Position numbers and translations under genes: made by a program. From positions 372,001-436,000 of the forward strand of contig CAILAC010000013.1 in assembly GCA_903832055.1 (NCBI GenBank): a stretch of 64,000 bases of DNA. Direction: 5' to 3'. Below the pieces are notes generated by a model. It did not search any database. It was not told the DNA's origin and saw only the letters and a list, made by a program, of their open reading frames with translations. Of this stretch, positions 1 through 64,000 are shown in pieces. Position 1 is the stretch's first letter; each line of letters starts with the position of its first letter. This DNA is from an uncultured Acidobacteriota bacterium (GTDB taxonomy: Bacteria; Acidobacteriota; Terriglobia; Terriglobales; Acidobacteriaceae).

Positions 1-99
1 CAACGCAAGCGCATGAAAAAGCGACACTTCCAACACAAATACTCGACAGATTCCGCTCGTCGAAAAACCCGCAGATGTTACACGTGCAGCAACGCCGCC

Positions 100-1167
100 C
101 TACTGCGTACTCAGCAGATTCCCATACCCCACAATCGCCGTCGAACCCACCAGCACAAGCAGCGTCAAAAACACCAGCAACTTCGTCCGCCCGCTCACCC
201 CGCGCCACTCATGCAGCGCAATTCCCCACAGCGTGCTGAAAATAATGATGCTCGCCATATGCAGCGTCCAGCTCGAAAAACCATACTTCTTCCCCATCTG
301 CGTCTCCCCCATCGAGTAAAAGAAGAACTGCAGATACCAGGTAAATCCAGCCACCGCCGACAAGATATAGTTCCGCGCAATCGAGGCACCCTTATCGCGC
401 CCAGCCGGGATCCCCACATACTCAGCAAACGACTTGTTCCGCGTGCTCAGAATCAGGCACCAGACGCAGTTGGTCACAAACCCGCCCGTCAGCACCACAA
501 TCAGCACTGGAAAGCCCTGAAACATCACCGGCGTTCCGTGGGCCAGCGAAAGCACCTTGATCGGATCGCCCGCCGCCAGACCAAACGCGAAGCACGCGCT
601 CATAATCCCGCAAAACGTCGCCACCGCCAAACCCAGCTTCAGGTTGAACTCCGGCACCGTTTCCTTCGATTTCTCCCGCGAAAGCTCATTGTCCTTTGAA
701 ATGCCCGCTGCCCCGGCAAACAGGATTCCCAGCACGCAAACTCCGACACCGCACAGAATCACGATGCCCGACTTTGTCTGCAACAGTCCCATGAACTGGC
801 CGCGAAAAATCGGCGGAATCAGCGTGCCAAAAACTGCCGTGTAGCCCAGCGCTACGGCCATCCCAAGAGATAAACCCAGGTACCGCATCGTAAGACCAAA
901 AGTCAGGCCGCCAAAGCCCCACATCAGTCCAAAGAGGAAGCACCATCCCAGCACCGAAACCGGGGTCTGGCTAAGCACCGTCAATAGATCGCGGCTGAAC
1001 AGTGCAGCCATGACCCACGGAGCAATAATCCAGCTCACCACGCCGCCGGCCAGCCAGTAGGTCTCCCACGACCAGCCCGTGACTTTGCGGTAAGGGACAT
1101 AAAAACTGGCTGAGGCCAGGCCGCCAAGCCAGTGCAAAAAAACGCCAAGAAACGGGTTGGGAATCAA
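100..1167 (-). CDS. rhaT: L-rhamnose/proton symporter RhaT
   Basis: A 355-residue, very hydrophobic protein with about ten membrane segments and the RhaT-type N-terminus (FLHWLGGLASASFYVPYRKV). RhaT proteins bring L-rhamnose through the inner membrane with protons. Length and segment pattern match the family, which belongs to the drug/metabolite transporter superfamily. The start at 1167 gives the normal family N-terminus. The gene is divergent from the regulator at 1443 and shares a 275-bp promoter region with it. The kinase, aldolase and rhamnosidase genes further right support the substrate. The substrate is inferred from family and context, not shown directly. Confidence 0.93.
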   Translation of the reverse strand: MIPNPFLGVFLHWLGGLASASFYVPYRKVTGWSWETYWLAGGVVSWIIAPWVMAALFSRDLLTVLSQTPVSVLGWCFLFGLMWGFGGLTFGLTMRYLGLSLGMAVALGYTAVFGTLIPPIFRGQFMGLLQTKSGIVILCGVGVCVLGILFAGAAGISKDNELSREKSKETVPEFNLKLGLAVATFCGIMSACFAFGLAAGDPIKVLSLAHGTPVMFQGFPVLIVVLTGGFVTNCVWCLILSTRNKSFAEYVGIPAGRDKGASIARNYILSAVAGFTWYLQFFFYSMGETQMGKKYGFSSWTLHMASIIIFSTLWGIALHEWRGVSGRTKLLVFLTLLVLVGSTAIVGYGNLLSTQ

Positions 1168-1442
1168 GAGGGGAAGTCTCCTTTTACATCGGCAAACATT
1201 GTGCTTAATGAAATACCAGCGAATCCTAGGGCACGTTGCAAACCCTTGTCAACCAAATCCTGCGCTCGCTTTTTCGCTGCCTCCGCCGGGCATGTTTCCC
1301 AACTGAATAATCTCCCTGAAAAGTTTCAACCACGAACTCACCCTTTTCTGCGAAGATAGCCGATAAGGTTCGCGCAAGGCTTTTAACTCAATGCTGGGCC
1401 GCAGCTTAGCATCCTCGCCCTACCGGTGCGTTTTCAAGGAGA
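1168..1442. promoter_or_regulatory. Divergent rhaT/regulator promoter region with candidate operator
   Basis: This 275-bp non-coding region separates rhaT from the regulator. It holds a short inverted repeat, TGAAAAGTTTCA, at 1317-1328 (5-bp arms, 2-bp centre), which resembles the half-site style of sugar-regulator operators. The last bases carry AAGGAG at 1436-1441, the ribosome site of the regulator. No promoter boxes could be assigned with confidence. The operator role is a guess from position and symmetry. Confidence 0.35.
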
Positions 1443-2564
1443 ATGACTTTGGCTCGCGGTAAAATCAAGCGCCTCTACCTCATCCCCATCCTGTCGAAGG
1501 CCCTCGACGTACTCGAAATGCTCGAAGAGCAAAACTCGTCGATGACGCTTGAAGACGTCTACCAGCGCACCCAGATCTCCAAGACCTCGGTCTACCGCAT
1601 CCTCAAGACTCTCGTGCATCGCGGCTACGTCGCCCAAGGCGAGAGCGGCGAATACCGCCTCGTCTCGCGCCCCAAGCGCCTGCGCTTCGGCCTCGCCGTG
1701 CAGAGCGCAGAACTCCCCTTTTCTCAGCAGGTTGCCGCCTCCGTCACGGCCGCCGCTGCCAGCTCCGGCGTCGAGCTCATCATCCTCGACAACCACTTTG
1801 ACGCTGAAACCGCCATCCGCAACGCCGAGGAATTCGTCGCCAAGCGCGTCGATCTCGTCCTCGAATTCCAGGCCGAGGAGCACGTCGCCCCCCACGTCGC
1901 ATACATCTTCAAAAACGCCGGAGTCCCGCTGATCGCAATCGACGTGCCCCACCCTAACGCAACCTACTTTGGCGTGGACAATTTCGAGGTCGGCTACGAG
2001 GCCGGAGTTCTGCTCGCACAACACGCGCTGCGCAAGTGGAAGGGCAAGGCAGACTGGGTCCTCGGCGTAGGGCTGGCCGAGGCGGGCAGCTTCGTCCAGA
2101 GCCGCATTACCGGCGCGTTTGAGGGCATCCGCACCCGCCTCGCCGAAGCCGACATGCACATTCCCCCGGAGCGTTTTCTGCGTCTTGAAGGCCGCGGCAT
2201 GCGCCAGCCGAGCAACCTCGCCATCCAGGAGTTTCTCGGCAACCACCGCAAGGGCGAGCGCTTCCTGGTCGCCACCGCCACGGATTCGAGCGCCCTGGGC
2301 GTGCTCGACGCCGCCCGCAACGCAGGCCGAGAACAGGACTTTGCCATCGTCGGCCAGGACTTCATCCCCGAAGTGCTCGAAGAACTCAAAACCAACAAGA
2401 GCGCCATCGTAGGCTCAGTAAGCCACGAAGCGCACACCTACGGCCCCCGACTCATCCAACTGGGCATCACAATTGTGCGCGGTAACTCCGTACCCCCGTA
2501 TAACTACGTGAAGCATCGCGTAGTGACGCCAGAAGACCTGACAAACGAGCCGCAGGGGGAGTGA
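1443..2564 (+). CDS. IclR-type HTH fused to sugar-binding (PBP1) domain, likely rhamnose regulator
   Basis: Residues about 12-75 form an IclR-like winged helix (LEDVYQRTQISKTSVYRILK). Residues about 80-360 look like a type 1 periplasmic-binding/LacI-type ligand domain (for example VDLVLEF, GVPLIAIDVPHPNATYFGVD, DFAIVGQDF), replacing the usual IclR effector domain. It probably senses a sugar or sugar phosphate and controls the divergent rhaT and nearby rhamnose genes; that role is inferred from position. The ATG at 1443 lies only one base after GGAG (1438-1441). A TTG at 1449, seven bases after AAGGAG, is better placed and may be the real start. Confidence 0.8.
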   Translation: MTLARGKIKRLYLIPILSKALDVLEMLEEQNSSMTLEDVYQRTQISKTSVYRILKTLVHRGYVAQGESGEYRLVSRPKRLRFGLAVQSAELPFSQQVAASVTAAAASSGVELIILDNHFDAETAIRNAEEFVAKRVDLVLEFQAEEHVAPHVAYIFKNAGVPLIAIDVPHPNATYFGVDNFEVGYEAGVLLAQHALRKWKGKADWVLGVGLAEAGSFVQSRITGAFEGIRTRLAEADMHIPPERFLRLEGRGMRQPSNLAIQEFLGNHRKGERFLVATATDSSALGVLDAARNAGREQDFAIVGQDFIPEVLEELKTNKSAIVGSVSHEAHTYGPRLIQLGITIVRGNSVPPYNYVKHRVVTPEDLTNEPQGE

Positions 2565-2684
2565 CGATAAAGGCGAGTGTGAGTGTGTTCTATTGCTGAT
2601 GATAAGCCGACTTATCGTTACCAATCAATCGCGCGTGGAGCTCGCATCATCGGTTTCCGCCCCCCGTTAGCCTCCTAAAAACGG

Positions 2685-3278
2685 CTACAGCGAATAAGCT
2701 TTGGACTCGGCGGGCCAATACGGCCTGCCACCTAGCTCGTTCGCGATCGCATATACAGGTTCTTCGCCCATCTCGACGAGCGGCGAGAAGACGGATGGGG
2801 TGCTCGCGTAGGTTCCGACGAAGAAGTCGATGCTGCCGTCGTGATTGAACGAAAGATTATTCGCGGCGCAGCGGCTATCGGAGTAGCGGGAATACTCACT
2901 GACCATTTCGTTTGGCCAATAGACTCTGAAGCCGATTACGAGATCGCCTTCAAATATGAACTCCATCAACCCCTTGTACACATGATCGTACGGGCAGAAT
3001 TTTCCAATTAAGTCTCTGAAGGAGCGCCGGTCTCGGTTGTAGAGTGCAAGAAGCGCCGAGTGAAATGCAAAAGCCTCGTTCGTAATCGTGGCCAAGCTTG
3101 CGAAGGGAATGAGAGGAGTCATGCAGCCCTCCTCTTCCGAATACCAAGTGTCGGATAGCAGTCGCATGCTTCCGTTATGAACCACATAATCGGAGTGGTA
3201 TACAGCGTTGCGGACGGTTGAATTGTAGATTTCTTGAAGCGCCTTGCCGACCTCTGGCATGTTTGCTTCATCCGACAT
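2685..3278 (-). CDS. Hypothetical protein, C-terminal part of a gene split by a stop codon
   Basis: A 197-residue soluble protein with no family I can name; it begins with a stretch containing VRNAVYHSDYVVHNGSMRL. Its ATG at 3276-3278 is in the same frame as the gene at 3282-3761, and only one GAA codon lies between that gene's TAA and this ATG. The two are therefore most simply halves of one roughly 357-residue protein. No good ribosome site sits before this ATG. GC content is visibly lower than in the flanking rhamnose genes, which suggests acquired DNA. If the TAA is real, this half is made only by re-initiation or readthrough. Confidence 0.6.
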   Translation of the reverse strand: MSDEANMPEVGKALQEIYNSTVRNAVYHSDYVVHNGSMRLLSDTWYSEEEGCMTPLIPFASLATITNEAFAFHSALLALYNRDRRSFRDLIGKFCPYDHVYKGLMEFIFEGDLVIGFRVYWPNEMVSEYSRYSDSRCAANNLSFNHDGSIDFFVGTYASTPSVFSPLVEMGEEPVYAIANELGGRPYWPAESKAYSL

Positions 3279-3281
3279 TTC

Positions 3282-3761
3282 TTAGATCTTCTTAATTTTC
3301 TTGCTCGGGCTTGGCTGTCTGAAATCGACGATCTTCCTAACGCCATTCACTTTGCGGTAGATCGGCTCGGCGAGCGATCGGAGGGGATTGGTGTGATATT
3401 TCAGCCCAAGGTGCAACCGCAGCAGGTTGGCTATTAGGTCATACGGGAAGTTCATTTCCGTGATGTGGCAATAGGAGATCAATGCAAGTCGGGCATGAGT
3501 GTTCAGTGGATCAGGAAACTTTTCGTCGGGATAGTCAAGAGTTCGCAGGTTAGCAAGGTCCTTCAAAAACTCCGTCGATTCCGTATAGGAATCCCATCCT
3601 GTGTCTGTCATTCCAGCGGCTCTCACGAGTGTGCAAACGAATTGAAACAGTGTCTCGAAGACTTTGCATTGTTCGTTGACGAAAAGAGGATTGAGAATAT
3701 CAGCGAAATGCCTCATCCGTGAGGGTTCGAGCTCGATCGACTCTTCGCTTCCAATCAACAT
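3282..3761 (-). CDS. Hypothetical protein, N-terminal part of a gene split by a stop codon
   Basis: A 159-residue acidic, soluble protein of unrecognised family that ends in a lysine-rich tail (PSKKIKKI) at a TAA at 3282-3284. Translation past this TAA continues in frame into the 197-residue product at 2685-3278, so this is probably the front half of a broken gene. No membrane segments or signal peptide are seen. A neighbouring toxin-antitoxin pair and low GC (about 47% in the line at 3481-3540) suggest a mobile or acquired segment. A function cannot be given. Confidence 0.6.
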   Translation of the reverse strand: MLIGSEESIELEPSRMRHFADILNPLFVNEQCKVFETLFQFVCTLVRAAGMTDTGWDSYTESTEFLKDLANLRTLDYPDEKFPDPLNTHARLALISYCHITEMNFPYDLIANLLRLHLGLKYHTNPLRSLAEPIYRKVNGVRKIVDFRQPSPSKKIKKI

Positions 3762-3879
3762 GCCACCTCGTAGACGGTTAAGCCGTCACCTCTAAAGAGT
3801 AATCGAACCGAAACGTTGCACAGCTACTGATTCTTTAACGGGAAACAGCTTTCGCGGGTATCGCTGTGCAGTCTCAGAA

Positions 3880-3956
3880 AAGCTACCCTCAGCGGCTGAA
3901 GCCCTGTTTGGATTTTTGATTCATTGTGCCGGGGATGAATCCCCGGCCTACCTTCG
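3880..3956. repeat. Dispersed palindromic repeat remnant
   Basis: Non-coding sequence containing CTCAGCGGCTGAAGCC followed by an inverted repeat, CCGGGGATGAATCCCCGG, at about 3931-3948. A related GC-rich palindrome (GCGGGGGATTCATCCCCCGC) occurs at about 24928-24947. Small elements of this style are scattered through Acidobacteriota genomes. The copy here fills the gap between the broken gene and the toxin-antitoxin pair. It may fold as RNA, but no function is known from the sequence. Confidence 0.5.
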
Positions 3957-3994
3957 GAATTGTGAACCAAAGTCTTGAGCTTGCGGATTCAGAC

Positions 3995-4023
3995 CGGACA
4001 TTCCATATCCCCTCTGTGATAAA
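3995..4023 (+). promoter_or_regulatory. Candidate sigma70 promoter of the toxin-antitoxin operon
   Basis: CGGACA at 3995-4000 and GATAAA at 4018-4023 are separated by 17 bases. The GTG start at 4032 lies only eight bases after the -10 box, so transcription would begin at or near the start codon. No ribosome site precedes this GTG, which fits a leaderless mRNA. This is a pattern match by eye only. Confidence 0.35.
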
Positions 4024-4031
4024 TTAAGTCT

Positions 4032-4352
4032 GTGAGCCCGAAAAAGCCGCCCGCCATTACGACCAAGATCGAGGAGCACAGGCTCAAAGGCAAAAGGCGC
4101 GGAGCGGTCCTCAAGGAACAAGTGTGGTTTGAAGATGGAAAAATCACTCATTACAGTTTGGCCTACATCAACCTGAATCAGTGTTCGGTCGATCACGGAC
4201 GCGTACTTGGCTACGACAACAGCCACAACTACCATCACCGGCATTGCATGGGCAAAGTTGAATCGGTCCAATTCACAAGCTACACCGAGTTGGTTGAGCG
4301 GTTCATCGAAGAAGTTCACGAACTCTGGAGGATCGAAGATGCCAAAGACTAA
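4032..4352 (+). CDS. TumE-like toxin (DUF6516 family)
   Basis: A 106-residue protein with the conserved core RVLGYDNSHNYHHRH after a WFEDGKITHY segment. These match the DUF6516/TumE family of putative toxins found next to an HTH antitoxin. It starts with GTG at 4032 with no visible ribosome site. It overlaps the downstream antitoxin-like gene by 14 bases, the tight coupling expected of a toxin-antitoxin pair. The molecular target is unknown. Family assignment is fairly good; toxicity is inferred from family and arrangement. Confidence 0.75.
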   Translation: MSPKKPPAITTKIEEHRLKGKRRGAVLKEQVWFEDGKITHYSLAYINLNQCSVDHGRVLGYDNSHNYHHRHCMGKVESVQFTSYTELVERFIEEVHELWRIEDAKD

Positions 4353-4716
4353 AGTAACGATCGCCACCGACACGACGGAAGGGTTCTTCAACCGCCTCCG
4401 CGCGAACGCCCGGAGACTCGATCAAGGAGAAGCGCTACGCCCTGAAATCACCATCAGCTTTGAAGACTCGGCCGACCTCTTGAAGGTTCTGACTTCTGAG
4501 CGGGTGCGTCTTTTGCGTTCAGTGAAAGGAAATAGCCTGCAAATTTCGACGCTTGCGGGCGGATTGAATCGCGATATAAGAGCGGTGAGCCGGGATGTGA
4601 CGATGCTTGAGAAGGCCGGCCTGCTGCGCACCCGCTACGAGTCGAATCCTGGGCATGGGCGGCTCAAGGTGGTGGAGTCGGTGGCTCGGGAATACAAGTT
4701 GATTGCCAACCTATAG
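4339..4716 (+). CDS. HTH antitoxin/transcriptional regulator, TumA-like (HVO_A0114 type)
   Basis: A 125-residue protein with a winged-helix HTH in its second half (LAGGLNRDIRAVSRDVTMLE), typical of HVO_A0114-type regulators that accompany DUF6516 toxins. The ATG at 4339 is chosen because a strong GGAGG at 4327-4331 sits seven bases upstream, inside the end of the toxin gene. It probably neutralises the toxin and represses the shared promoter. The toxin-first gene order is the usual one for this family as I recall it. No membrane features. Confidence 0.75.
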   Translation: MPKTKVTIATDTTEGFFNRLRANARRLDQGEALRPEITISFEDSADLLKVLTSERVRLLRSVKGNSLQISTLAGGLNRDIRAVSRDVTMLEKAGLLRTRYESNPGHGRLKVVESVAREYKLIANL

Positions 4717-4732
4717 AGGGCCAACCGGCGAG

Positions 4733-5518
4733 TCAATCGACGCCAAAGGTGAAGAGCGGGTCGTCGAGGCCGGCGCCGGGCAGTGTGACCCAGTATTCGC
4801 CGGGCTCCAGGTGAAAGCCGGGCGGGTTCACTGCAAAGGAAAAGATTCCATACTTCACTACTTCGAGCGTGATCATCTTTTCGTTGCCCTGATTTGACCC
4901 TCCGCTGAAGCCGCTGTGGGAAATCGAGACCACGCACTCCCGATCCTCCCCTTTGACCTCAAAGGGAAAAATGCGAATCGCCTGTGGATACTGGCCAGGC
5001 AAAGGGCGAAAGACAAAGACGAGCTTGTCCTTAGAAGACACGCGAAAGCTTGAGTGGATGCCTGCAACAATATCAACGACTTTGAACGACCCGAAGCCCG
5101 ACCGGTTCTTCCGCTTCCAACGCTCGCCGGGCAGCGGTTCCAGCGCTTTCTTTTCGCTATTGAGGAAGAACATTTTGCCCATCTGGGCTGGCTCTGCAAC
5201 GTCGGGCTGCCTGGTCTTTGGGGCAGGAGCGTTCCCGATCAATCCGCCCAAAACCGGCGAGATCATCACGGTGGGAATGCTTTTCTTTTGAATCGCTTCA
5301 ATCACGCGGTCGCTTGCACCAGCCGCTTTGAGGGCGATGATGCCGTCGGCTGTTGTGTCATATTTGCCTGAGTTGGCTACGACGGTCTTGATGATGATGT
5401 CGTCGGAGAGGCCGGCTTTGATCATCTTGCCGATGCTTTCGTTGTCCATCTGCTGCTGGGCGACAGCCAAGACCGAACCCAGCACAACGAGAACAAGAAT
5501 AGCCAGTTTTGGGCGCAT
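4733..5518 (-). CDS. Secreted hypothetical protein
   Basis: A 261-residue protein with an N-terminal signal peptide (MRPKLAILVLVVLGSVLAVA, cut probably after AVA). A helical segment follows at about residues 22-80 (ESIGKMIKAGLSDDIIIKTV), a pattern common in exported Acidobacteriota proteins. The remainder looks beta-rich and lacks catalytic motifs I recognise. It converges with the antitoxin gene, the two stop codons lying about 17 bases apart, and is divergent from the rhamnulose-phosphate aldolase gene with a 212-bp gap. It probably acts in the periplasm or outside; no function can be assigned. Confidence 0.8.
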   Translation of the reverse strand: MRPKLAILVLVVLGSVLAVAQQQMDNESIGKMIKAGLSDDIIIKTVVANSGKYDTTADGIIALKAAGASDRVIEAIQKKSIPTVMISPVLGGLIGNAPAPKTRQPDVAEPAQMGKMFFLNSEKKALEPLPGERWKRKNRSGFGSFKVVDIVAGIHSSFRVSSKDKLVFVFRPLPGQYPQAIRIFPFEVKGEDRECVVSISHSGFSGGSNQGNEKMITLEVVKYGIFSFAVNPPGFHLEPGEYWVTLPGAGLDDPLFTFGVD

Positions 5519-5730
5519 CGCCGCTCCTTTTTCACCCTCAAGGAACTCTTGGAGAAGACCAGATCATCATCCACGAAATTGGAGCTCCGGGGCAAGACTG
5601 AGTTCTATGCGCGGCGGAATTTCTTTTGTTAATTCGAATAAGAAATACTTCCCCTATTGTTTTTCCGCATGATATTGTTGTTGGGTTCGCTTGTTTGATC
5701 TCCAATCTGTCCCCACTGTTGACGTAAAGG

Positions 5731-7971
5731 ATGCCGACCATGACCACCGCTACGACTGCTGCGCCTGCGCTGAAGTACCTTGAAGATCGCTGGGATGATG
5801 CCATTGCCGCCACGCTTGACCCGCCAGAGCTGCTCCGCTACCGCTCAAACCTGCTGGGCTCTGACCTGCGCATCACCAATTTTGGCGGGGGCAATACCAG
5901 TTCCAAGCTCACCGAAATTGACCCGCTTACGGGCGAGCCGGTAGAGGTGCTGTGGATCAAAGGCTCGGGCGGCGACGTAGGCAGCATCAAGCGGTCCGGC
6001 TTCGCGACCCTTTATCTGGATAAGGTGCTCGCTCTCGAAAAGAGCTACCGCGGCGTGGCTTTTGAAGACGAAATCGTCGGTATGTACCCCATTGCCGCCT
6101 TCCGCGCCAACCCGGTGGCGGCCTCGATTGACACGCCGCTGCATGGCTTCCTGCCCTTTCCCCACGTCGACCATCTGCACCCGGACTGGGGCATTGCCCT
6201 GGCCGCAGCAGCCAATGGGGCAGCCAAGATGGAAGAATTCAATGCAGAATTTGGCCACAAGCTGGTGTGGCTGCCGTGGCAGCGCCCCGGCTTTGAACTG
6301 GCCATGATGCTCAAGCGCGCAGTGGCGGCAAATCCAGGCTGCGATGGCATCGTCCTCGGCGGCCACGGGCTGTTTACCTGGGGCATGACACAGCGCGAAT
6401 CCTACCTGAACACGATCACGATCATTGACCAGCTCGGACAGTTCCTTAACCGGCACGGCAGCCTTGTTGGGACGGGGCTGTTTGGCGGCCAGGTGCAGCA
6501 GGTGCGCGGCGACCGCAAAGCCATCGCCACCGCCATTCTGCCCTTTCTGCGCGGACGCCTCGGCACCCAGCGACGGGCGATTGCGAGCTTTTCTGATGCC
6601 GAAGACGTGCTGGGCTTTGTGAATTCAGCCAATGCCCGCGACCTCGCCTACCTTGGCACGAGCTGCCCTGACCACTTTATCCGGACCAAAATCCGCCCCA
6701 TGTTCGTACCCTGGGCAGAGAATGCAGACCTCGCCACGCTCAAGGCGCAAATCGTCGAATCCCTCAAAGTCTATCGAGAAGACTACAAAGTCTATTATTC
6801 CAACCACGCGCTGCCCGATTCTCCTGCGCTGCGCGACCCCAGCCCGACAGTGGTGCTGATTCCGGGCGTTGGCATGTTCAGCTTTGGCAAGAACAAGACT
6901 GAGGCGCGCATTACGGGCGAGTTCTACACGAACGCGATTCATGTAATGGAGGGCGCAAGCGCTCTCGGCTTCGGCGAGCCTGAAATCAAGACGGGCGATG
7001 AGGTACCGCAGGCTGGGCCGGCGGCGCCTTCGTCTGCCTTCTCCGTGTGCACGAACTATGTCGCCCTGCCGCCTTCTGAGGCCTTTCGCATTGAGTATTG
7101 GGCGCTTGAAGAGGCAAAAATTCGCCGTCAACCACCAGAAAAGGAGCTGAGCCGCAAGGTGGTGCTGGTCGTTGGCGGCGGCAGTGGCATTGGCCGCGAA
7201 GTGGCCCGCCTCGCCGCCGAGCGCGGTGCTCACGTGGTTGTCGCCGACCGCGATACGGCCGGCGCAGAGCGCGTCATCGGCGAGCTCAAGCACATCGTGC
7301 CGGCTGAATTTACCGCCTGGTCGCCGGTCGATATTACCAATCGCGAAACCATCCGCGGCGCGCTCGATGCTGCGGTGAACGCCTTTGGCGGTGTCGATAT
7401 TCTCATCAATACGGCGGCAATGTTCCCATCATCTCCGGACGGCATCATCTCTGACGCAATGTGGGCCGTCACCCTCAACGTCAACGTCACAGCCAACTAC
7501 CTGCTTACGGATGAGGCGGCCAAGCTCTTCAAAGAGCAGGACTTGAACGTCTCAGTCGTGCTCACCAGCTCAGCCAATGCAGTGGTGAGCAAGCGCGGCA
7601 GCGAAGCCTATGATGTCAGCAAAGCGGCGCTCAGCCACCTCGTTCGCGAACTTGCCATCGGTCTTTCGCCCAGGATTCGCGTCAATGGCATCAGCCCAGC
7701 CACCGTCGTCAAAGGCAGCACGATGTTCCCGCGCGACCGCGTGCGCGCTTCGTTGGCGAAATACAACATCCCCTTTGAAGACTCGCTCTCAGATGACGGA
7801 CTGCGCGATCTGCTTGCAGCTTTCTATGCCAAGCGCACGCTGACCCACCAGCCCATCGATCCGGTTGACTGCGCTGAAGCGATTCTCTTTCTCGCCGGGG
7901 AACGCAGCCGCTGCACCTCTGGCCACCTTATCCCTGTAGACGGCGGTCTGACTGAGGCCTTTCTCCGATGA
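5731..7971 (+). CDS. rhaD: Bifunctional rhamnulose-1-phosphate aldolase/L-lactaldehyde dehydrogenase
   Basis: A 746-residue two-domain enzyme. Residues about 20-430 are a class II aldolase domain (NFGGGNTSSK; FPHVDHLHPDWG with metal-binding histidines; GGHGLFTWG) that splits rhamnulose 1-phosphate into dihydroxyacetone phosphate and lactaldehyde. Residues about 470-746 are a short-chain dehydrogenase (Rossmann motif VVGGGSGIGREVA; active-site Tyr627 and Lys631 in YDVSK) that oxidises lactaldehyde. This fusion is known in several rhamnose pathways. It overlaps rhaB by four bases (ATGA), so the two are co-translated. The 212-bp upstream gap contains an AT-rich inverted repeat (7-bp arms at 5619-5625 and 5640-5646) that might be an operator. 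Confidence 0.92.
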   Translation: MPTMTTATTAAPALKYLEDRWDDAIAATLDPPELLRYRSNLLGSDLRITNFGGGNTSSKLTEIDPLTGEPVEVLWIKGSGGDVGSIKRSGFATLYLDKVLALEKSYRGVAFEDEIVGMYPIAAFRANPVAASIDTPLHGFLPFPHVDHLHPDWGIALAAAANGAAKMEEFNAEFGHKLVWLPWQRPGFELAMMLKRAVAANPGCDGIVLGGHGLFTWGMTQRESYLNTITIIDQLGQFLNRHGSLVGTGLFGGQVQQVRGDRKAIATAILPFLRGRLGTQRRAIASFSDAEDVLGFVNSANARDLAYLGTSCPDHFIRTKIRPMFVPWAENADLATLKAQIVESLKVYREDYKVYYSNHALPDSPALRDPSPTVVLIPGVGMFSFGKNKTEARITGEFYTNAIHVMEGASALGFGEPEIKTGDEVPQAGPAAPSSAFSVCTNYVALPPSEAFRIEYWALEEAKIRRQPPEKELSRKVVLVVGGGSGIGREVARLAAERGAHVVVADRDTAGAERVIGELKHIVPAEFTAWSPVDITNRETIRGALDAAVNAFGGVDILINTAAMFPSSPDGIISDAMWAVTLNVNVTANYLLTDEAAKLFKEQDLNVSVVLTSSANAVVSKRGSEAYDVSKAALSHLVRELAIGLSPRIRVNGISPATVVKGSTMFPRDRVRASLAKYNIPFEDSLSDDGLRDLLAAFYAKRTLTHQPIDPVDCAEAILFLAGERSRCTSGHLIPVDGGLTEAFLR

Positions 7972-9452
7972 CAGGCCCAATGAGCGACTCCAACCTCCCC
8001 CTCGACCCTCGGGCTCTCGTCGCAATCGACTTGGGCGCCGAGAGTTGCCGCGTCTCGCTCCTTCGCTGGCACTCTGGCGAACCAGAGATCACCCTGCTCC
8101 ACCGCGTCCCCAATGGCCCCATCAGCATTGGGGAGCATCTCCATTGGCCCATTGACCGCATCCTCTCCGGCATTGCGGAGGGGTTGCGCAAAGCAGCCGA
8201 AGCTGCACCCGAGGGCATTCGCTCCATCGCCGTGGACGGCTGGGCCGTGGACTACGTCCGCCTCGGCGTCGACGGCACCCCAATCGGTTTGCCATTCTGC
8301 TATCGCGACGAACGCAACGTAGCCTCCAAGGCCGCAGCCGAAGGAATCATCTCTCCTGAAGACCACTTCGCACAGACCGGAGCGCAGCCCCTGCGCATCA
8401 ACACTGTCTATCAGCTTGTGGCAGATAGCAACGCCGGTATCGCACCTGAAACTCCGTGGCTGCTGCTGCCGGAGTATGTCCTGCACTGGCTCGGAGGCCG
8501 CCGCGTCGCGGAATACACCAACGCCACACATACCGGACTCGTCGATCTACAAACCGGAAACTGGTCTGAATCCATCTTCAAAAAGCTGAGTCTCTCTCTT
8601 GAGGCGGCTCCTGAAATCGTCCCTCCCGGCAGCGTTCTTGGCAAGCTTAAAGGACCTCTGGCCGACCTGCGCGCATTCGTCGATACCAACCTGATCGCGC
8701 CCGCCTGCCATGACACAGCGTCGGCCATTGCCGCCATTACCGCAGACATGGCGCACACCGCCTACATCGTTTCCGGCACCTGGTCGTTGGTCGGCACGGT
8801 AGTGCAAGAGCCTGTGAACACGGCAGAGGCCCAGCACACCGGCTTCACCAATCAGGGCGCGGCCTCGGGCGGATACTGCTTCCATACCAACATCAACGGC
8901 ATGTGGATACTCAAGCAATCGATGGACGACTGGGCGTTGCAAGGCCGCACCATCGACCTGCCGACCCTCGTCGCCCAGGCCGCTGAGGTCGCCTCCATTC
9001 CCGGCCTCATCAATGTAGATGCGCCGCGGCTGATGCTTGCCGGAGAAATGCCCGCCCGCATCAACCAGGAGCTCATCGAAGAGGGCCTCGAACCCATCGC
9101 CGACATCCCCGGCAATGAACCCATCTTTGCGCGGATCATCTTCGCCAGCCTGGCGCAACGCTATGCCGTTACCGTGCGCAATCTCGCCGCCCAAACCGGT
9201 CGGACCTTCGAGCGCATCACCATTCTCGGTGGAGGCAGCCGCAACACACTCCTCAGCCGCCTTACCGAAGAAGCCACCGGCCTGCCCGTCTCTGCCGGGG
9301 AAGCCGAAGGCTCGACGCTCGGCAACTTTGCGGTACAGCTCGCTTCAGTCGAGAATCCGCATCCCGCCCTGCCCCCCGATCCAGCAATAGTCCGCGCCTG
9401 GGCCAGCCGTCTCGCAACCCATCCTGCTCTGGTCACTGCCTCAACAAACTAG
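7968..9452 (+). CDS. rhaB: L-rhamnulokinase RhaB
   Basis: A 494-residue FGGY-family sugar kinase. The N-terminal phosphate loop is visible (VAIDLGAESCRVSLLRW), as is the C-terminal ATP-binding segment (ILGGGSRNTLLSRLTEEATG, then GEAEGSTLGN). Rhamnulokinase makes L-rhamnulose 1-phosphate, the substrate of the upstream aldolase. The ATG at 7968 overlaps the aldolase stop codon; a second ATG at 7980 is also possible. Length is normal for the family. Context and sequence agree well on the substrate. Confidence 0.92.
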   Translation: MTGPMSDSNLPLDPRALVAIDLGAESCRVSLLRWHSGEPEITLLHRVPNGPISIGEHLHWPIDRILSGIAEGLRKAAEAAPEGIRSIAVDGWAVDYVRLGVDGTPIGLPFCYRDERNVASKAAAEGIISPEDHFAQTGAQPLRINTVYQLVADSNAGIAPETPWLLLPEYVLHWLGGRRVAEYTNATHTGLVDLQTGNWSESIFKKLSLSLEAAPEIVPPGSVLGKLKGPLADLRAFVDTNLIAPACHDTASAIAAITADMAHTAYIVSGTWSLVGTVVQEPVNTAEAQHTGFTNQGAASGGYCFHTNINGMWILKQSMDDWALQGRTIDLPTLVAQAAEVASIPGLINVDAPRLMLAGEMPARINQELIEEGLEPIADIPGNEPIFARIIFASLAQRYAVTVRNLAAQTGRTFERITILGGGSRNTLLSRLTEEATGLPVSAGEAEGSTLGNFAVQLASVENPHPALPPDPAIVRAWASRLATHPALVTASTN

Positions 9453-9556
9453 CCCCCTGGGCAGTCCCTCGCTTATGCTTGCGTTCACTATGATTTCGCT
9501 CTCTTTCCACTTTTAGAAATCAACGCCAGAAAACAGTCCGTCCGGAGCTCCGCCCG

Positions 9557-12500
9557 ATGTTCAAACAGCCGTTCAGTGCACACCCACTGCAATCCACCGC
9601 AAAAAAGCTCGTCGCCGCCACTCTCGCCGTGCTGCTCTCCACCGCAGCCCTGCCCGCCCAAACCACGGTCGATCTGCGCTCCGGCTTTGAAAATCCTCCC
9701 AACGGCGCGCGCCCCCGCGTCTGGTGGCACTGGCTCAACGGCAACATCACCAAAGAGGGCATCAAGCTCGATCTGGAATGGATGCACCGCATCGGCATCG
9801 GCGGCTTTCAGAACTTTGACGCTGCGCTCGGCACGCCCCAGGTCGTTGAAAAGCGTCTGCCCTACATGACTCCGGAGTGGAAAGACGCTTTTGTCTATGC
9901 GACCAAACTTGCCGACCAGCTTGGCCTCGAAGAAGCCATCGCCGGCTCCCCCGGCTGGAGCGAAACCGGTGGCCCCTGGGTCAAGCCCAGCGAGGGCATG
10001 AAGAAATACGTCTGGAGCGAGATTGAAGTGGACGGCGGCAAGCCCTTCTCCGGTTCCCTGCCCCACCCGCCAACGAATACCGGCGCGTTCCAGAACATGG
10101 GCAACCACGACATGCCCGCCGACGGCGACCCGGTCAAAGGCATTGAGTACTACGCTGACAGCGCCGTCATCGCCTACCGCCTGCCCGCCAGCGATGTCAG
10201 CGCGACCAGCCTGCATCCCAAGGTCATCACCAGTGCAGACCCTGACCGCCCCATCGACCCCGTCGAACTCTCTGACGGCGACTACACCAACGGCGTAGCC
10301 TTCCGTTCCGCTGAAGTCGGCGAAAACTCCTGGATCCAATACGAATTTCCCCAGCCCACCACCATCCAGGCCATCACTTTCGTCGACGGCGCTCCCTTTA
10401 ACGTCATGTCCATCTTTGTGGGCTTTGGCGAGAGCGGCCGCGACCTGCTGGCCAGCGACGACGGCCAGACCTTCCGCCCCATCACGCACCTCGAAGCTGG
10501 CGCCGTGGGTACCACCACTGCCTTTGCCCCCGTCACCGCCAAATTCTTCCGCGTCACCTTCAAAATCGCTGCCCCTCAGCCCAACCCGTTTGCCGACATG
10601 GGGCTCGGAGCTGCTCCGGCTGAAACCGGTCTGCCGCCGGTTCGCGTCGCTGAACTCGTGCTGCACCCCGGCGCGCGCGTCAATCGCTTTGAAGACAAGG
10701 CCGCCTTCTTTCCCAAGCCGGACGTTGGTGCCCTGGCCTCGGCTGCCGTTGCTGCCGCTGACGTCGTGGACAAATCCTCGGTGGTCGATCTGACCAGCAA
10801 GATGACTCCGGAGGGCAATCTTAGCTGGACGCCGCCTGCCGGCAAGTGGAAGATCGTCCGATTCGGCTATTCGCTCATCGGCATCACCAACCACCCGGCC
10901 AGCAAAGAAGCTACCGGCCTCGAAGTCGACAAGCTCAACCACACCTATGTCAAGAGCTACATGGAGCGCTACCTGACTCAGTACAAAGATACGCTGGGCG
11001 CTGACTTCATGGGCAAAAAGGGCCTCAAGTACGTAATCACCGATAGCTGGGAAGCAGGCTCGCAGAACTGGACCGACAACATGATTGACCAGTTCACCAA
11101 GCGCCGCGGCTACAGCCCGCTACCCTGGATGCCGGTGCTGACCGGCCACGTCGTTGAATCGGCCGAAGCCAGCGACCGCTTTCTCTGGGACTTCCGCAAG
11201 ACCATCTCTGACCTGATTGCCGACGAGCACTACGGGCAGGTTGAGGCCTCGATTCACGACTTTGGCCTCGGCCACTATGGTGAATCGCACGAGTCAGGTC
11301 GCGCCTTTGTGGGCGACGGCATGGAAGTAAAGAAGCTCAACGAAATCCCCATGTCGGCCATGTGGACCCAGACTCCCGGCGTCAACAAGGAGCTCTACAG
11401 CTACAACGCCGACGACCGCGAATCCGCCTCCGTGGCTCACATCTACGGCCAAAACATCGCTGCGGCCGAGTCCATGACCGCGCAGGCCGCACCCTGGGCG
11501 TGGTCCCCGGCAACGCTCAAGCCAACGGCCGACAAGGAGATGGCCGAGGGCATCAATCGCTTCGTCATCCACTGCTCCGTGCATCAGCCGCTCACCGACA
11601 AGGTGCCCGCGCTGGGTCTTGGACCCTTCGGGCAATGGTTCACCCGCAACGAAACCTGGTCCGAACTCGCCCCAGCATGGGTCAACTACCTTGCGCGCTC
11701 CAGCTACATGCTGCAGCAGGGCCACTTCGCCGCCGACGTCATCTACTACTACGGCGAAGACTCGAACCTCACCGCCATCTTTGGCAACAAAAATCCTGAC
11801 GTGCCCGAGGGCTACGGCTTTGACTACATCAACGCTGACGGCCTCATTCACGTGCTTTCGGTGAAAGACGGCCGCGTGGTTACGCCGAGCGGCATGAGCT
11901 ATCGGGTCCTCGGCCTGGACCCCTACAGCCAGCGCATGTCCCTGCCCGTCCTCAAGGCGCTGCACAAGCTCGTCTCAGACGGCGCGACCGTTGCCGGCCC
12001 CAAGCCCAGCACCGATGTCAGCAACTCCGACGACGCAGCAGAATTTGCCAAGCTCACCGCTGAACTCTTCGGCGACGGCTCCGGCGAACACACCGTCGGC
12101 AAGGGCAAAGTCTACGCCGGCCAGCCGCTGGCGCAGGTGCTGCCCAAGCTTTCGCTCGCGCCTGACTTTGACTACACCAAGCCGGAACCCAGCCTCGATG
12201 TCCTCTTCGTCCACCGCCACACCGACGACACCGACATCTACTACGTTGACAATCGCAGCGACCAGCCGCAGACGCTCTCCACCAGCTACCGCATCACCGG
12301 CCGCCAGCCCGAGCTGTGGCATGCTGAAACCGGCCTCAGCGAGCCGGTAAGCTACACCGTCGCCGACGGCAAAACCACCATTCCGCTCAAGCTTGACCCG
12401 TGGGGAACGGTGTTTGTGGTCTTTGGCAAATCCACCCACAGCACTTCGTTTGCCGTCAAAACGCCCAGCGAAACCCCGCTCACCGAGATTCCCGGCCCGT

Positions 12501-12970
12501 GGCCCGTGAGCTTCCAGCCCAATCGTGGAGCACCCCCGACCGCCAGCCTGCCTGCGCTCACCAGTTGGAGCGAAAACGCCGACCCTGGCGTGAAGTACTT
12601 CTCTGGCGTGGGCACCTACACCAAGAACTTCGAGGCCTCGGCCGCCTGGTTCAAAAAGATGAAGCCCGGCACGAAATTCATCATCGACCTCGGCGAAGTC
12701 AAAAACCTCGCGGAAGTGACGGTCAACGGCAAATCCGTCGGCATTGTCTGGCATACGCCTTACCGCGTGGACGCGACCAGCGCCCTCAAGCCCGGCACCA
12801 ACACGATTGAAATCAAGGTGGCCAACGCCTGGGTCAACCGCCTCATTGGCGACCAGCAACCCAACGCGAACAAGATCACCTTTACCATCATCCACCCGTA
12901 CAAGGCCGACTCTCCGCTGCTCCCCAGCGGTCTGCTAGGCCCCGTAAAACTCATCCAGACTGTGAACTAA
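9557..12970 (+). CDS. Secreted GH106 alpha-L-rhamnosidase
   Basis: A 1137-residue protein with a signal peptide (hydrophobic LVAATLAVLLSTAALPA, residues about 19-35) followed by the GH106-type opening (GARPRVWWHWLNGNITKEGI). GH106 enzymes release alpha-L-rhamnose from plant polysaccharides such as rhamnogalacturonan and from glycosides. Size fits this multi-domain family. The last 150 residues form a beta-sandwich, jelly-roll-like domain (GVGTYTKNFE, VTVNGKSVGIVW, GTNTIEIKVANAWVNR) usual at the end of these enzymes. It lies just downstream of rhaB and probably supplies rhamnose in the periplasm or outside for RhaT. Confidence 0.9.
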   Translation: MFKQPFSAHPLQSTAKKLVAATLAVLLSTAALPAQTTVDLRSGFENPPNGARPRVWWHWLNGNITKEGIKLDLEWMHRIGIGGFQNFDAALGTPQVVEKRLPYMTPEWKDAFVYATKLADQLGLEEAIAGSPGWSETGGPWVKPSEGMKKYVWSEIEVDGGKPFSGSLPHPPTNTGAFQNMGNHDMPADGDPVKGIEYYADSAVIAYRLPASDVSATSLHPKVITSADPDRPIDPVELSDGDYTNGVAFRSAEVGENSWIQYEFPQPTTIQAITFVDGAPFNVMSIFVGFGESGRDLLASDDGQTFRPITHLEAGAVGTTTAFAPVTAKFFRVTFKIAAPQPNPFADMGLGAAPAETGLPPVRVAELVLHPGARVNRFEDKAAFFPKPDVGALASAAVAAADVVDKSSVVDLTSKMTPEGNLSWTPPAGKWKIVRFGYSLIGITNHPASKEATGLEVDKLNHTYVKSYMERYLTQYKDTLGADFMGKKGLKYVITDSWEAGSQNWTDNMIDQFTKRRGYSPLPWMPVLTGHVVESAEASDRFLWDFRKTISDLIADEHYGQVEASIHDFGLGHYGESHESGRAFVGDGMEVKKLNEIPMSAMWTQTPGVNKELYSYNADDRESASVAHIYGQNIAAAESMTAQAAPWAWSPATLKPTADKEMAEGINRFVIHCSVHQPLTDKVPALGLGPFGQWFTRNETWSELAPAWVNYLARSSYMLQQGHFAADVIYYYGEDSNLTAIFGNKNPDVPEGYGFDYINADGLIHVLSVKDGRVVTPSGMSYRVLGLDPYSQRMSLPVLKALHKLVSDGATVAGPKPSTDVSNSDDAAEFAKLTAELFGDGSGEHTVGKGKVYAGQPLAQVLPKLSLAPDFDYTKPEPSLDVLFVHRHTDDTDIYYVDNRSDQPQTLSTSYRITGRQPELWHAETGLSEPVSYTVADGKTTIPLKLDPWGTVFVVFGKSTHSTSFAVKTPSETPLTEIPGPWPVSFQPNRGAPPTASLPALTSWSENADPGVKYFSGVGTYTKNFEASAAWFKKMKPGTKFIIDLGEVKNLAEVTVNGKSVGIVWHTPYRVDATSALKPGTNTIEIKVANAWVNRLIGDQQPNANKITFTIIHPYKADSPLLPSGLLGPVKLIQTVN

Positions 12971-13055
12971 CTTGGCGGTTTCACGCACGGCAAAAGAAGG
13001 CGCGGCGCAGGCTGCGCCCCGTGAGACATCGGCCAACCTTGTTTATCATCTCTAC

Positions 13056-13769
13056 ATGCCCAAACTGGATGGCCAGACCCTTCTTATCGACGCCGACGAC
13101 ACGCTGTGGGAAAACAACATCTACTTTGAACGCGCCATTGCCGCCTTCATCAGCTACCTTGACCATCAGACGCACACGCCCGAGCAGGTGCGCGAGGCGC
13201 TGAACCAGGCCGAGCGCGAAACTATTCTGTCGCACGGCTACGGCCTTGGCAGCTTTACCCAGTCGCTGATTACCTGCTTTGAACGCCTCACAAACCCCGC
13301 CGAATCCACCCACATGCGCGAGGTACAGCACGAGCAGATCCGCCGCTTCGCCCAATCCATCGCCGAGCAGGAAATCGAGCTGTTGCCCGGCGTCGCCGAC
13401 CTGCTTCCCTCCCTCGCCGAGCGCCACCGCCTCATCCTCATGACCAAGGGCTCGCAGGCCGAGCAGGCTGACAAGCTGGCGCGCAGCGGTATTGCGCACC
13501 ACTTCACCGCCGTCGAAATCGTCGCCGAAAAACACCCCGAAGCCTATCGCGAAGTAACCCGCCGCCACGAGTGCCAACCCCACTCAACCTGGATGATCGG
13601 CAATAGCCCAAAATCCGACATCAACCCCGCCCTCGCCGCCGGCATCCATGCCGTCTTCATCTTCCACAAAGACACCTGGGTGCTTGAGCACGCCGAAATC
13701 ACCCCGCCGCCACCCCACCAGAACCTGCTCGAAATCAGCTCATTTTCAGCGCTGGCTGAGTTCTTCTAG
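13056..13769 (+). CDS. HAD-family hydrolase
   Basis: Haloacid dehalogenase-type phosphatase. Motif I is DADDTLW near the N-terminus, the motif II region is LILMTKG, the motif III lysine is in the EKHPEA region, and the acidic motif IV is GNSPKSDINPALAAG. I start it at the ATG at 13056, which places motif I about nine residues in. The open frame reaches back to a TTG at 12972, but those extra residues do not look like HAD sequence. It follows the rhamnosidase closely and may share its transcript. The substrate is unknown; a sugar phosphate is a reasonable guess from the locus. Confidence 0.82.
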   Translation: MPKLDGQTLLIDADDTLWENNIYFERAIAAFISYLDHQTHTPEQVREALNQAERETILSHGYGLGSFTQSLITCFERLTNPAESTHMREVQHEQIRRFAQSIAEQEIELLPGVADLLPSLAERHRLILMTKGSQAEQADKLARSGIAHHFTAVEIVAEKHPEAYREVTRRHECQPHSTWMIGNSPKSDINPALAAGIHAVFIFHKDTWVLEHAEITPPPPHQNLLEISSFSALAEFF

Positions 13770-13854
13770 CCCCGCCGCAACCCGCAATTGACACCAGCAA
13801 CCCCCACCCAATAGGGTCATCTCTTCAGTCGCCAATCCACTTTCCAAGGCCGCC

Positions 13855-13959
13855 ATGTCCCTGCGCACCTCCGCCCGGCTCATCGTCACCGACAGCCACT
13901 TCCTCGTGCCCTTCTTCGTACTGCTGTTTGGCATCGCGCTGCTGATTGGATTGCACTGA
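13855..13959 (+). CDS. 34-residue single-span membrane microprotein coupled to the sugar transporter
   Basis: A short reading frame of 34 codons starting at ATG 13855. Its product has a polar start (MSLRTSARLIVTDSH) and one clear hydrophobic segment (FLVPFFVLLFGIALLIGL). The TGA stop at 13957-13959 shares its A with the ATG of the GRP-family transporter, so translation is almost certainly coupled. No ribosome site is obvious for either gene. The arrangement recalls KdpF beside KdpA: a tiny membrane peptide encoded directly before its transporter. I do not know a named family for it. It may be a transporter subunit or stabiliser. Confidence 0.6.
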   Translation: MSLRTSARLIVTDSHFLVPFFVLLFGIALLIGLH

Positions 13960-15251
13960 TGACGACCGCCCCTTCCAAGCGCTCCAGTATCTCGCTCCAC
14001 CAGCTCGGCGTCATCGCAGGCCTCACCGCAGGCGTCTGGCTGGGCGCTGCTGAGGCCCCAACCAAGCTCGTCGACATCGGCCTCTCGCCCTACACCATCT
14101 CGCTCTGCATGGTGGCCGGCGTCTTTACCGCGCGCTGGACGTTTCCAACCCTCATCAAAGGCACCAGCTTCGTCTTCGCTGACCTGGCCAGCAAAAAGCA
14201 CCTCATCCTCTGGGCCCTGCTCGCCGGCGCACTCTGGGCCGTAGCCAACACCCTCACCGTCTTCGCCATCCGCGACGTCGGCCTCGCCATCGCCTTTCCC
14301 CTCTGGAACGCCAACGCCCTCATCGGCCTCTTCTGGGCGCGCATCCTCTTTCGCGAACTCGAGGGCGCCGGCCCCAAAATCCTCGTCCGCGTCCTCTTCG
14401 GCTCGCTGGCCATTGTCGTAGCCGCCATCCTTCTCGGCTATAGCAGCCTGCCGAGCGGCATGGCCAGTGACAGCGCCCATACGCACCGCGCCGTCCAGGG
14501 CATCCTCGCCGCCTTCGGCGCAAGCCTCATGTGGGGAACCATGTACGTCCCCTACCGCAAGGCCTACCTCAGCGGCATGAATCCCCTCTCCTTTGTCACC
14601 GCCTTTACCGTCGGCGAACTGGTCACCGTCGGCACCCTCGCCCTCACCCTCGGCGGTGGCTCGCAGGCCATCCTCGGTGAACTCCACCGCTCGCAAGGAG
14701 TTTTGTTCTGGCTCTTCCTCGGCGGATTCGTCTGGGTCGTCGGCGATCTCTTCCAGCAATTCGCCGCCAAATACCTCGGCATCGGCCGTGGCATCCCCCT
14801 CTCCAATACCAATCAGCTCTGGGGCCTCGCCTGGGGCGCCCTCGTCTTTGGCGAACTCACCTCCGCCGACCTCGCCCACAAGCTGCTCGTCCTCGCCGGA
14901 TCGCTCGTCATGATCCTCGGCGCAGCTCTCATCAGCTCTGCCGCCGCCTCAGGCAAAGAGGAGACCTCGCGCAACCTCGCCCTGCTGCGTGAATGCGATC
15001 GCTACGGCCTGAACTATCAGGCAACTCTAGCAACTATGTCTGGCGAAGACGATAATCCCGACTTCAAGCGCCGCTGGTGGGATTATGCGATCGTGCTCGC
15101 GGCGGCCTCCGTCTTCCTCTTCCTCGGCCTGCGCACCCATGTCCCCGCCCTGCACATGAATTTTGGCTGGATCATCGCCCTCACCGCGGTCCTCTTCATC
15201 AGCCTCATTCTGGGTGGCGTCAGCCTGGCGCGCCGCACTCGTTTCTCTTAA
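13959..15251 (+). CDS. GRP-family sugar transporter (RhaT/GlcU-like, DMT superfamily)
   Basis: A 430-residue membrane protein with about ten hydrophobic segments and the duplicated layout of glucose/ribose/rhamnose porters. Recognisable parts include LWGLAWGALVFGELTSADLA and MWGTMYVPYRKAYLSGMNP; the latter resembles the PYRK motif also present in RhaT at 100-1167. After the usual core it has an extra cytoplasmic stretch (about residues 330-372) and two further membrane spans, making it longer than typical members. It begins inside the stop codon of the 34-residue microprotein. The sugar is unknown; the following inositol oxygenase raises myo-inositol or a related compound as a candidate. Confidence 0.85.
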   Translation: MTTAPSKRSSISLHQLGVIAGLTAGVWLGAAEAPTKLVDIGLSPYTISLCMVAGVFTARWTFPTLIKGTSFVFADLASKKHLILWALLAGALWAVANTLTVFAIRDVGLAIAFPLWNANALIGLFWARILFRELEGAGPKILVRVLFGSLAIVVAAILLGYSSLPSGMASDSAHTHRAVQGILAAFGASLMWGTMYVPYRKAYLSGMNPLSFVTAFTVGELVTVGTLALTLGGGSQAILGELHRSQGVLFWLFLGGFVWVVGDLFQQFAAKYLGIGRGIPLSNTNQLWGLAWGALVFGELTSADLAHKLLVLAGSLVMILGAALISSAAASGKEETSRNLALLRECDRYGLNYQATLATMSGEDDNPDFKRRWWDYAIVLAAASVFLFLGLRTHVPALHMNFGWIIALTAVLFISLILGGVSLARRTRFS

Positions 15252-15365
15252 AGCTCTCGTCATCGTAAATTCACCGAAGTTCGTTGCAATGAGAGCAATC
15301 GCTCCGGTATTGTTGGCCTAGTCCAACTAGCGAGATACAGCTTTCTTGCTCCAGGAGACTCTCTC

Positions 15366-16232
15366 ATGTCCACTCTGCTCTCGCCCGCCCACGCAACGCC
15401 TCTTAGCGCCGATATGGAAGAGTGGGACGAGTTCCTCAAAGGCCGCTACAAAGAGGGCAAGAGCGAGGAAGAGTTCCGCGTCTATGACGCGCAGGCCAAT
15501 CCCGGAGTCGCCGAGTTCTACCGCCTCAATCACGAGCATCAGACCTTCGACTACGTGATGCAAAAGGAGCGCGAGTATTTTGGCCTCACCAGGGGCGAAA
15601 AGACCATCTGGGAGGCCGCCGACTTCCTCAACACCCTCGTCGACGACAGCGACCCCGACACCGATCTCACCCAGATTGAGCACCTGCTGCAAACCTCAGA
15701 GGCCATGCGCGCCGACGGCCAGCCCCGCTGGTTTATCCTCACCGGCTTTGTTCACGACCTCGGCAAGGTCCTCTGCCTCTACGGCGAACCCCAGTGGGGC
15801 GTCGTCGGAGACACCTTCCCCGTCGGTTGCGCTTACTCCAACGACATCGTTTTCCCCGAATACTTCGCCAAAAACCCTGACCTGCATCACCCCGTCTACT
15901 CCACCAAATACGGCATCTATGAGCCCAACTGCGGACTCGACAAGGTGCACATGTCCTTTGGCCACGACGGCTATATCTACGAAGTCATGAAGAACTATCT
16001 CCCTGAAGAAGCACTCTACCCCCTCCGCTACCACTCCTTCTACCCCGCCCACAAACACGGCGCCTATGACTACCTCATGAATGACCAGGACCGCTCGATG
16101 TTCAAATGGGTGCACGAATTCAACAAGTACGACCTCTACTCCAAGGGCCACACCAAGCCCGATTTGAAGACGCTGAAGCCCTACTACGACGATCTTTTCG
16201 CGGAGTTCTTCCCCGCCAAAATCGCCTGGTAG
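15366..16232 (+). CDS. Myo-inositol oxygenase (MIOX)
   Basis: A 288-residue protein closely resembling the animal and plant enzyme that oxidises myo-inositol to D-glucuronate with a diiron centre. All six expected iron ligands can be placed: His106, His130-Asp131 (VHDLGK), His200 (MSFGHDGY), His223 (YHSFYPAH) and Asp256 (EFNKYDLY). The [16 protein letters not shown] segment is nearly identical to the eukaryotic form. An AGGAG at about 15354-15358 lies the right distance before the ATG. It follows the sugar transporter by 114 bases, suggesting inositol use or glucuronate supply. Cytoplasmic; no signal peptide. Confidence 0.93.
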
Positions 16233-16264
16233 GAAGTAACTCGACAGCCCTCCACCTTCGCTTT

Positions 16265-16290
16265 GTCATCCTGAGCAAAGCGAAGGACCT
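16265..16290. repeat. Dispersed repeat copy (GTCATCCTGAGC...GAAGGACCT type)
   Basis: A 26-bp sequence, beginning GTCATCCTGAGCAAAGCG and ending AAGGACCT, lies between the MIOX and DUF1801 genes. It has the look of the short dispersed repeats common in Acidobacteriota. It appears related to the 41-bp tandem unit at 24726-24914, which also contains GTCATTCC and AAAGCGAA. Convergent genes flank it. No function is apparent. Confidence 0.4.
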
Positions 16291-16314
16291 ACAGTTGCCA
16301 CTCAAGCTCACAAT

Positions 16315-16674
16315 TCAAACTGCCTTCTTCGGCCTCAGTCGCACCTGCTCCAGCATCCGCTCAATCACTCCAGGATCAATCTTCTCCGGCTTGGCAAACC
16401 GGATACACCCTTTGCCTAAGTTCGCGCCCTTCAGCTCTTCGCGAAACTCCTCCACCAGAAACCCCATTCCGTAGAATGAGATATATTGCTTCTGGCTGGC
16501 GATGGACACCTGCAAGACCCCATCCAGCTTGTAACACGGCATCCCGTATTCGATGGTCTCCTCATAACCTGGCAGCATCTTCAGATACAGCGCCCGCAGC
16601 CTCTCCATCACCGGCCGCCGCTCCTCCGGCAACTCTGCCATATAGCCATCCACGTCACTCGCTTTGCTGATCAT
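16315..16674 (-). CDS. DUF1801 domain protein (YdhG-like)
   Basis: A small soluble protein of about 119 residues matching DUF1801: an N-terminal helix region (DVDGYMAELPEERRPVMERL), then ETIEYGMPCYKLDG and a KQYISFYGMG strand. Related proteins include bacterial Fra/YdhG iron-chaperone-like proteins, but most members are uncharacterised. The ATG at 16674 is chosen because AGGAGG lies about ten bases upstream; the open frame extends to 16716 without a better site. It is divergent from the threonine dehydratase leader region, so both promoters share the 16675-16764 interval. Confidence 0.78.
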   Translation of the reverse strand: MISKASDVDGYMAELPEERRPVMERLRALYLKMLPGYEETIEYGMPCYKLDGVLQVSIASQKQYISFYGMGFLVEEFREELKGANLGKGCIRFAKPEKIDPGVIERMLEQVRLRPKKAV

Positions 16675-16701
16675 TCCCTGCCTTCCTCCTGGCTTGATTT
16701 C

Positions 16702-16730
16702 TTGACTTGCTGCCAACCCTCTGCTCTACT
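16702..16730 (+). promoter_or_regulatory. Candidate sigma70 promoter of the threonine dehydratase leader
   Basis: TTGACT at 16702-16707 and TCTACT at 16725-16730 are exactly 17 bases apart. Transcription would start near 16737, giving a leader RNA of about 147 bases up to the terminator-like hairpin. Six of six, or nearly, match the -35 consensus and four of six the -10. The match is by eye. Confidence 0.5.
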
Positions 16731-16764
16731 TCAACTTGTGTATATCACTCAGCCCATTCCCGCC

Positions 16765-16824
16765 ATGCGAATTATTACGCACATCCCATTCCAGTGCGCG
16801 CGCGGGAGCCGGCGCCTGAACTAG
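16765..16824 (+). CDS. Putative Ile/Thr leader peptide of the threonine dehydratase gene
   Basis: A 19-codon frame (MRIITHIPFQCARGSRRLN) whose codons 3, 4, 5 and 7 are Ile, Ile, Thr and Ile. These are the end product and substrate amino acids of the isoleucine pathway entry enzyme encoded just downstream. It ends with TAG at 16822-16824, about 28 bases before a terminator hairpin. It has no clear ribosome site, which weakens the case. Its position between a promoter and a terminator is that of an attenuator leader peptide. Its product would have no function of its own; the act of translation would be the sensor. Confidence 0.5.
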   Translation: MRIITHIPFQCARGSRRLN

Positions 16825-16852
16825 TCAGCCCTCAAGGCCAGCAGCAGCATCG

Positions 16853-16883
16853 CCACCTCCCGCAAGCGCGGCAGGTGGTTTTT
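16853..16883 (+). terminator. Attenuator hairpin before the threonine dehydratase gene
   Basis: CCACCT (16853-16858) pairs with AGGTGG (16873-16878), and inside it CCGC (16860-16863) pairs with GCGG (16868-16871) around a four-base loop. Five T residues follow at 16879-16883, making a standard intrinsic terminator only about 20 bases before the ribosome site. Upstream GCGGGAG (16802-16808) is fully complementary to CTCCCGC (16857-16863) in the terminator left arm, so it can act as the antiterminator partner. Confidence 0.65.
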
Positions 16884-16914
16884 ACGTTTTCGGCAGCACT
16901 CACAGGAGCAACCC

Positions 16915-18141
16915 TTGGAACCAGTCATGGAACCCGTCACCCTCGCCAGCATCCAGATCGCCCGCCACCGCCTCGGCGACGCCATCCATCTCTCCCCCTG
17001 CCAGCTCTCGCACCACCTCTCCGAACACATCGGCCTGCCCATCTATCTCAAGCTCGAAAACCTGCAGCGCACCGGCAGCTTCAAAGAGCGGGGCGCTCTC
17101 AACAAGCTGCTCACCCTCACCAAAGAGCAGCGCCAGCGCGGCGTCATCGCTGCCTCGGCCGGCAACCACGCACAGGGAGTCGCCTTTCACGCCACCCAAC
17201 TCGGCGTCCGATCTCAAATTGTGATGCCCCAGGCCACGCCGCTGGTCAAGGTCGTTTCGACGCGCAACTTCGGCGCTGACGTCATCCTGCACGGCGCCAA
17301 CTACGACGAGGCCTGCGAAGAAGCCCTGCGCCTCTGCGCCGAACAGGACCTCACCTTCATCCATCCTTTTGACGACCCCGACGTAATCGCCGGCCAAGGC
17401 ACCATCGGCCTCGAACTCCTCGAACAAGTCCCCAATCTCGAAGCGGTTGTCGTCCCCATCGGCGGCGGAGGCCTCATCAGCGGCATCGCCTGCGCCCTCA
17501 AGGAATCCAACCCCGCCATCCGCGTCATTGGCGTCGAACCCGAAAAGCTCCCCTCGATGCTGAGAGCCCGCGAGGCAGGCGCGCCGATAACTATCCCCGC
17601 CCAGGCCACGATCGCCGACGGCATTGCCGTGCGCCGTGCCGGAGACTTCACGCTGCCTCTCGTCACCCGCTACGTCGACGAAATCGTCACCGTAGACGAT
17701 GAGGAAATCGCCAGCTCCATCCTCATGCTCCTCGAACAGGAAAAAACCCTTGCCGAAGGAGCAGGAGCGGCGGCCCTCGCAGCCCTGCTGCAGCAGAAAA
17801 CCGGCCTCAGCAGCCAGCGCACCGCCGTGCTGGTCTGCGGCGGCAACATCGACGTCACCCTGCTCGCCAAAATCATCGAGCGCGGCCTGGTCAAAGATGG
17901 CCGCCAGTTGCGCCTCCGCGTCTACCTCCTCGACCGCCCCGGCGCGCTCTTCCAGCTCACCCGCATCCTCGCCGAGCAGCGCGCAAACATCGTCGAGACC
18001 CTCCACAACCGCGCATATTACGGCGTCTCTCTCGCCGAAACCGTCATCGACATCACCCTCGAAACCCGCGGCACCGCCCACATTACCGCCATTTGCCAGG
18101 CCCTGACTCTCGCCGATTTCCGCTTTGAACGTATTCTCTAA
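16915..18141 (+). CDS. ilvA: Threonine dehydratase (threonine ammonia-lyase) with ACT domain
   Basis: PLP enzyme converting threonine to 2-oxobutanoate, the first committed step to isoleucine (or, in the catabolic form, threonine breakdown). The PLP lysine is Lys57 in TGSFKERGALNKLL, followed by SAGNHAQG and the phosphate-binding IGGGGLISG loop. A single ACT-like domain occupies about residues 330-408 (LRVYLLDRPGALFQLTRILA) and probably binds an amino acid effector. The TTG at 16915 is preferred because AGGAG at 16904-16908 lies six bases before it; an ATG at 16927 is the alternative. The Ile/Thr-coding leader and terminator upstream point to the biosynthetic role. Confidence 0.9.
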   Translation: MEPVMEPVTLASIQIARHRLGDAIHLSPCQLSHHLSEHIGLPIYLKLENLQRTGSFKERGALNKLLTLTKEQRQRGVIAASAGNHAQGVAFHATQLGVRSQIVMPQATPLVKVVSTRNFGADVILHGANYDEACEEALRLCAEQDLTFIHPFDDPDVIAGQGTIGLELLEQVPNLEAVVVPIGGGGLISGIACALKESNPAIRVIGVEPEKLPSMLRAREAGAPITIPAQATIADGIAVRRAGDFTLPLVTRYVDEIVTVDDEEIASSILMLLEQEKTLAEGAGAAALAALLQQKTGLSSQRTAVLVCGGNIDVTLLAKIIERGLVKDGRQLRLRVYLLDRPGALFQLTRILAEQRANIVETLHNRAYYGVSLAETVIDITLETRGTAHITAICQALTLADFRFERIL

Positions 18142-18176
18142 CCAATGTGAATCATTCTTTACCGCCAGGGAATTCC

Positions 18177-18839
18177 ATGTACACGCCAGCATTCAACAAA
18201 ATCGACGACCGCGCCGTGCTCATCGAAGCGATGCGCCTGTATTCCTTCGCAATTCTTTTTGGCCCCGACGCTTCTGGGCATCCCGTCGCGACCCATCTCC
18301 CGCTGGTCGTACACGATCAAGGAGAATTGGGCGTCCTCGAGGGCCACTTTGCCCTCGCCAACCCCCACTGGAAATCCCTCGCCAACCGCGAAACCCTCGT
18401 CGTCTTTTCCGGCCCGCACAGCTATGTTTCGCCCAGCCTCTACGAGAGCCCAAAGTCGGTTCCGACGTGGAACTATGTCGCCATTCACGCGACCGGCATG
18501 CTGCAGATTATCGAAGACGATGCGAATGACCCTGCCGCCACCCATGAACGCAAGGAAGCTCTACTCAAGAATCTAATCGCAGCTCACGAGCCTGCCTACG
18601 CCGCCCAATGGAACGAACTGCCCCTCAGCTACCGCAACTCGATGACCAGCGGCATCGTCGGCTTTCGCATTCCCATCGCCAAGCTTGAGGGCAAATTCAA
18701 ACTCAGCCAGAACCGCCCCGAAATCGACCGCCAGACCGTGCAAGCCGCCCACGCCGTCGGCTCCCCCGACCAACAAGCCCTCGCCGCCTGGATGCAGCGA
18801 CTCATGGCTCAATCTCAAGGGAACAGAACGTCAGATTGA
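18177..18839 (+). CDS. PaiB-like FMN-binding protein
   Basis: A 220-residue PaiB-family protein, usually annotated as an FMN-binding negative transcriptional regulator. Typical segments are MYTPAFNKIDDRAVLIEAM at the start, THLPLVV, FALANPHWK, SYVSPSLYESPKSVPTWNY and IVGFRIPIAKLEGKFKLSQN. The fold is a split beta-barrel flavin domain; some relatives regulate sporulation or protease genes in Bacillus. I start at 18177, where AGGGA lies about six bases upstream, rather than the in-frame ATG at 18147. It follows the threonine dehydratase by 35 bases and may share its transcript. The ligand here is unknown. Confidence 0.85.
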   Translation: MYTPAFNKIDDRAVLIEAMRLYSFAILFGPDASGHPVATHLPLVVHDQGELGVLEGHFALANPHWKSLANRETLVVFSGPHSYVSPSLYESPKSVPTWNYVAIHATGMLQIIEDDANDPAATHERKEALLKNLIAAHEPAYAAQWNELPLSYRNSMTSGIVGFRIPIAKLEGKFKLSQNRPEIDRQTVQAAHAVGSPDQQALAAWMQRLMAQSQGNRTSD

Positions 18840-18890
18840 ACAAAAGTTAGTGGCCGCCTCTGGACACAGGAAAGCTATCTTCAGCTAGTC

Positions 18891-20658
18891 TTGCATTGGA
18901 TGGCTCTCCAAATCCAAGCCCCAGTTCCGAATCGTCTGTCAACTGCCATCTTTGTCGGCAAATCCTCTCTGCTGCAGTTACGCCGCGCGGCACGCAACGC
19001 CTTGGATGGGACGCATCAACATCCTCAATATTCTGCTCCCCAGTTCGCCCATACCACAGCCAAATCTGAGACTCCACTCTGGACAGACACCAATCCGTCT
19101 GAAGCCTGGTATCAACGCGGCAAGATACAAAACCTGCGCGTCGCCGCAGGCCGACTCCACCTCTGCGTGATTCCACCCGACGAGGTCTTTTCCTTCTGGA
19201 AGCAGGTCGGCCGGGCCTCCGCGTTGAAAGGCTACGTGCGCGGTCGTATGCTTCAGGAAGGCTGCATGATTCCTGCAATTGGAGGCGGGCTTTGCCAGCT
19301 CTCCAACGCGCTCTACCAGGTTGCCTTGGATGCAGGTTGCGAAATCCTTGAGCGCCATCCGCACTCCCGTATTGTGCCCGGCTCCGCCACCGCCGCCGGA
19401 CGCGATGCAACCGTAGCCTGGAATTACATCGACCTGCGCTTTCGAAGCTCAAGACCAATCCAATTGCGAGTGGTGCTTACGGCTACCGAACTTCATGTTT
19501 CAATTCACATGACGGAACTGAGTTCAGATGCAGAGCATCCTGAAAAGCGAGCCTCAACGGCTCTTAAAGTCCCACCCATACATGGCGATCATGCCTGTGA
19601 AAGCTGTGGCAACACCAGTTGCTTTCGTCACGCTCCAGCGACGATCAACCTTGGACTTCGGTCGCGATCAGCGTTCCTCCTCGACGCTGCCTGGCCTGAG
19701 TTCAAGAGCTATGTAGCCACGCATCACAATCCCGAGGATATCCTCGCCGTCCCTCTTCACGGAGAACGCTGGAATCGCCCGCAATTCAGTTGGCCCAGCG
19801 AAGGCTTTTCCTCTGTCCATACAGCTACGCTGACCACACTGGCGCAGGCACTTCGCAATCGCAGCCTTCCCGCACAAGGTGCGAGCCGTCAAAGCATTCT
19901 CCTAAAAAGGGCTTCTTCCCTCGCCCGGCAACTAGCGAAATCTCTCAATCCTGACGTAGATGAGGTTTACGTTTCGCAGTCGATTCTTCCATCTCTCTGG
20001 CAATCTGGAGTACTCGGCGGCCGACGCATCCGCGTCTTCATGTCGCAGTTGCCCATGGTCACTCTTCAGTCCACCCTCGACGAAGCGCTTCGCCACCATC
20101 CCAAAAGCCCAACGCTGGGAGACTTCCGCGCCGATCCGGGGCTGATGTATGCAGAAGAAGAAGCACTGCGTCATGCGGACCATCTCATCACGCCTCATGC
20201 CTATATTGCCGCTCTCTTCCAAACCAAAACCACACTACTTGAGTGGTCCATACCTCCGACGTTGTCCGCTGCGCCAACTCCTTCCGCAAATAGCCGACCA
20301 ACGATCCTCTTCCCTGCCTCCACGCTCGGCAGAAAAGGCGCTTACGAATTGCGGGAGGCTCTGCGAGGGCTAAGCATTAAACTCCTTCTCAGGGCCGGTT
20401 CTTGAATCAGCAGACTTTTGGAGTGGATTCGATGTGCAACGCGTCGATGCAACGAAACCCTTCGCGGCCAACCTTGTCGTGCTGCCCACAATCGTTGAGG
20501 CGCAGCCCAGAATGCTTCTCCGCGCCCTCACTGCCGGCCTTCCGGTCATCACAACCAAAGTAAGCGGGTTGCATTCTGACTGCGGCGCAATCTGGGTCGA
20601 ATCTCTCAATTCTGCGCATTTGCGCTCTCTCATCGTTCACCAACTGGGTACTTCTTGA
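18891..20658 (+). pseudogene. VanW-domain/glycosyltransferase protein, frameshifted
   Basis: The first frame (18891-20405) encodes a VanW-like domain at about residues 75-190 (PDEVFSFWKQVG; GGGLCQLSNALYQVA; HPHSR). A cysteine motif follows (CESCGNTSCFRH), then a region resembling the N-terminal lobe of a GT4-type glycosyltransferase. It ends early at TGA 20403. The missing C-terminal lobe continues in another frame from about 20390 to 20658 (GPVLESADFW...LPTIVEAQPRMLLRALTAG), so a one-base slip lies near 20385-20400. Either the gene is broken, the assembly has an error, or expression needs frameshifting. The start is a TTG at 18891; an ATG at 18900 is an alternative. Confidence 0.75.
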
Positions 20659-20745
20659 TCGACCCCGCTGAACTGGGCTCAACATCGATTCTCTCTCGCT
20701 TCCCCCATCCACTCCACTTTGGTATACTTCGTTAGTTGCCCCCAT

Positions 20746-20830
20746 GCGGAGGTGGCGAAATTGGCAGACGCACAAGCTTGAGGTGCTTGCGCCGCAAGGC
20801 ATAGGGGTTCAAGTCCCCTCCTCCGCACCA
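20746..20830 (+). tRNA. tRNA-Leu(GAG)
   Basis: An 85-base class II tRNA. The acceptor stem GCGGAGG (20746-20752) pairs with CCTCCGC (20820-20826), followed by the discriminator A and an encoded CCA. The anticodon stem CAAGC/GCTTG encloses TTGAGGT, giving anticodon GAG. A long variable arm and the GGTTCAAGTCC T-arm are present. TATACT at 20723-20728 is a plausible -10 box. secG follows about 70 bases later, an arrangement seen in many bacteria. Confidence 0.97.
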
Positions 20831-20899
20831 AAATTCTCCCGTCCCGGGCTTTTGAACAAGAAGACCCAGCGGATGTGGCCCAAGAAAGCAGTATCCCGA

Positions 20900-21217
20900 A
20901 TGCATTTTCTGCTCTACGCGGTAATCGCCGTTCACATCATCGTTTGCCTGTTCCTCATCGGCGTCGTCCTGCTGCAGCAGGGCAAGACCGCAGACCTCGC
21001 CGGCACATTTGGCGGCCAGGGTTCGCAGACTGCTTTTGGCCCCCGCGCCGCTGCCAACCTGCTCACCCGCATGACCGGCTACGCAGCAGCCCTCTTCATG
21101 ATCACTTCGCTCTCGCTTACCGTGCTCTACCTGCGTTCCTCGGGCAGCAGCACCTCCGTCTTCTCTGGCATGAAGGGCTCAGCCCCCATCTCGGCCCCCG
21201 CCAAGCCCGGCAAGTAA
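20900..21217 (+). CDS. secG: Preprotein translocase subunit SecG
   Basis: A 105-residue protein with two membrane segments (residues about 2-22 and 51-75) and the conserved SecG centre VVLLQQGKTADLAGTFGGQG. SecG associates with SecY and SecE to assist protein export through the inner membrane. The ATG at 20900 gives the normal N-terminus; the open frame runs upstream through the tRNA and is not coding there. The proline/alanine-rich tail is usual for the family in this group. A strong terminator follows at 21253. Confidence 0.93.
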   Translation: MHFLLYAVIAVHIIVCLFLIGVVLLQQGKTADLAGTFGGQGSQTAFGPRAAANLLTRMTGYAAALFMITSLSLTVLYLRSSGSSTSVFSGMKGSAPISAPAKPGK

Positions 21218-21252
21218 TGCGTTTCAGGTAATTCAATTTAAGCCTCGATAAG

Positions 21253-21300
21253 GCCCACATCCCGGCGCCAGCCACATCGGCGCAGGATGTGGGTCTTTCT
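21253..21300 (+). terminator. Intrinsic terminator after secG
   Basis: GCCCACATCC (21253-21262) pairs with GGATGTGGGT (21285-21294), with a 22-base loop that can itself fold, followed by a T-rich TCTTTCTTCT. It lies about 35 bases after the secG stop and ends that transcript. Confidence 0.75.
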
Positions 21301-21340
21301 TCTGCCCATCAAAAATCCGCCAACCCCTTAAAATGAACGT

Positions 21341-22030
21341 ATGGACTCAACCGCTTCCGCTCCTACCCCTGCCGCCTCACCCAGGCCAATCATCCTCGAA
21401 AGCTTCCCCGTCGGCCCCCTCCAGTGCAACTGCACCATCCTCGGCGACCCCACCACCCACGAGGCCATCGTCATCGACCCCGGCGAAGAGATCGCCCGCA
21501 TCCACAAGCGGCTCACCGAGCTCGGCCTCAAAGTCACCCAGATCCTCATCACCCACGCGCATATTGACCACATCGGCGGCGCGCTCCGCCTCAAGCGCCT
21601 AACCGGCGCACCTATCCTGTTGAATGAAAATGATTTGCCCCTCTTGCAGATGATGCAGATGCAAGCCGGCTGGCTCGGTATCCCTACCCCGGAAACCGCC
21701 ACCCCCGACGCCAGCCTCGCTGAAGCCATGCAAGTTGGCCTCGCCTCGCTCCCCGCCCACGTCATCCACACGCCCGGCCACACCCAGGGCAGCGTCTGCC
21801 TCTACTTCCAGCCCAGCGCTCAACTACCCGGCGGCCTGCTCGTCGCCGGAGACACGCTCTTCGCCGGCAGCATCGGACGAACCGACCTCCCCGGCGGCAA
21901 CAGCCGTCAGATTCTCAGCTCCATCCACAACCGCCTGCTCGTCCTGCCCGAACAGACCCCAGTGCTCCCCGGCCACGGCCCTGCCACCACCATCGGCCAC
22001 GAAAAGCAGCGCAATCCGTTCCTCGCCTGA
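21341..22030 (+). CDS. MBL-fold metallo-hydrolase (glyoxalase II-like)
   Basis: A 229-residue metallo-beta-lactamase-fold enzyme. The metal site is THAHIDHIGG (His72, His74, Asp76, His77), with further ligands in HTPGHTQGSVC, LVAGDTLF and LPGHGPATTIGHEK. This group includes hydroxyacylglutathione hydrolases and many proteins of unknown substrate. The N-terminus (SFPVGPLQCNCTILGD) fits the YcbL/glyoxalase II branch. Cytoplasmic; no signal peptide. It follows the secG terminator and has its own start. Confidence 0.88.
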   Translation: MDSTASAPTPAASPRPIILESFPVGPLQCNCTILGDPTTHEAIVIDPGEEIARIHKRLTELGLKVTQILITHAHIDHIGGALRLKRLTGAPILLNENDLPLLQMMQMQAGWLGIPTPETATPDASLAEAMQVGLASLPAHVIHTPGHTQGSVCLYFQPSAQLPGGLLVAGDTLFAGSIGRTDLPGGNSRQILSSIHNRLLVLPEQTPVLPGHGPATTIGHEKQRNPFLA

Positions 22031-22041
22031 ACCGAAGCAAA

Positions 22042-22176
22042 CTAGACCAAATGCAGCATCACGGCGACAATCAGCGCCACGCCAAATCCAACGACGGCCA
22101 GCGCACGCTTCATCAGCATTCGAACAACCATTGATTTCTGGGGTGGAAGGGCGGCGCTATACGAATGAATACTCAC
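22042..22176 (-). CDS. 44-residue single-span membrane microprotein
   Basis: A short minus-strand frame starting with GTG at 22176, preceded by GAGGAG at good spacing. It encodes a polar N-terminus and one membrane segment (RALAVVGFGVALIVAVMLHL) near the C-terminus. It ends at TAG 22042-22044, twelve bases past the stop of the convergent hydrolase gene. No similarity is recognised. The ribosome site and the clean hydrophobic segment argue that it is real. Confidence 0.45.
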   Translation of the reverse strand: MSIHSYSAALPPQKSMVVRMLMKRALAVVGFGVALIVAVMLHLV

Positions 22177-22307
22177 AAGATTCTCCTCTGCGGTACGTCC
22201 TCTTTTCCGGCTCACCGGAAACCTAAGTACCGCGCAGTCAGAACCTTAGTACCCTGCCCTATGAATGCGCCCTCCCAATTTCGCGCCAGCCGCATCCCCT
22301 GAAAGCA

Positions 22308-24632
22308 CTAGTTACCGAGCGCCTTCAGCTTCGCCGTCGCCGCATCAATCGCCTTCGACTCCTCCAGCAGCACCTGCCCCACCGTCACCGTCGAGGTATC
22401 CGCCACCGCCCACTTCCGCTGCTCAATCGCCTCCCGCACCGCCGGCAGGGTCTTCACCCCATAGCCCGTATACGCCCCCGGCGCATAAAGCTGATGCTTG
22501 AAGTAGCTCCTCCCCGGCAGCCCCTCCTTGCGGAAATAAGCCCGCTCCGTCTGCATTAGCAGCTGATTCACCGCCTCGATCCCCGACCCATCCAGCACCG
22601 CGTCCTTCGCCTCCGCCGCCTTCACCGCGTCCTGGTAAGCCTTGGCACTGGCCGTCAGCGCGGCAGCTCCATTCTCCAGCGGCGCAAAATTCAAAAACGG
22701 CGGCGCATCTTCCCGTTTCGGCGCGCCCAGCGGCTCCTGCGGATCGCTCACCGCCTCAAACGCGCCCTCATCGATCTGCTTGTTCTTCTCCGCAATCTCA
22801 TCCTGCTCCGTCTTCAGCAGCTTCTTCACCTCATCCACATACGTCCCGACCGTCTCTGCTGAATTGGCAAAGTTATACGGCAGCAGCTCCGCATCGGCCA
22901 TCCGCATCACCGCCGTCCCAGCCACCTGCGCCAGCGCCCGCCCGTACACAAATTCCGTATCGGCAAAGTGCGTGTACCAGTAAAAATCGTCGTAAATCGA
23001 GTGGTACTCGCTCCCCCGCCCCTCCCCGCCAAACCCCAGGTCCAGCGAAGGAATCCCCGCAAAGTCAAGAAACGACACGTAATCCGAACCATCCCCAAGC
23101 GCACCAATCCGCAGATCAGCCCGGCTGCGCGCCTCAGCCCTGTCGCTGCTGTCACCCATCGCTATCTGCGCCTTGCGGCTGCGCTCCAGCACCGTCCCAC
23201 CCTTTTCCGGGTCCGTCACCTCTGCGGCCACCCCGTTGATGAAGTGCTCCAATCCATGCGACCCCTCGGCACCATAAAACCCGCGCCCGTTCGAGTCAGA
23301 ATTCACATACATCACCGCCTTCTGCCGCAGCTCGGCCACGTGCGTCTCCACCCACTCCGTCGAACCAAGCAGCCCCGGCTCTTCCCCGTCCCATGCGCAG
23401 TAGACAATCGTCCGCCGCGGCTTCCAGCCCTGCTTCACCAGTGCGCCCAGCGCCCGCGCCTCTTCCAGCTCGACACTCATGCCAGAAATCGGGTCCTCCG
23501 CGCCATTCACCCACGCGTCATGATGGTTGCCGCGAATCACCCACTCATCCGGCTCCACGCTGCCCGGAATCTTGGCAATCACGTCATACAGCGTCTTGAT
23601 GTCCCAGTTTGAAAACATCTTCAGATGCACCTGCGCCGCCGTAGCAGGGCTCGCCGCGCCCATCCCCTGGCCCATGTGGTAGGTCAACGGCAGCCCGCCG
23701 CGCCACTTTGCCGGTGCCACGCGCCCCGTCATCGCCTCCAGCAGCGGCGTCGCGTCTGCATACGAAATCGGAATCACCGGAATCTTGGTGATAATCGGCG
23801 AATCCTTCCGGTCCAGCCGCTTCGCATCCTTGGTCGCACCCACCTCAGGCGTCAGCGGGTCACCGGGAAAATCCGTGTCATTCACCCCACCGCGCTGCAC
23901 CCCATCCTTTGGCCGCCCCGCACCCTTCGGAAACGAATCCGCCACGCCATACCCATCGCCAGACGGGTCAGAATAGATGATGCAGCCCACCGCGCCATGT
24001 TCAGCCGCGACCTTGGGCTTGATGCCTCGCCACGCCCCGCCATACCGCGCAATCACCACCGCGCCCTTGACCGAAATTCCCAGCCGATCAAGCTCCTCGT
24101 AATCCTCGCGGGTTCCGTAGTTCACATACACCAGCGGCCCGGTCACGTCGCCATCGGCTGAATAGGCGTTGTACGTGGGCAGCTGCTCGTCCGTCTGCCC
24201 TGAGGTCGGGTCCTCTGGAACCACCGGCTCCTTCAAGCTGGCCGTGAATTTCACCTTGCCGGTCGCGTCCTTCAACTCAACAAGTCGCTCTTTAGGCGTG
24301 GGAAACAGCACGTAGAAGTTCTCAATCTGCGCATCAAAGCCCCATTCCTTGAACTTCGCCAGCATCCACTCCGCATTGTCCTTGTCGTACGCCGAGCCAA
24401 CATGGTGGGGCCGCGCCGAGAGCCGCCGCATGTTCTCCTTGATCACCGCCGGCTCCGGCAGCCCGCGAAACTTCCCTTCCCACGTCCGCTCCATCGCCGA
24501 GGCCGCGTGCGAAAAACCCTCCAAACGCGCCTCCGCCTTCATTGCCTCAGGCGCTCCCTGAGCCAAACTGACAAACGGCTGAAAAACCAAAGAAGGCAGC
24601 AACACCACGGCCAGCAAACGAGAACCAAGCAT
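22308..24632 (-). CDS. Secreted M28 metallopeptidase, glutamate carboxypeptidase II (PSMA)-like
   Basis: A 774-residue exported protein (signal peptide about 1-26, ending SLAQG). After an N-terminal region comes a protease-associated (PA) domain at about 160-290 (LVYVNYGTREDYEEL; VVIARYGG). The M28 zinc peptidase core follows at about 345-560: GNHHDAW, DPISGMSVELEEA and DGEEPGLLGSTEW supply zinc ligands and the catalytic Glu. The C-terminal 150 residues resemble the transferrin-receptor dimerisation domain. This is the same domain order as human PSMA. It probably trims peptides in the periplasm or outside. Flanking non-coding repeats lie just upstream of its start. Confidence 0.9.
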   Translation of the reverse strand: MLGSRLLAVVLLPSLVFQPFVSLAQGAPEAMKAEARLEGFSHAASAMERTWEGKFRGLPEPAVIKENMRRLSARPHHVGSAYDKDNAEWMLAKFKEWGFDAQIENFYVLFPTPKERLVELKDATGKVKFTASLKEPVVPEDPTSGQTDEQLPTYNAYSADGDVTGPLVYVNYGTREDYEELDRLGISVKGAVVIARYGGAWRGIKPKVAAEHGAVGCIIYSDPSGDGYGVADSFPKGAGRPKDGVQRGGVNDTDFPGDPLTPEVGATKDAKRLDRKDSPIITKIPVIPISYADATPLLEAMTGRVAPAKWRGGLPLTYHMGQGMGAASPATAAQVHLKMFSNWDIKTLYDVIAKIPGSVEPDEWVIRGNHHDAWVNGAEDPISGMSVELEEARALGALVKQGWKPRRTIVYCAWDGEEPGLLGSTEWVETHVAELRQKAVMYVNSDSNGRGFYGAEGSHGLEHFINGVAAEVTDPEKGGTVLERSRKAQIAMGDSSDRAEARSRADLRIGALGDGSDYVSFLDFAGIPSLDLGFGGEGRGSEYHSIYDDFYWYTHFADTEFVYGRALAQVAGTAVMRMADAELLPYNFANSAETVGTYVDEVKKLLKTEQDEIAEKNKQIDEGAFEAVSDPQEPLGAPKREDAPPFLNFAPLENGAAALTASAKAYQDAVKAAEAKDAVLDGSGIEAVNQLLMQTERAYFRKEGLPGRSYFKHQLYAPGAYTGYGVKTLPAVREAIEQRKWAVADTSTVTVGQVLLEESKAIDAATAKLKALGN

Positions 24633-24725
24633 GAACGCTCCTGAAGCATCTGAATTTTGAGGAAATCACCCGGCAAGGGTCGGATATCGCCCAGTATATC
24701 TTCCCTTGCCCTTGCCTCTCTGGTT

Positions 24726-24914
24726 GTCATTTCCAAAGCGAATCTGCTGCTCTTGCCTTTCTTGCTGTCATTCCCAAAGGGAATCTGCTGCTCTCGCCTT
24801 TCTTGCTGTCATTCCCAAAGCGAATCTGCTGCTCTTGCCTTTCTTGCTGTCATTCCCAAAGGGAATCTGCGGCTCTTGCCTTTCTTGCTGTCATTCCCAA
24901 AGCGAATCTGCTGG
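24726..24914. repeat. 41-bp tandem repeat array, about 4.6 copies
   Basis: The unit begins GTCATTCCCAAAG and ends GCCTTTCTTGCT; copies start at 24726, 24767, 24808, 24849 and 24890, exactly 41 bp apart. Copies alternate between AAAGCGAA (1, 3, 5) and AAAGGGAA (2, 4), suggesting growth by 82-bp duplication. Since 41 is not a multiple of three and the unit lacks stops, all three plus frames stay open, but there is no sign of a real gene. It fills most of the 442-bp gap between the peptidase and the next gene. The rest of the gap holds a GC-rich palindrome at about 24928-24947. Confidence 0.88.
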
Positions 24915-25074
24915 GCTTTACCGGAGGGAGGCGGGGGATTCATCCCCCGCACAAGCCACCCAACAAATCCGCGCAAAGCGCGAACCCCACCCCCTCGCCC
25001 ATTTGCCGATAATTATCCCCCAAAAGCGCACAATCATCTCAAGTACCAAGCCAACCCACTTCTGGAGATAAACC

Positions 25075-25557
25075 ATGGACGATTTCTTGCAGCAAAAATC
25101 AGCTAGTTGGAGGAAATTGATTGCAACAGCAGAGAGCGCGGGCCTACACGAAACCCCGACCATCAGCCAGCTTGTAAAGAAAGTTGCCAAAATCACAGGC
25201 ATCTACCCCGTGCCCAACATCGCCGTCGATGTCTGCATGCAAGCCTACGTCGAATGCATGCAGGAACACCTCGAAAAGAAGACCAACCCGGAAGACACCT
25301 TCCGCGCCGTGCGCCTCGCCTACTGCTTCGTTCTGCCCCGCCTCACTGACTCTGACTCCATCCGCGACTTCATCGCCTGCGTCGTACACGGCATGGCGAT
25401 TAACCTGATTCCCAGCCAGGAAGGTACCCGGTTACTCTACGGTGCTCAAGTCGGATACTCCGCCTTGGCGACTCCAAATACAAACAAAAAACGCGTAAAA
25501 AACACACAAAATACACCAGGTAACCAGCCGATAAACCAATCGCCATCAACCACATAG
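25075..25557 (+). CDS. Hypothetical protein
   Basis: A 160-residue, mostly helical soluble protein of unrecognised family. It contains conserved-looking stretches (TISQLVKKVAKITGIYPVPN; DVCMQAYVECMQEHLEKK; ACVVHGMAINLIPSQEG) and a polar, asparagine-rich tail from about residue 135. No signal peptide, membrane segment or catalytic motif is visible. An upstream CTGGAGATAAACC provides a plausible ribosome site. It stands alone between the tandem repeat array and the YedK-like gene. Confidence 0.7.
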   Translation: MDDFLQQKSASWRKLIATAESAGLHETPTISQLVKKVAKITGIYPVPNIAVDVCMQAYVECMQEHLEKKTNPEDTFRAVRLAYCFVLPRLTDSDSIRDFIACVVHGMAINLIPSQEGTRLLYGAQVGYSALATPNTNKKRVKNTQNTPGNQPINQSPSTT

Positions 25558-25600
25558 AGCCAAAATGTGCAAAAAACACCCCACCCCCCCTTTTTGACTG

Positions 25601-25617
25601 ATTTTGGTAACCAAAAT
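25601..25617. promoter_or_regulatory. Perfect palindrome upstream of the YedK-like gene
   Basis: ATTTTGGT-A-ACCAAAAT, 8-bp arms around one central base, lies 78 bases before the YedK-like start in the short gap after the hypothetical gene. The symmetry suggests an operator, possibly for DNA-damage control given the downstream gene, but no known consensus was matched. Confidence 0.35.
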
Positions 25618-25694
25618 GCCACATCGTCCTCTAGAGGATTGCGTCGCCCCGTTCATCCAATTACCCTGACTGACATCGAAAGGAACTTCAGCCC

Positions 25695-26429
25695 ATGTGT
25701 GGTCGTTACGTCAGCCGAGCCGACAAGCAGCGCATCGCCGAATCCTTCGGCGTCCGCATCGTACCCGAGAACTACGACCCCGACTTCACGCCAGATTGGG
25801 TGCCGAACTATAACGTCGCCCCGCAAACCCGCAACCCCGTCGTCCGCCTCAACTCCGAAACCGGTCAGCGCGAACTGACGACCATGCGCTGGGGCCTCGT
25901 ACCCTTCTGGGCCAAAGACGCCAAACTCGCCTACTCCACCATCAACGCCCGGGCTGAAACCCTGGCTTCCAGCGCCCTCTACCGCGCCGCCCTCAAGAGC
26001 CGCCGCTGCCTCATCCCCGTCGACGCCTTCTACGAATGGAAGAAGCTGGACGCAAAAAACAAGCAGCCCTTTGCCATCTCCATGAAAGATGACAGCCTGT
26101 TCGCCTTTGCCGGCCTTTGGGAGACATGGAAGGACAAGGCCGCCGACCACCAGCTCGAAACCTACACCGTCATCACCACCGACCCCAACGAGCTCATGCA
26201 AACCATCCACGACCGCATGCCCGTCATCGTCGCCCGCGAAGACTACGCCCGCTGGCTCGCACCTGCCCAACCCGGCCAGCTCCCCACTGACCTCCTGCGC
26301 CCCTACCCCCCCGAGGAAATGAAAGCCTGGAAAGTCAGCAAAGCCGTCGGCAATACCCGCAATAATGGCCCGCAACTCATGAAGCCCGATCAAGATGCGT
26401 TACCGAAGATTGGCGGACTCTTCAACTGA
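25695..26429 (+). CDS. SOS response-associated peptidase family protein (YedK/HMCES)
   Basis: A 244-residue SRAP-domain protein. The catalytic Cys2 follows the initiator Met (MCGRYVSRADKQRIAESFG). Conserved WVPNYNVAPQTRNPVV, MRWGLVPFWAKD, NARAETLASSALYRAALKSR, CLIPVDAFYEWKK and HDRMPVI are all present. In this family Cys2 forms a thiazolidine crosslink with abasic sites in single-stranded DNA, shielding them. All key segments are intact, so it should be active. AAAGGAA precedes the ATG at suitable spacing. Confidence 0.95.
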   Translation: MCGRYVSRADKQRIAESFGVRIVPENYDPDFTPDWVPNYNVAPQTRNPVVRLNSETGQRELTTMRWGLVPFWAKDAKLAYSTINARAETLASSALYRAALKSRRCLIPVDAFYEWKKLDAKNKQPFAISMKDDSLFAFAGLWETWKDKAADHQLETYTVITTDPNELMQTIHDRMPVIVAREDYARWLAPAQPGQLPTDLLRPYPPEEMKAWKVSKAVGNTRNNGPQLMKPDQDALPKIGGLFN

Positions 26430-26499
26430 GGTTACCTGACCGTAAGATTTTTATTATGAATAAGATAATTAAGATTCTATAAAGTAGACATTTAAGCAT

Positions 26500-27690
26500 T
26501 CACCCGGTTGGGTAACTGTCTTGATTCCGCCGGATATATTCCAACAAAATGGCAATCCCTCTGGAAAACTCCTCAGGCCTGCACAACAGACTGATCACCA
26601 GCCATCCCGAACCACTCATGCCAAAGAAGTGTCCAGGATGCACCCAAACGCCCAGATCCAGCAGCCCGCGCGCCGTCACCTCATCCGGCACCATCGCCGG
26701 AATCCGAAGCACCGCATACCAACCACCCTCAACCACCAGCCGATTCACCAACCCCTGCAACTGTTCCGCAAGAGCCCGATCCAACTCCGCCAGATTCGAT
26801 TGAACTCGCCGCAATATCTGGCCCTGGACCGCTGCCCGGCCCTCAAGCCACGTTGGCAACGCCCGCTGAATGGGAGCATTCATTGATAGATAGGTGTCGG
26901 CGAGCACCTCCAGACGCTCCAATGCCGCCTCAGTTCCCGGCCCGACAGCAACGATCCAGGCCGCCTTCATCTGGGGGAGACCACATATCTTGCTGATTCC
27001 ACTCGCGATAAACACGGGGATGTCCAGATCCAACCCAGCGAAACTCTTCTGAAAGCCAGCTTCTTCAAACCCATAGTCCAGGAAAACTTCGTCGACAATG
27101 AGTGCAAGGCCAAACTCCCGGCAAAGAGCCGCCAACGCGCGAGCCTCATCCAATTTGGTAAAGTGCCCTGTTGGATTGTTGGGATGCACAAGCACAACGG
27201 CCCGCGTCCTCTCCGTTACACTCCTCCGCAAACCTTCCAGGTCAATCTGCCAGCCGTGGTCGTAGACAAGGGGCGCAGCGGCAATCCTGACAACCTCTGC
27301 ATCTGCCAGAAAATCAAAAAGCGGGTAGCTCGGCTGTGGCGCCAGAACCTCATCCTCCGGATCGCACAGCAACTTGAACAAATAGCCGTAAGCTTCACTT
27401 GTACTTGTGGTTAGTACTACTTGACCTGGATTGAGACTGACCCCGTGATCGGCGTAGTATCGGCAAACTGCCTCCCTTGCCCAAAGGCTTCCTTTAGGAT
27501 TCGGGTCATAATCGAGCGCCGCCGAATCGGAAAGTGGCCGCAGCAAATCAACTGGATAATCAAAGCCGCAGCGGGTTGGATTGGATGCTGTCAGGTCGTA
27601 AATCGGCAAGCCCGCTGCCTGTCGCTCCCGGAATGCCAGGGAGAGGTCACTCTCTTCGATATTCCAGTTGGTGCGCTTTGAAAATTTCAT
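26500..27690 (-). CDS. PLP-dependent class I aminotransferase
   Basis: A 396-residue fold-type I aminotransferase. The substrate/cofactor motif HPNNPTG contains Asn172, Asp200 lies in LALIVDEVFLDYGF, and the PLP lysine is Lys234 in SGISKICGLPQMK. The N-terminal half has the TASNPTRCGFDYP and YDPNPKGSLWAREAV segments typical of the AspC/AlaT-like branch. The amino acid substrate cannot be told. It converges with the YedK-like gene; the short 70-bp gap between them (26430-26499) is unusually AT-rich. Cytoplasmic. Confidence 0.88.
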   Translation of the reverse strand: MKFSKRTNWNIEESDLSLAFRERQAAGLPIYDLTASNPTRCGFDYPVDLLRPLSDSAALDYDPNPKGSLWAREAVCRYYADHGVSLNPGQVVLTTSTSEAYGYLFKLLCDPEDEVLAPQPSYPLFDFLADAEVVRIAAAPLVYDHGWQIDLEGLRRSVTERTRAVVLVHPNNPTGHFTKLDEARALAALCREFGLALIVDEVFLDYGFEEAGFQKSFAGLDLDIPVFIASGISKICGLPQMKAAWIVAVGPGTEAALERLEVLADTYLSMNAPIQRALPTWLEGRAAVQGQILRRVQSNLAELDRALAEQLQGLVNRLVVEGGWYAVLRIPAMVPDEVTARGLLDLGVWVHPGHFFGMSGSGWLVISLLCRPEEFSRGIAILLEYIRRNQDSYPTG

Positions 27691-27773
27691 CGCTTGCCTT
27701 CAATCGCCGTTCAAAATCCCTGAGCGACTCGATATAGGCTAAACGATAGACGGCACTACGAAAGGACAGCGAT

Positions 27774-28403
27774 TTGGCTCTGCGTGCGGTGGCTTTTGAT
27801 TATGGAATGGTTCTGAGCGGTCCGCCGGTTCCTGAGGCTCATGCTCGGTTGCGGCAAATTACCGGACTCTCGGAAGAGGCATTTGAGCCGCTTTACTGGG
27901 CAGATCGACACGCATACGACCGCGGCGACCTGACAGGACTTCAGTTCTGGCAGAAATTCGTTGCGGACGCTGGCCTGCAGCTTTCGGAAGAGAAAATTGA
28001 GGAGCTGAATCTTTCAGACGCGCACATGTGGACCAGCTTTAACGCGGATACCGTTGCGTGGCATAAACAGTTAAAGCAAATGGGGTTACAGACGGCGATC
28101 TTGTCGAACATGGGCGATACGGTGCTCGAGATCATCGAGGAGAACTTCAATTGGGTCAACGACTTTGACGTACGTATCTGGAGCTATCAGCACCGGATGG
28201 CCAAACCGGAGCCGGCGATTTACCACCTGCTGCTGGACAAATTGGGTACTGCGCCAGAGGAAACCCTGTTTCTGGACGACAAGCTCGAAAACATTGAGGC
28301 GGCGCGGCACCTGGGGATTTTGGGTTTGCAATTTTCTACGGTGGAGCAGTTGCGGCAGGACCTGATAACGGCAGGTTTGGACGAGTTTTTGCCATTGCCT
28401 TGA
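27774..28403 (+). CDS. HAD-IA family hydrolase
   Basis: A 209-residue haloacid dehalogenase-like hydrolase. Motif I is AFDYGMVLSG, motif II TAILSNMGD, the lysine lies in HRMAKPEPAIY, and motif IV is LFLDDKLENIEAARHLG. The DxG form of motif I is common in epoxide-hydrolase-like and phosphatase members of subfamily IA. The start is TTG at 27774, well supported by AAAGGA at 27761-27766. It converges with the sensor kinase gene. Substrate unknown. Confidence 0.85.
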   Translation: MALRAVAFDYGMVLSGPPVPEAHARLRQITGLSEEAFEPLYWADRHAYDRGDLTGLQFWQKFVADAGLQLSEEKIEELNLSDAHMWTSFNADTVAWHKQLKQMGLQTAILSNMGDTVLEIIEENFNWVNDFDVRIWSYQHRMAKPEPAIYHLLLDKLGTAPEETLFLDDKLENIEAARHLGILGLQFSTVEQLRQDLITAGLDEFLPLP

Positions 28404-28459
28404 ACTCGTTTAGCGTGTGGCCTTAACGAAACGGGATTTACCGCAGCATATCCCAGGAA

Positions 28460-30007
28460 TCACTCTTCGATTGACCGGAATGATTGCTGCGCTGAGCCTT
28501 TGTCGATTGTGGGCAGCGTGATTCGAAACGTGGTTCCCTTGCCCGGAATGCTGTCTGCCATCAAGTAGCCGCCGTGAGCAGTGAGGATGGCTCGGGCGAT
28601 TGAGAGCCCCATGCCAGAACCCTTCACCTTGGACTGGGAATGCCTTCCCCTGTAGAACTTCTCAAAAATGTGCGGCAGGTCGATTGGATCGATGCCCGGA
28701 CCGTTGTCTTCGACGGAGAGTTCGATGCCAGCGGCCAGGTGGTGGCTGCGGAGGGTAATGCGCGTGCCGGGCGGGGTGTAACGGGCTGCATTCTCCAGCA
28801 GATGGCGTAGAACACGGCTCAGCAGGCGTGGATCCAACCAGACCGGGTCGTCGGGCTCCTCGACGGCGATGGAGACCCGATGCGAACGCAGGAGTGGCTG
28901 TGACTGTTCGATGGCTTGCTCAAAGAGCGTACGAAGGCGGACCTGCTCGGGAGCGACCTGGATGGCATTGGCGTCGATTTCGGCCATTTGCATGGCTTCG
29001 CCGATCAATGCGTCGAGGCGAGAGCTTTCTTCGTCAATTATGCTCACAAATTCAGCGCGGACCTCTTCGTCGAGGGCTTGCCGATTGTCGGTGCTGGCGA
29101 GGGTGGTGACGGCGGCGCGGATGGCGGTGAGTGGGGTGCGAAGCTCATGGGTGAGTGAGTCAATGAGGGAGGCGCGAAGGCGGTCGGTGTTGCGGGCGGC
29201 TTCGAGTCGGGCTGAGGATTCGATGGCGTGGGCGCGTGTAATGGCGACGGCAACCTGAGAGGCAACGGAGGTTGCCACTTCACGAGAGAGAGTGGCAGGT
29301 TTCCAGGCGAGGGTGCCGATGGTGTTCATGCCGAAAGCGAGGCTGGTTGAGACGTAGCCTTCGGGAGACTGGACAGGTGAAACGGTGCTTGCCTCTGCCT
29401 GGGATTCGGCGGCAGAGCAGGAAGTTCGCAGGAGTTGGTGGAGGTTTTTTGAATCCTCTGGAGTAAGAGCTGGCTGGCTGGCGGCGTAGAACTGATCGTC
29501 TTCCTTGACATAGAGCAAGACACTGCCGAGAGCGAAGTTCTTTTCGACGAGGCGGGGAATGTCGTGAACGAGGCGCTGGGCGTCTTCGTGCAGCATCATC
29601 TCGAGGCTGAGGGCGTAGAGGCGTTCAACGTCGGCGCGGCGCATTTCTGCGTTCAACGTCTGGCGGCGAGCGCGCTCGGCGACACGGCTGACGACGACAC
29701 AGGCGGCGACGTAGGAGAGCATCGCCAGCCAATCCTGAAAGCCGGAGATATTGATGGAGTAGAGCGGTTCGAGGAAGAAAAAATCGAAAAGGAGAGCAGA
29801 TAGCAGGGCGAGAAAGAGTGACAGAGCTGGTCCGGTGACGCTTGCAAACCAAACGATGAGAACGAGAAAAACAATGCCAGATGCGCTGGCACGGGCGTGA
29901 AGCGCGAGCATGAGAACAGTAAGCAGTATGGTTGCGGTCGAGGCGACAAGTCCGTGGACGATATGACGCGTCCATGCCGAAGTGGAAGAAATGCGCATTG
30001 GATGCAA
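28460..30007 (-). CDS. KdpD-like sensor histidine kinase lacking the KdpD N-terminal domain
   Basis: A 515-residue membrane kinase. Residues about 17-105 hold the four short membrane spans of the DUF4118 sensor of KdpD. A GAF-like region follows (about 125-260), then a HisKA dimerisation domain with His287 in THELRTPLTAIR. The ATP-binding domain has the N box LLENAARYT, G1 VEDNGPGID, F box IFEKFYRG and G2 GSGMGLSIARAI, all intact. The large cytoplasmic KdpD/USP sensor of E. coli is absent. It is divergent from its likely partner regulator at 30201. The kdp operon 5 kb away is a plausible target. Confidence 0.88.
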   Translation of the reverse strand: MHPMRISSTSAWTRHIVHGLVASTATILLTVLMLALHARASASGIVFLVLIVWFASVTGPALSLFLALLSALLFDFFFLEPLYSINISGFQDWLAMLSYVAACVVVSRVAERARRQTLNAEMRRADVERLYALSLEMMLHEDAQRLVHDIPRLVEKNFALGSVLLYVKEDDQFYAASQPALTPEDSKNLHQLLRTSCSAAESQAEASTVSPVQSPEGYVSTSLAFGMNTIGTLAWKPATLSREVATSVASQVAVAITRAHAIESSARLEAARNTDRLRASLIDSLTHELRTPLTAIRAAVTTLASTDNRQALDEEVRAEFVSIIDEESSRLDALIGEAMQMAEIDANAIQVAPEQVRLRTLFEQAIEQSQPLLRSHRVSIAVEEPDDPVWLDPRLLSRVLRHLLENAARYTPPGTRITLRSHHLAAGIELSVEDNGPGIDPIDLPHIFEKFYRGRHSQSKVKGSGMGLSIARAILTAHGGYLMADSIPGKGTTFRITLPTIDKGSAQQSFRSIEE

Positions 30008-30200
30008 TGATAGCTGGCTTGAAGCGGCGAGGGCGGGGTTTTGGGGCGCCTGGACCGGAGACGGTGCGTGCTGGAAGGACGATTTTCGTAAGGGGTGCGT
30101 TAGGATGCACCAGAGACTCTAAGAATGAACGAGGCAATGCTGTATTGTTCGTGAAGATGAGCGGTTGTGGCTTAACTTCTTGCCATAGCGGAGCGGGTGC

Positions 30201-30917
30201 ATGAGTGAGGGTGGAGTGCCGGGGCGGATCCTGGTGATTGACGACGAGATGCAGATTACGCGGGTGCTGCGGGCGGCGCTGACGGCGCAGGGATACCAGG
30301 TGCGGGCGGCAAATGACCCGGAAGAAGGACTTGCGCTTTACCGGGAGTGGCTGCCGGACCTGGTGATTACGGACCTGATGATGCCGACCATGACCGGAGT
30401 GGATGTTTGCCGGGCGATCAAGCTGCTTGGGGCCACGCCGGTGGTGGTGCTTTCTGTGCGCGACCATGAGCGCAGCAAGGTGGAAGCGCTGGATGCAGGA
30501 GCTGACGATTACGTCACAAAGCCTTTTAACATCCAGGAGTTGCTGGCGCGCGTGCGGGCGCAGTTGCGGCGGGCACCGGAGCGAGCTTCGCAGGCGATTG
30601 AGACGGGGGATTTTGTGGTGGATGCACTTGGGCACTCGATTTCTGTCCAGGGCAAGCCGATTCATTTGACGCCCAAGGAGTTTGACCTGCTGCTCTTCCT
30701 GGCGCGGAATGCAGGCAAAGTGATGACGCACCGAGCGCTGCTGACCTCGGTGTGGGGGGCTCAGTCTGCGCATCAACCAGAGTATCTGCGGGTATTTGTG
30801 CGGCAACTGAGGAAGAAGCTGGAGTCTGAGACCGGCAAGCAGTACATTCAGACGGAGCCCTGGGTCGGGTACAGGTTTGTTTCAGAGGGCTGGAGCGGTC
30901 CAGAGGCAGAGGAGTAG
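30201..30917 (+). CDS. KdpE-like OmpR-family response regulator
   Basis: A 238-residue two-domain regulator. The receiver domain has the acidic pair Asp14-Asp15, phosphorylation site Asp58 (VITDLMMP) and conserved Lys107 (DDYVTKPF). The C-terminal OmpR-type winged helix (HLTPKEFDLLLFLARNAGKV; EYLRVFVRQLRKKLE; GYRFV) is typical of KdpE. All phosphorylation residues are present. Its 193-bp gap from the divergent kinase holds both promoters. Probably controls kdpFABC or another membrane-stress set. Confidence 0.9.
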   Translation: MSEGGVPGRILVIDDEMQITRVLRAALTAQGYQVRAANDPEEGLALYREWLPDLVITDLMMPTMTGVDVCRAIKLLGATPVVVLSVRDHERSKVEALDAGADDYVTKPFNIQELLARVRAQLRRAPERASQAIETGDFVVDALGHSISVQGKPIHLTPKEFDLLLFLARNAGKVMTHRALLTSVWGAQSAHQPEYLRVFVRQLRKKLESETGKQYIQTEPWVGYRFVSEGWSGPEAEE

Positions 30918-31039
30918 ACCGGGAGTGAAGAGAACAGAAGCCAATTGAGCATCCGTTCCTGGACACGATTGTGGTGGTTGTTTGAAGCTATTGGATATAA
31001 AGTCATGAGCAGTGGTAATCACGCTGAGCAGCTGGCTAA

Positions 31040-31663
31040 ATGACGACTGAACCAACGAATACTGGAACGCTTGCAGCAGACACCGAGGCTGAAGAGTCTG
31101 CACTGGTAGCCGCGATCTGGGCTGGCGACCGGGAGGCGGAAGGCGTGTTTGTGGCGCGCTACAGCCCGAAAGTGCGAACGCTGCTGATTGTGCGATCTCG
31201 GAATCCTGAGCTGGCGCGGGACCTGCAGCAGGATGTGATGATCGAGGCGCTGTGCGCTTTGCGCAAGGGACAATTGAGGGAAGCCAACAGGCTGGCGGCT
31301 TTTGTGGCGGGAATTGCGCGGAATGTGCTGAACAGCCATTTTCGTGCCAAGAGTCGTTCGCCTCATGAAGAGGAGCTTCCGGAAGAGATTGCAGCGACGC
31401 ACTATGAAAATCCGCTGGATTCGATGGAGAGGCGCGAGTTGGCGGAGCGGGCGATTGCGACGCTGGATAGGGTCGACCGCAGCATCTTACAGTTGACGCT
31501 GGTCGATGACATGAAGCCGGGCATGATTGCGACACGGCTGGGACTGACACCGGAAGTGGTGCGGCAAAGGAAGCTGCGGGCGACACGGCGGGTAATCGAA
31601 TTTATAAGGCAGTTGTCACAAACGCCAACAGCGAGCCACTTGATACCAGGAGAACGAACATGA
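31040..31663 (+). CDS. ECF-type RNA polymerase sigma factor
   Basis: A 207-residue sigma70-family factor with region 2 at about 17-95 (LVAAIWAGDREAEGVFVARY; ARDLQQDVMIEAL) and a region 4 HTH at about 130-190 (ELAERAIATLDRVDRSILQL; MIATRLGLTPEVVRQRKLRA). Region 3 is absent, as in extracytoplasmic-function factors. Its stop overlaps the anti-sigma start by four bases (ATGA), so the two are co-translated. TATAAA at 30996-31001 may be the -10 of its promoter. Its target genes are unknown; self-activation of the cassette is usual. Confidence 0.88.
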   Translation: MTTEPTNTGTLAADTEAEESALVAAIWAGDREAEGVFVARYSPKVRTLLIVRSRNPELARDLQQDVMIEALCALRKGQLREANRLAAFVAGIARNVLNSHFRAKSRSPHEEELPEEIAATHYENPLDSMERRELAERAIATLDRVDRSILQLTLVDDMKPGMIATRLGLTPEVVRQRKLRATRRVIEFIRQLSQTPTASHLIPGERT

Positions 31664-32598
31664 CGGAGTGCAAGGGTGGTCCCGCGCAGGAGTTGGCAGA
31701 GCCTTACCTGACTGGCGGGCTGACAGAAGCCGAGTCTGAGCGCTTCGAAGACCACTATTTCAGTTGTACGGCCTGCTGCGAGTTTTTGATGGATTTGCAG
31801 GCGATTCGAGACGGACTGTCGCAGGCACCTCTGGTGATTGCAGATGGGGCAAATTCGAAGCCGGCGTCGGGGCGATTGATCGGGTTTCCGCAGCGGTGGA
31901 TGATGGTGGGCGCGATTGCGGCCGGATTGGTGTTTGCTGCGGTGCTGGTGGGTGTGATGGAGCGGCGCGGCGGAAATGCAGGCGCAGTTGCAACAGCGGG
32001 AAACGGGGCCGGCCCTGCGGGCAGGATTGCCGTCGTGACATCCCCGTCAGCGGGGAATCCCTCCGCAGGGAAGGACGGCGCTGCGCGGGAAGTTGAGATG
32101 GCCAGCCTGGCGGATTTGCAGCTGCCGAAGTATCACGCGCCGCAGTTGCGCGGGGCTGACGGGTCGTCAGCCCCGTCGGACGCGACGGATACCGAGGAAG
32201 CTGCCTTCAAGACTGGCATGGCAAGCTATGGACGGGGTGACTGCGCGGGCGCGTTGACGCAGTTAGCGAAAGTTCCTGTCGCCGGAGATCGGGCTTTGGC
32301 GGCTGCGTTGTATTCGGGGCTATGCGAGATGCGGGTTCATGCTCCAACGGGCAGTGTTCGTGCAGGTGGAGATATGTCCAGGGCGCAGGCAGATTTCAAT
32401 CGGGTGATAGCCGCTGGTGACAGCGCCGAGCTTGAAACTGCGGAGTACTATCTGGCTCAGACGATGCTGCTGCGCGGGGATGAAACCGGAGCGCGAAGCC
32501 TGCTGACCAAGACGATTGCGCTGCATGGGGACTATGAAGAGCGCGCCCGGCGGGAGGCTGCGCGGTTGACGGCCGAGAAGAAGGCCGGAATCCAGTAG
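31660..32598 (+). CDS. Membrane anti-sigma factor with zinc-finger N-terminus
   Basis: A 312-residue protein. The cytoplasmic N-terminus carries an HxxxCxxC zinc motif (His32, Cys36, Cys39), which defines the ZAS class that binds ECF sigma factors. One membrane span lies at about 80-100 (MMVGAIAAGLVFAAVLVGVM). After it comes a flexible Gly/Ala/Ser/Pro linker (101-178), then a helical repeat region at about 180-312 similar to TPRs (AAFKTGMASYGRGDCAGALT), which would be periplasmic. The linker DNA is packed with short inverted repeats. It probably holds the sigma factor until a signal or proteolysis frees it. Confidence 0.82.
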   Translation: MTECKGGPAQELAEPYLTGGLTEAESERFEDHYFSCTACCEFLMDLQAIRDGLSQAPLVIADGANSKPASGRLIGFPQRWMMVGAIAAGLVFAAVLVGVMERRGGNAGAVATAGNGAGPAGRIAVVTSPSAGNPSAGKDGAAREVEMASLADLQLPKYHAPQLRGADGSSAPSDATDTEEAAFKTGMASYGRGDCAGALTQLAKVPVAGDRALAAALYSGLCEMRVHAPTGSVRAGGDMSRAQADFNRVIAAGDSAELETAEYYLAQTMLLRGDETGARSLLTKTIALHGDYEERARREAARLTAEKKAGIQ

Positions 32599-32682
32599 CA
32601 ACCCAGTTTGGTCGCTGCGATGAATGTTTACCCCGGTGGTTTCAGAAGCGTTATAGTTGCGGAGCGAGCTTTGCCCCGAACG

Positions 32683-35403
32683 ATGACTTCCCGACTTGTT
32701 CTTCCAATCATGATGTTGATTCTGATGCCCTGTTGCGTTGTACAGAGCGAGGGTCAGAGTGCGTCTGGCGCGCAGCAAGCGGAGCTGGCACAACAGAAGG
32801 TTCAACAGCAGGAAGCCGAGGCGGCTGGGGCCGAGGGCGTGGATGCGCTTGCCAAGGCCCGAGCAGAGTTGCAGGCAGCGGAAAAGGAACATCCGGGAAA
32901 CTCCCCAGAGATCTGCGATGCGCTGGAAAGCCTGATTGGCCTTGAAATTGATGCCCACCTCGTGGATGACTCAACCCTGGTTGACGTAAAGCGAGAGATG
33001 GCAGTTGCCGAAGCTGGGCCGGGCACGCGGAGCAAGCAGTATGTAGCGGCATTGGGAGAGATGTCTGAAGTGCTGGTGGCGCTGGATCGTCCCGCAGAGG
33101 GGCGGCCGTATGCCGAGAAAGCTCTGGCGCTTGCGGGTGAGCTGTTTCCGGATACGACTGACTACGGCGAAATGGCGGACACATTGGGATTTGTGTGCCA
33201 GGCGTTGGGGGACTTTCCATGTGCATTGCGAGCGGAACGCATCGCTTTGGCCACGGCGCGCAAAGTGAACTCCAGTGACCCTTTTGAAATTGTAGGTTCG
33301 ATGTCGAACCTGGCGGATACGCTGCGCCAGATGGGGGACTGGGACGGGTCGATCAAGACCCTGGAAGAGGCACTCGATTTTGCTTACAAAAGAGCTCCTC
33401 AAGACCCACACATGGAGGTGATCGAAAACAATCTGGGTTCGACCTATTCGCAGCATGGGGATGTAGATAAGGCTATTCCTCACCTGATGAAAGCGCTGGA
33501 ACTGACGCGCAAGCTCTATGGCAACGATGCACCGCTGCTGGTTGATTTGAAGCGAAACCTGGCTGCGTTGTACGGGCGGCGTGGCGAATTTGATTTGTCC
33601 TGGAAATACTTTGAGGAAACGCTTGGCGGTCGTCGACAGGCGGGGTTTGATGCGGCGCACTCGCAGTCGAACTACGCGATTTCTCTTGCTGCCGGTGGCA
33701 AGCTGGGGCCGGCTATCGAGCATGGTTTGCTGGGTGCAAAGCTTGGGCGGGAGAACTTTATCTTGAGCGCCCGGACTCTGCCTGAGCGACAGGCGCTGGC
33801 GTTTGACAGAAAGCGGGCACGCGGACTGGATGTGGCACTCTCGGTGGTGGCAAGACACCCGGAGTTGGTTTCGGCGGAAGTGTTTCAAGAGGTGGTTCGT
33901 TCACGGGCGTTGGTGGCAGACGAAATGGCGCGGCGGCAGAAGAATCTGAACCGGGCGAGTGACCCTGAGGTGGCTCGACTGCTGAGGGAGTTGGACCAGG
34001 CAAGGTCGGGGCTGCTGGCTCTGGAGGAATCTGGAGCAAAAAAGGGAGGACCGGGGCCGTCAAAAGCCGCGACGCCCGAAGAGATTGAAGCAGCAACCGA
34101 GCTCATGGAACGGGCGGAGGCCGCTCTGGCGCAGAAGAGTGCGGCATTTCGAAATGACGAGCGTGTGTCGGCCGTTGCGCTTGACGACGTGCGACGGAAT
34201 GTTCCCAAGGACGCGGTGCTGATTTCGTATGTTCGCTTTGGCAGGTCGAAGATCGGAGTGGTTAATCCCAAAGGTGATAAGACAGCCTCATATCTGGCCT
34301 TTGTCCTGCAACCAGATGCTGGACGACTGACAGTGTTTGATCTGGGTGAGGCGGGCGAGATTGACGCGCTCGTTGAGGCAGCGCGCAAGACGGTAGAGAT
34401 CGAGACGAAGTCAGCCGGGCTGGCAGGCAAACGGAATGAGCGTGCGTTTCGTCAGGCAGCCGGGGCATTGCGGGCGAGGATATGGGATCCGCTGAAGGCT
34501 GATTTTGGCGCCGCGAAGCTTCTTTTGGTGGTGCCTGATGGCGAACTGAATCTGATACCCTTCGCGGCGTTTCCCGAGGGTGAAGGGTATTTGCTTGACC
34601 ACGGGCCAGTGGTGGCTACGCTCTCAAGCGAACGGGACCTGATTCCTGAGGAACGAACAGTTCCAAAGGCCGGGTTGGTTGCAGTGGGAAATCCTACATT
34701 CGACTCGCAAGCAAGGGATGCAGGAACTGCAGCGACAGCGGTGACGCGAGGAGGGCCACTCTCCTGTGAGGCGTTTACGCGGGTTTTGTTTCCTCCGCTG
34801 CCGGAGTCAGCAAAAGAAGTCCGGGACATTGCAGCCCAATGGCGGGCGGCAAATGCCTTGGGTAAGGCCGAAGAGTTACTTGGAGGTGACGCGACGCGCG
34901 ACAGTTTTTTACGTGAAGCTGTGCAAGGGCGGGTGCTGCACGTGGCGACGCATGCCTTTCTGCTCTCGCAAAGCTGCGGAGATGGGAATCCTCTGCTGCA
35001 CTCGGGGCTGGTGTTTGCGGGAGCGAATGGGCGGCGTGAAAGCGCGTTGCTGACGGCGCAGCAGATTGCTTCGATGGATTTGAATGGCGTGGATTGGGCG
35101 GTGCTTTCGGCGTGCAACACGGGCGGCGGCGAGTTGCATGACGGCGAGGGCGTGCTTGGGTTGCAGAGAGCGTTTCGGATTGCAGGGGCGAGGAGCGTGA
35201 TTATGACGCTGTGGCCGGTGGATGACGACATGAGCCGACGGTATATGCATGAGTTGTATGCGGAGCGATTTGGTCATGATGCGACAACGGCAGATGCCGT
35301 CTGGGCGGCTTCGCGCAAGTTACTCAAGGAGCGAAGAGCGCAGGGGTTGAGCACACATCCCTGGTACTGGGCAGGATTTGTTGGCTCGGGGGCGTGGGAG
35401 TAA
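32683..35403 (+). CDS. Exported TPR-CHAT caspase-like protease
   Basis: A roughly 906-residue protein with a hydrophobic signal sequence at the start (MTSRLVLPIMMLILM), several TPR repeats at about 55-330 and a C-terminal CHAT domain at about 600-906. The caspase-type dyad is His757 in HVATHAF and Cys811 in LSACNTGGGE (numbered from the ATG at 32683), so it should be catalytic. The DGEGVLGLQRAF and GARSVIMTLWPVDD segments are classic CHAT. Upstream in-frame starts (TTG 32608, ATG 32620) exist, but the ATG at 32683 opens directly into the signal sequence. It is the third gene after a sigma and anti-sigma pair, suggesting it acts on the anti-sigma periplasmic part. Confidence 0.85.
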   Translation: MTSRLVLPIMMLILMPCCVVQSEGQSASGAQQAELAQQKVQQQEAEAAGAEGVDALAKARAELQAAEKEHPGNSPEICDALESLIGLEIDAHLVDDSTLVDVKREMAVAEAGPGTRSKQYVAALGEMSEVLVALDRPAEGRPYAEKALALAGELFPDTTDYGEMADTLGFVCQALGDFPCALRAERIALATARKVNSSDPFEIVGSMSNLADTLRQMGDWDGSIKTLEEALDFAYKRAPQDPHMEVIENNLGSTYSQHGDVDKAIPHLMKALELTRKLYGNDAPLLVDLKRNLAALYGRRGEFDLSWKYFEETLGGRRQAGFDAAHSQSNYAISLAAGGKLGPAIEHGLLGAKLGRENFILSARTLPERQALAFDRKRARGLDVALSVVARHPELVSAEVFQEVVRSRALVADEMARRQKNLNRASDPEVARLLRELDQARSGLLALEESGAKKGGPGPSKAATPEEIEAATELMERAEAALAQKSAAFRNDERVSAVALDDVRRNVPKDAVLISYVRFGRSKIGVVNPKGDKTASYLAFVLQPDAGRLTVFDLGEAGEIDALVEAARKTVEIETKSAGLAGKRNERAFRQAAGALRARIWDPLKADFGAAKLLLVVPDGELNLIPFAAFPEGEGYLLDHGPVVATLSSERDLIPEERTVPKAGLVAVGNPTFDSQARDAGTAATAVTRGGPLSCEAFTRVLFPPLPESAKEVRDIAAQWRAANALGKAEELLGGDATRDSFLREAVQGRVLHVATHAFLLSQSCGDGNPLLHSGLVFAGANGRRESALLTAQQIASMDLNGVDWAVLSACNTGGGELHDGEGVLGLQRAFRIAGARSVIMTLWPVDDDMSRRYMHELYAERFGHDATTADAVWAASRKLLKERRAQGLSTHPWYWAGFVGSGAWE

Positions 35404-35475
35404 GGGGCTATTGCGCCTGATTCTTAGTGGCATTACTTATGACGAAGTAATTAGAAAGATATTCAGAAAGACCTC

Positions 35476-35492
35476 TTTACAAAACCCTTATG
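35476..35492 (+). promoter_or_regulatory. Candidate regulator box upstream of the kdp operon
   Basis: TTTACAAAACCCTTATG, a T-rich direct-repeat-like sequence reminiscent of KdpE sites, lies 114 bases before the first kdp-cluster ORF in the 202-bp gap after the CHAT gene. Rightward kdp transcription should begin in this region. Weak evidence, based on appearance and position only. Confidence 0.3.
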
Positions 35493-35605
35493 AACTCCAT
35501 AGGTCATCACTACGGTGCTGAGCGCAGAGTTGTGTCTGTAGCCTTTGTGCTGAGCCGTGTGTCAGGGCATGCAGCCTGAACGCGGAAGGGCTTGCCGGAG
35601 ATGTG

Positions 35606-35692
35606 ATGCAGGATTTGACGATGTTGCTTTTCACCGCAGTTTTCTTTGGTCTGGCGTTTCTCTACGTCCAGGCCTGCCATAGGTTGAGGTAG
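35606..35692 (+). CDS. 28-residue kdp-associated membrane microprotein
   Basis: A 28-codon frame (MQDLTMLLFTAVFFGLAFLY then VQACHRLR) with a GGAG ribosome site at 35597-35600, five bases before the ATG. One membrane segment covers most of it and is capped by a positive C-terminus. It ends three bases before the kdpF start codon, so it heads the kdp operon. It is distinct from KdpF, which follows. I recall similar tiny unannotated frames before kdpF elsewhere but cannot confirm this here. Probably an extra small subunit or regulator of the potassium pump. Confidence 0.62.
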   Translation: MQDLTMLLFTAVFFGLAFLYVQACHRLR

Positions 35693-35695
35693 AGC

Positions 35696-35785
35696 ATGGA
35701 TACGATCACGACTATTGCGCTGGTGTTATCGGTGCTGTTACTTGGCTATTTAACCATTACGCTGCTGTATCCGGAGAAGTTCTAA
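35696..35785 (+). CDS. kdpF: Potassium-transporting ATPase small subunit KdpF
   Basis: A 29-residue single-span peptide (hydrophobic TIALVLSVLLLGYLTITLLY, ending PEKF), matching KdpF in size, membrane segment and the terminal PEKF-like motif. KdpF stabilises the KdpABC complex in the inner membrane. It starts three bases after the preceding microprotein and ends one base before kdpA. GGAG within its last codons probably serves as the kdpA ribosome site. Confidence 0.9.
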   Translation: MDTITTIALVLSVLLLGYLTITLLYPEKF

Positions 35786-35786
35786 G

Positions 35787-37514
35787 ATGACCACCAACGG
35801 TTGGTTGCAATTTGGCCTTTTTTCCGCGATTCTGCTTGCCAGCGTCCGTCCGGTAGGGGCTTACATGGCCCGTGTACTGGAGGGACGAGGGACGTGGCTG
35901 GATCCGATCCTCCGCCCGATTGAGCGGCTCATATACAAGGCTTCTGGTGTCAAGGCCCATGAAGAGATGAACTGGCGCGAGTATGCCTTTGCAATGCTTG
36001 GGTTTTCGGCAGTGAGCATGCTGATGACGTACGCGATTGAGCGGTTGCAGTTACTGCTGCCTTTGTGGAATCCACAAAAGCTGGTGGCGGTTGGACCAGA
36101 CCTGGCGTGGAGCACGGCTGCAAGCTTTACGACTAATACCAATTGGCAATCGTATGTGCCGGAATCGACGATGAGTTATCTCACTCAGATGGTTGGCCTG
36201 GCGTATCACAATTTTGGTTCGGCCGCGGTGGGCCTCGCTGTGGCTGTGGCGTTGATTCGAGGGATCAAGCGGACTGAGTCGAAGACGATTGGCAACTTCT
36301 GGGTGGATGTGACGAGGTCGTTCCTGTACATACTCGTGCCGGCGTGCGTTCTTTACGCGCTGGTGCTGGTCTGGCAAGGGGTTCCGCAGAATCTGCATGC
36401 GTACACGGCAGCGACGGGCCTTGAGGGAACGGCGCAGAGCATTGCGCAGGGGCCGGTGGCTTCGCAGGAAGCGATCAAGATGCTGGGGACCAACGGGGGC
36501 GGGTTTTTCAATGCAAACAGCTCCCATCCGTTTGAAAATCCGACGCCACTGACAAACATGATTCAGATGCTGTCGATCTTCCTGATCCCGGCAGGGCTCA
36601 CGTACACGCTGGGGCGGATGACAGGATCGCCGGGGCACGGCTGGGCGGTGCTGGCGACGATGTTTGTGCTGTTTACAGTGGGATTTTCGGTGGTGTACTG
36701 GGCCGAGTCGCATCCGCATGAGCTCATTCACGGGGCGGCGCAGACGGGATCTCTGACAGCTCCGGCGGGGAACATGGAGGGCAAGGAAGTTCGGTTTGGG
36801 ATTGCTTCCACTTCGCTGTTTGCGACGGCTACGACGGATGCGAGCTGTGGCGCGGTGAACGGCATGCACGACTCGTTTACGCCGCTGGGCGGGTTGGTGG
36901 TGCTAACCAACATCATGCTGGGTGAGGTGGTGTTTGGAGGCGTCGGCGCGGGGATGTACGGCATTCTCATCTTTGTGGTGCAGGCGGTATTCATTGCCGG
37001 CCTGATGGTGGGCAGAACGCCGGAGTACCTGGGCAAGAAGATTGAAGCCTACGACGTAAAGATGTCGATGCTGTATGTGCTTATCTTCCCGCTGATCATT
37101 CTCTCGCTGACGGCGGTATTTGTGCTGTCGCCGCAGATTGGACTTTCTAGTCTGAATAACCAGGGACCGCATGGTCTGAGCGAGATTTTGTATGCATTCA
37201 CGTCGGCGGTTGGCAACAACGGATCGGCGTTTGCAGGGCTGAACGCTAATACCTGGTGGTACAACGTGGTGCTGGGCTGGGCGATGCTGGCGGGGCGCTT
37301 TCTGATGATTGTGCCGGTGCTGGCGCTGGCGGGCAACCTGGCGCTCAAGAAGAGTGTGCCGCCGTCTCCGGGGACGTTTCCGGTGAATGGCGCGATGTTC
37401 ACAGTGCTGCTGACGGGGACAATCCTGATTCTTGGGGCACTGACGTTCTTCCCGGCGCTGAGTCTCGGGCCGATTCTGGAGCACTTGCTGCTGAAGTCGG
37501 GGCAATTGTTCTAG
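35787..37514 (+). CDS. kdpA: Potassium-transporting ATPase subunit A
   Basis: A 575-residue channel-like membrane protein with the full set of KdpA signatures: TMSYLTQMVGLAYHNF, the selectivity-filter stretch GTNGGGFFNANSSHPFENP, TTDASCGAVNGMHDSFTPLG and SAVGNNGSAFAGLN. KdpA binds and passes K+ within the KdpFABC pump, used for high-affinity uptake when K+ is scarce. Length is normal (E. coli 557). It is followed by a 99-bp gap with a hairpin element before kdpB. Confidence 0.97.
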   Translation: MTTNGWLQFGLFSAILLASVRPVGAYMARVLEGRGTWLDPILRPIERLIYKASGVKAHEEMNWREYAFAMLGFSAVSMLMTYAIERLQLLLPLWNPQKLVAVGPDLAWSTAASFTTNTNWQSYVPESTMSYLTQMVGLAYHNFGSAAVGLAVAVALIRGIKRTESKTIGNFWVDVTRSFLYILVPACVLYALVLVWQGVPQNLHAYTAATGLEGTAQSIAQGPVASQEAIKMLGTNGGGFFNANSSHPFENPTPLTNMIQMLSIFLIPAGLTYTLGRMTGSPGHGWAVLATMFVLFTVGFSVVYWAESHPHELIHGAAQTGSLTAPAGNMEGKEVRFGIASTSLFATATTDASCGAVNGMHDSFTPLGGLVVLTNIMLGEVVFGGVGAGMYGILIFVVQAVFIAGLMVGRTPEYLGKKIEAYDVKMSMLYVLIFPLIILSLTAVFVLSPQIGLSSLNNQGPHGLSEILYAFTSAVGNNGSAFAGLNANTWWYNVVLGWAMLAGRFLMIVPVLALAGNLALKKSVPPSPGTFPVNGAMFTVLLTGTILILGALTFFPALSLGPILEHLLLKSGQLF

Positions 37515-37532
37515 GGGCGGGTTCGAAGTTTG

Positions 37533-37564
37533 CCCACGTCTCAGATTCGAGACGTGGGGCACCC
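37533..37564. repeat. Hairpin element copy 1, kdpA-kdpB gap
   Basis: CCCACGTCTC (37533-37542), loop AGATTC, then GAGACGTGGG (37549-37558) make a perfect 10-bp stem, followed by GCACCC. The same pattern (GTCTCAGA..CGAGAC with a trailing GGGGCACCC) occurs twice between kdpB and kdpC, so this is one family of elements. In mRNA it would fold strongly just upstream of the kdpB start. Confidence 0.8.
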
Positions 37565-37613
37565 AAAATTGTTGGAAGTACGAACGGTTTATACGGGACT
37601 GGATTGGACTGAT

Positions 37614-39647
37614 ATGGCTGAGAAGAAGAGTCTTTGGAATACGGAAATTCTGGGTCAGGCATTGCTGGATTCAGTGCGGAAGCTGGACCCGCGGGGAATG
37701 GTGAAGAATCCTGTGATGTTTGTGGTCGAGGTAGGCAGTGTACTGACGACGGTACTGCTGATCCACGACGCGATCGATCATCGCAGCGGGCTTGGCTTTA
37801 ACCTGCAGATTACGCTGTGGTTGTGGTTTACGGTGCTATTTGCAAACTTTGCTGAAGCGATGGCTGAAGGCCGGGGCAAGGCCCAGGCAGACACTCTGCG
37901 CAAGGCCAAGGGCGAGACGATCGCGCAGAAGTATGCGGCAGACGGGTCGCTTGAAGAGATCACAAGCAGCTTGCTGCGGGTAGGCGACGTGATCTACGTG
38001 GTTGCGGGGCAGTTCATTGCGGGCGACGGCGAAGTGATTGACGGCGTGGCCTCGGTGGATGAATCTGCAATTACGGGAGAGAGCGCGCCGGTGATTCGCG
38101 AGGCGGGTGGGGACCGGTCAGCGGTGACTGGGGGTACGCGTGTGCTCTCAGACTGGATCAAGGTGAAGATCACTTCGAATCCGGGTGAGACGTTCCTCGA
38201 CAGGATGATCGCGTTGGTTGAGGGCGCGACGCGGCAGAAGACTCCCAATGAAATTGCTCTGAGTATTCTGCTTTCGGGGCTGACGATTATCTTTCTGCTG
38301 GCGGTGGTGACCTTGCAGCCGTTTGCAATGTATTCGAAGGCTCCGCAGACGGTGTTTGTGCTGGTGAGTCTGCTGGTTTGCCTGATTCCGACGACGATTG
38401 GCGGGTTGCTCTCGGCGATTGGGATTGCGGGCATGGACCGGCTGGTTCAATACAACGTGTTGGCCATGAGCGGGCGCGCTGTGGAGGCCGCCGGCGACGT
38501 GAGCACGCTGTTGCTCGACAAAACGGGCACGATTACGCTGGGCAACCGGCAGGCTACGGAGTTCTTCCCTGCCCCGGATGTGAGCCAGGAACGGCTGGCG
38601 AATGCGGCGCAACTGGCTTCGCTCTCGGACGAGACTCCGGAGGGGCGGTCAATTGTGGTGTTGGCCAAGGAAAAATATGGCCTTCGCGGTCGCGAGATGG
38701 AGCATATTCATGCTGAGTTTGTACCGTTCACGGCGCAGACGCGAATGTCAGGCGTGAATATGCCGGGGTCGTGTATTCGCAAAGGATCGGTGGATGCGAT
38801 TGCACGGTTCCTTGAGGAGCAGGGATCGAGTCTGCCACGCAAGGTGAGAGACCAGGTGGATGAGGTAGCGCGGGAGGGCGGGACGCCTCTGGTGGTGAGT
38901 GAGAATGCGACGGCGCTGGGGGTCATCTATCTGAAGGACATTGTGAAGGGCGGCCTCAAGGATCGACTGGCCCGGCTGCGGGCGATGGGCATCCGGACAA
39001 TCATGATTACCGGCGACAATCCACTGACGGCCGCGGTGATTGCGCGCGAGGCGGGGGTTGATGACTTTCTGGCGGAGGCCAAGCCGAAGGACAAGATGGA
39101 CCTGATCAAGCGAGAGCAGGCCAAGGGCAAACTGGTGGCGATGACGGGCGACGGGACCAACGACGCTCCAGCTTTGGCGCAGGCAGATGTGGGCGTGGCA
39201 ATGAATTCGGGGACGCAGGCGGCCAAGGAAGCCGGAAACATGGTCGATCTGGATTCTAACCCGACCAAGCTGATTGAGATTGTCGAAATTGGCAAACAAC
39301 TGCTGATGACACGCGGGGCGCTGACGACGTTTTCGATTGCCAATGATGTGGCGAAGTATTTCGCGATTATTCCGGCGATGTTTGCCGGGGTATTCCCTGT
39401 GCTTGGCGCGCTGAATGTGATGCATCTGGCGACTCCGCAATCGGCAATCTTGTCGGCTGTCATCTTCAATGCGCTGATCATTATTGCGCTGATTCCGCTG
39501 GCGCTGAAGGGTGTGAAGTATGAGCCGAAAGCGGCGGCTGCACTGTTGCGGCAGAACCTGCTGATTTATGGGGTGGGCGGTGTGATTGTGCCGTTCTTTG
39601 GTATCAAGGCCATTGATGTGGTGCTGGTGGCGCTGCATCTGGCATAG
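37614..39647 (+). CDS. kdpB: Potassium-transporting ATPase ATP-binding subunit B
   Basis: A 677-residue P-type ATPase. The phosphorylated aspartate is Asp302 in [10 protein letters not shown]. The actuator TGES ([12 protein letters not shown]), TGDNPLTA, and hinge [17 protein letters not shown] are present. KdpB drives K+ import by KdpA using ATP. The ATG at 37614 gives the usual N-terminus ([20 protein letters not shown]); the frame extends back to 37530 only through the hairpin element and is not coding there. Length matches the family (E. coli 682). Confidence 0.97.
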
Positions 39648-39676
39648 GTTTGTGATTTCCCACCCGATCTGTTAAT

Positions 39677-39757
39677 CCCTGGTCTCAGAAACGAGACCAG
39701 GGGCACCCCGCGCAGCTTTGTTAATCCCTGGTCTCAGAAGCGAGACCAGGGGCACCC
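39677..39757. repeat. Tandem pair of hairpin elements, kdpB-kdpC gap
   Basis: Two copies, 49 bp apart, of CCCTGGTCTC-loop-GAGACCAGGG followed by GCACCC: stems at 39677-39686/39693-39702 and 39726-39735/39742-39751. Both copies are preceded by GTTAATCCC. They differ by one loop base (AGAAAC against AGAAGC). They belong to the same family as the copy before kdpB. The duplicate implies recent local duplication. Confidence 0.85.
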
Positions 39758-39781
39758 GGCAAGACGATGAGGAGAAAAGTG

Positions 39782-40417
39782 ATGCATTCAATTTGGAAGA
39801 CTTCGATACGGTTTACGGTTGTGACGGCGTTGTTGCTGGGCGTGGCCTACCCGCTGGTGATTACTGGTATGGCTGCGGCTATGTTTCCACATCAGGCAGC
39901 GGGGAGCCTGGTGCTGAAGGATGGCAAGGTGATTGGCTCTTCGTTGCTGGCGCAAAGCTTTACGAGCGACAGGTATTTTCATCCGCGGCCATCTGCGGCG
40001 GGCAATGGATACGATCCGACTTCATCTGGTGGATCTAACCTGGCGCAATCGAACAAGACGCTGGTTGCCCGGATTCAGGGCGATATCGACAAGCTGGCAG
40101 CAGCAAACCCCGGGAAGGCGGTGCCGATCGATTTGGTGACTACTTCTGGTTCCGGGCTTGATCCGGACATTACGCCAGATGCGGCTCTTTACCAGGTGCC
40201 GCGCGTCGCCAAAGCCCGGGGGATCAACGAAGAGTCGCTGCGATCACTGGTGGCACATCATGTGACCGAACGGCAGTTGGGAGTCTTGGGCGAATCGCGA
40301 GTGAATGTGCTGGAGCTGAATCTGGACGTGGACCAACTCCTGAACGGTCAGGCGAAGTGGCCGTCTGGACCGGGCGGGAAGCATGAGCAGCTTGCCTCAG
40401 GAGAGCCCGTGGAGTGA
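39782..40417 (+). CDS. kdpC: Potassium-transporting ATPase subunit C
   Basis: A 211-residue KdpC with one N-terminal membrane span (FTVVTALLLGVAYPLVITGM) and the conserved LLAQSFTSDRYFHPRPSAAG, SGSGLDPDI, and VARIQGD segments. It assembles KdpA and KdpB and affects ATP affinity. The ATG at 39782 follows GAGGAG by a good distance; an upstream in-frame ATG at 39767 would include the ribosome site itself. Its last 21 bases overlap the end of the convergent response regulator gene. Confidence 0.95.
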   Translation: MHSIWKTSIRFTVVTALLLGVAYPLVITGMAAAMFPHQAAGSLVLKDGKVIGSSLLAQSFTSDRYFHPRPSAAGNGYDPTSSGGSNLAQSNKTLVARIQGDIDKLAAANPGKAVPIDLVTTSGSGLDPDITPDAALYQVPRVAKARGINEESLRSLVAHHVTERQLGVLGESRVNVLELNLDVDQLLNGQAKWPSGPGGKHEQLASGEPVE

Positions 40418-41227
40418 AGAATTTGGGGAGCCCTCCAACTGATCTTCGGGCAGCTCTTCGTCAGATATTTCGGAGTCGCTTTCGTCAGGTACAACCTGCT
40501 GGTTCATTTCGGCATACATTTGAGAGTCAACGAAGCGGTATCCCACATACATATCGGTGAGCAGGTATTTGGGGTTGGAGGGGTCGTCCTCGATTTTCTT
40601 TCGAAGCTGGCGAACGAAGGTTCGCAGGTATTCGACCTCTTCGCGGCAATCAGCGCCCCAAACCGATGTGAGCAGCTTGGCATAGGTAGCGACGCGGCCG
40701 GCATGGGCCATCAGATATTGCAGGATATCGAACTCTTTACGTGTGAGACGAATCTGCTGGCCGCGCTTGGTAACGCTGCGACGGGTGGGGGAAATCCGGA
40801 TTTCGCCAATCTGGATGGGGGCGTCTTCAGCGCGTACCGGTGCCTGGGTGCGGCGAACGGCGGCACGCACGCGGGCGATGAGCTCGCGGGTGCTGAAGGG
40901 TGTTGTGACGTAATCGTCGGCGCCGAGTTCGAGAGCCTGGACCTTTTCTTCCTCACCGTCGCGGACAGTGACCATAAGAATTGGAAGACGGGGAGCGAAG
41001 GCGCGAATGCGACGCAGGGTTTCGATACCGCCGATGCCGGGCATATTGATGTCGAGCAGAATGACGTCGAAGGAGCCAGCTCGGATGAGCTGAAGTGCCT
41101 CTTCGCCACGGGAGGCTTCAGAAACCTGGAATCCCAGCTCCTGGAGTGGTGGACGGAGGGCGCGACGGATTGCAGATTCGTCATCGACGAGAAGGATGCG
41201 GAGAACTTGCGGCCTGGCTGGCATCAT
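40397..41227 (-). CDS. Atypical KdpE-like response regulator (conserved receiver Lys replaced)
   Basis: A 276-residue OmpR-family regulator. The acidic pair Asp15-Asp16, phosphorylation site Asp59 (VILLDINMP) and Thr87 are present, but the near-invariant lysine is Thr109 (DDYVTTPF). The DNA-binding winged helix (RLTRKEFDILQYLMAHAGRV; VEYLRTFVRQLRKKIE; GYRFV) is intact. An acidic tail of about 40 residues (from about 236) follows, unusual for the family. It is encoded downstream of its kinase with a four-base overlap and converges on kdpC. It probably regulates kdp in some way, perhaps without normal phosphorylation. Confidence 0.87.
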   Translation of the reverse strand: MMPARPQVLRILLVDDESAIRRALRPPLQELGFQVSEASRGEEALQLIRAGSFDVILLDINMPGIGGIETLRRIRAFAPRLPILMVTVRDGEEEKVQALELGADDYVTTPFSTRELIARVRAAVRRTQAPVRAEDAPIQIGEIRISPTRRSVTKRGQQIRLTRKEFDILQYLMAHAGRVATYAKLLTSVWGADCREEVEYLRTFVRQLRKKIEDDPSNPKYLLTDMYVGYRFVDSQMYAEMNQQVVPDESDSEISDEELPEDQLEGSPNSSLHGLS

Positions 41228-42729
41228 GCTGTATTCCTCTGTAATACCTGAGTGGGGATTGCGGCATAAAAGGTCGTGCCGAGGGTTTCATCGCTAGTAA
41301 CCCAGACGTGACCCCCGTGAATATTTGCTGCCCGTTTGGCAACTGCTAGTCCAATGCCAGTGCCGGGGGCCCGATTGGAAGAGATTGAAGAGCGGAAGTA
41401 TCGATCGAAGATGCGCTCCCGATCTGCCCTGGGGATGACAGGTCCATGGCTGTGCACGGAGAAGATGATCTCGGCGTGGTCCTGGACAACATTGATGGTC
41501 ACAGTAGATCCGAAGAGGGAATATTTGCAGGCGTTATCTATATATTGTGTGAGCAGCATGACGATCAGCTGACGGTCGCAGTTGAGAATGAGGTTTTCGT
41601 CACTGAGTTCAACCGAGATTTTCATGCTGGCGAGGCGGTCGCGCATGCTGGCGACAACTTCTTCGACCAGAGGTCCGACGCCAACGGGAGTGACGTGGAT
41701 GGTGACTTCTCCGCTGTCGAGTCGGGCGGTTGTGAGCAGACGGGTGGTGAGCTCGTTGAGCAGGCCGGTTTGCTCATCAATGAGTGCAACGAGCTCGGCC
41801 TGAGCCGGCGAAAGTCGGCCCATTTCCCCGAGGCCCGTACTGGCGGCTCGGATTGCGGTAAGCGGCGTCTTGTAGGCGTGAGCCAGGCCATCAAGAACTG
41901 TAGCGCGCAACTGCTCAGTGCGGCGCTCAGCCTCGATGTGGCTTTCGTTGGCGAAGGCGCGGTAGCGGTCAAACGTGATTGAGATTAGAGAAGCGATGGC
42001 ATTGTTGGTGAGGGGACCGGTATCGCCGCGGACCACGAGGCTGCCGATTGGAATGGTTCCCAGGCGGAGTACACGGCGTCCTATCCCGGTTTCTGCGTCA
42101 TCATCCGAGGTTTCGAAGTAGTAGACGTTCTGGGCCAGTTCGTGGGGATCGATGTGCCATTGTCCGGCTTGGTAGATCTGGTGAAGATCAGCGTCGAAGA
42201 CCACAACTGCTTCAAGATTGAAAATCTCGTGGACCAATTCAGCAAGTTGGGGACCCGGCTCTACGTGGAGATTCATCTGCAGGGTTCGGCGGGTGAATTC
42301 GTAGAGGTCGTGCATCTGGCCGCCCCAGGATTCGGCCTCCTTAGCGTGCTCGGTAACGCGCGAGGAGAGTCGGCTGACGAGCAAGGCCGTTAGGACGAAA
42401 GCTATCAGGGTAACGGAGTTGGCCGGGTCTTCGACAGGGTTGACCTCTGCCCGCTGTGACGCGATGTAGCTCTGGGCAAAGACGGCCGAGAGGGAGACGA
42501 GTACGGCCTGCCAGAAACCGCACAACAGGGCGGTCGGAACGACGATAAGCAAGTAAAGAAGCACGGCAACCGGCAAAAGCCACTGTGACCAGTGCGCTAC
42601 AGCCGCCACCAGCACGACCATGACAATGCCGAGAGCAGACTCAAGTGAAAACAGCAGGGCCTTGATCCCTGAGCCACGCGACCTCTTGGGGATCGAGAAA
42701 AAACTTGCGGGCGTAGACGAAACAGACAA
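41224..42729 (-). CDS. Atypical KdpD-like sensor kinase with degenerate H and G1 boxes
   Basis: A 501-residue membrane protein. DUF4118-type spans occupy about residues 24-122, a GAF-like domain about 135-265, then HisKA and an ATPase domain. The phosphoacceptor is His284 but in HAYKTPLTAIR, so the acidic residue that normally follows His is Ala285. The G1 box reads VHSHGPVI (Ser427 in place of the nucleotide-contacting Asp and Val431 for Gly), while the N box (Asn399) and G2 (GTGIGLAVAK) are kept. The KdpD N-terminal domain is missing. It may be a weak kinase, a phosphatase or a scaffold. Confidence 0.87.
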   Translation of the reverse strand: MSVSSTPASFFSIPKRSRGSGIKALLFSLESALGIVMVVLVAAVAHWSQWLLPVAVLLYLLIVVPTALLCGFWQAVLVSLSAVFAQSYIASQRAEVNPVEDPANSVTLIAFVLTALLVSRLSSRVTEHAKEAESWGGQMHDLYEFTRRTLQMNLHVEPGPQLAELVHEIFNLEAVVVFDADLHQIYQAGQWHIDPHELAQNVYYFETSDDDAETGIGRRVLRLGTIPIGSLVVRGDTGPLTNNAIASLISITFDRYRAFANESHIEAERRTEQLRATVLDGLAHAYKTPLTAIRAASTGLGEMGRLSPAQAELVALIDEQTGLLNELTTRLLTTARLDSGEVTIHVTPVGVGPLVEEVVASMRDRLASMKISVELSDENLILNCDRQLIVMLLTQYIDNACKYSLFGSTVTINVVQDHAEIIFSVHSHGPVIPRADRERIFDRYFRSSISSNRAPGTGIGLAVAKRAANIHGGHVWVTSDETLGTTFYAAIPTQVLQRNTA

Positions 42730-43313
42730 TCCCTTGAAGCCTTTCTCTCAATTTCTTCCCTTGGTTGGGTTGAAGTTCTCTGCAGCCAACAATCGCAATT
42801 CCAATCGAGCGGCATATCGCGATAACGGACTGACCAGACACCACGGTCGGCAGATCCGAAGGACCATTGAAGCGGAGCATTGAAGCTTTACGATGCAGGT
42901 TGCCAGCGATTGAACCGGGAGACGTAAGAAGATTTTAACAGGCTCCTGATGGAATCCTTATGTTGCGTATTGTACTGCCAGATTTCAAGAGACCACAAAA
43001 TTGAGCCTGGCTGAGCTGCTGGTGGCGAGGTGAGCCTTTGTCAACGAATGAAGCTGCCTATTTCAAGTAATCCTCACGTGTTCTTTATGAATTGTTTGCA
43101 TTACTGTAACTGACCCTCTGCCCTGGACCACTCTAGCAAGCTGCACAGATTGAAAGCCCTTCAGTTCATGAGGACTCAGTAGGGGATTTGTGCATTCATG
43201 TTTTGTGTTCCGGTCGAGGTAAGCAACAGAAATAAGTTGCGTTTCCTGCTGATGGACTCATGGCTTCATATCAGACGCTGATTTTTAACAAAACCTTCCT
43301 TGGAGGAATAGTC
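42730..43313. other. Intergenic region between the second kinase and the porin gene
   Basis: About 580 bp without a convincing gene. It should carry the leftward promoter of the sensor/regulator pair and the rightward promoter and leader of the porin. Visible items are CTTTATGAA near 43083-43093, resembling the T-rich boxes near 35476 and 47546, and a small hairpin with GCAAC/GTTGC arms near 43220-43240. A strong GGAGGAA ribosome site lies at 43302-43308. Short open frames here (for example 42641-42880 minus) have no ribosome sites and lie over the kinase gene; I do not call them. Confidence 0.6.
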
Positions 43314-44519
43314 TTGACCAATTCGAAATCTTTACTGAATTTGATGGCTGGCACAGTACTTACGTTCTCGCTGGCAGCCAGCGCGCAAGCGCCTGCACCC
43401 GCCCCGGCTCCGGCGCCTGCACCAGCGCCAGCTGCTGATGCTCCTGCCCCTGCGGCACCTACCTGGAGCGTCGGCACTATCGACTTCAGCGGCTTTGTTG
43501 ACGGGTACTACAGCTACAACGCCAACCGCCCGAGCAATTCTGCAAACGGCCAGGTCAATGACCTTTACAACTTCAACGACAAGACTGACCAGTTCAGCCT
43601 GAGCGCGGCGAAGTTCAGCATGAACCATGATCCGGACCCAGTCGGCGCACACGTTGACCTGCTCTACGGCCGTACCGACACGTTGATCAACAGCAGCAAC
43701 GAAGGCAAGTACATCGAACAGGCTTTCCTCAGCTTCAAGCCTGCCAAGGCAAAGGGCCTGGAAGTGGACTTCGGCAAGTTTGTCACTTCGGCTGGTGCAG
43801 AAGTCATTGAATCCAAGGATAACTGGAACTATTCACGCGGTCTTTTGTTTGTGAATGCGATTCCCTACTTCCACTTTGGTCTGCGCTCCTCGATGCCAGT
43901 CAGCAAGACTCTGACCCTGGGGTTGCAACTGGTGAATGGCTGGAACAATGTGACCAAGTCAAATGGTGGCGTAACCGTGGGTATCACCAGCTCACTTGTG
44001 AAGCCTAAGTTCACGTGGAACACCAACATCTACACAGGCCCTGAAAACTCTGGCACGCAGAAGGGCTATCGCAACCTGATTGACACCACGTTGTTGACAA
44101 CACTTCCGGGCAAGATAAATTTCCTGGTCAACTATGACTGGGGCCAGCAGCGCGATGCTGTGGCAGCTGAAGGCGACACCCTGTCAAAGCACTGGCAAGG
44201 TATTGCGTTTGGCGCCAAGGATCAGGCCACTGCAAAGGCTGCAGTTGCCTTCCGGTACGAGTACTTCAACGATCCGCAGGGCTCACAGACCGGTGTTCAT
44301 CAGTACCTGAACGAAGTCACGGGCACCTACGAATACAAGTGGGTTGAAGGCCTGCTGGCTCGTCTTGAAGTACGTCGAGACTGGTCTGACGAGCCCTTCT
44401 TTCACAAGGGGAATTCGCCTGACTACTCGATTCATCCAAGCGGCTATGTGGTCGGCGGCGTGAAGGCCCAAACCACTGTTACCGCAGGCTTTGTTGCCTT
44501 CTTTGGGCCGAAGCGGTAA
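43314..44519 (+). CDS. Outer-membrane beta-barrel porin (BBP2/OmpL-like)
   Basis: A 401-residue exported protein. A TTG at 43314 is chosen as start since GGAGGAA lies five bases upstream and it opens onto a proper signal peptide (TNSKSLLNLMAGTVLTFSLA, cut near ASAQA); the in-frame ATG at 43260 has no ribosome site and spoils it. An Ala-Pro repeat linker follows (about residues 26-48), then many alternating beta strands beginning IDFSGFVDGYYSYNANRP and ending in FVAFFGPKR. This suits a putative porin of the BBP2 type, allowing small solutes through the outer membrane. An APC permease follows. Confidence 0.82.
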   Translation: MTNSKSLLNLMAGTVLTFSLAASAQAPAPAPAPAPAPAPAADAPAPAAPTWSVGTIDFSGFVDGYYSYNANRPSNSANGQVNDLYNFNDKTDQFSLSAAKFSMNHDPDPVGAHVDLLYGRTDTLINSSNEGKYIEQAFLSFKPAKAKGLEVDFGKFVTSAGAEVIESKDNWNYSRGLLFVNAIPYFHFGLRSSMPVSKTLTLGLQLVNGWNNVTKSNGGVTVGITSSLVKPKFTWNTNIYTGPENSGTQKGYRNLIDTTLLTTLPGKINFLVNYDWGQQRDAVAAEGDTLSKHWQGIAFGAKDQATAKAAVAFRYEYFNDPQGSQTGVHQYLNEVTGTYEYKWVEGLLARLEVRRDWSDEPFFHKGNSPDYSIHPSGYVVGGVKAQTTVTAGFVAFFGPKR

Positions 44520-44528
44520 TGCAATCTT

Positions 44529-44555
44529 CCGGGCCTGCTGACGAGGCAGGTCCGG
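44529..44555 (+). terminator. Hairpin between porin and permease genes
   Basis: CCGGGCCTGC (44529-44538) pairs with GCAGGTCCGG (44546-44555), ten pairs including one G-U, with a seven-base loop, ten bases after the porin stop. No T-run follows, so it may be an mRNA-stabilising or partial terminator structure that lets the porin be made in excess over the permease. Confidence 0.5.
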
Positions 44556-44738
44556 CCCCACTTCCTACTTCATCAGCGCCCTGAATTGCCTGGAATCTTG
44601 CAGTTTTGAGGATTGCTGAAACAACCAAGTTCCCCGCCGCAGCCCGAATGGAATGTAAAAACGGGCGCATCTGAAGTACATCCCGGGGACCCTATCCGGG
44701 AGCAGCCATACCAACTTTGAATCCTTAGGAGAAAGCTC

Positions 44739-46508
44739 ATGGCAGAAGAAAAAGCACCTCAAATGCAGGCTACGCTCGGCTTAACCGGGCTGACCAGCAA
44801 CGCGATGGCCCTAATCGCTCCCGGCGCCTTCCTGTGGCTGACGTTTTTCATTCAGGCAACGGAGGGAGCAACCTCTCCTTCAATGTGGTGGGGCATCATC
44901 GCCGCACTTCTGCTTTGTCTCGCAACGGCTGTTGCCTACGCTGAAATTTCGAAGCTCTATCCGGGCACGGGGTCCAGCTATTACTACGCAGAGCAGGCGC
45001 TTCTCTCAAAGGACAAGGCATTCAAGTATGCCCGTCTGGCGAAATTCATCGTCGGCTGGGGCTCGCATCTTTACTACTGGGTATATCCCGGCGTGATGGT
45101 TGCAACGACTGGCATTTTCATTGGATATGTGGTCGGTTTCCTCTATCCCAACTTCATCAGCGGTGGTAACCCCGGTCCTCTGTTCATGGCCCTGGTCGCT
45201 ATCGTGTTCTCCTTCTTCGTAGCCTGGATTGCCCAGAAGGGCGCAGGGGCTTCGACGGCCGTGAACCTGGCGATCAACATCGTTCAAATCTCTGCTTTGA
45301 TCGTGTTCAGCGTGTTGGCCATCGGCTATCGCTCCAGCCATCCCTCTGGCTCGACGGGCTTCCAATACGATACACAGACGCTGTCCACTTACACGTGCGT
45401 ATTTGCAACGGGTAAAGATGGTGCGACGATCCGAGATGCAGGCGGCGTTCCGCAGTGCCAGATGGATGCTGCCGGCAAGCCAGTTCCCTACGTCGTTACC
45501 TATCCTGAAAAGGACTCGACCGGCCTCTTCCTGACCCACACCAAGGCTAGCTCGGTGGTATCGCCCCACAACATCAGCTGGGTATTCGTACAGGCGACGG
45601 TTGCCATTCTCATCCTGGTCGGCTTTGAATCGGTGACCTCGATGGGCGCCGAGGCAAAGAACCCGACGAAACATATTCCCATCGCGGTCATCGCATCGCT
45701 CTTGATTCAGGGGCTGGTGTGTTACCTGATTGAATACTTTGCGGCTAACTACTTCTTGAACTCCGGGTATACGATGCAGAGCGCGGCGGGTTCGGCGGCA
45801 CCGGTTGGCGACATGATGATCATGGTCGGCGACGCGTTGCTGGGCCAGGGCCACGGCAAGTACTTCATGCTCGGCGAAGCCCTCACCGTCTTCCTGGCGC
45901 TGATCGGCACGACGCTCTCCTGCATGAACACCGGCGCCCGCGTCACCTACGCCATGGGCAAGGACGATGAAGCTCCTGAGCACTTTGGCATGCTTCACTC
46001 AGAATCGCTCACCCCGCGTCGCGCAATCTGGACCCTGGCCGTGATCTCCGCGGTTCTCGGTACACTTGCTGTCTGCCTGGTCTTCGCCGATGGCTCTGCG
46101 CCGACGGATGCGACTATCGCAGCGCTGCCGCACAACATCTTCTCAAACTTTGGCTATACGACGCATGATCAGCTGGCCGGGCTGCCTAACTCCCTGCTGA
46201 CGATCACGCTTACCTCCAACTTCGGCACGTTCATTCTGTACGCGCTGAGCTGCTTCCTGTGCATCGTGGCCTTCCACAAGCGCCCCGATTTCAACTTCAT
46301 CAAGCATCTGCTGATTCCGGCATTTGGTTTGGTGGCTAACCTGGTGTGCATGGCCTTCTACATCATCGGACCTTCGATGGGTTACGGTACAGCGAAGGAA
46401 CCACTGTTGGCGCTGGGCATTGCAGCAGCCTGGGGCATCTACGGCGGTATCTACTTCCTCCGCTCGTCGAAGTCGAAGGGCAAGTCAGTCCTGCTGGCAA
46501 CCAAGTAG
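44739..46508 (+). CDS. APC-superfamily amino acid permease
   Basis: A 589-residue protein with 12 or more membrane spans. The opening TLGLTGLTSNAMALIAPGAF is the family's first substrate-binding segment. VAYAEISKLYPGTGSSYYYA follows in span 2-3, and GFESVTSMGAEAKNPTKHIP is the conserved APC loop. A long external loop of about 80 residues between spans (about 205-285, with a cysteine pair) is an unusual insert. AGGAGA precedes the ATG. It follows the porin gene and may import amino acids or related compounds. Substrate not predictable. Confidence 0.87.
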   Translation: MAEEKAPQMQATLGLTGLTSNAMALIAPGAFLWLTFFIQATEGATSPSMWWGIIAALLLCLATAVAYAEISKLYPGTGSSYYYAEQALLSKDKAFKYARLAKFIVGWGSHLYYWVYPGVMVATTGIFIGYVVGFLYPNFISGGNPGPLFMALVAIVFSFFVAWIAQKGAGASTAVNLAINIVQISALIVFSVLAIGYRSSHPSGSTGFQYDTQTLSTYTCVFATGKDGATIRDAGGVPQCQMDAAGKPVPYVVTYPEKDSTGLFLTHTKASSVVSPHNISWVFVQATVAILILVGFESVTSMGAEAKNPTKHIPIAVIASLLIQGLVCYLIEYFAANYFLNSGYTMQSAAGSAAPVGDMMIMVGDALLGQGHGKYFMLGEALTVFLALIGTTLSCMNTGARVTYAMGKDDEAPEHFGMLHSESLTPRRAIWTLAVISAVLGTLAVCLVFADGSAPTDATIAALPHNIFSNFGYTTHDQLAGLPNSLLTITLTSNFGTFILYALSCFLCIVAFHKRPDFNFIKHLLIPAFGLVANLVCMAFYIIGPSMGYGTAKEPLLALGIAAAWGIYGGIYFLRSSKSKGKSVLLATK

Positions 46509-46526
46509 TCCCGCAGGGATGCGGGA
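46509..46526 (+). terminator. Small hairpin at the permease stop
   Basis: TCCCGCA-GGGA-TGCGGGA directly after the TAG stop: seven pairs, four-base loop, no T-run. It may be a weak terminator or a dispersed repeat. Confidence 0.4.
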
Positions 46527-46709
46527 ACTAACCCAACCATGACCGCTGGGTGGAATCACTTCTTTGCTTCTGACAAGAGACGAGGAATGTGCTTCCACCC
46601 AGTGGCATTTTGAAGCAAGAAATGCATCAAATGATTGAAGCTGTCTCAAGGGTTTGAACTGCGCATGCTTCCTTGCCGGTAAACAGACGAGCTTCAGGGA
46701 TCGAAACCC

Positions 46710-47513
46710 ATGTTGGATGTAGTTTTCGGCCAGGCAACTGACCCCGGCAAAGTTCGACAAAACAATGAAGATGCGATGGGTGCGTTTGTTCCCTCTTCGC
46801 GGCAGCAGGCTCGCTCGCATGGCTACCTTTTTGCGGTTGCCGATGGCGTAGGCGGTCTTGATCTGGGCGAAGTGGCCTCGGCGATCGCAGTTTCTGAAGT
46901 GACTGAAGGTTTTGCGCGCGCGCAGGAAGGCACGATGCTGGTCAGTCTGCTGCCGCGCCTGATTCAGTACGCCAACGCTGCGGTTCACGATGCTACGCTG
47001 ACACTAGAGCGACGCGGCAAGAAACTTGCCTCCACCGTGGTGTTGTGCGCGTTGCGCAACGACCAGGCAGTGGTTTCGCATGTGGGAGACTCCCGCTGCT
47101 ACCTGATACGCAACGGTTCTGCCACAGCGATTACCAAGGATCATACTTGGGTCAATGAGCAGCGGAAGCTGAAGCTGATCTCTGCCCAGGAAATGGCTGA
47201 ATCAGAATCCCGACATGTGCTGATCCGTTCACTTGGGCCGGAGCTTTTTGTCTCCGCGGATACAGTCACCTTCACGTTGCAAGCCGGAGATGTGCTCGTC
47301 TTGTGCTCCGATGGTCTGCACGGCGCTTTGGGTGACGATGAGATTGCGGAGATCGTTTCCCAGGAAAAGGATATTGACCTGGTTGCGAACGAGCTGGTGG
47401 CCCGGGCAGTGGAAGTGGATGGCGAAGATAACACGACGGCACAGGTGATACGTGTGCGGGGTGTGGAGCGAGTGGGGATGTACCGCGGCCGAATGTACCG
47501 GCTGCCTTCCTGA
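46710..47513 (+). CDS. PP2C-family Ser/Thr protein phosphatase
   Basis: A 267-residue PPM/PP2C phosphatase with all metal-binding motifs: RQNNEDAMGAF, FAVADGVGGLDLGEVAS, SHVGDSRCYLIR, CSDGLHGALGDDE and GEDNTTAQVI. It removes phosphate from serine and threonine in proteins. Cytoplasmic with no extra domains. The following gene is a protein kinase, 115 bases later; the two probably act on the same targets, as in the PppA/PpkA-like or Stp/Stk pairs. Confidence 0.93.
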   Translation: MLDVVFGQATDPGKVRQNNEDAMGAFVPSSRQQARSHGYLFAVADGVGGLDLGEVASAIAVSEVTEGFARAQEGTMLVSLLPRLIQYANAAVHDATLTLERRGKKLASTVVLCALRNDQAVVSHVGDSRCYLIRNGSATAITKDHTWVNEQRKLKLISAQEMAESESRHVLIRSLGPELFVSADTVTFTLQAGDVLVLCSDGLHGALGDDEIAEIVSQEKDIDLVANELVARAVEVDGEDNTTAQVIRVRGVERVGMYRGRMYRLPS

Positions 47514-47628
47514 GGCCATCGCGAGACACGATTCCTCTCGATACCTTTATCTTTATGAAAACCTTACAGTTCCCTCTGCAATTCCCGTTAAAGTAGGAAC
47601 TGAGAATACTCACGGAGCTAGCCGAACG

Positions 47629-48603
47629 ATGGGCCTTCACGACAGCGTCGAAACCGGATCGCAGATTGATTATTACCGTATTGATGCTTCCGTTGCGCGC
47701 AGCGGTATGGCGACAATCTTCCGTGCGACAGACCTGCGCAACGACCGAGTGGTTGCGCTCAAGATTCCACACCCTGATCTTGAGTCGGACCCAATCCTTT
47801 TTGACCGATTCAAGCGCGAATCGGACATTGGCGAAAGGCTCGACCATCCGCAGGTGATGCGGGTGTTCGGCGGCGAAAAGCGTTCGCGCATCTATATGGT
47901 GATGGAGTGGTGCGAGGGTCGTCTGCTTCGCAACATTTTGCATGAAGGGCGCATCTCCCACGAGCGGGCTATCCAAATCACCATCGGCATCCTCAATGCG
48001 TTGGATTACATTCACGCCCAGGGGGTGGTGCATCGGGATTTGAAGCCGGAGAACATCATGGTGGACGAAAACGACAATATCAAACTGATCGATTTTGGTA
48101 TTGCCGGGGATTCGTCGGCGAAAAGACTGACCTACGCGAATTTCACTGCGGCCCTCGGAACTCCCGATTACATCTCGCCGGAGCAGGTGAAGGGAAAACG
48201 GGGCGATGGACGCTCGGATGTTTACGCAGTTGGAGTGATTTTGTACGAGATGCTTTCGGGAAAGCTGCCCTTTACCGGGCCATCAACACTGGTCGTGATG
48301 AACGACCGTTTGCTGAACCATCCAATGCCGCCGACAGTCGCCGACCCCACGATCACGCCTCAGTTGCAGGAAGTGATCTACCGGGCGTTGGAGCGGGACC
48401 CAAAGAATCGCTACGCAAAAGCCCGCGATTTTGCCAAAGACCTGCAGAATCTGAGTCAGGTCGGCATCGAGGACCGCACCGAACTGCGGGAATGGGACAA
48501 GCGGAAATCACAACTTTCACGCAAGATCTTGTACTATGGCGCGCTTGCGATGATCCCTGTCGTCCTCCTGTTGCTCATGTACCTGCTCGCTCACCATAAG
48601 TAG
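47629..48603 (+). CDS. Membrane-anchored Ser/Thr protein kinase
   Basis: A 324-residue Hanks-type kinase. The catalytic loop VVHRDLKPENIM, metal site LIDFGIAG and ISPEQ are intact; the ATP-binding lysine is in VVALKIPHP. The glycine loop is weak (ARSGMATIFRA). The kinase domain spans about 16-275 and one membrane segment ends the protein (ILYYGALAMIPVVLLLLMYL), so the catalytic part is cytoplasmic and nothing sizeable lies outside. I start at the ATG at 47629; upstream in-frame residues overlap the phosphatase end and are unlikely. Pairs with the phosphatase before it. Confidence 0.9.
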   Translation: MGLHDSVETGSQIDYYRIDASVARSGMATIFRATDLRNDRVVALKIPHPDLESDPILFDRFKRESDIGERLDHPQVMRVFGGEKRSRIYMVMEWCEGRLLRNILHEGRISHERAIQITIGILNALDYIHAQGVVHRDLKPENIMVDENDNIKLIDFGIAGDSSAKRLTYANFTAALGTPDYISPEQVKGKRGDGRSDVYAVGVILYEMLSGKLPFTGPSTLVVMNDRLLNHPMPPTVADPTITPQLQEVIYRALERDPKNRYAKARDFAKDLQNLSQVGIEDRTELREWDKRKSQLSRKILYYGALAMIPVVLLLLMYLLAHHK

Positions 48604-48632
48604 GCTTGAACGCTCTGCTTGCCGCAACCTTG

Positions 48633-48681
48633 CGTAAATCTTTACGAGTTCTTTAGACGTTCCCCCCTACCCTGAAAGGGT
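48633..48681. promoter_or_regulatory. Two inverted repeats upstream of glnII
   Basis: CGTAAA-TC-TTTACG at 48633-48646 and ACCCT-GAA-AGGGT at 48669-48681 lie 33-81 bases before the glutamine synthetase start. The first is a symmetric operator-like site, the second a short hairpin. They may belong to nitrogen control, but no known consensus was recognised. Confidence 0.35.
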
Positions 48682-48713
48682 GTACTTTCGCTTCTCATTC
48701 AAAAAGGAGATTC

Positions 48714-49730
48714 ATGTCGAAATACAAACTGGAATATATCTGGCTTGATGGCAAGAAGCCGGTTCCCGGCCTTCGCGGCAAAACACTGGTCAAGGATTTT
48801 GAGAATCCCCCGACGCTCGCCGACATCCCGAACTGGGGATTTGACGGCAGTTCGACGATGCAGGCAGAAGGCAAGAGCTCCGATTGCGTGCTGAAGCCGG
48901 TTGCTCTGTATCCGGATGCGTCGCGCAAGAACGGCTACATCGTTCTGAGCGAAGTGCTGCATGCCGACCTCACACCGCACTCGACGAACGCCCGTGCGAC
49001 GATTGAAGACGATCCTGACCTTTGGGTTGGTCTTGAGCAGGAGTACTTCCTTTTCAAGGATGGACGTCCGCTCGGCTTCCCCAAGGATGGTCACCCGAAT
49101 ATTCCGCAGTTCCCTTACTACTGCGGCGTGGGCTACAAGCACATGGGCAGCATCGCCCGCCAGATTGTTGAAGAGCATCTGGACCTGTGCCACGCGGCCG
49201 GGATCAACCACGAAGGCATCAACGCCGAAGTGGCCAAGGGACAGTGGGAATTCCAGATTTTTGCCAAGGGCTCTGCCAAGGCAGCTGATGACGTGTGGAC
49301 TGCTCGCTACCTGCTGATGCGGCTTTGCGAGAAGTACGAAGTCGATGTTGAGTTGCATTGCAAGCCGATCAAGGGCGACTGGAACGGTTCAGGCATGCAC
49401 ACCAACTTCTCGACCAAGTACCTGCGCGAAGTAGGCGGCAAGGAATACTTCGAGAACCTCATGGCGGCATTCGCCGAGAATGTAGCGGCGCACATCGAAG
49501 TGTATGGACCGGACAATCACCTGCGTCTCACCGGCCACCACGAGACCCAGGCGATCGACAAGTTCAGCTACGGTCTGTCAGACCGCGGCGCGTCGATCCG
49601 CATGCCCATCAACTTCATCAAGAATGGCTACAAGGGCTACCTGGAAGACCGTCGCCCGAACTCGGAAGGCGATCCGTATCAGATCGTTTCCCGCATTCTG
49701 AAGACGATCAACAGCGTTCCCAAGCCGTAG
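48714..49730 (+). CDS. glnII: Type II (eukaryote-like) glutamine synthetase
   Basis: A 338-residue GSII enzyme joining ammonia to glutamate with ATP. Family signatures are WGFDGSSTMQAEGKSSD near the start, LEQEYFLF, INAEVAKGQWEFQI, WNGSGMHTNFSTKYLR and a C-terminal GASIRMP. It is short like plant and rhizobial GlnII, not the 470-residue type I, so control by adenylylation is not expected. AAAAGGAG lies properly before the ATG. Two inverted repeats upstream and a strong terminator at 49757 frame it as a single-gene unit. Confidence 0.94.
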   Translation: MSKYKLEYIWLDGKKPVPGLRGKTLVKDFENPPTLADIPNWGFDGSSTMQAEGKSSDCVLKPVALYPDASRKNGYIVLSEVLHADLTPHSTNARATIEDDPDLWVGLEQEYFLFKDGRPLGFPKDGHPNIPQFPYYCGVGYKHMGSIARQIVEEHLDLCHAAGINHEGINAEVAKGQWEFQIFAKGSAKAADDVWTARYLLMRLCEKYEVDVELHCKPIKGDWNGSGMHTNFSTKYLREVGGKEYFENLMAAFAENVAAHIEVYGPDNHLRLTGHHETQAIDKFSYGLSDRGASIRMPINFIKNGYKGYLEDRRPNSEGDPYQIVSRILKTINSVPKP

Positions 49731-49756
49731 CCTCACAAATGTTCGCTCCAAGTGAA

Positions 49757-49797
49757 CAAAAAAGGCGGTCCAACCCAACCAGGTTGGCCGCCTTTTT
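49757..49797 (+). terminator. Intrinsic terminator after glnII
   Basis: AAAAAGGCGG-T-CCAACC, loop CAACCA, GGTTGG-CCGCC and a five-T tail form a long, near-perfect stem whose A-run and T-run also pair. It works in both directions on paper and lies 27 bases after the glnII stop. Confidence 0.92.
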
Positions 49798-49957
49798 CCT
49801 TTGGATTCTGGCCCGAAGCAGCTGACATCAGGTCTTGAGAAGTCGTGGCCCCGCTTTCAGAATGCAAAACAGCGGAATCGAGAACTGTTCTCGACCAGTG
49901 GGTGCGATGAGTTCATGGACATTATCGAGATTAAGACTTAAGTTTTTGATTTTAAGA

Positions 49958-50031
49958 TGGTTGCCCCACATGGATTCGAACCACGATATGCTGAGTCAGA
50001 GTCAGCTGTCCTACCATTGAACGATGGGGCA
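49958..50031 (-). tRNA. tRNA-Gln(CTG)
   Basis: A 74-base minus-strand tRNA. The acceptor TGCCCCA (from 50031) pairs with TGGGGCA, followed by the discriminator A and an encoded CCA at 49958-49960. The anticodon stem GCTGA/TCAGC encloses CTCTGAC, giving CTG. The T-arm contains GTTCGAATC. Its neighbour glnII is probably there by chance. About 240 bp to its right, up to 50278, hold no recognised feature. Confidence 0.96.
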
Positions 50032-50278
50032 ATATACAAGATGTGTGGCCGTTGAGCCAAGGCAACTGATGCGACAGAGCGTCGTACCGAAGCTGCCAAC
50101 TAGGACATCATATCGGTAACAGCCGCCCCTGGTCAATTTGCCGCGGATTACGCATACCAGCGCTACGGCGAGGGTCATTCTGCGAACTACGCCGTCTATA
50201 CGAGGTTGTAGCTGCGCTCTGGTTCTAAACCTTCGTCATATTCAGTATTCAAAAGCTGGAGTAGAATTTGGCTTGGCA

Positions 50279-50686
50279 ATGGAATTAATCCTCAATCTCG
50301 CCTGGGCGTTGTGCTCACTGGGACTTGTCTGGTTCTGGTTTCGTGCAGCCGCGCGCAATTCTGCGCCGCGAACCATGCAGATTCTAGCGCTGGCAATGGT
50401 GGTGGTGTTGCTGTTGCCGGTGATTTCGGCGAGCGATGATCTGATGGCGATGCAGGGGCCAGCGGAGTCCGATACCTCTCTTCGGCGCGCTCTTCATACG
50501 GGTGATGTGCCGTCACCTGTGCTGCCATTATCCCCAGCTCTTCCCGAGCCAATGCTCAGTGTGCTCACACTGAGTGGGGTTTTGACGCGCATATCTCAGG
50601 AATCCCCTTCAGCTCTGACTACACAGTTGTTGGGCACCTCTCTTGACAGCCGCCCTCCACCCGTCCTCGACTCGCAAAATTCCTGA
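50279..50686 (+). CDS. Hypothetical membrane protein upstream of the metal efflux operon
   Basis: A 135-residue protein with two membrane segments (LILNLAWALCSLGLVWFWF; MQILALAMVVVLLLPVI) and a proline/serine/leucine-rich C-terminal part with no recognisable fold. I start at the ATG at 50279, just before the first span. It is 68 bases from the efflux operon and on the same strand, so it may be a first gene or leader of that operon. No metal-binding cysteine or histidine cluster is visible. Function unknown. Confidence 0.6.
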   Translation: MELILNLAWALCSLGLVWFWFRAAARNSAPRTMQILALAMVVVLLLPVISASDDLMAMQGPAESDTSLRRALHTGDVPSPVLPLSPALPEPMLSVLTLSGVLTRISQESPSALTTQLLGTSLDSRPPPVLDSQNS

Positions 50687-50754
50687 TTCATCAGTGATGC
50701 GGAGTTTGGCAGCCGGACCTGGCGTAAATTCGGTGGCCGGTACAAGAGGGTGGA

Positions 50755-52038
50755 ATGACATTTCAAAAGCAATTGCTAGGCTTAGCAATCGCCATATTCG
50801 TTTGCTTTTCAGCGAACGCCGATGGACAGGCGAGAGCAGAGGCACGGACCTGGGCACAGATAAAAGCGCAGTTTGAGGCGGCCAACCCAGCGTTACGCGC
50901 CGACGCGCTGGGCGTGGATGAAATGCGCGCAGCCGAGACGAGTGCGTCGCTCAGGCCCAATCCACAGTTCACTTTTTCCACAGATGGAACGCAACTGGTA
51001 CCGCACAACGGTGTCTGGCAGCCATTGACCGGAACCCAGTTTCAAAGCAGCCTCAGCTATCTGCACGAACGCGACCGCAAACGGGAGCTACGAGTGGAGA
51101 GCGCAAAAGAAGGCACGCGAGTCGCTGAGGGCCTGCATGAGGACTTCAAGCGGAATCTGGAGTTCACCTTGCGGGGAGCCTTTGTACAGACTCTTGAGGC
51201 GAAGGCAACGGTGACCCTGGCCCAGGCTGACATGGAGTATTACGACCAGATGATTGAGATCAGCCGGTCTCGGTTCAAGGCGGGCGACATTGCACAAATT
51301 GACCTGGACCGGATCGAGTTGCAACGTGTGCAGTACGAGGCGGAGTTGCAGACGGCTCTGGTGAACCTGCGCACGGCAAAGATTGAACTGCTCGCACTGT
51401 TGAATGATCGCTCCCCGGTGGATGGCTTTGACGTGGAGGGAGCGTTTGATTTTTCGGCGGAACTGAAGCCTCTGGAGGACTTTCGCCAGGCGGCGCTGGA
51501 CACCAGACCAGATCTTCGGGCGGCGATGCAAGCAATTGAGCTTTCGACTTCGCAGCACCGGCTGGCAATGGCAAATGGCTCGGTAGACCCGACCTTTACT
51601 GGTTGGTGGACCTTCAATCCGTCGTTCAACAATCCAAATGACCAGCAGACACTGGGCCTTAGCCTGAGCGTGCCACTGCGGATTTTTGATCGCAATCAGG
51701 GTGAGAAGAAGCGCACATTGATTGACATAGACCGGGCGCGCAGCGCGAGCGACGGCTCAAGGGCACAGGTATTTGCCGACGTTGACTCGGCCTACGCTCA
51801 GGTAGAGAGCAACATGACGCTGTTGAAGCCCTACAAAGAACGGTACCTGGCTCAATCTACCAGGGTGCGGGATACGGTCACGTTTGCCTATGAGCACGGC
51901 GGAGCCTCGCTGATGGATTTTCTGAATGCACAGAGCGAGTATCGAACGGCACAACTGGCCTACTTGCAACTGGTGGGCGCGTATATGACGGCAGCCAGCC
52001 AACTGAATCTTGCGGTTGGGCGCGAGGTGATTCCATGA
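50755..52038 (+). CDS. Outer-membrane efflux protein, CzcC/CusC-like (TolC family)
   Basis: A 427-residue TolC-family protein with a signal peptide (residues about 1-22). The repeated long alpha-helical hairpins of the exit channel follow (e.g. MEYYDQMIEISRSRFKAGDI and SRFKAGDIAQIDLDRIELQR with its C-terminal counterpart). It should form the outer-membrane duct of a tripartite metal pump with the next two genes. Its end overlaps the adaptor start by four bases. The size agrees with CzcC. Confidence 0.88.
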   Translation: MTFQKQLLGLAIAIFVCFSANADGQARAEARTWAQIKAQFEAANPALRADALGVDEMRAAETSASLRPNPQFTFSTDGTQLVPHNGVWQPLTGTQFQSSLSYLHERDRKRELRVESAKEGTRVAEGLHEDFKRNLEFTLRGAFVQTLEAKATVTLAQADMEYYDQMIEISRSRFKAGDIAQIDLDRIELQRVQYEAELQTALVNLRTAKIELLALLNDRSPVDGFDVEGAFDFSAELKPLEDFRQAALDTRPDLRAAMQAIELSTSQHRLAMANGSVDPTFTGWWTFNPSFNNPNDQQTLGLSLSVPLRIFDRNQGEKKRTLIDIDRARSASDGSRAQVFADVDSAYAQVESNMTLLKPYKERYLAQSTRVRDTVTFAYEHGGASLMDFLNAQSEYRTAQLAYLQLVGAYMTAASQLNLAVGREVIP

Positions 52039-53192
52039 TGCAGATTCAAAGGACTTTGTTGGTTGCAGGGGCTGCTGCACTGCTTGTCATGAGCGGATGC
52101 AAGAAGCCGGAGACGGGCGATGGCGCTCCGCCGCCGACCCAGGTGACACATGTCGCGGACATGAACCTGATCACGGTTGATGCGACCACTGTGGCGAACT
52201 TTCCATTGCAGGCGGCTGAGAAGGTTGAGGCTGTATCGCAGCTGACGGCGACTGGCACCGTGGCCCCGGACGTTTCGCGAACCATTCCTGTGATTTCGCT
52301 GGCAAGTGGTCGGGTCGTGGAGATTCACGCTCGGCTGGATGACGCGGTCAAGAAGGGCGACCTGCTGATGAAGGTACAGAGCCCTGATGTGACCAATGCG
52401 TGGGCCGGTTACCGCAAGGCAGTGAACGACGAGTTACTGGCGAACAAGGCGCTGGTGCGCGAAAAGGAATTATTCGATCATGGCGCTGTTTCACAGGCCA
52501 TGCTTGAGCAAGCTGAAAATGCAGAGGGTGACGCAAAGGAGAATTTGACGGCTGCCGAAGAGCAGCTCAAGCTCCTGGGCGCGGAGATGGGACATCCGAG
52601 CAGCATCGTGCCCGTATATGCGCCAACCTCAGGTGTGATTGTTGCGCAGAATGTGACCAACGCGGCTGCGGCGGGCATGACCTACTCGGGGTCTTCAACT
52701 GCGTTTACGATCGCGGACTTAACGCGGGTATGGATCGTTTGCGACGTTTTTGAAAACGACCTGGCCAAGTTGCAGTTGGGCGAGGCAGCGCAAATTTCAA
52801 TCAATGCATATCCTGGCAAGACTTTGACGGGGCGCATCAGCGACATTGGTCCGGTGCTGGACCCCAGCCTTCGCACTGCAAAGGTGAGAGTCGAGGTTTC
52901 GAATCCCGGGATGCTGCGGTTGGGGATGTTTGTTACGGCAACCTTTGCTGGCCAGACCAGGGAGACGCGTACGGCGGTTCCCGCTACGGCGGTATTGCAT
53001 TTGCATGACCGCGACTGGGTGTTCCTGCCGGCGGGCGGAAACCAGTTCAAGAGGACCGAGGTACGCGGCGGGCGGATGATGGACGGCGGTCGGCAGGAAG
53101 TTTTGAGCGGCTTACAACCCGGCCAGCAAGTGGTGACGAATGCGTTGCTGCTTGAAACAGCAGGAGCAGCTGGCTCAGGAGGGGCACAGTAG
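52035..53192 (+). CDS. RND periplasmic adaptor, CzcB/CusB-like
   Basis: A 385-residue membrane-fusion protein. It begins with a lipoprotein-like signal ending VMSGC, so it is probably lipid-anchored in the periplasm. A lipoyl/barrel-sandwich region is visible (VISLASGRVVEIHARLDDAV), then a coiled hairpin at about 105-180 and a beta-barrel region (GEAAQISINAYPGKTLTGRI). It links the pump to the outer-membrane channel. It directly abuts the RND pump gene. Confidence 0.9.
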   Translation: MMQIQRTLLVAGAAALLVMSGCKKPETGDGAPPPTQVTHVADMNLITVDATTVANFPLQAAEKVEAVSQLTATGTVAPDVSRTIPVISLASGRVVEIHARLDDAVKKGDLLMKVQSPDVTNAWAGYRKAVNDELLANKALVREKELFDHGAVSQAMLEQAENAEGDAKENLTAAEEQLKLLGAEMGHPSSIVPVYAPTSGVIVAQNVTNAAAAGMTYSGSSTAFTIADLTRVWIVCDVFENDLAKLQLGEAAQISINAYPGKTLTGRISDIGPVLDPSLRTAKVRVEVSNPGMLRLGMFVTATFAGQTRETRTAVPATAVLHLHDRDWVFLPAGGNQFKRTEVRGGRMMDGGRQEVLSGLQPGQQVVTNALLLETAGAAGSGGAQ

Positions 53193-56100
53193 ATGATTCG
53201 TGCCCTGGTTGATTTTGCGCTCAAAAGTCGCTGGCTGGTGCTGGGCGGAGTCGTGCTGCTCATTGGTTGGGGCGTGATTGCCTTTCGGAATCTGCCGATT
53301 GAAGCCTACCCGGATGTGGCGAACAACTATGTCACGGTCATCACGCAGTGGCCGGGGAGGGGTGCGGAGGAGATTGAGCGCCAGGTGACGGTCCCGGTGG
53401 AAATTCAGATGGCCGGAATGCCGCACCTGACACATCTGCGGTCGAGCACGCTGGCGGGCATCTCAAGCCTGATGTTGGTTTTTGACGACGACTCAACCAG
53501 CGACATCAACCGCGAGCACGTGATGGAGCGGCTCAATCAGGTAAGTCTGCCGGCAGGGCTGGTTCCGCAGATGGGTACAGACTGGAGTCCTGTCGGACAA
53601 ATCTACTGGTACACACTTGAGAGCACCAATCCCGCGTACGACGTGATGGAGAAGAAGGCGCTGGAGGACTGGTCGCTGGAGAAGTCTTTCAAGGGCGTAA
53701 AGGGTGTCGTGGATGTAGCCAGCTTTGGCGGGCCTACGAAGGAGTACCAGATCAAGCTTGACCCGGACAAGCTGATCGCGTATGGGCTGAGCATAGGGCA
53801 GGTGGAGCAGCAGATTGGCGGCAACAACTCCAACGGCGGCGGCAGCTTCATTGAGCAGGGTGCGCAGCAGATCAATGTGCAGTCACTGGGGCTGTTCACG
53901 ACTGTCCAGGACATTGAGAATACCGTCGTCAAGACACAGAACGGCGCGGCAGTTCGCATCAAAGACATTGCCTCGGTGGAGCAGGGTCCGAAGATTCGGC
54001 TGGGACAGATTGGCCGCGCGATGCATTTGGCTGACGGCAGCATCCTCGACAACGAAGACACGGTTGAAGGTGTAGTTCTGCTGCAAAAGGGCGCAGACTC
54101 AGACCCGGTGCTTCAGGGCATTCACGATGAAGTGGACAAGCTCAACAAGCACATTCTGCCCAAAGGCGTGCAGGTGGTTCCCTTCCTCGACCGCTCAAAA
54201 CTCGTTGCCTTTACGGTTGAAACAGTCGAGCACAACCTGCTGGAAGGCGTGCTGCTGGTTTCGATCATCCTGTTTCTGTTCCTGGGTAATATTCGTGGGG
54301 CAATTATCGTCACGCTGACGATTCCGTTTGCACTTCTGTTCGCATCGATCTGCCTGGACCTGAGCCATATTCCGGCGAACCTGCTTTCGCTTGGCGCGCT
54401 TGACTTTGGCATGGTGGTGGATGGATCGGTGGTGATGATGGAAAATATCATTCGCCACTTGTCAGACAAGGGGCACCGCGATGATACCCGCACACCGCTG
54501 CAAAAGATTCGCGAGGCTACAATGGAGGTGCAGCGGCCCGTGTTCTTTGCACGCGGCATCATTATCACTTCATATCTGCCGATCTTTACGTTGCAGGCGG
54601 TCGAGGGTCGGCTGTTCAAGCCTATGGCGTGGACGGTGACTTTTGCGCTGATAGGGGCGCTGGTGTTCGCGATTTTGGTGGCTCCGGTACTTGCAGCGAT
54701 GTTCTTCAGCAAGGGAGCCAAAGAGTGGCAGAATCCCGTGATGGAGTGGTTGACGCGACAATATCGTGTCGCCGTTCGGACGGCCATTGAGAACAGCCGC
54801 GTCACTGTGGGCGTGGCGACGGTGCTGTTTGCGATTGCCGTTTACCTGACGGTTGGAGGACCGATAGGGTCGGAATTTTTGCCGCATCTGGACGAAGGCT
54901 CCATCTGGGTTCGCGGAACGCTGCCTCCGAGCGAAGGACCGACGGCCAGCATCGACTTTACGAACAAGGCGCGGCTGGTGATGGCTTCCTTTCCTGAGGT
55001 GACCCAGGTGGTGAGCCAGACGGGCCGGCCAGATGATGGGACGGATGCAACCGGATTCTTTAATACGGAATACTTTGTCGATCTCAAGCGGAAAGAAGAT
55101 TGGCGGCCGGTATTTCATCAGGACAAGGAAGCGCTGATTGCGGCAATCGACAAGGAACTGCAGAAGTTTCCGGGCGTGCTGTGGAACTACTCGCAACCCA
55201 TTTCAGACAACATGGAGGAGGCAGTCAGCGGCGTGAAGGGCGAGCTGGCGGTGAAGCTCTATGGGGATGACCTGAGGACACTGGAGAAGAAAGCTGACGA
55301 AATCCAGAGCCAGATGCAAGTGGTCAAAGGTGTGGACGACATTGGAATCTTTCGAATTATCGGCCAGCCGAACTTGAATTTTACGGTGGACCGGACGGCA
55401 GCGGCTCGCTGGGGCATCAATGTGGCTGACATTCAAGACGCAGTCCAGACGGCCGTTGGTTCGAATGCCATCACGCAGGTACAGCAGGGTGAAGCGCGAT
55501 TTGACGTGACGCTGCGCTATCAACAGACGTTCCGCGATACTCGCGAGGCGATTGAGAACGTGCGTCTGCTGGCGCCCTCAGGCGAGAGGGTTTCGCTGGC
55601 GCAGTTGACCAGGGTTTCTACGGATGACGGTGCGGAGGAGATTTATCGTGAACAGGGCCAGCGCTATATTGCCATCAAGTATTCGGTCAAAGGCCGGGAT
55701 CTGGGTTCAACGGTAGAAGAAGCGATCAATAAGGTCGAGCACAATGTACGCCTGCCGGCGGGGTATCACCTGGAGTGGGCCGGAGAATACGAGAGCCAGA
55801 AGCGCGCAAACAAGCGCATGGCGGTCGTGGTGCCGGTGACCGTCCTGGCGATATTCCTGATTCTGTACACGATGTTCCAATCGTTCAAGTGGGCGATGTT
55901 GATTTTAGTCAGCGTCATCATGGCCTCGATTGGCGGCCCGCTGGCGTTATTTTTGACGCATACAAATTTTTCGGTGTCGTCGGCAGTGGGATTTCTGGCG
56001 CTTTTTGGGGTTTCTGTGCAGACGGGCGTCATCATGATTGAGTTCATCAATCAACTGCGGGCGCGTCGCAAGGGCATGGAGGTTTCAAGCCAGAAGCACA

Positions 56101-56360
56101 TTGTGGAAGCTGCAGTCGAGGGCGCCGTCATGCGGTTACGGCCAATCATGATGACCATGCTGGTGGCGACTCTTGGGCTGATGCCGGCAGCGTTTTCACA
56201 TGCCATCGGGTCAGATTCACAGCGTCCGTTTGCGATTGTGATTGTCGGTGGGTTGCTGGCAAATCTGGTGATTGGCATCTTCCTGCTGCCCACTCTGTAT
56301 GTCATGTTTGCCCGGCAGTCGGATGTATTGCCCAAGGTTGAGGGCGATGAAGACTTCTAG
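53193..56360 (+). CDS. Heavy-metal efflux RND pump, CzcA/CusA family
   Basis: A 1055-residue inner-membrane pump with twelve expected spans and two large periplasmic loops. The fourth span carries the HME-type proton relay DFGMVVDGSVVMMEN (two Asp and a Glu, around residue 405), close to CzcA (DFG-IVDGAVV-EN). It should export divalent or monovalent metal ions driven by protons. The exact metal (Co/Zn/Cd against Cu/Ag) cannot be fixed by eye. The ATG at 53193 follows the adaptor stop directly. A bidirectional terminator ends the operon. Confidence 0.93.
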   Translation: MIRALVDFALKSRWLVLGGVVLLIGWGVIAFRNLPIEAYPDVANNYVTVITQWPGRGAEEIERQVTVPVEIQMAGMPHLTHLRSSTLAGISSLMLVFDDDSTSDINREHVMERLNQVSLPAGLVPQMGTDWSPVGQIYWYTLESTNPAYDVMEKKALEDWSLEKSFKGVKGVVDVASFGGPTKEYQIKLDPDKLIAYGLSIGQVEQQIGGNNSNGGGSFIEQGAQQINVQSLGLFTTVQDIENTVVKTQNGAAVRIKDIASVEQGPKIRLGQIGRAMHLADGSILDNEDTVEGVVLLQKGADSDPVLQGIHDEVDKLNKHILPKGVQVVPFLDRSKLVAFTVETVEHNLLEGVLLVSIILFLFLGNIRGAIIVTLTIPFALLFASICLDLSHIPANLLSLGALDFGMVVDGSVVMMENIIRHLSDKGHRDDTRTPLQKIREATMEVQRPVFFARGIIITSYLPIFTLQAVEGRLFKPMAWTVTFALIGALVFAILVAPVLAAMFFSKGAKEWQNPVMEWLTRQYRVAVRTAIENSRVTVGVATVLFAIAVYLTVGGPIGSEFLPHLDEGSIWVRGTLPPSEGPTASIDFTNKARLVMASFPEVTQVVSQTGRPDDGTDATGFFNTEYFVDLKRKEDWRPVFHQDKEALIAAIDKELQKFPGVLWNYSQPISDNMEEAVSGVKGELAVKLYGDDLRTLEKKADEIQSQMQVVKGVDDIGIFRIIGQPNLNFTVDRTAAARWGINVADIQDAVQTAVGSNAITQVQQGEARFDVTLRYQQTFRDTREAIENVRLLAPSGERVSLAQLTRVSTDDGAEEIYREQGQRYIAIKYSVKGRDLGSTVEEAINKVEHNVRLPAGYHLEWAGEYESQKRANKRMAVVVPVTVLAIFLILYTMFQSFKWAMLILVSVIMASIGGPLALFLTHTNFSVSSAVGFLALFGVSVQTGVIMIEFINQLRARRKGMEVSSQKHIVEAAVEGAVMRLRPIMMTMLVATLGLMPAAFSHAIGSDSQRPFAIVIVGGLLANLVIGIFLLPTLYVMFARQSDVLPKVEGDEDF

Positions 56361-56430
56361 GCCAGTGCCTACCCGCGTTCCGGTTCGCTGCGAGGTGTTT
56401 GGTGGGTGATTGCAATCCTATGAAATTCTA

Positions 56431-56470
56431 AAAAAAGAGGCAGCGGCGGACTTTCCACCGCTGCCTCTTT
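56431..56470. terminator. Bidirectional terminator between the efflux operon and the ABC permease
   Basis: AAAGAGGCAGCGG (56434-56446) pairs with CCGCTGCCTCTTT (56458-56470), a perfect 13-bp stem with an A-run on one side and a T-run on the other. It serves both converging transcripts. The permease stop codon (56469-56471) lies within its right edge. Confidence 0.9.
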
Positions 56471-59063
56471 ACTCTTCGCGCAGGACTTCGAGGGGGCGCA
56501 GGCCGAGGATGCGGTAGCTGGCGATCCAGCCAGTGGCTGCCGCAAGGATTGCCGTTCCGATGAGAGCGACAATTGTTGCGCGGATGTCGAAGTGCCATTG
56601 CGCTTCCATCTGGTGCAGAAGGATGCGCGTCAGCAGGTTGGCAAAGACCGCTCCGACCGAACCGGCGAGCACGCCGAGTACGCTGAATTCAACGGTGAAG
56701 ATCCGTATGATGCGGCCGCGGGTGGCACCCAGTGTCTTGAGTACGACGGCTTCGCGGGTCCGGCGGAAGCGGGTGCTGGCGATGCTGGACGCTAGAATCA
56801 TCAGCCCGGCAAAAATTGAGAATCCGGCGAGAAAGCGGACGACGAAGGTGATCTGGCGGACCACTGTTTCGATGCGGTCGAGAACGTCTGCAAGGTTAAT
56901 TACTGTGACCGTTGGGAAAGCAGTGAAGAGTGCCCGCTCAACCTGGGAGACCTGCCTGGAATCGACGCGGGCTGCGCCGTACCAGACGGTGGCAGAGTTT
57001 TTGGCCAATCCGGAAGGAATGAGGAACCCTGCGCGGCCGGCAAGATGCTGTTCGTCAGAGCGGAAAATGGCGGCGACGGTGAGGAACTTGTCCTGACCGT
57101 CGATTTCGACCTCGACCGAGGAGCCGACTGCGACGTGAATGCGCGAAGCGATACCCTCGTCAATCGCGATCTGCTGCGCGCTGGCTGCCTCCGGCGCGCT
57201 CCACCACTTGCCTTGGCGAATTTTGTCGCCTGCGGGCACGGTATCAGCCCAACTCAGGGAGACGCTCTCCAGCATGCGACGCGGGAAGTGTTCGACCTTG
57301 AGGTTGGCGATCGGAACGCCATTGAGTGAGATAAAGCGGCTCGAGATGACGGGCAGCAGGTCGAGCTTGGAATTATCGGTTGCCAGAACGCCGGGCTGGT
57401 TGCGGAAGAACTGCTGCATTGCGGGAACTTCGTCGGTGGTGACGTCAACGAGGAAGATGTTGGGTAGGGTGGGTGAGGCGGTTTGTTGGATTTCGCGGAG
57501 AACCTGGGACTGCATGAGATAGACGGCGAGGATGAGCATCACGCCGGTGCCCAGAGCCGCGAGGACGGCAGCAGACTGATTGCCTGGCCGATAAAGATTC
57601 GCCAGGCCCTGGCGTAAGAACTGCGGCAGACGCAGGCGGACAAGCTTGAGCAGCCAGCGGAGCAGACGAAGGAAACCGGCGGAGAGGAGTAGCAGCACTA
57701 AAAGGACCGCGGCGAGGCCAGCGCCGAACCAGGCTCCTACCTTGGCGGAATCGCTGAGTACGGCGGCGATGCCAGTGAGCGCGGCGAGGATGACGATGGA
57801 CGCGGCGATCTGGAGCTTGCGCTGGCCCCAGCGGCGAAGGAAGGCGACGAAGCCACGCTCTTCTGATTGTTCAACGAGGCGGCGAAGGACGAGAATCGGC
57901 CGGACTTTGCGCACGTCCAGAAGAGGTGGGAGGCAAAACAGCAGTGTTGTCAGCAGGCCTGTCGCCAGTCCCGCAAGTGCTGAGCGCCATGGGAATGCGA
58001 GCTGCGCGTGAACCGGAAGCAGGTTGCCAAAGACCGCCGGGAGCGCAAGCATGACGCCTGCCCCGGCAAAAACGCCGAGTACGGCTCCGGCTAGACCCAG
58101 CCCCATGGTTTGCAGGAGAAAGATTCGCAGCAGGTCACCGGACCCGGCACCGATCGCTTTGAGAATCGCGAGGACGTCCATGCGCTGTTCGAGATGGGCA
58201 TGCATCGACATCGCGACGCCAATTGCCCCAAGGACCATGGCGACAAGGCAGATGAGGGAAAGGATCGCGGTGGCGCGGTCGAGACCCTCTGTGAGGGCGG
58301 GGTTGCCTTCCCGATAATCCATGACCTGCGCACCGGGAAGGATGATTTCAATCTGCTTGCGGATGGCGGCGAGCTGGGCTGCGGTTTTGAAGGTCAGGGG
58401 GAGCTGGAAGAGCACACGTTCGTTGGCGCGGCTGCCAGGGGCGAGTAGGCTGGTAGCGTCAAGGGCTGCGCGGGAGATGAGCACGCGGGGGCCGAGGCCC
58501 GCTCCGGCGGTAATGCGGTCAGGTTCCTGGACCAGCTTGGCAGCTATGCGGAAGTTGTGCCCGCCGAGGCGCAGAGTGTCGCCGACCTTGGCGTGCAGAC
58601 GGATGAGAAACTCATCGGCGACCACAACGGAAGTCGTGGTGAGAGCCGCAGCGAGCGGCTGGTCAGGGTCGAGTTGAGCTTTGCCGTAATACGGATATTC
58701 GGCGGGGTCGACGGCCTTGAGTGAGACGAGAATTGGGACCGGATCAGGTGGAACGGAGGCCATGGAGACAGTTTCTGTGACCAGAGTGGCCCGGATTCCC
58801 TGCCCCAAGAGAGCTTTGATCTTCTGGCTTTCTTCGGCACTGGGCTGCTGATTGGTGCGGGCAGAGAGGTCGCCGGCCATGAGTGCGCGGGCCTCGCGGG
58901 TCAGGGTCGAGCGGAAGCTTTCGCTGAAACCGCGCACACCCACAAGAGCGGCCACACCGACGGCGACAGAGAGAACGACGAAGCCGAACTTGCCGGGGGC
59001 AGAGCGCAAGTCGCGACCGGCGATGGTGGCGGCACGACGCCAGGTGAGAGAACGTTTGGCCAT
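56469..59063 (-). CDS. FtsX-like ABC transporter permease (YbbP/LolE-like)
   Basis: An 864-residue permease. One N-terminal span (FGFVVLSVAVGVAALVGVRG) is followed by a large periplasmic domain, then FtsX-type membrane blocks at about 260-480 and again at about 745-860 (FSIFAGLMILASSIASTRFR; VVLKTLGATRGRIIRIF). The double FtsX layout matches the YbbP branch, partner of YbbA. These complexes move lipids or lipoproteins or act as mechanotransmitters; YbbAP is often found next to the TesA esterase, as here. Its ATG immediately follows the stop codon of the ATPase gene. Confidence 0.9.
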   Translation of the reverse strand: MAKRSLTWRRAATIAGRDLRSAPGKFGFVVLSVAVGVAALVGVRGFSESFRSTLTREARALMAGDLSARTNQQPSAEESQKIKALLGQGIRATLVTETVSMASVPPDPVPILVSLKAVDPAEYPYYGKAQLDPDQPLAAALTTTSVVVADEFLIRLHAKVGDTLRLGGHNFRIAAKLVQEPDRITAGAGLGPRVLISRAALDATSLLAPGSRANERVLFQLPLTFKTAAQLAAIRKQIEIILPGAQVMDYREGNPALTEGLDRATAILSLICLVAMVLGAIGVAMSMHAHLEQRMDVLAILKAIGAGSGDLLRIFLLQTMGLGLAGAVLGVFAGAGVMLALPAVFGNLLPVHAQLAFPWRSALAGLATGLLTTLLFCLPPLLDVRKVRPILVLRRLVEQSEERGFVAFLRRWGQRKLQIAASIVILAALTGIAAVLSDSAKVGAWFGAGLAAVLLVLLLLSAGFLRLLRWLLKLVRLRLPQFLRQGLANLYRPGNQSAAVLAALGTGVMLILAVYLMQSQVLREIQQTASPTLPNIFLVDVTTDEVPAMQQFFRNQPGVLATDNSKLDLLPVISSRFISLNGVPIANLKVEHFPRRMLESVSLSWADTVPAGDKIRQGKWWSAPEAASAQQIAIDEGIASRIHVAVGSSVEVEIDGQDKFLTVAAIFRSDEQHLAGRAGFLIPSGLAKNSATVWYGAARVDSRQVSQVERALFTAFPTVTVINLADVLDRIETVVRQITFVVRFLAGFSIFAGLMILASSIASTRFRRTREAVVLKTLGATRGRIIRIFTVEFSVLGVLAGSVGAVFANLLTRILLHQMEAQWHFDIRATIVALIGTAILAAATGWIASYRILGLRPLEVLREE

Positions 59064-59774
59064 CTAGTTATGCCCACCGATGGCCAGTTCAGCCTGGGCC
59101 GGTTCCTGCAAAATATCTTCGACGACCAAGCCGTCGCGCAGGACGATTTTGCGGTGGGCGAGGGCGGCTACCTGGGGGTCGTGGGTAACCAATACGAGGG
59201 TTGTTCCGGCCTGGCTGTTGCGGCTTAGCAGTAGTTCAAGAACCTTCTGGCCGTTCACTGAATCAAGGTTACCGGTGGGCTCGTCGGCCATGACGATCGG
59301 CGGTTCTACGATGAATGCGCGTGCCAGCGCGACGCGCTGCTGTTCGCCGCCTGAGAGCTGAACAGGGTAGTGGTCCATGCGCTCGCCGAGACCAACCTGT
59401 TCGAGTAACTTGCGCGCCTGTGGGATGCCGTTACCGGGGAGGTTGAGTTCGAAGGGGAGCAATACGTTTTCTAGCGCAGTCAGGGTGGGGATGAGCTGGT
59501 AAGACTGGAAGACGAAGCCAAGTTTGTGGCCCCGAACTGTCGCCAACGCCTCCTCTTCGAGATTGTGGATCGGAGTGCCGTCGAGGATGATTTCACCTTC
59601 ACTGGGAGTATCGAGGCCAGCGAGCAGACCGAGCAGGGTACTTTTGCCGCTGCCACTGGCACCAACTATCGCGACGAACTGGCCCGACGGGATGCTGATG
59701 TCGATCCCTTTGAGAATCTCAACCCTGCGCGAACCGTTTTGGATCCACTTGCGAACGCCCTTGACTTCAATCAT
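59064..59774 (-). CDS. ABC transporter ATP-binding protein (YbbA/LolD-like)
   Basis: A 236-residue ATPase with Walker A GASGSGKST, the LSGGEQQRVALARAF signature, Walker B IVMADEPTG and switch histidine LVTHD. It belongs to the MacB/LolD/YbbA group and should power the downstream FtsX-like permease, whose gene begins right at its end. The gene is divergent from the TesA-like esterase with a gap of about 100 bp, the same gene order seen in many proteobacteria. Confidence 0.93.
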   Translation of the reverse strand: MIEVKGVRKWIQNGSRRVEILKGIDISIPSGQFVAIVGASGSGKSTLLGLLAGLDTPSEGEIILDGTPIHNLEEEALATVRGHKLGFVFQSYQLIPTLTALENVLLPFELNLPGNGIPQARKLLEQVGLGERMDHYPVQLSGGEQQRVALARAFIVEPPIVMADEPTGNLDSVNGQKVLELLLSRNSQAGTTLVLVTHDPQVAALAHRKIVLRDGLVVEDILQEPAQAELAIGGHN

Positions 59775-59902
59775 CCGTGATTATTTCTCCCGAACCTGAC
59801 TTGGTAGAAGGTTCCCTGCATTGATGCTACGCGGTTTTTGACGCTGGCGTTCCCCAAAGAGAGATTGCTGTGGTGGCGGGTTGGTACACTGCCCATGTGA
59901 AG

Positions 59903-60532
59903 ATGCGTGGGATGGAAATGGTTCGATCGATGGCAGCGGTGTTGGTACTTATGCTGGCTGCGCCCCTGTTCGCAGCGACCGCGGAAAAGACTTTGGTCTG
60001 CTTTGGCGACAGCATCACGGCAGGCTATGGTCTGGACGCGAACCAGAGTTATCCGGCTGCGCTGCAACGGCTGCTCACGGCGCGCGGCTATCACTACCAT
60101 GTTGTGAACCAGGGCGTGAGCGGCAACACGACCAAAGATGCCGTGGCTCGGGTAAATTCGATCATCGCGCTGCACCCGGATGTAGTGCTGGTGGAGTTTG
60201 GCGGCAACGACGGCCTGCGCGGTATGTCGATGGAGATTACCCGCCGGAATATGGATACGGTGCTGAATGCACTCGCGGCCGCGCACATTCGCGTGCTGCT
60301 GGTGGGCATTACCCTGCCGCCGAACTATGGCGCGGACTATGTTAAGAGCTTCAATGCGGTCTTTCGGGATGCAGCAGACAAGCATCATCTGCCGCTGATG
60401 CCGATGCTCTATGACGGGATTTACACGGTGCCGGGAACCATCCAAGGTGACGGGATTCACCCGACGGTGAAGGGATCGCAGATGATCGCAGAGCACCTGC
60501 TGCCGCATCTGGCGCCACTTTTGCGCAAATAG
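59903..60532 (+). CDS. tesA: GDSL-family esterase/arylesterase (TesA-like)
   Basis: SGNH hydrolase with a signal peptide (SMAAVLVLMLAAPLFAATA). Block I is LVCFGDSITAGYGLDANQSY (Ser nucleophile), block III VEFGGNDGLRG, and the Asp-His pair is in DGIHPTVKG. TesA-type enzymes act in the periplasm as thioesterase/lysophospholipase/arylesterase. I start at the ATG at 59903; candidates at 59870 and 59912 cannot be excluded, and no clear ribosome site decides. Divergent from the YbbA-like ATPase gene. Confidence 0.9.
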   Translation: MRGMEMVRSMAAVLVLMLAAPLFAATAEKTLVCFGDSITAGYGLDANQSYPAALQRLLTARGYHYHVVNQGVSGNTTKDAVARVNSIIALHPDVVLVEFGGNDGLRGMSMEITRRNMDTVLNALAAAHIRVLLVGITLPPNYGADYVKSFNAVFRDAADKHHLPLMPMLYDGIYTVPGTIQGDGIHPTVKGSQMIAEHLLPHLAPLLRK

Positions 60533-60564
60533 TTCTTAAAAATTGAGAGTGAGGAGAATGAACT

Positions 60565-61182
60565 GTGGGTTTGATTTCGGGTGTTCGTAACCGGAGGGAA
60601 TTTTTGCGTTCTGCATCGCTGGTTGCTGGCGGAGCGGTGTTTGCCGGGAATCGAAACGTAGTGGCAGCTGCAAACGGTAGTGTGAGCTCAGCCACCGATT
60701 CAAAACGGATGCGGGCGCTGGCGGACTGGACGAAGCTTACGATGCAGACGCCGAATCCGGTGCCGTATGCGGCTGAGATTTTTGACAGCAAGACCGGCGA
60801 ATCGCTGATGAGAGCGACCAACGCCGTTGGGCCGGAAAACGACCCCAGCGCCCACGGCGAAGTGAGGACGATCAGGCTGGCGTGCAAGAAGCTTGGGAGC
60901 TCATCTCTGCGCGGTTACACGCTTTACACAACCTGCGAGCCTTGCCCGATGTGCATGAGTTGCTGCCTCTGGTCGCGATTAGACCGCGTAGTCTACGGCG
61001 CGACAGTGGCCGATGCGGCGCGATTTGGCGATCAGATCCTAATCTCGTCGCGAGAGGTGGAGCAGCACTCAAGTATGCACTGCGTGGTAACGGGACCGAT
61101 AGAGCGCGCACATTGCCTTGAGCTTTTCACCAATCCGACAATGCAGGCAGTCTTTAAAAAATGGAGGACCTCGAAGGATTAA
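60565..61182 (+). CDS. Tat-exported nucleoside (cytidine/guanine-type) deaminase
   Basis: A 205-residue protein with a twin-arginine signal (NRREFLRSASLVAGGAVFAG; Arg10-Arg11) followed by a CMP/dCMP deaminase-like zinc domain. The zinc ligands are His97 with the proton-shuttle Glu99 (AHGEV) and Cys127/Cys130 (CEPCPMC). Most relatives (TadA, guanine deaminase, cytosine deaminase) are cytoplasmic, so an exported, prefolded form is unusual. The start is GTG at 60565, eight bases after GAGGAG. It lies 33 bases after tesA and may be cotranscribed. Substrate unknown. Confidence 0.85.
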   Translation: MGLISGVRNRREFLRSASLVAGGAVFAGNRNVVAAANGSVSSATDSKRMRALADWTKLTMQTPNPVPYAAEIFDSKTGESLMRATNAVGPENDPSAHGEVRTIRLACKKLGSSSLRGYTLYTTCEPCPMCMSCCLWSRLDRVVYGATVADAARFGDQILISSREVEQHSSMHCVVTGPIERAHCLELFTNPTMQAVFKKWRTSKD

Positions 61183-61305
61183 GGAGCTGCTTCACGAGAC
61201 TCGCCGTCGCCACGGCCAAGTCAGCTTAAAGGGTTTACTTGGCGCAAGTCAACTTTTCACTGTGATAGTCTTCTGGCTGCAAATTGTCATGCGGAAGGGA
61301 TGTCC

Positions 61306-63519
61306 ATGAGACGGAATCACTGGTTGAAGGCAGCTTTGGGACTGGTCATTGTCGTTGCAGGTGTGCCTGCAATCTGGGCCCAGACGAACTACCCTTTTCG
61401 CGATGCAAAATTGCCCGCTGAACAACGCATTACTGATTTGTTGGGCCGGCTGACGCTTGATGAAAAGGTCCTGCTCATGGCGGACCACCCGAAGATTCCC
61501 CGGCTTGGGCTGGAGTTTTCCGGCCAGGTCGAGGGTCTGCACGGGCTAGCGCTGGGCGGCCCTGGCCACTGGGAGGGAAAAGGCCTACAGGCTCTGCCGA
61601 CAACCACATTTCCCCAGGAGCGCGGGCTCGGCAATACCTGGGACCCGGCGCTCATGGAGAAAATTGGCGCACTGGAGGGTTACGAAGCGCGCTACGACTA
61701 CCAAAGCCTGAAATATGACCGGGGAGGGGTGATTGTGCGCGCTCCCAACGTGGATTTGGCGCGCAATCCTCTATGGGGCCGCAGCGAAGAGTCGATGGGC
61801 GAGGATCCTTATCTCGTTGGCACTATGACGGTTGCCTTCCAGCATGGGCTGCAGGGGCCAGACCCGGACCACTGGCTGGCAGCCTCGCTGATGAAGCATT
61901 TCCTGGCCAATGAGAATGAGAACAAGCGCGAGTCATCCTCCTCGGATTTTGGCGAGAGGCTCTTTCGCGAGTACTACTCAGTTCCCTTTCGTATGGGGTT
62001 TCAGGAGGGTGGTTCGCGGGGCGTGATGGCTGCGTACAACTCCTGGAACGGGACGCCAATGATGATTCACCCTGTATTAAAAGACGTCATGATCAAAGAG
62101 TGGGGGAACGATGGCATTATCTGCACGGACGGAGGAGCGCTGGGACTGCTGATTTCAGCGCACAAGAGCTTCCCTGACAAGGAGCACGGAGCTGCAGCGG
62201 CAATCAAGGCAGGCATCAATCATTTCCTGGACACATACCAGGACGATTTGCGCCAGGCTCTGAAAGACGGACTGGTGACAGAGGCAGACATGGATGCCTC
62301 GCTGCGCGGATTGCTCAGGGTCTTCCTCAAGCTGGGCGAGTTTGACGCAGTCAGCGGCACGCCGGCCGGAAATGATCCCTATGGAAAGATTGGCCGCGCC
62401 ACCGATACGCCGCCCTGGGAGCGGGAGAGCAGCAAGCAACTGGCGCGGCTGGCAACGCAGGAATCGATTGTTCTATTGAAAAACGAGGGGCATGCGCTGC
62501 CGCTGGATGCAGCAAAGATCAAGACAATTGCGGTAATTGGCCCCTGGGCAGACGAGGTGCTGCTGGACTGGTACTCAGGGACGCCACCACACGCAGTGAC
62601 GGCACTTCAAGGGATTCGTGAGGCGGCGGGCAGCCGGGTCAAAGTCGTCTTTGACAAAGCAGATAACATGGCATCGGCAGCGGCCATCGCGGCAAAGTCC
62701 GATATAGCAATCGTTGTCGTTGGGAATCATCCCTACTGCAATGCGACCCGGTGGGCGCAATGCGACCTTCCCAGCGATGGTCGTGAAGCAGTGGACCGCA
62801 AGACTCTCGTGCTGGAACAGGAAGACCTGGTCAAGGCTGTTTACACGGCGAATCCGCACACGGTCGAGGTTCTGATTTCAAGTTTTCCGTATGCCATCAC
62901 ATGGAGCCAGCAGCATGTCCCTGCGATTGTGCACTTGACCCACAACAGTCAGGAGCTTGGGCACGGATTGGCAGATGTGCTTTTCGGCAAGGTGTCTCCG
63001 GCAGGGCGGTTGGTGCAGACCTGGCCGACGGGCAATTCGCAGCTGCTGCCGATGATGGACTATGACCTGACACACGGCCAGACATATCTGTACAACCGGC
63101 AGAAGCCTCTCTACCCCTTTGGATTTGGATTGAGTTACGCGCAGTTTACCTACAACAAGCTCAAATCCAGCGCAAACACGATGGCAGCTGATGGGCAGGT
63201 GGAGGTCACGGTTTCGGTGAAGAATACCGGCAAGGTGGCGAGCGACGAAGTGGTGCAGCTGTATGTGCAGCATCTTGGGTCATCGGTAACGCGGCCGCTT
63301 TTGGAACTGAAGGGATTCAAGCGGGTCCACGTCGAACCGGGCTGGGTGGAAGACACAAAATTTGTCATCAGGGCGCGCGATCTGGCGTACTGGGACGCAG
63401 CGCGTCATGCATGGCGTGTTGAAAAAGACACAGTGCGCTTGCTGGCTGGTGGGTCTTCGGACGCCTTGCCGGTTTCAGCGGAAGTGATCGTGAGGGGTCC
63501 GGCAGAGTTCAAACCGTAG
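61306..63519 (+). CDS. Secreted GH3 beta-glycosidase
   Basis: A 737-residue exported enzyme (signal peptide HWLKAALGLVIVVAGVPAIWA). It has the GH3 N-terminal barrel with KHFLANENENKR and the nucleophile Asp275 in IICTDGGAL, a C-terminal alpha/beta sandwich (VLLKNEGHALPLD), and a fibronectin III-like tail (VSVKNTGKVASDEVVQLYV). The family includes beta-glucosidases and beta-xylosidases, so it probably trims plant oligosaccharides. GGAAGGG at 61293-61299 fits the ATG at 61306; an ATG at 61300 is too close. An inverted repeat, GCCAAGT/ACTTGGC (61215-61221/61237-61243), lies in its promoter region. Confidence 0.9.
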   Translation: MRRNHWLKAALGLVIVVAGVPAIWAQTNYPFRDAKLPAEQRITDLLGRLTLDEKVLLMADHPKIPRLGLEFSGQVEGLHGLALGGPGHWEGKGLQALPTTTFPQERGLGNTWDPALMEKIGALEGYEARYDYQSLKYDRGGVIVRAPNVDLARNPLWGRSEESMGEDPYLVGTMTVAFQHGLQGPDPDHWLAASLMKHFLANENENKRESSSSDFGERLFREYYSVPFRMGFQEGGSRGVMAAYNSWNGTPMMIHPVLKDVMIKEWGNDGIICTDGGALGLLISAHKSFPDKEHGAAAAIKAGINHFLDTYQDDLRQALKDGLVTEADMDASLRGLLRVFLKLGEFDAVSGTPAGNDPYGKIGRATDTPPWERESSKQLARLATQESIVLLKNEGHALPLDAAKIKTIAVIGPWADEVLLDWYSGTPPHAVTALQGIREAAGSRVKVVFDKADNMASAAAIAAKSDIAIVVVGNHPYCNATRWAQCDLPSDGREAVDRKTLVLEQEDLVKAVYTANPHTVEVLISSFPYAITWSQQHVPAIVHLTHNSQELGHGLADVLFGKVSPAGRLVQTWPTGNSQLLPMMDYDLTHGQTYLYNRQKPLYPFGFGLSYAQFTYNKLKSSANTMAADGQVEVTVSVKNTGKVASDEVVQLYVQHLGSSVTRPLLELKGFKRVHVEPGWVEDTKFVIRARDLAYWDAARHAWRVEKDTVRLLAGGSSDALPVSAEVIVRGPAEFKP

Positions 63520-63605
63520 GGGGAGTACGGGCTGAACTCTGCGGTTCATGCGGAAATGCATCCGCACAAATTGAATATGGAGGCTGAGGAGCCGCTGAGG
63601 AAGGA

Positions 63606-63682
63606 TGGTGCGCCCAGAGAGATTCGAACTCCCGACCTGTTGATTCGTAGTCAACCGCTCTATCCAGCTGAGCTATAGGCGC
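63606..63682 (-). tRNA. tRNA-Arg(ACG)
   Basis: A 77-base minus-strand tRNA. The acceptor GCGCCTA (from 63682) pairs with TGGGCGC, with one G-T pair, followed by A and an encoded CCA at 63606-63608. The anticodon stem GTTGA/TCAAC encloses CTACGAA, giving ACG (read as inosine at the first position). The T-arm contains GTTCGAATC. It lies in the otherwise featureless gap between the GH3 gene and the next gene. Confidence 0.97.
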
Positions 63683-63766
63683 ATATGGGTCCGTCGCCGA
63701 ACCATTGTTAGATTACCAAGAATCGTGGTTCAAGGCAAGGTTCGCCGCGGGAGACGTCAATGCCCG

Positions 63767-64000
63767 TTACACTTTGGGTCCGGCTGCGGAAGGTGGCTCG
63801 ACAGGTGTCGGTGGAGGCAGAACTGGCTGTTCCTCAATGAGTTGCAGACCGGAGCGCCGGACCAACTGAGTGACCGTGGCCGCATTGAGACGGGTGGCAT
63901 CGTACTCGACCAAGAGAGTGCTGGCGTTGCGGTCGAACGAGAGGCGGCGGATACCGTAGACTTCGCGAGCATTGGCGAGAGCGAATGTCTCCGCTTCGCT
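63767..64000 (-). CDS. C-terminal fragment of a protein, possibly HMA-like
   Basis: The last 77 codons of a minus-strand gene that begins beyond the window; the stop is TAA at 63767-63769. The visible part has a beta-alpha-beta ferredoxin-like pattern (ETFALANAREVYGIRRLSFD; NASTLLVEYDATRLNAATVT; LVRRSGLQL) resembling a heavy-metal-associated domain without its CxxC. A proline-rich tail (VLPPPTPVEPPSAAGPKV) follows. Identity is uncertain because the start is missing. Confidence 0.7.
   Translation of the reverse strand, partial: SEAETFALANAREVYGIRRLSFDRNASTLLVEYDATRLNAATVTQLVRRSGLQLIEEQPVLPPPTPVEPPSAAGPKV

Follow-up and report, generated by a model that had tools for sequence, protein, structure and literature searches.

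An isoleucine-reading leader-peptide attenuator probably controls ilvA in Acidobacteriaceae

Introduction

In Escherichia coli, the thr and ilvGMEDA attenuators combine a leader peptide containing isoleucine codons with a segment 1-4 logic of competing hairpins, and both features recur in the ilvA leader described here. Unlike the ilvA leader, these E. coli leaders have Shine-Dalgarno sites and read threonine plus isoleucine, or isoleucine, leucine and valine.

Leader peptides translated from leaderless messages have been documented in Actinobacteria (PMC11857589, PMC8079986, PMC5784534), and Zheng et al. predicted leaderless genes in each of the three Acidobacteria genomes of their study, at a mean of 13.3% of genes (PMC3160421). 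In Acidobacteria, attenuators have been predicted as premature terminators in front of genes, almost none of them with an associated function (Naville and Gautheret 2010, PMC2965389). The first-pass annotation of the DNA studied here knew of no described leader-peptide attenuator in the Acidobacteriota, an abundant and poorly studied phylum, and this agrees with the open-access literature searched, a scope that excludes the 2010 survey of Lopatovskaya et al., which could contain one.

Here we analyze the region upstream of ilvA in the window, the whole 64,000-nucleotide stretch of DNA under study, together with the corresponding regions of related genomes. We conclude that a ribosome-mediated transcription attenuator very probably governs ilvA expression according to the supply of charged isoleucine tRNA.

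Results

The ilvA locus and the spread of its leader

The gene downstream of the leader is ilvA (16915-18141, TTG start; like all leader features below, on the forward strand), which encodes threonine ammonia-lyase (NF005600, 508.8 bits, cut-off 496; TIGR01127, 491.4 bits, cut-off 378.75), the first enzyme of isoleucine synthesis, and thus acts in making the amino acid that would be sensed. Its ribosome-binding site, AGGAG, lies at 16904-16908, outside the terminator hairpin. Judged by ilvA, the nearest named relatives are Granulicella, Edaphobacter and Terriglobus, together with metagenome-assembled genomes (MAGs) of Acidobacteria, which points to Acidobacteriaceae as the probable family. The gene upstream of the leader (DUF1801) reads away from it, and therefore the hairpin cannot serve as the terminator of that gene. 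At 15366-16232 the window also encodes a myo-inositol oxygenase (PF05153, 353 bits); such enzymes have mostly been described in eukaryotes. The source genome (G000; 18 contigs totaling 4.57 Mb) also encodes a citramalate-synthase-like protein (G000:C9:125112-126686), whose TIGR00977 score of 304.8 bits is below the cut-off of 450; given this gene, isoleucine may also be made by a route that does not pass through ilvA.

The genus was sampled with 15 genomes, 11 of which have a full-length ilvA match, and one more has an ilvA fragment that retains the leader (L129). All 12 readable leaders of the genus contain TTGAC, an extended -10 element, an adjoining in-frame start, a segment complementary to the terminator left arm, and the terminator itself. 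Three genus genomes (G002, G006 and G010), two of them more than 90% complete, gave no close ilvA match and may make isoleucine in another way. When the upstream stretches of ilvA were compared in a family search of 300 genomes, about 50 leaders were found to share the layout, distributed over 11 genera of the family (12 leaders in the genus and about 39 in 10 others). Among the ilvA leaders compared, the element was not present in many other genera of the family, and it was absent from nine ilvA upstream regions of other families in the phylum (L196-L204). In a few relatives parts of it have decayed, as in L114, which has no U-run, and L117, which has no frame. Comparable arrangements were seen in L041, from an Acidobacteria MAG, and in L047, from a MAG labelled Nitrospira; the ilvA of the latter is 61% identical to that of the window, and a short Ile/Met frame, accompanied by a strong terminator, lies ahead of it.

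The leader frame most likely starts next to the promoter

The promoter pair named in the first-pass annotation, TTGACT (16702-16707) and TCTACT (16725-16730) separated by 17 nt, is present in the window and conserved in relatives. Scoring of 41 leaders for TTGAC or TTGAT in the -35 region found TTGAC in every one, with a spacer of 17-18 nt in 40 of the 41; the same number carry TGn before the -10 hexamer, so that the window element is read as an extended -10, TGC-TCTACT (16722-16730). When leaders are aligned on the -10 hexamer, the seventh base after it is A in 38/41, usually with C before it. On the basis of this conserved CA, transcription is predicted to start about 7 nt past the -10 element, at 16737-16738.

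The leader frames of relatives, which begin with ATG in 38 cases and GTG in three, start 6-14 nt past the -10 element in 39/41 leaders. The distance from the predicted transcription start to the start codon is 0-8 nt in all but two of the 41, and the two coincide exactly in four leaders (L128 and L131-L133). The counterpart of these starts in the window is GTG 16738, located 7 nt past TCTACT. The leader frame therefore most likely begins at this GTG and runs to position 16824, encoding the peptide VYITQPIPAMRIITHIPFQCARGSRRLN in 28 codons followed by TAG. The ilvA leader transcript would then be leaderless or nearly so, a mode of initiation that we infer from the position of these starts.

The first-pass annotation had instead placed the start at ATG 16765 (16765-16767), giving a 19-codon frame, MRIITHIPFQCARGSRRLN, that ends at TAG 16822-16824, preceded by some 28 nt of untranslated RNA and reading both isoleucine and threonine. 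That frame exists, is in phase with GTG 16738, and keeps three isoleucine codons; as a description of where translation begins, however, it fits poorly. No Shine-Dalgarno sequence precedes the ATG, and in relatives, whose frames are longer, the aligned position is an internal Ile or Met codon, which is ATT in most relatives from the genus; those leaders that do have ATG at this position (L032, L112, L121 and L013) also have a promoter-adjoining in-frame start. The earlier remark that the leader frame lacks a clear ribosome site is correct as an observation, and it would be explained by leaderless or near-leaderless initiation at a start that in relatives lies 6-14 nt past a conserved extended -10 element.

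Isoleucine codons are conserved and threonine codons are not

Across the family, leader frames are 24-40 codons long. In 47 leaders, isoleucine accounts for 16.3% of 1476 in-frame codons, compared with 2.2% and 0.8% in the two shifted frames, and distant family members can be extremely rich in isoleucine, for example MSRIMTIPAITISRIIGVMIIIPPS. Threonine accounts for 4% of leader codons and has no consistent placement, and for this reason regulation most likely reads isoleucine only, with the threonine codons being incidental. The first-pass annotation had proposed aligning related ilvA leaders to look for conserved Ile and Thr codons; the isoleucine codons proved to be conserved across 11 genera of the family, close relatives included, whereas the threonine codons were not consistently conserved, so that only the isoleucine half of its reading stands. 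Together with the evidence on initiation, this makes a 19-codon leader that starts at ATG 16765 and senses both amino acids very unlikely.

The control codons of the window, CGA ATT ATT (Arg-Ile-Ile), occupy 16768-16776, and an in-frame CGA followed by ATT, rarely by GTT or ATG, was found in 43 leaders. All 12 leaders of the genus contain the CGAATT motif, in L012 as CGAATG. This pair is kept almost to the letter in leaders, though each is a minority choice in the sampled genes: ATT makes up 161 of 241 leader isoleucine codons while five genes of the window favor ATC (71/97), and CGA makes up 51 of 146 leader arginine codons compared with 10 of 104 in the same five genes. Its conservation possibly reflects tuning of the stall or a constraint on the RNA.

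Terminator and antiterminator share one arm

The first-pass annotation had pointed to the complementarity of GCGGGAG (16802-16808) with CTCCCGC and to a terminator hairpin followed by five Ts, all of which are present in the window and conserved in relatives. The intrinsic terminator (16852-16883, -18.8 kcal/mol) consists of a hairpin at 16852-16879 with five T residues at 16879-16883 and is kept before ilvA in about 50 leaders. Its left arm, which with the loop forms segment 3 (16852-16867) and includes CTCCCGC, is common to the terminator and the antiterminator. Segment 2, the antiterminator strand (16797-16814), has GCGGGAG as its core and can form a duplex of -22.8 kcal/mol with this arm, a value equaled by none of 200 shuffles of the leader. 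Segment 1, ATTCCCGC (16756-16763), can in turn pair with segment 2 in a protector hairpin, which is part of the minimum-energy fold of the window sequence.

For each of 47 leaders, the region around the leader stop was searched against the terminator left arm and the best duplex was taken. The mean was -18.35 kcal/mol for cognate and -15.59 kcal/mol for mismatched combinations, and the observed cognate sum was reached by 0 of 20,000 permutations, and by 344 of 20,000 when the test was restricted to the genus. Selecting the best duplex biases the pair tables towards pairing, a bias to which the permutation test is a partial answer, and the relatives are not independent of one another. Covariation of the kind that the first-pass annotation had suggested looking for is thus present, and it is three-way: the antiterminator strand, the left arm and the right arm of the terminator change together, so that segment 3 covaries with both segment 2 and segment 4. 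At left-arm positions 8 and 9, where C, G or T occurs, both the antiterminator strand and the right arm carry a base that matches. For the protector pairing of segments 1 and 2, cognate combinations are slightly better than mismatched ones (117/5000 permutations), a weak signal across relatives.

Segment 2 lies just before the leader stop in the group of the window and just after it in other leaders, and with either placement it would be covered, wholly or partly, by a ribosome at the stop; in the window, a ribosome at stop 16822 would cover part of GCGGGAG and not all of it.

The same parts could in principle be transcribed and translated with no regulatory effect, or the peptide could act as a switch on ilvA translation, which would leave a constitutive partial terminator or a translational device in place of an isoleucine-regulated transcription attenuator. 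This is highly improbable, since the hairpin is followed by a conserved U-run and leaves the ilvA ribosome site outside, changes in one arm are matched in both of its mutually exclusive partners, and the enrichment of isoleucine codons would have no purpose. A riboswitch binding a metabolite or tRNA, such as a T-box, would be compatible with the terminator/antiterminator organization alone and is scarcely credible here, as in searches of the window and 19 related loci no Rfam regulatory family (amino acid leaders, T-box) reached the gathering score, nothing credible was found below that score in the leader, and conservation follows the reading frame rather than an aptamer.

The window sequence by itself would not settle the nature of the element; conservation in relatives does. 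Folded singly, the whole leader is weakly unusual compared with shuffles (z -1.8). A generic promoter and terminator scan of the window reported neither promoter nor terminator, because its rules accept only -10 hexamers whose second base is A and allow no mismatch in a stem such as this one. The leader-peptide attenuator that the first-pass annotation had placed before ilvA is supported by the frame, its isoleucine codons, the three-way covariation, the promoter, and a position conserved across 11 genera.

A second leader precedes the his operon

The comparisons of sequence indicate that a second attenuator of the same design precedes the his operon of the same genome. Upstream of a hisI-like gene followed by hisG (G000:C16, C16:307726, reverse strand; loci L177-L191) are TTGACA-17-TAACCT, ten bases, the peptide MQLHLHHRHHHHHAMTCRRTA and a terminator. 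The peptide has 8 histidines in 21 codons, its start is predicted to be near-leaderless, and most of the 15 genomes sampled from the genus carry His-rich leaders of the same form. This suggests that the ilvA and his leaders share one design, and it further lowers the likelihood that the ilvA leader was read into the sequence by chance. Inspection of leuA, ilvB and trpE of the same genome found no leader attenuator; leuA has, by appearance, a divergent LysR-type gene, and ilvB lies close behind another gene.

Discussion

We propose the following model for the ilvA leader. RNA polymerase would start from the promoter with the extended -10 element, either at GTG 16738 or a few bases ahead of it, and a ribosome would load on the leaderless or nearly leaderless frame. 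When isoleucyl-tRNA is scarce, the ribosome would stall at the isoleucine codons 16771-16776 and 16783-16785, covering segment 1 and freeing segment 2 to pair with the left arm of the terminator, and this antiterminator pairing would let the polymerase read on into ilvA. When isoleucine is plentiful, the ribosome would reach TAG 16822 and cover or release segment 2, and the terminator would form.

The mechanism proposed for the ilvA leader is a known one, but the leader itself is apparently new in this clade and matches no Rfam family. More tentatively, attenuation from leaderless frames, as proposed for ilvA and his, might be a general design of the Acidobacteriaceae in which CGA-ATT, a disfavored arginine codon followed by a less used isoleucine codon, serves as a tuned stall element, a generalization that we consider rather doubtful. 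Attenuators in the Acidobacteriota had been predicted and hardly explained, and this leader would be one to which a function can be assigned. Our findings suggest that leader-peptide attenuation from leaderless frames extends beyond Actinobacteria, and the roughly 50 natural variants provide material for studying how ribosomes load onto leaderless messages and how transcription is coupled to translation in Acidobacteriota.

Of the described systems, the Acidobacteria predictions of Naville and Gautheret come from the same phylum and likewise consist of premature terminators before genes. The ilvBNC leader of Corynebacterium glutamicum (IlvL, MTIIRLVVVTARRLP) resembles the ilvA leader in its branched-chain codons, competing hairpins and intrinsic terminator (PMC11857589, PMC10272879); its transcription start and start codon are one nucleotide apart, and a similar distance is predicted here. 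The C. glutamicum leader, however, controls ilvB and reads valine, leucine and isoleucine, whereas the ilvA leader probably reads isoleucine only and belongs to a different phylum; the likeness is one of layout. In Streptomyces lividans, the peptides encoded by leuL, trpL and ilvL are shorter (12-18 amino acids, compared with 24-40 codons in the ilvA leaders) and belong to other genes and another phylum, yet they too are leaderless leader frames in front of amino acid genes, some with terminators, as predicted for the leader of ilvA (PMC8079986).
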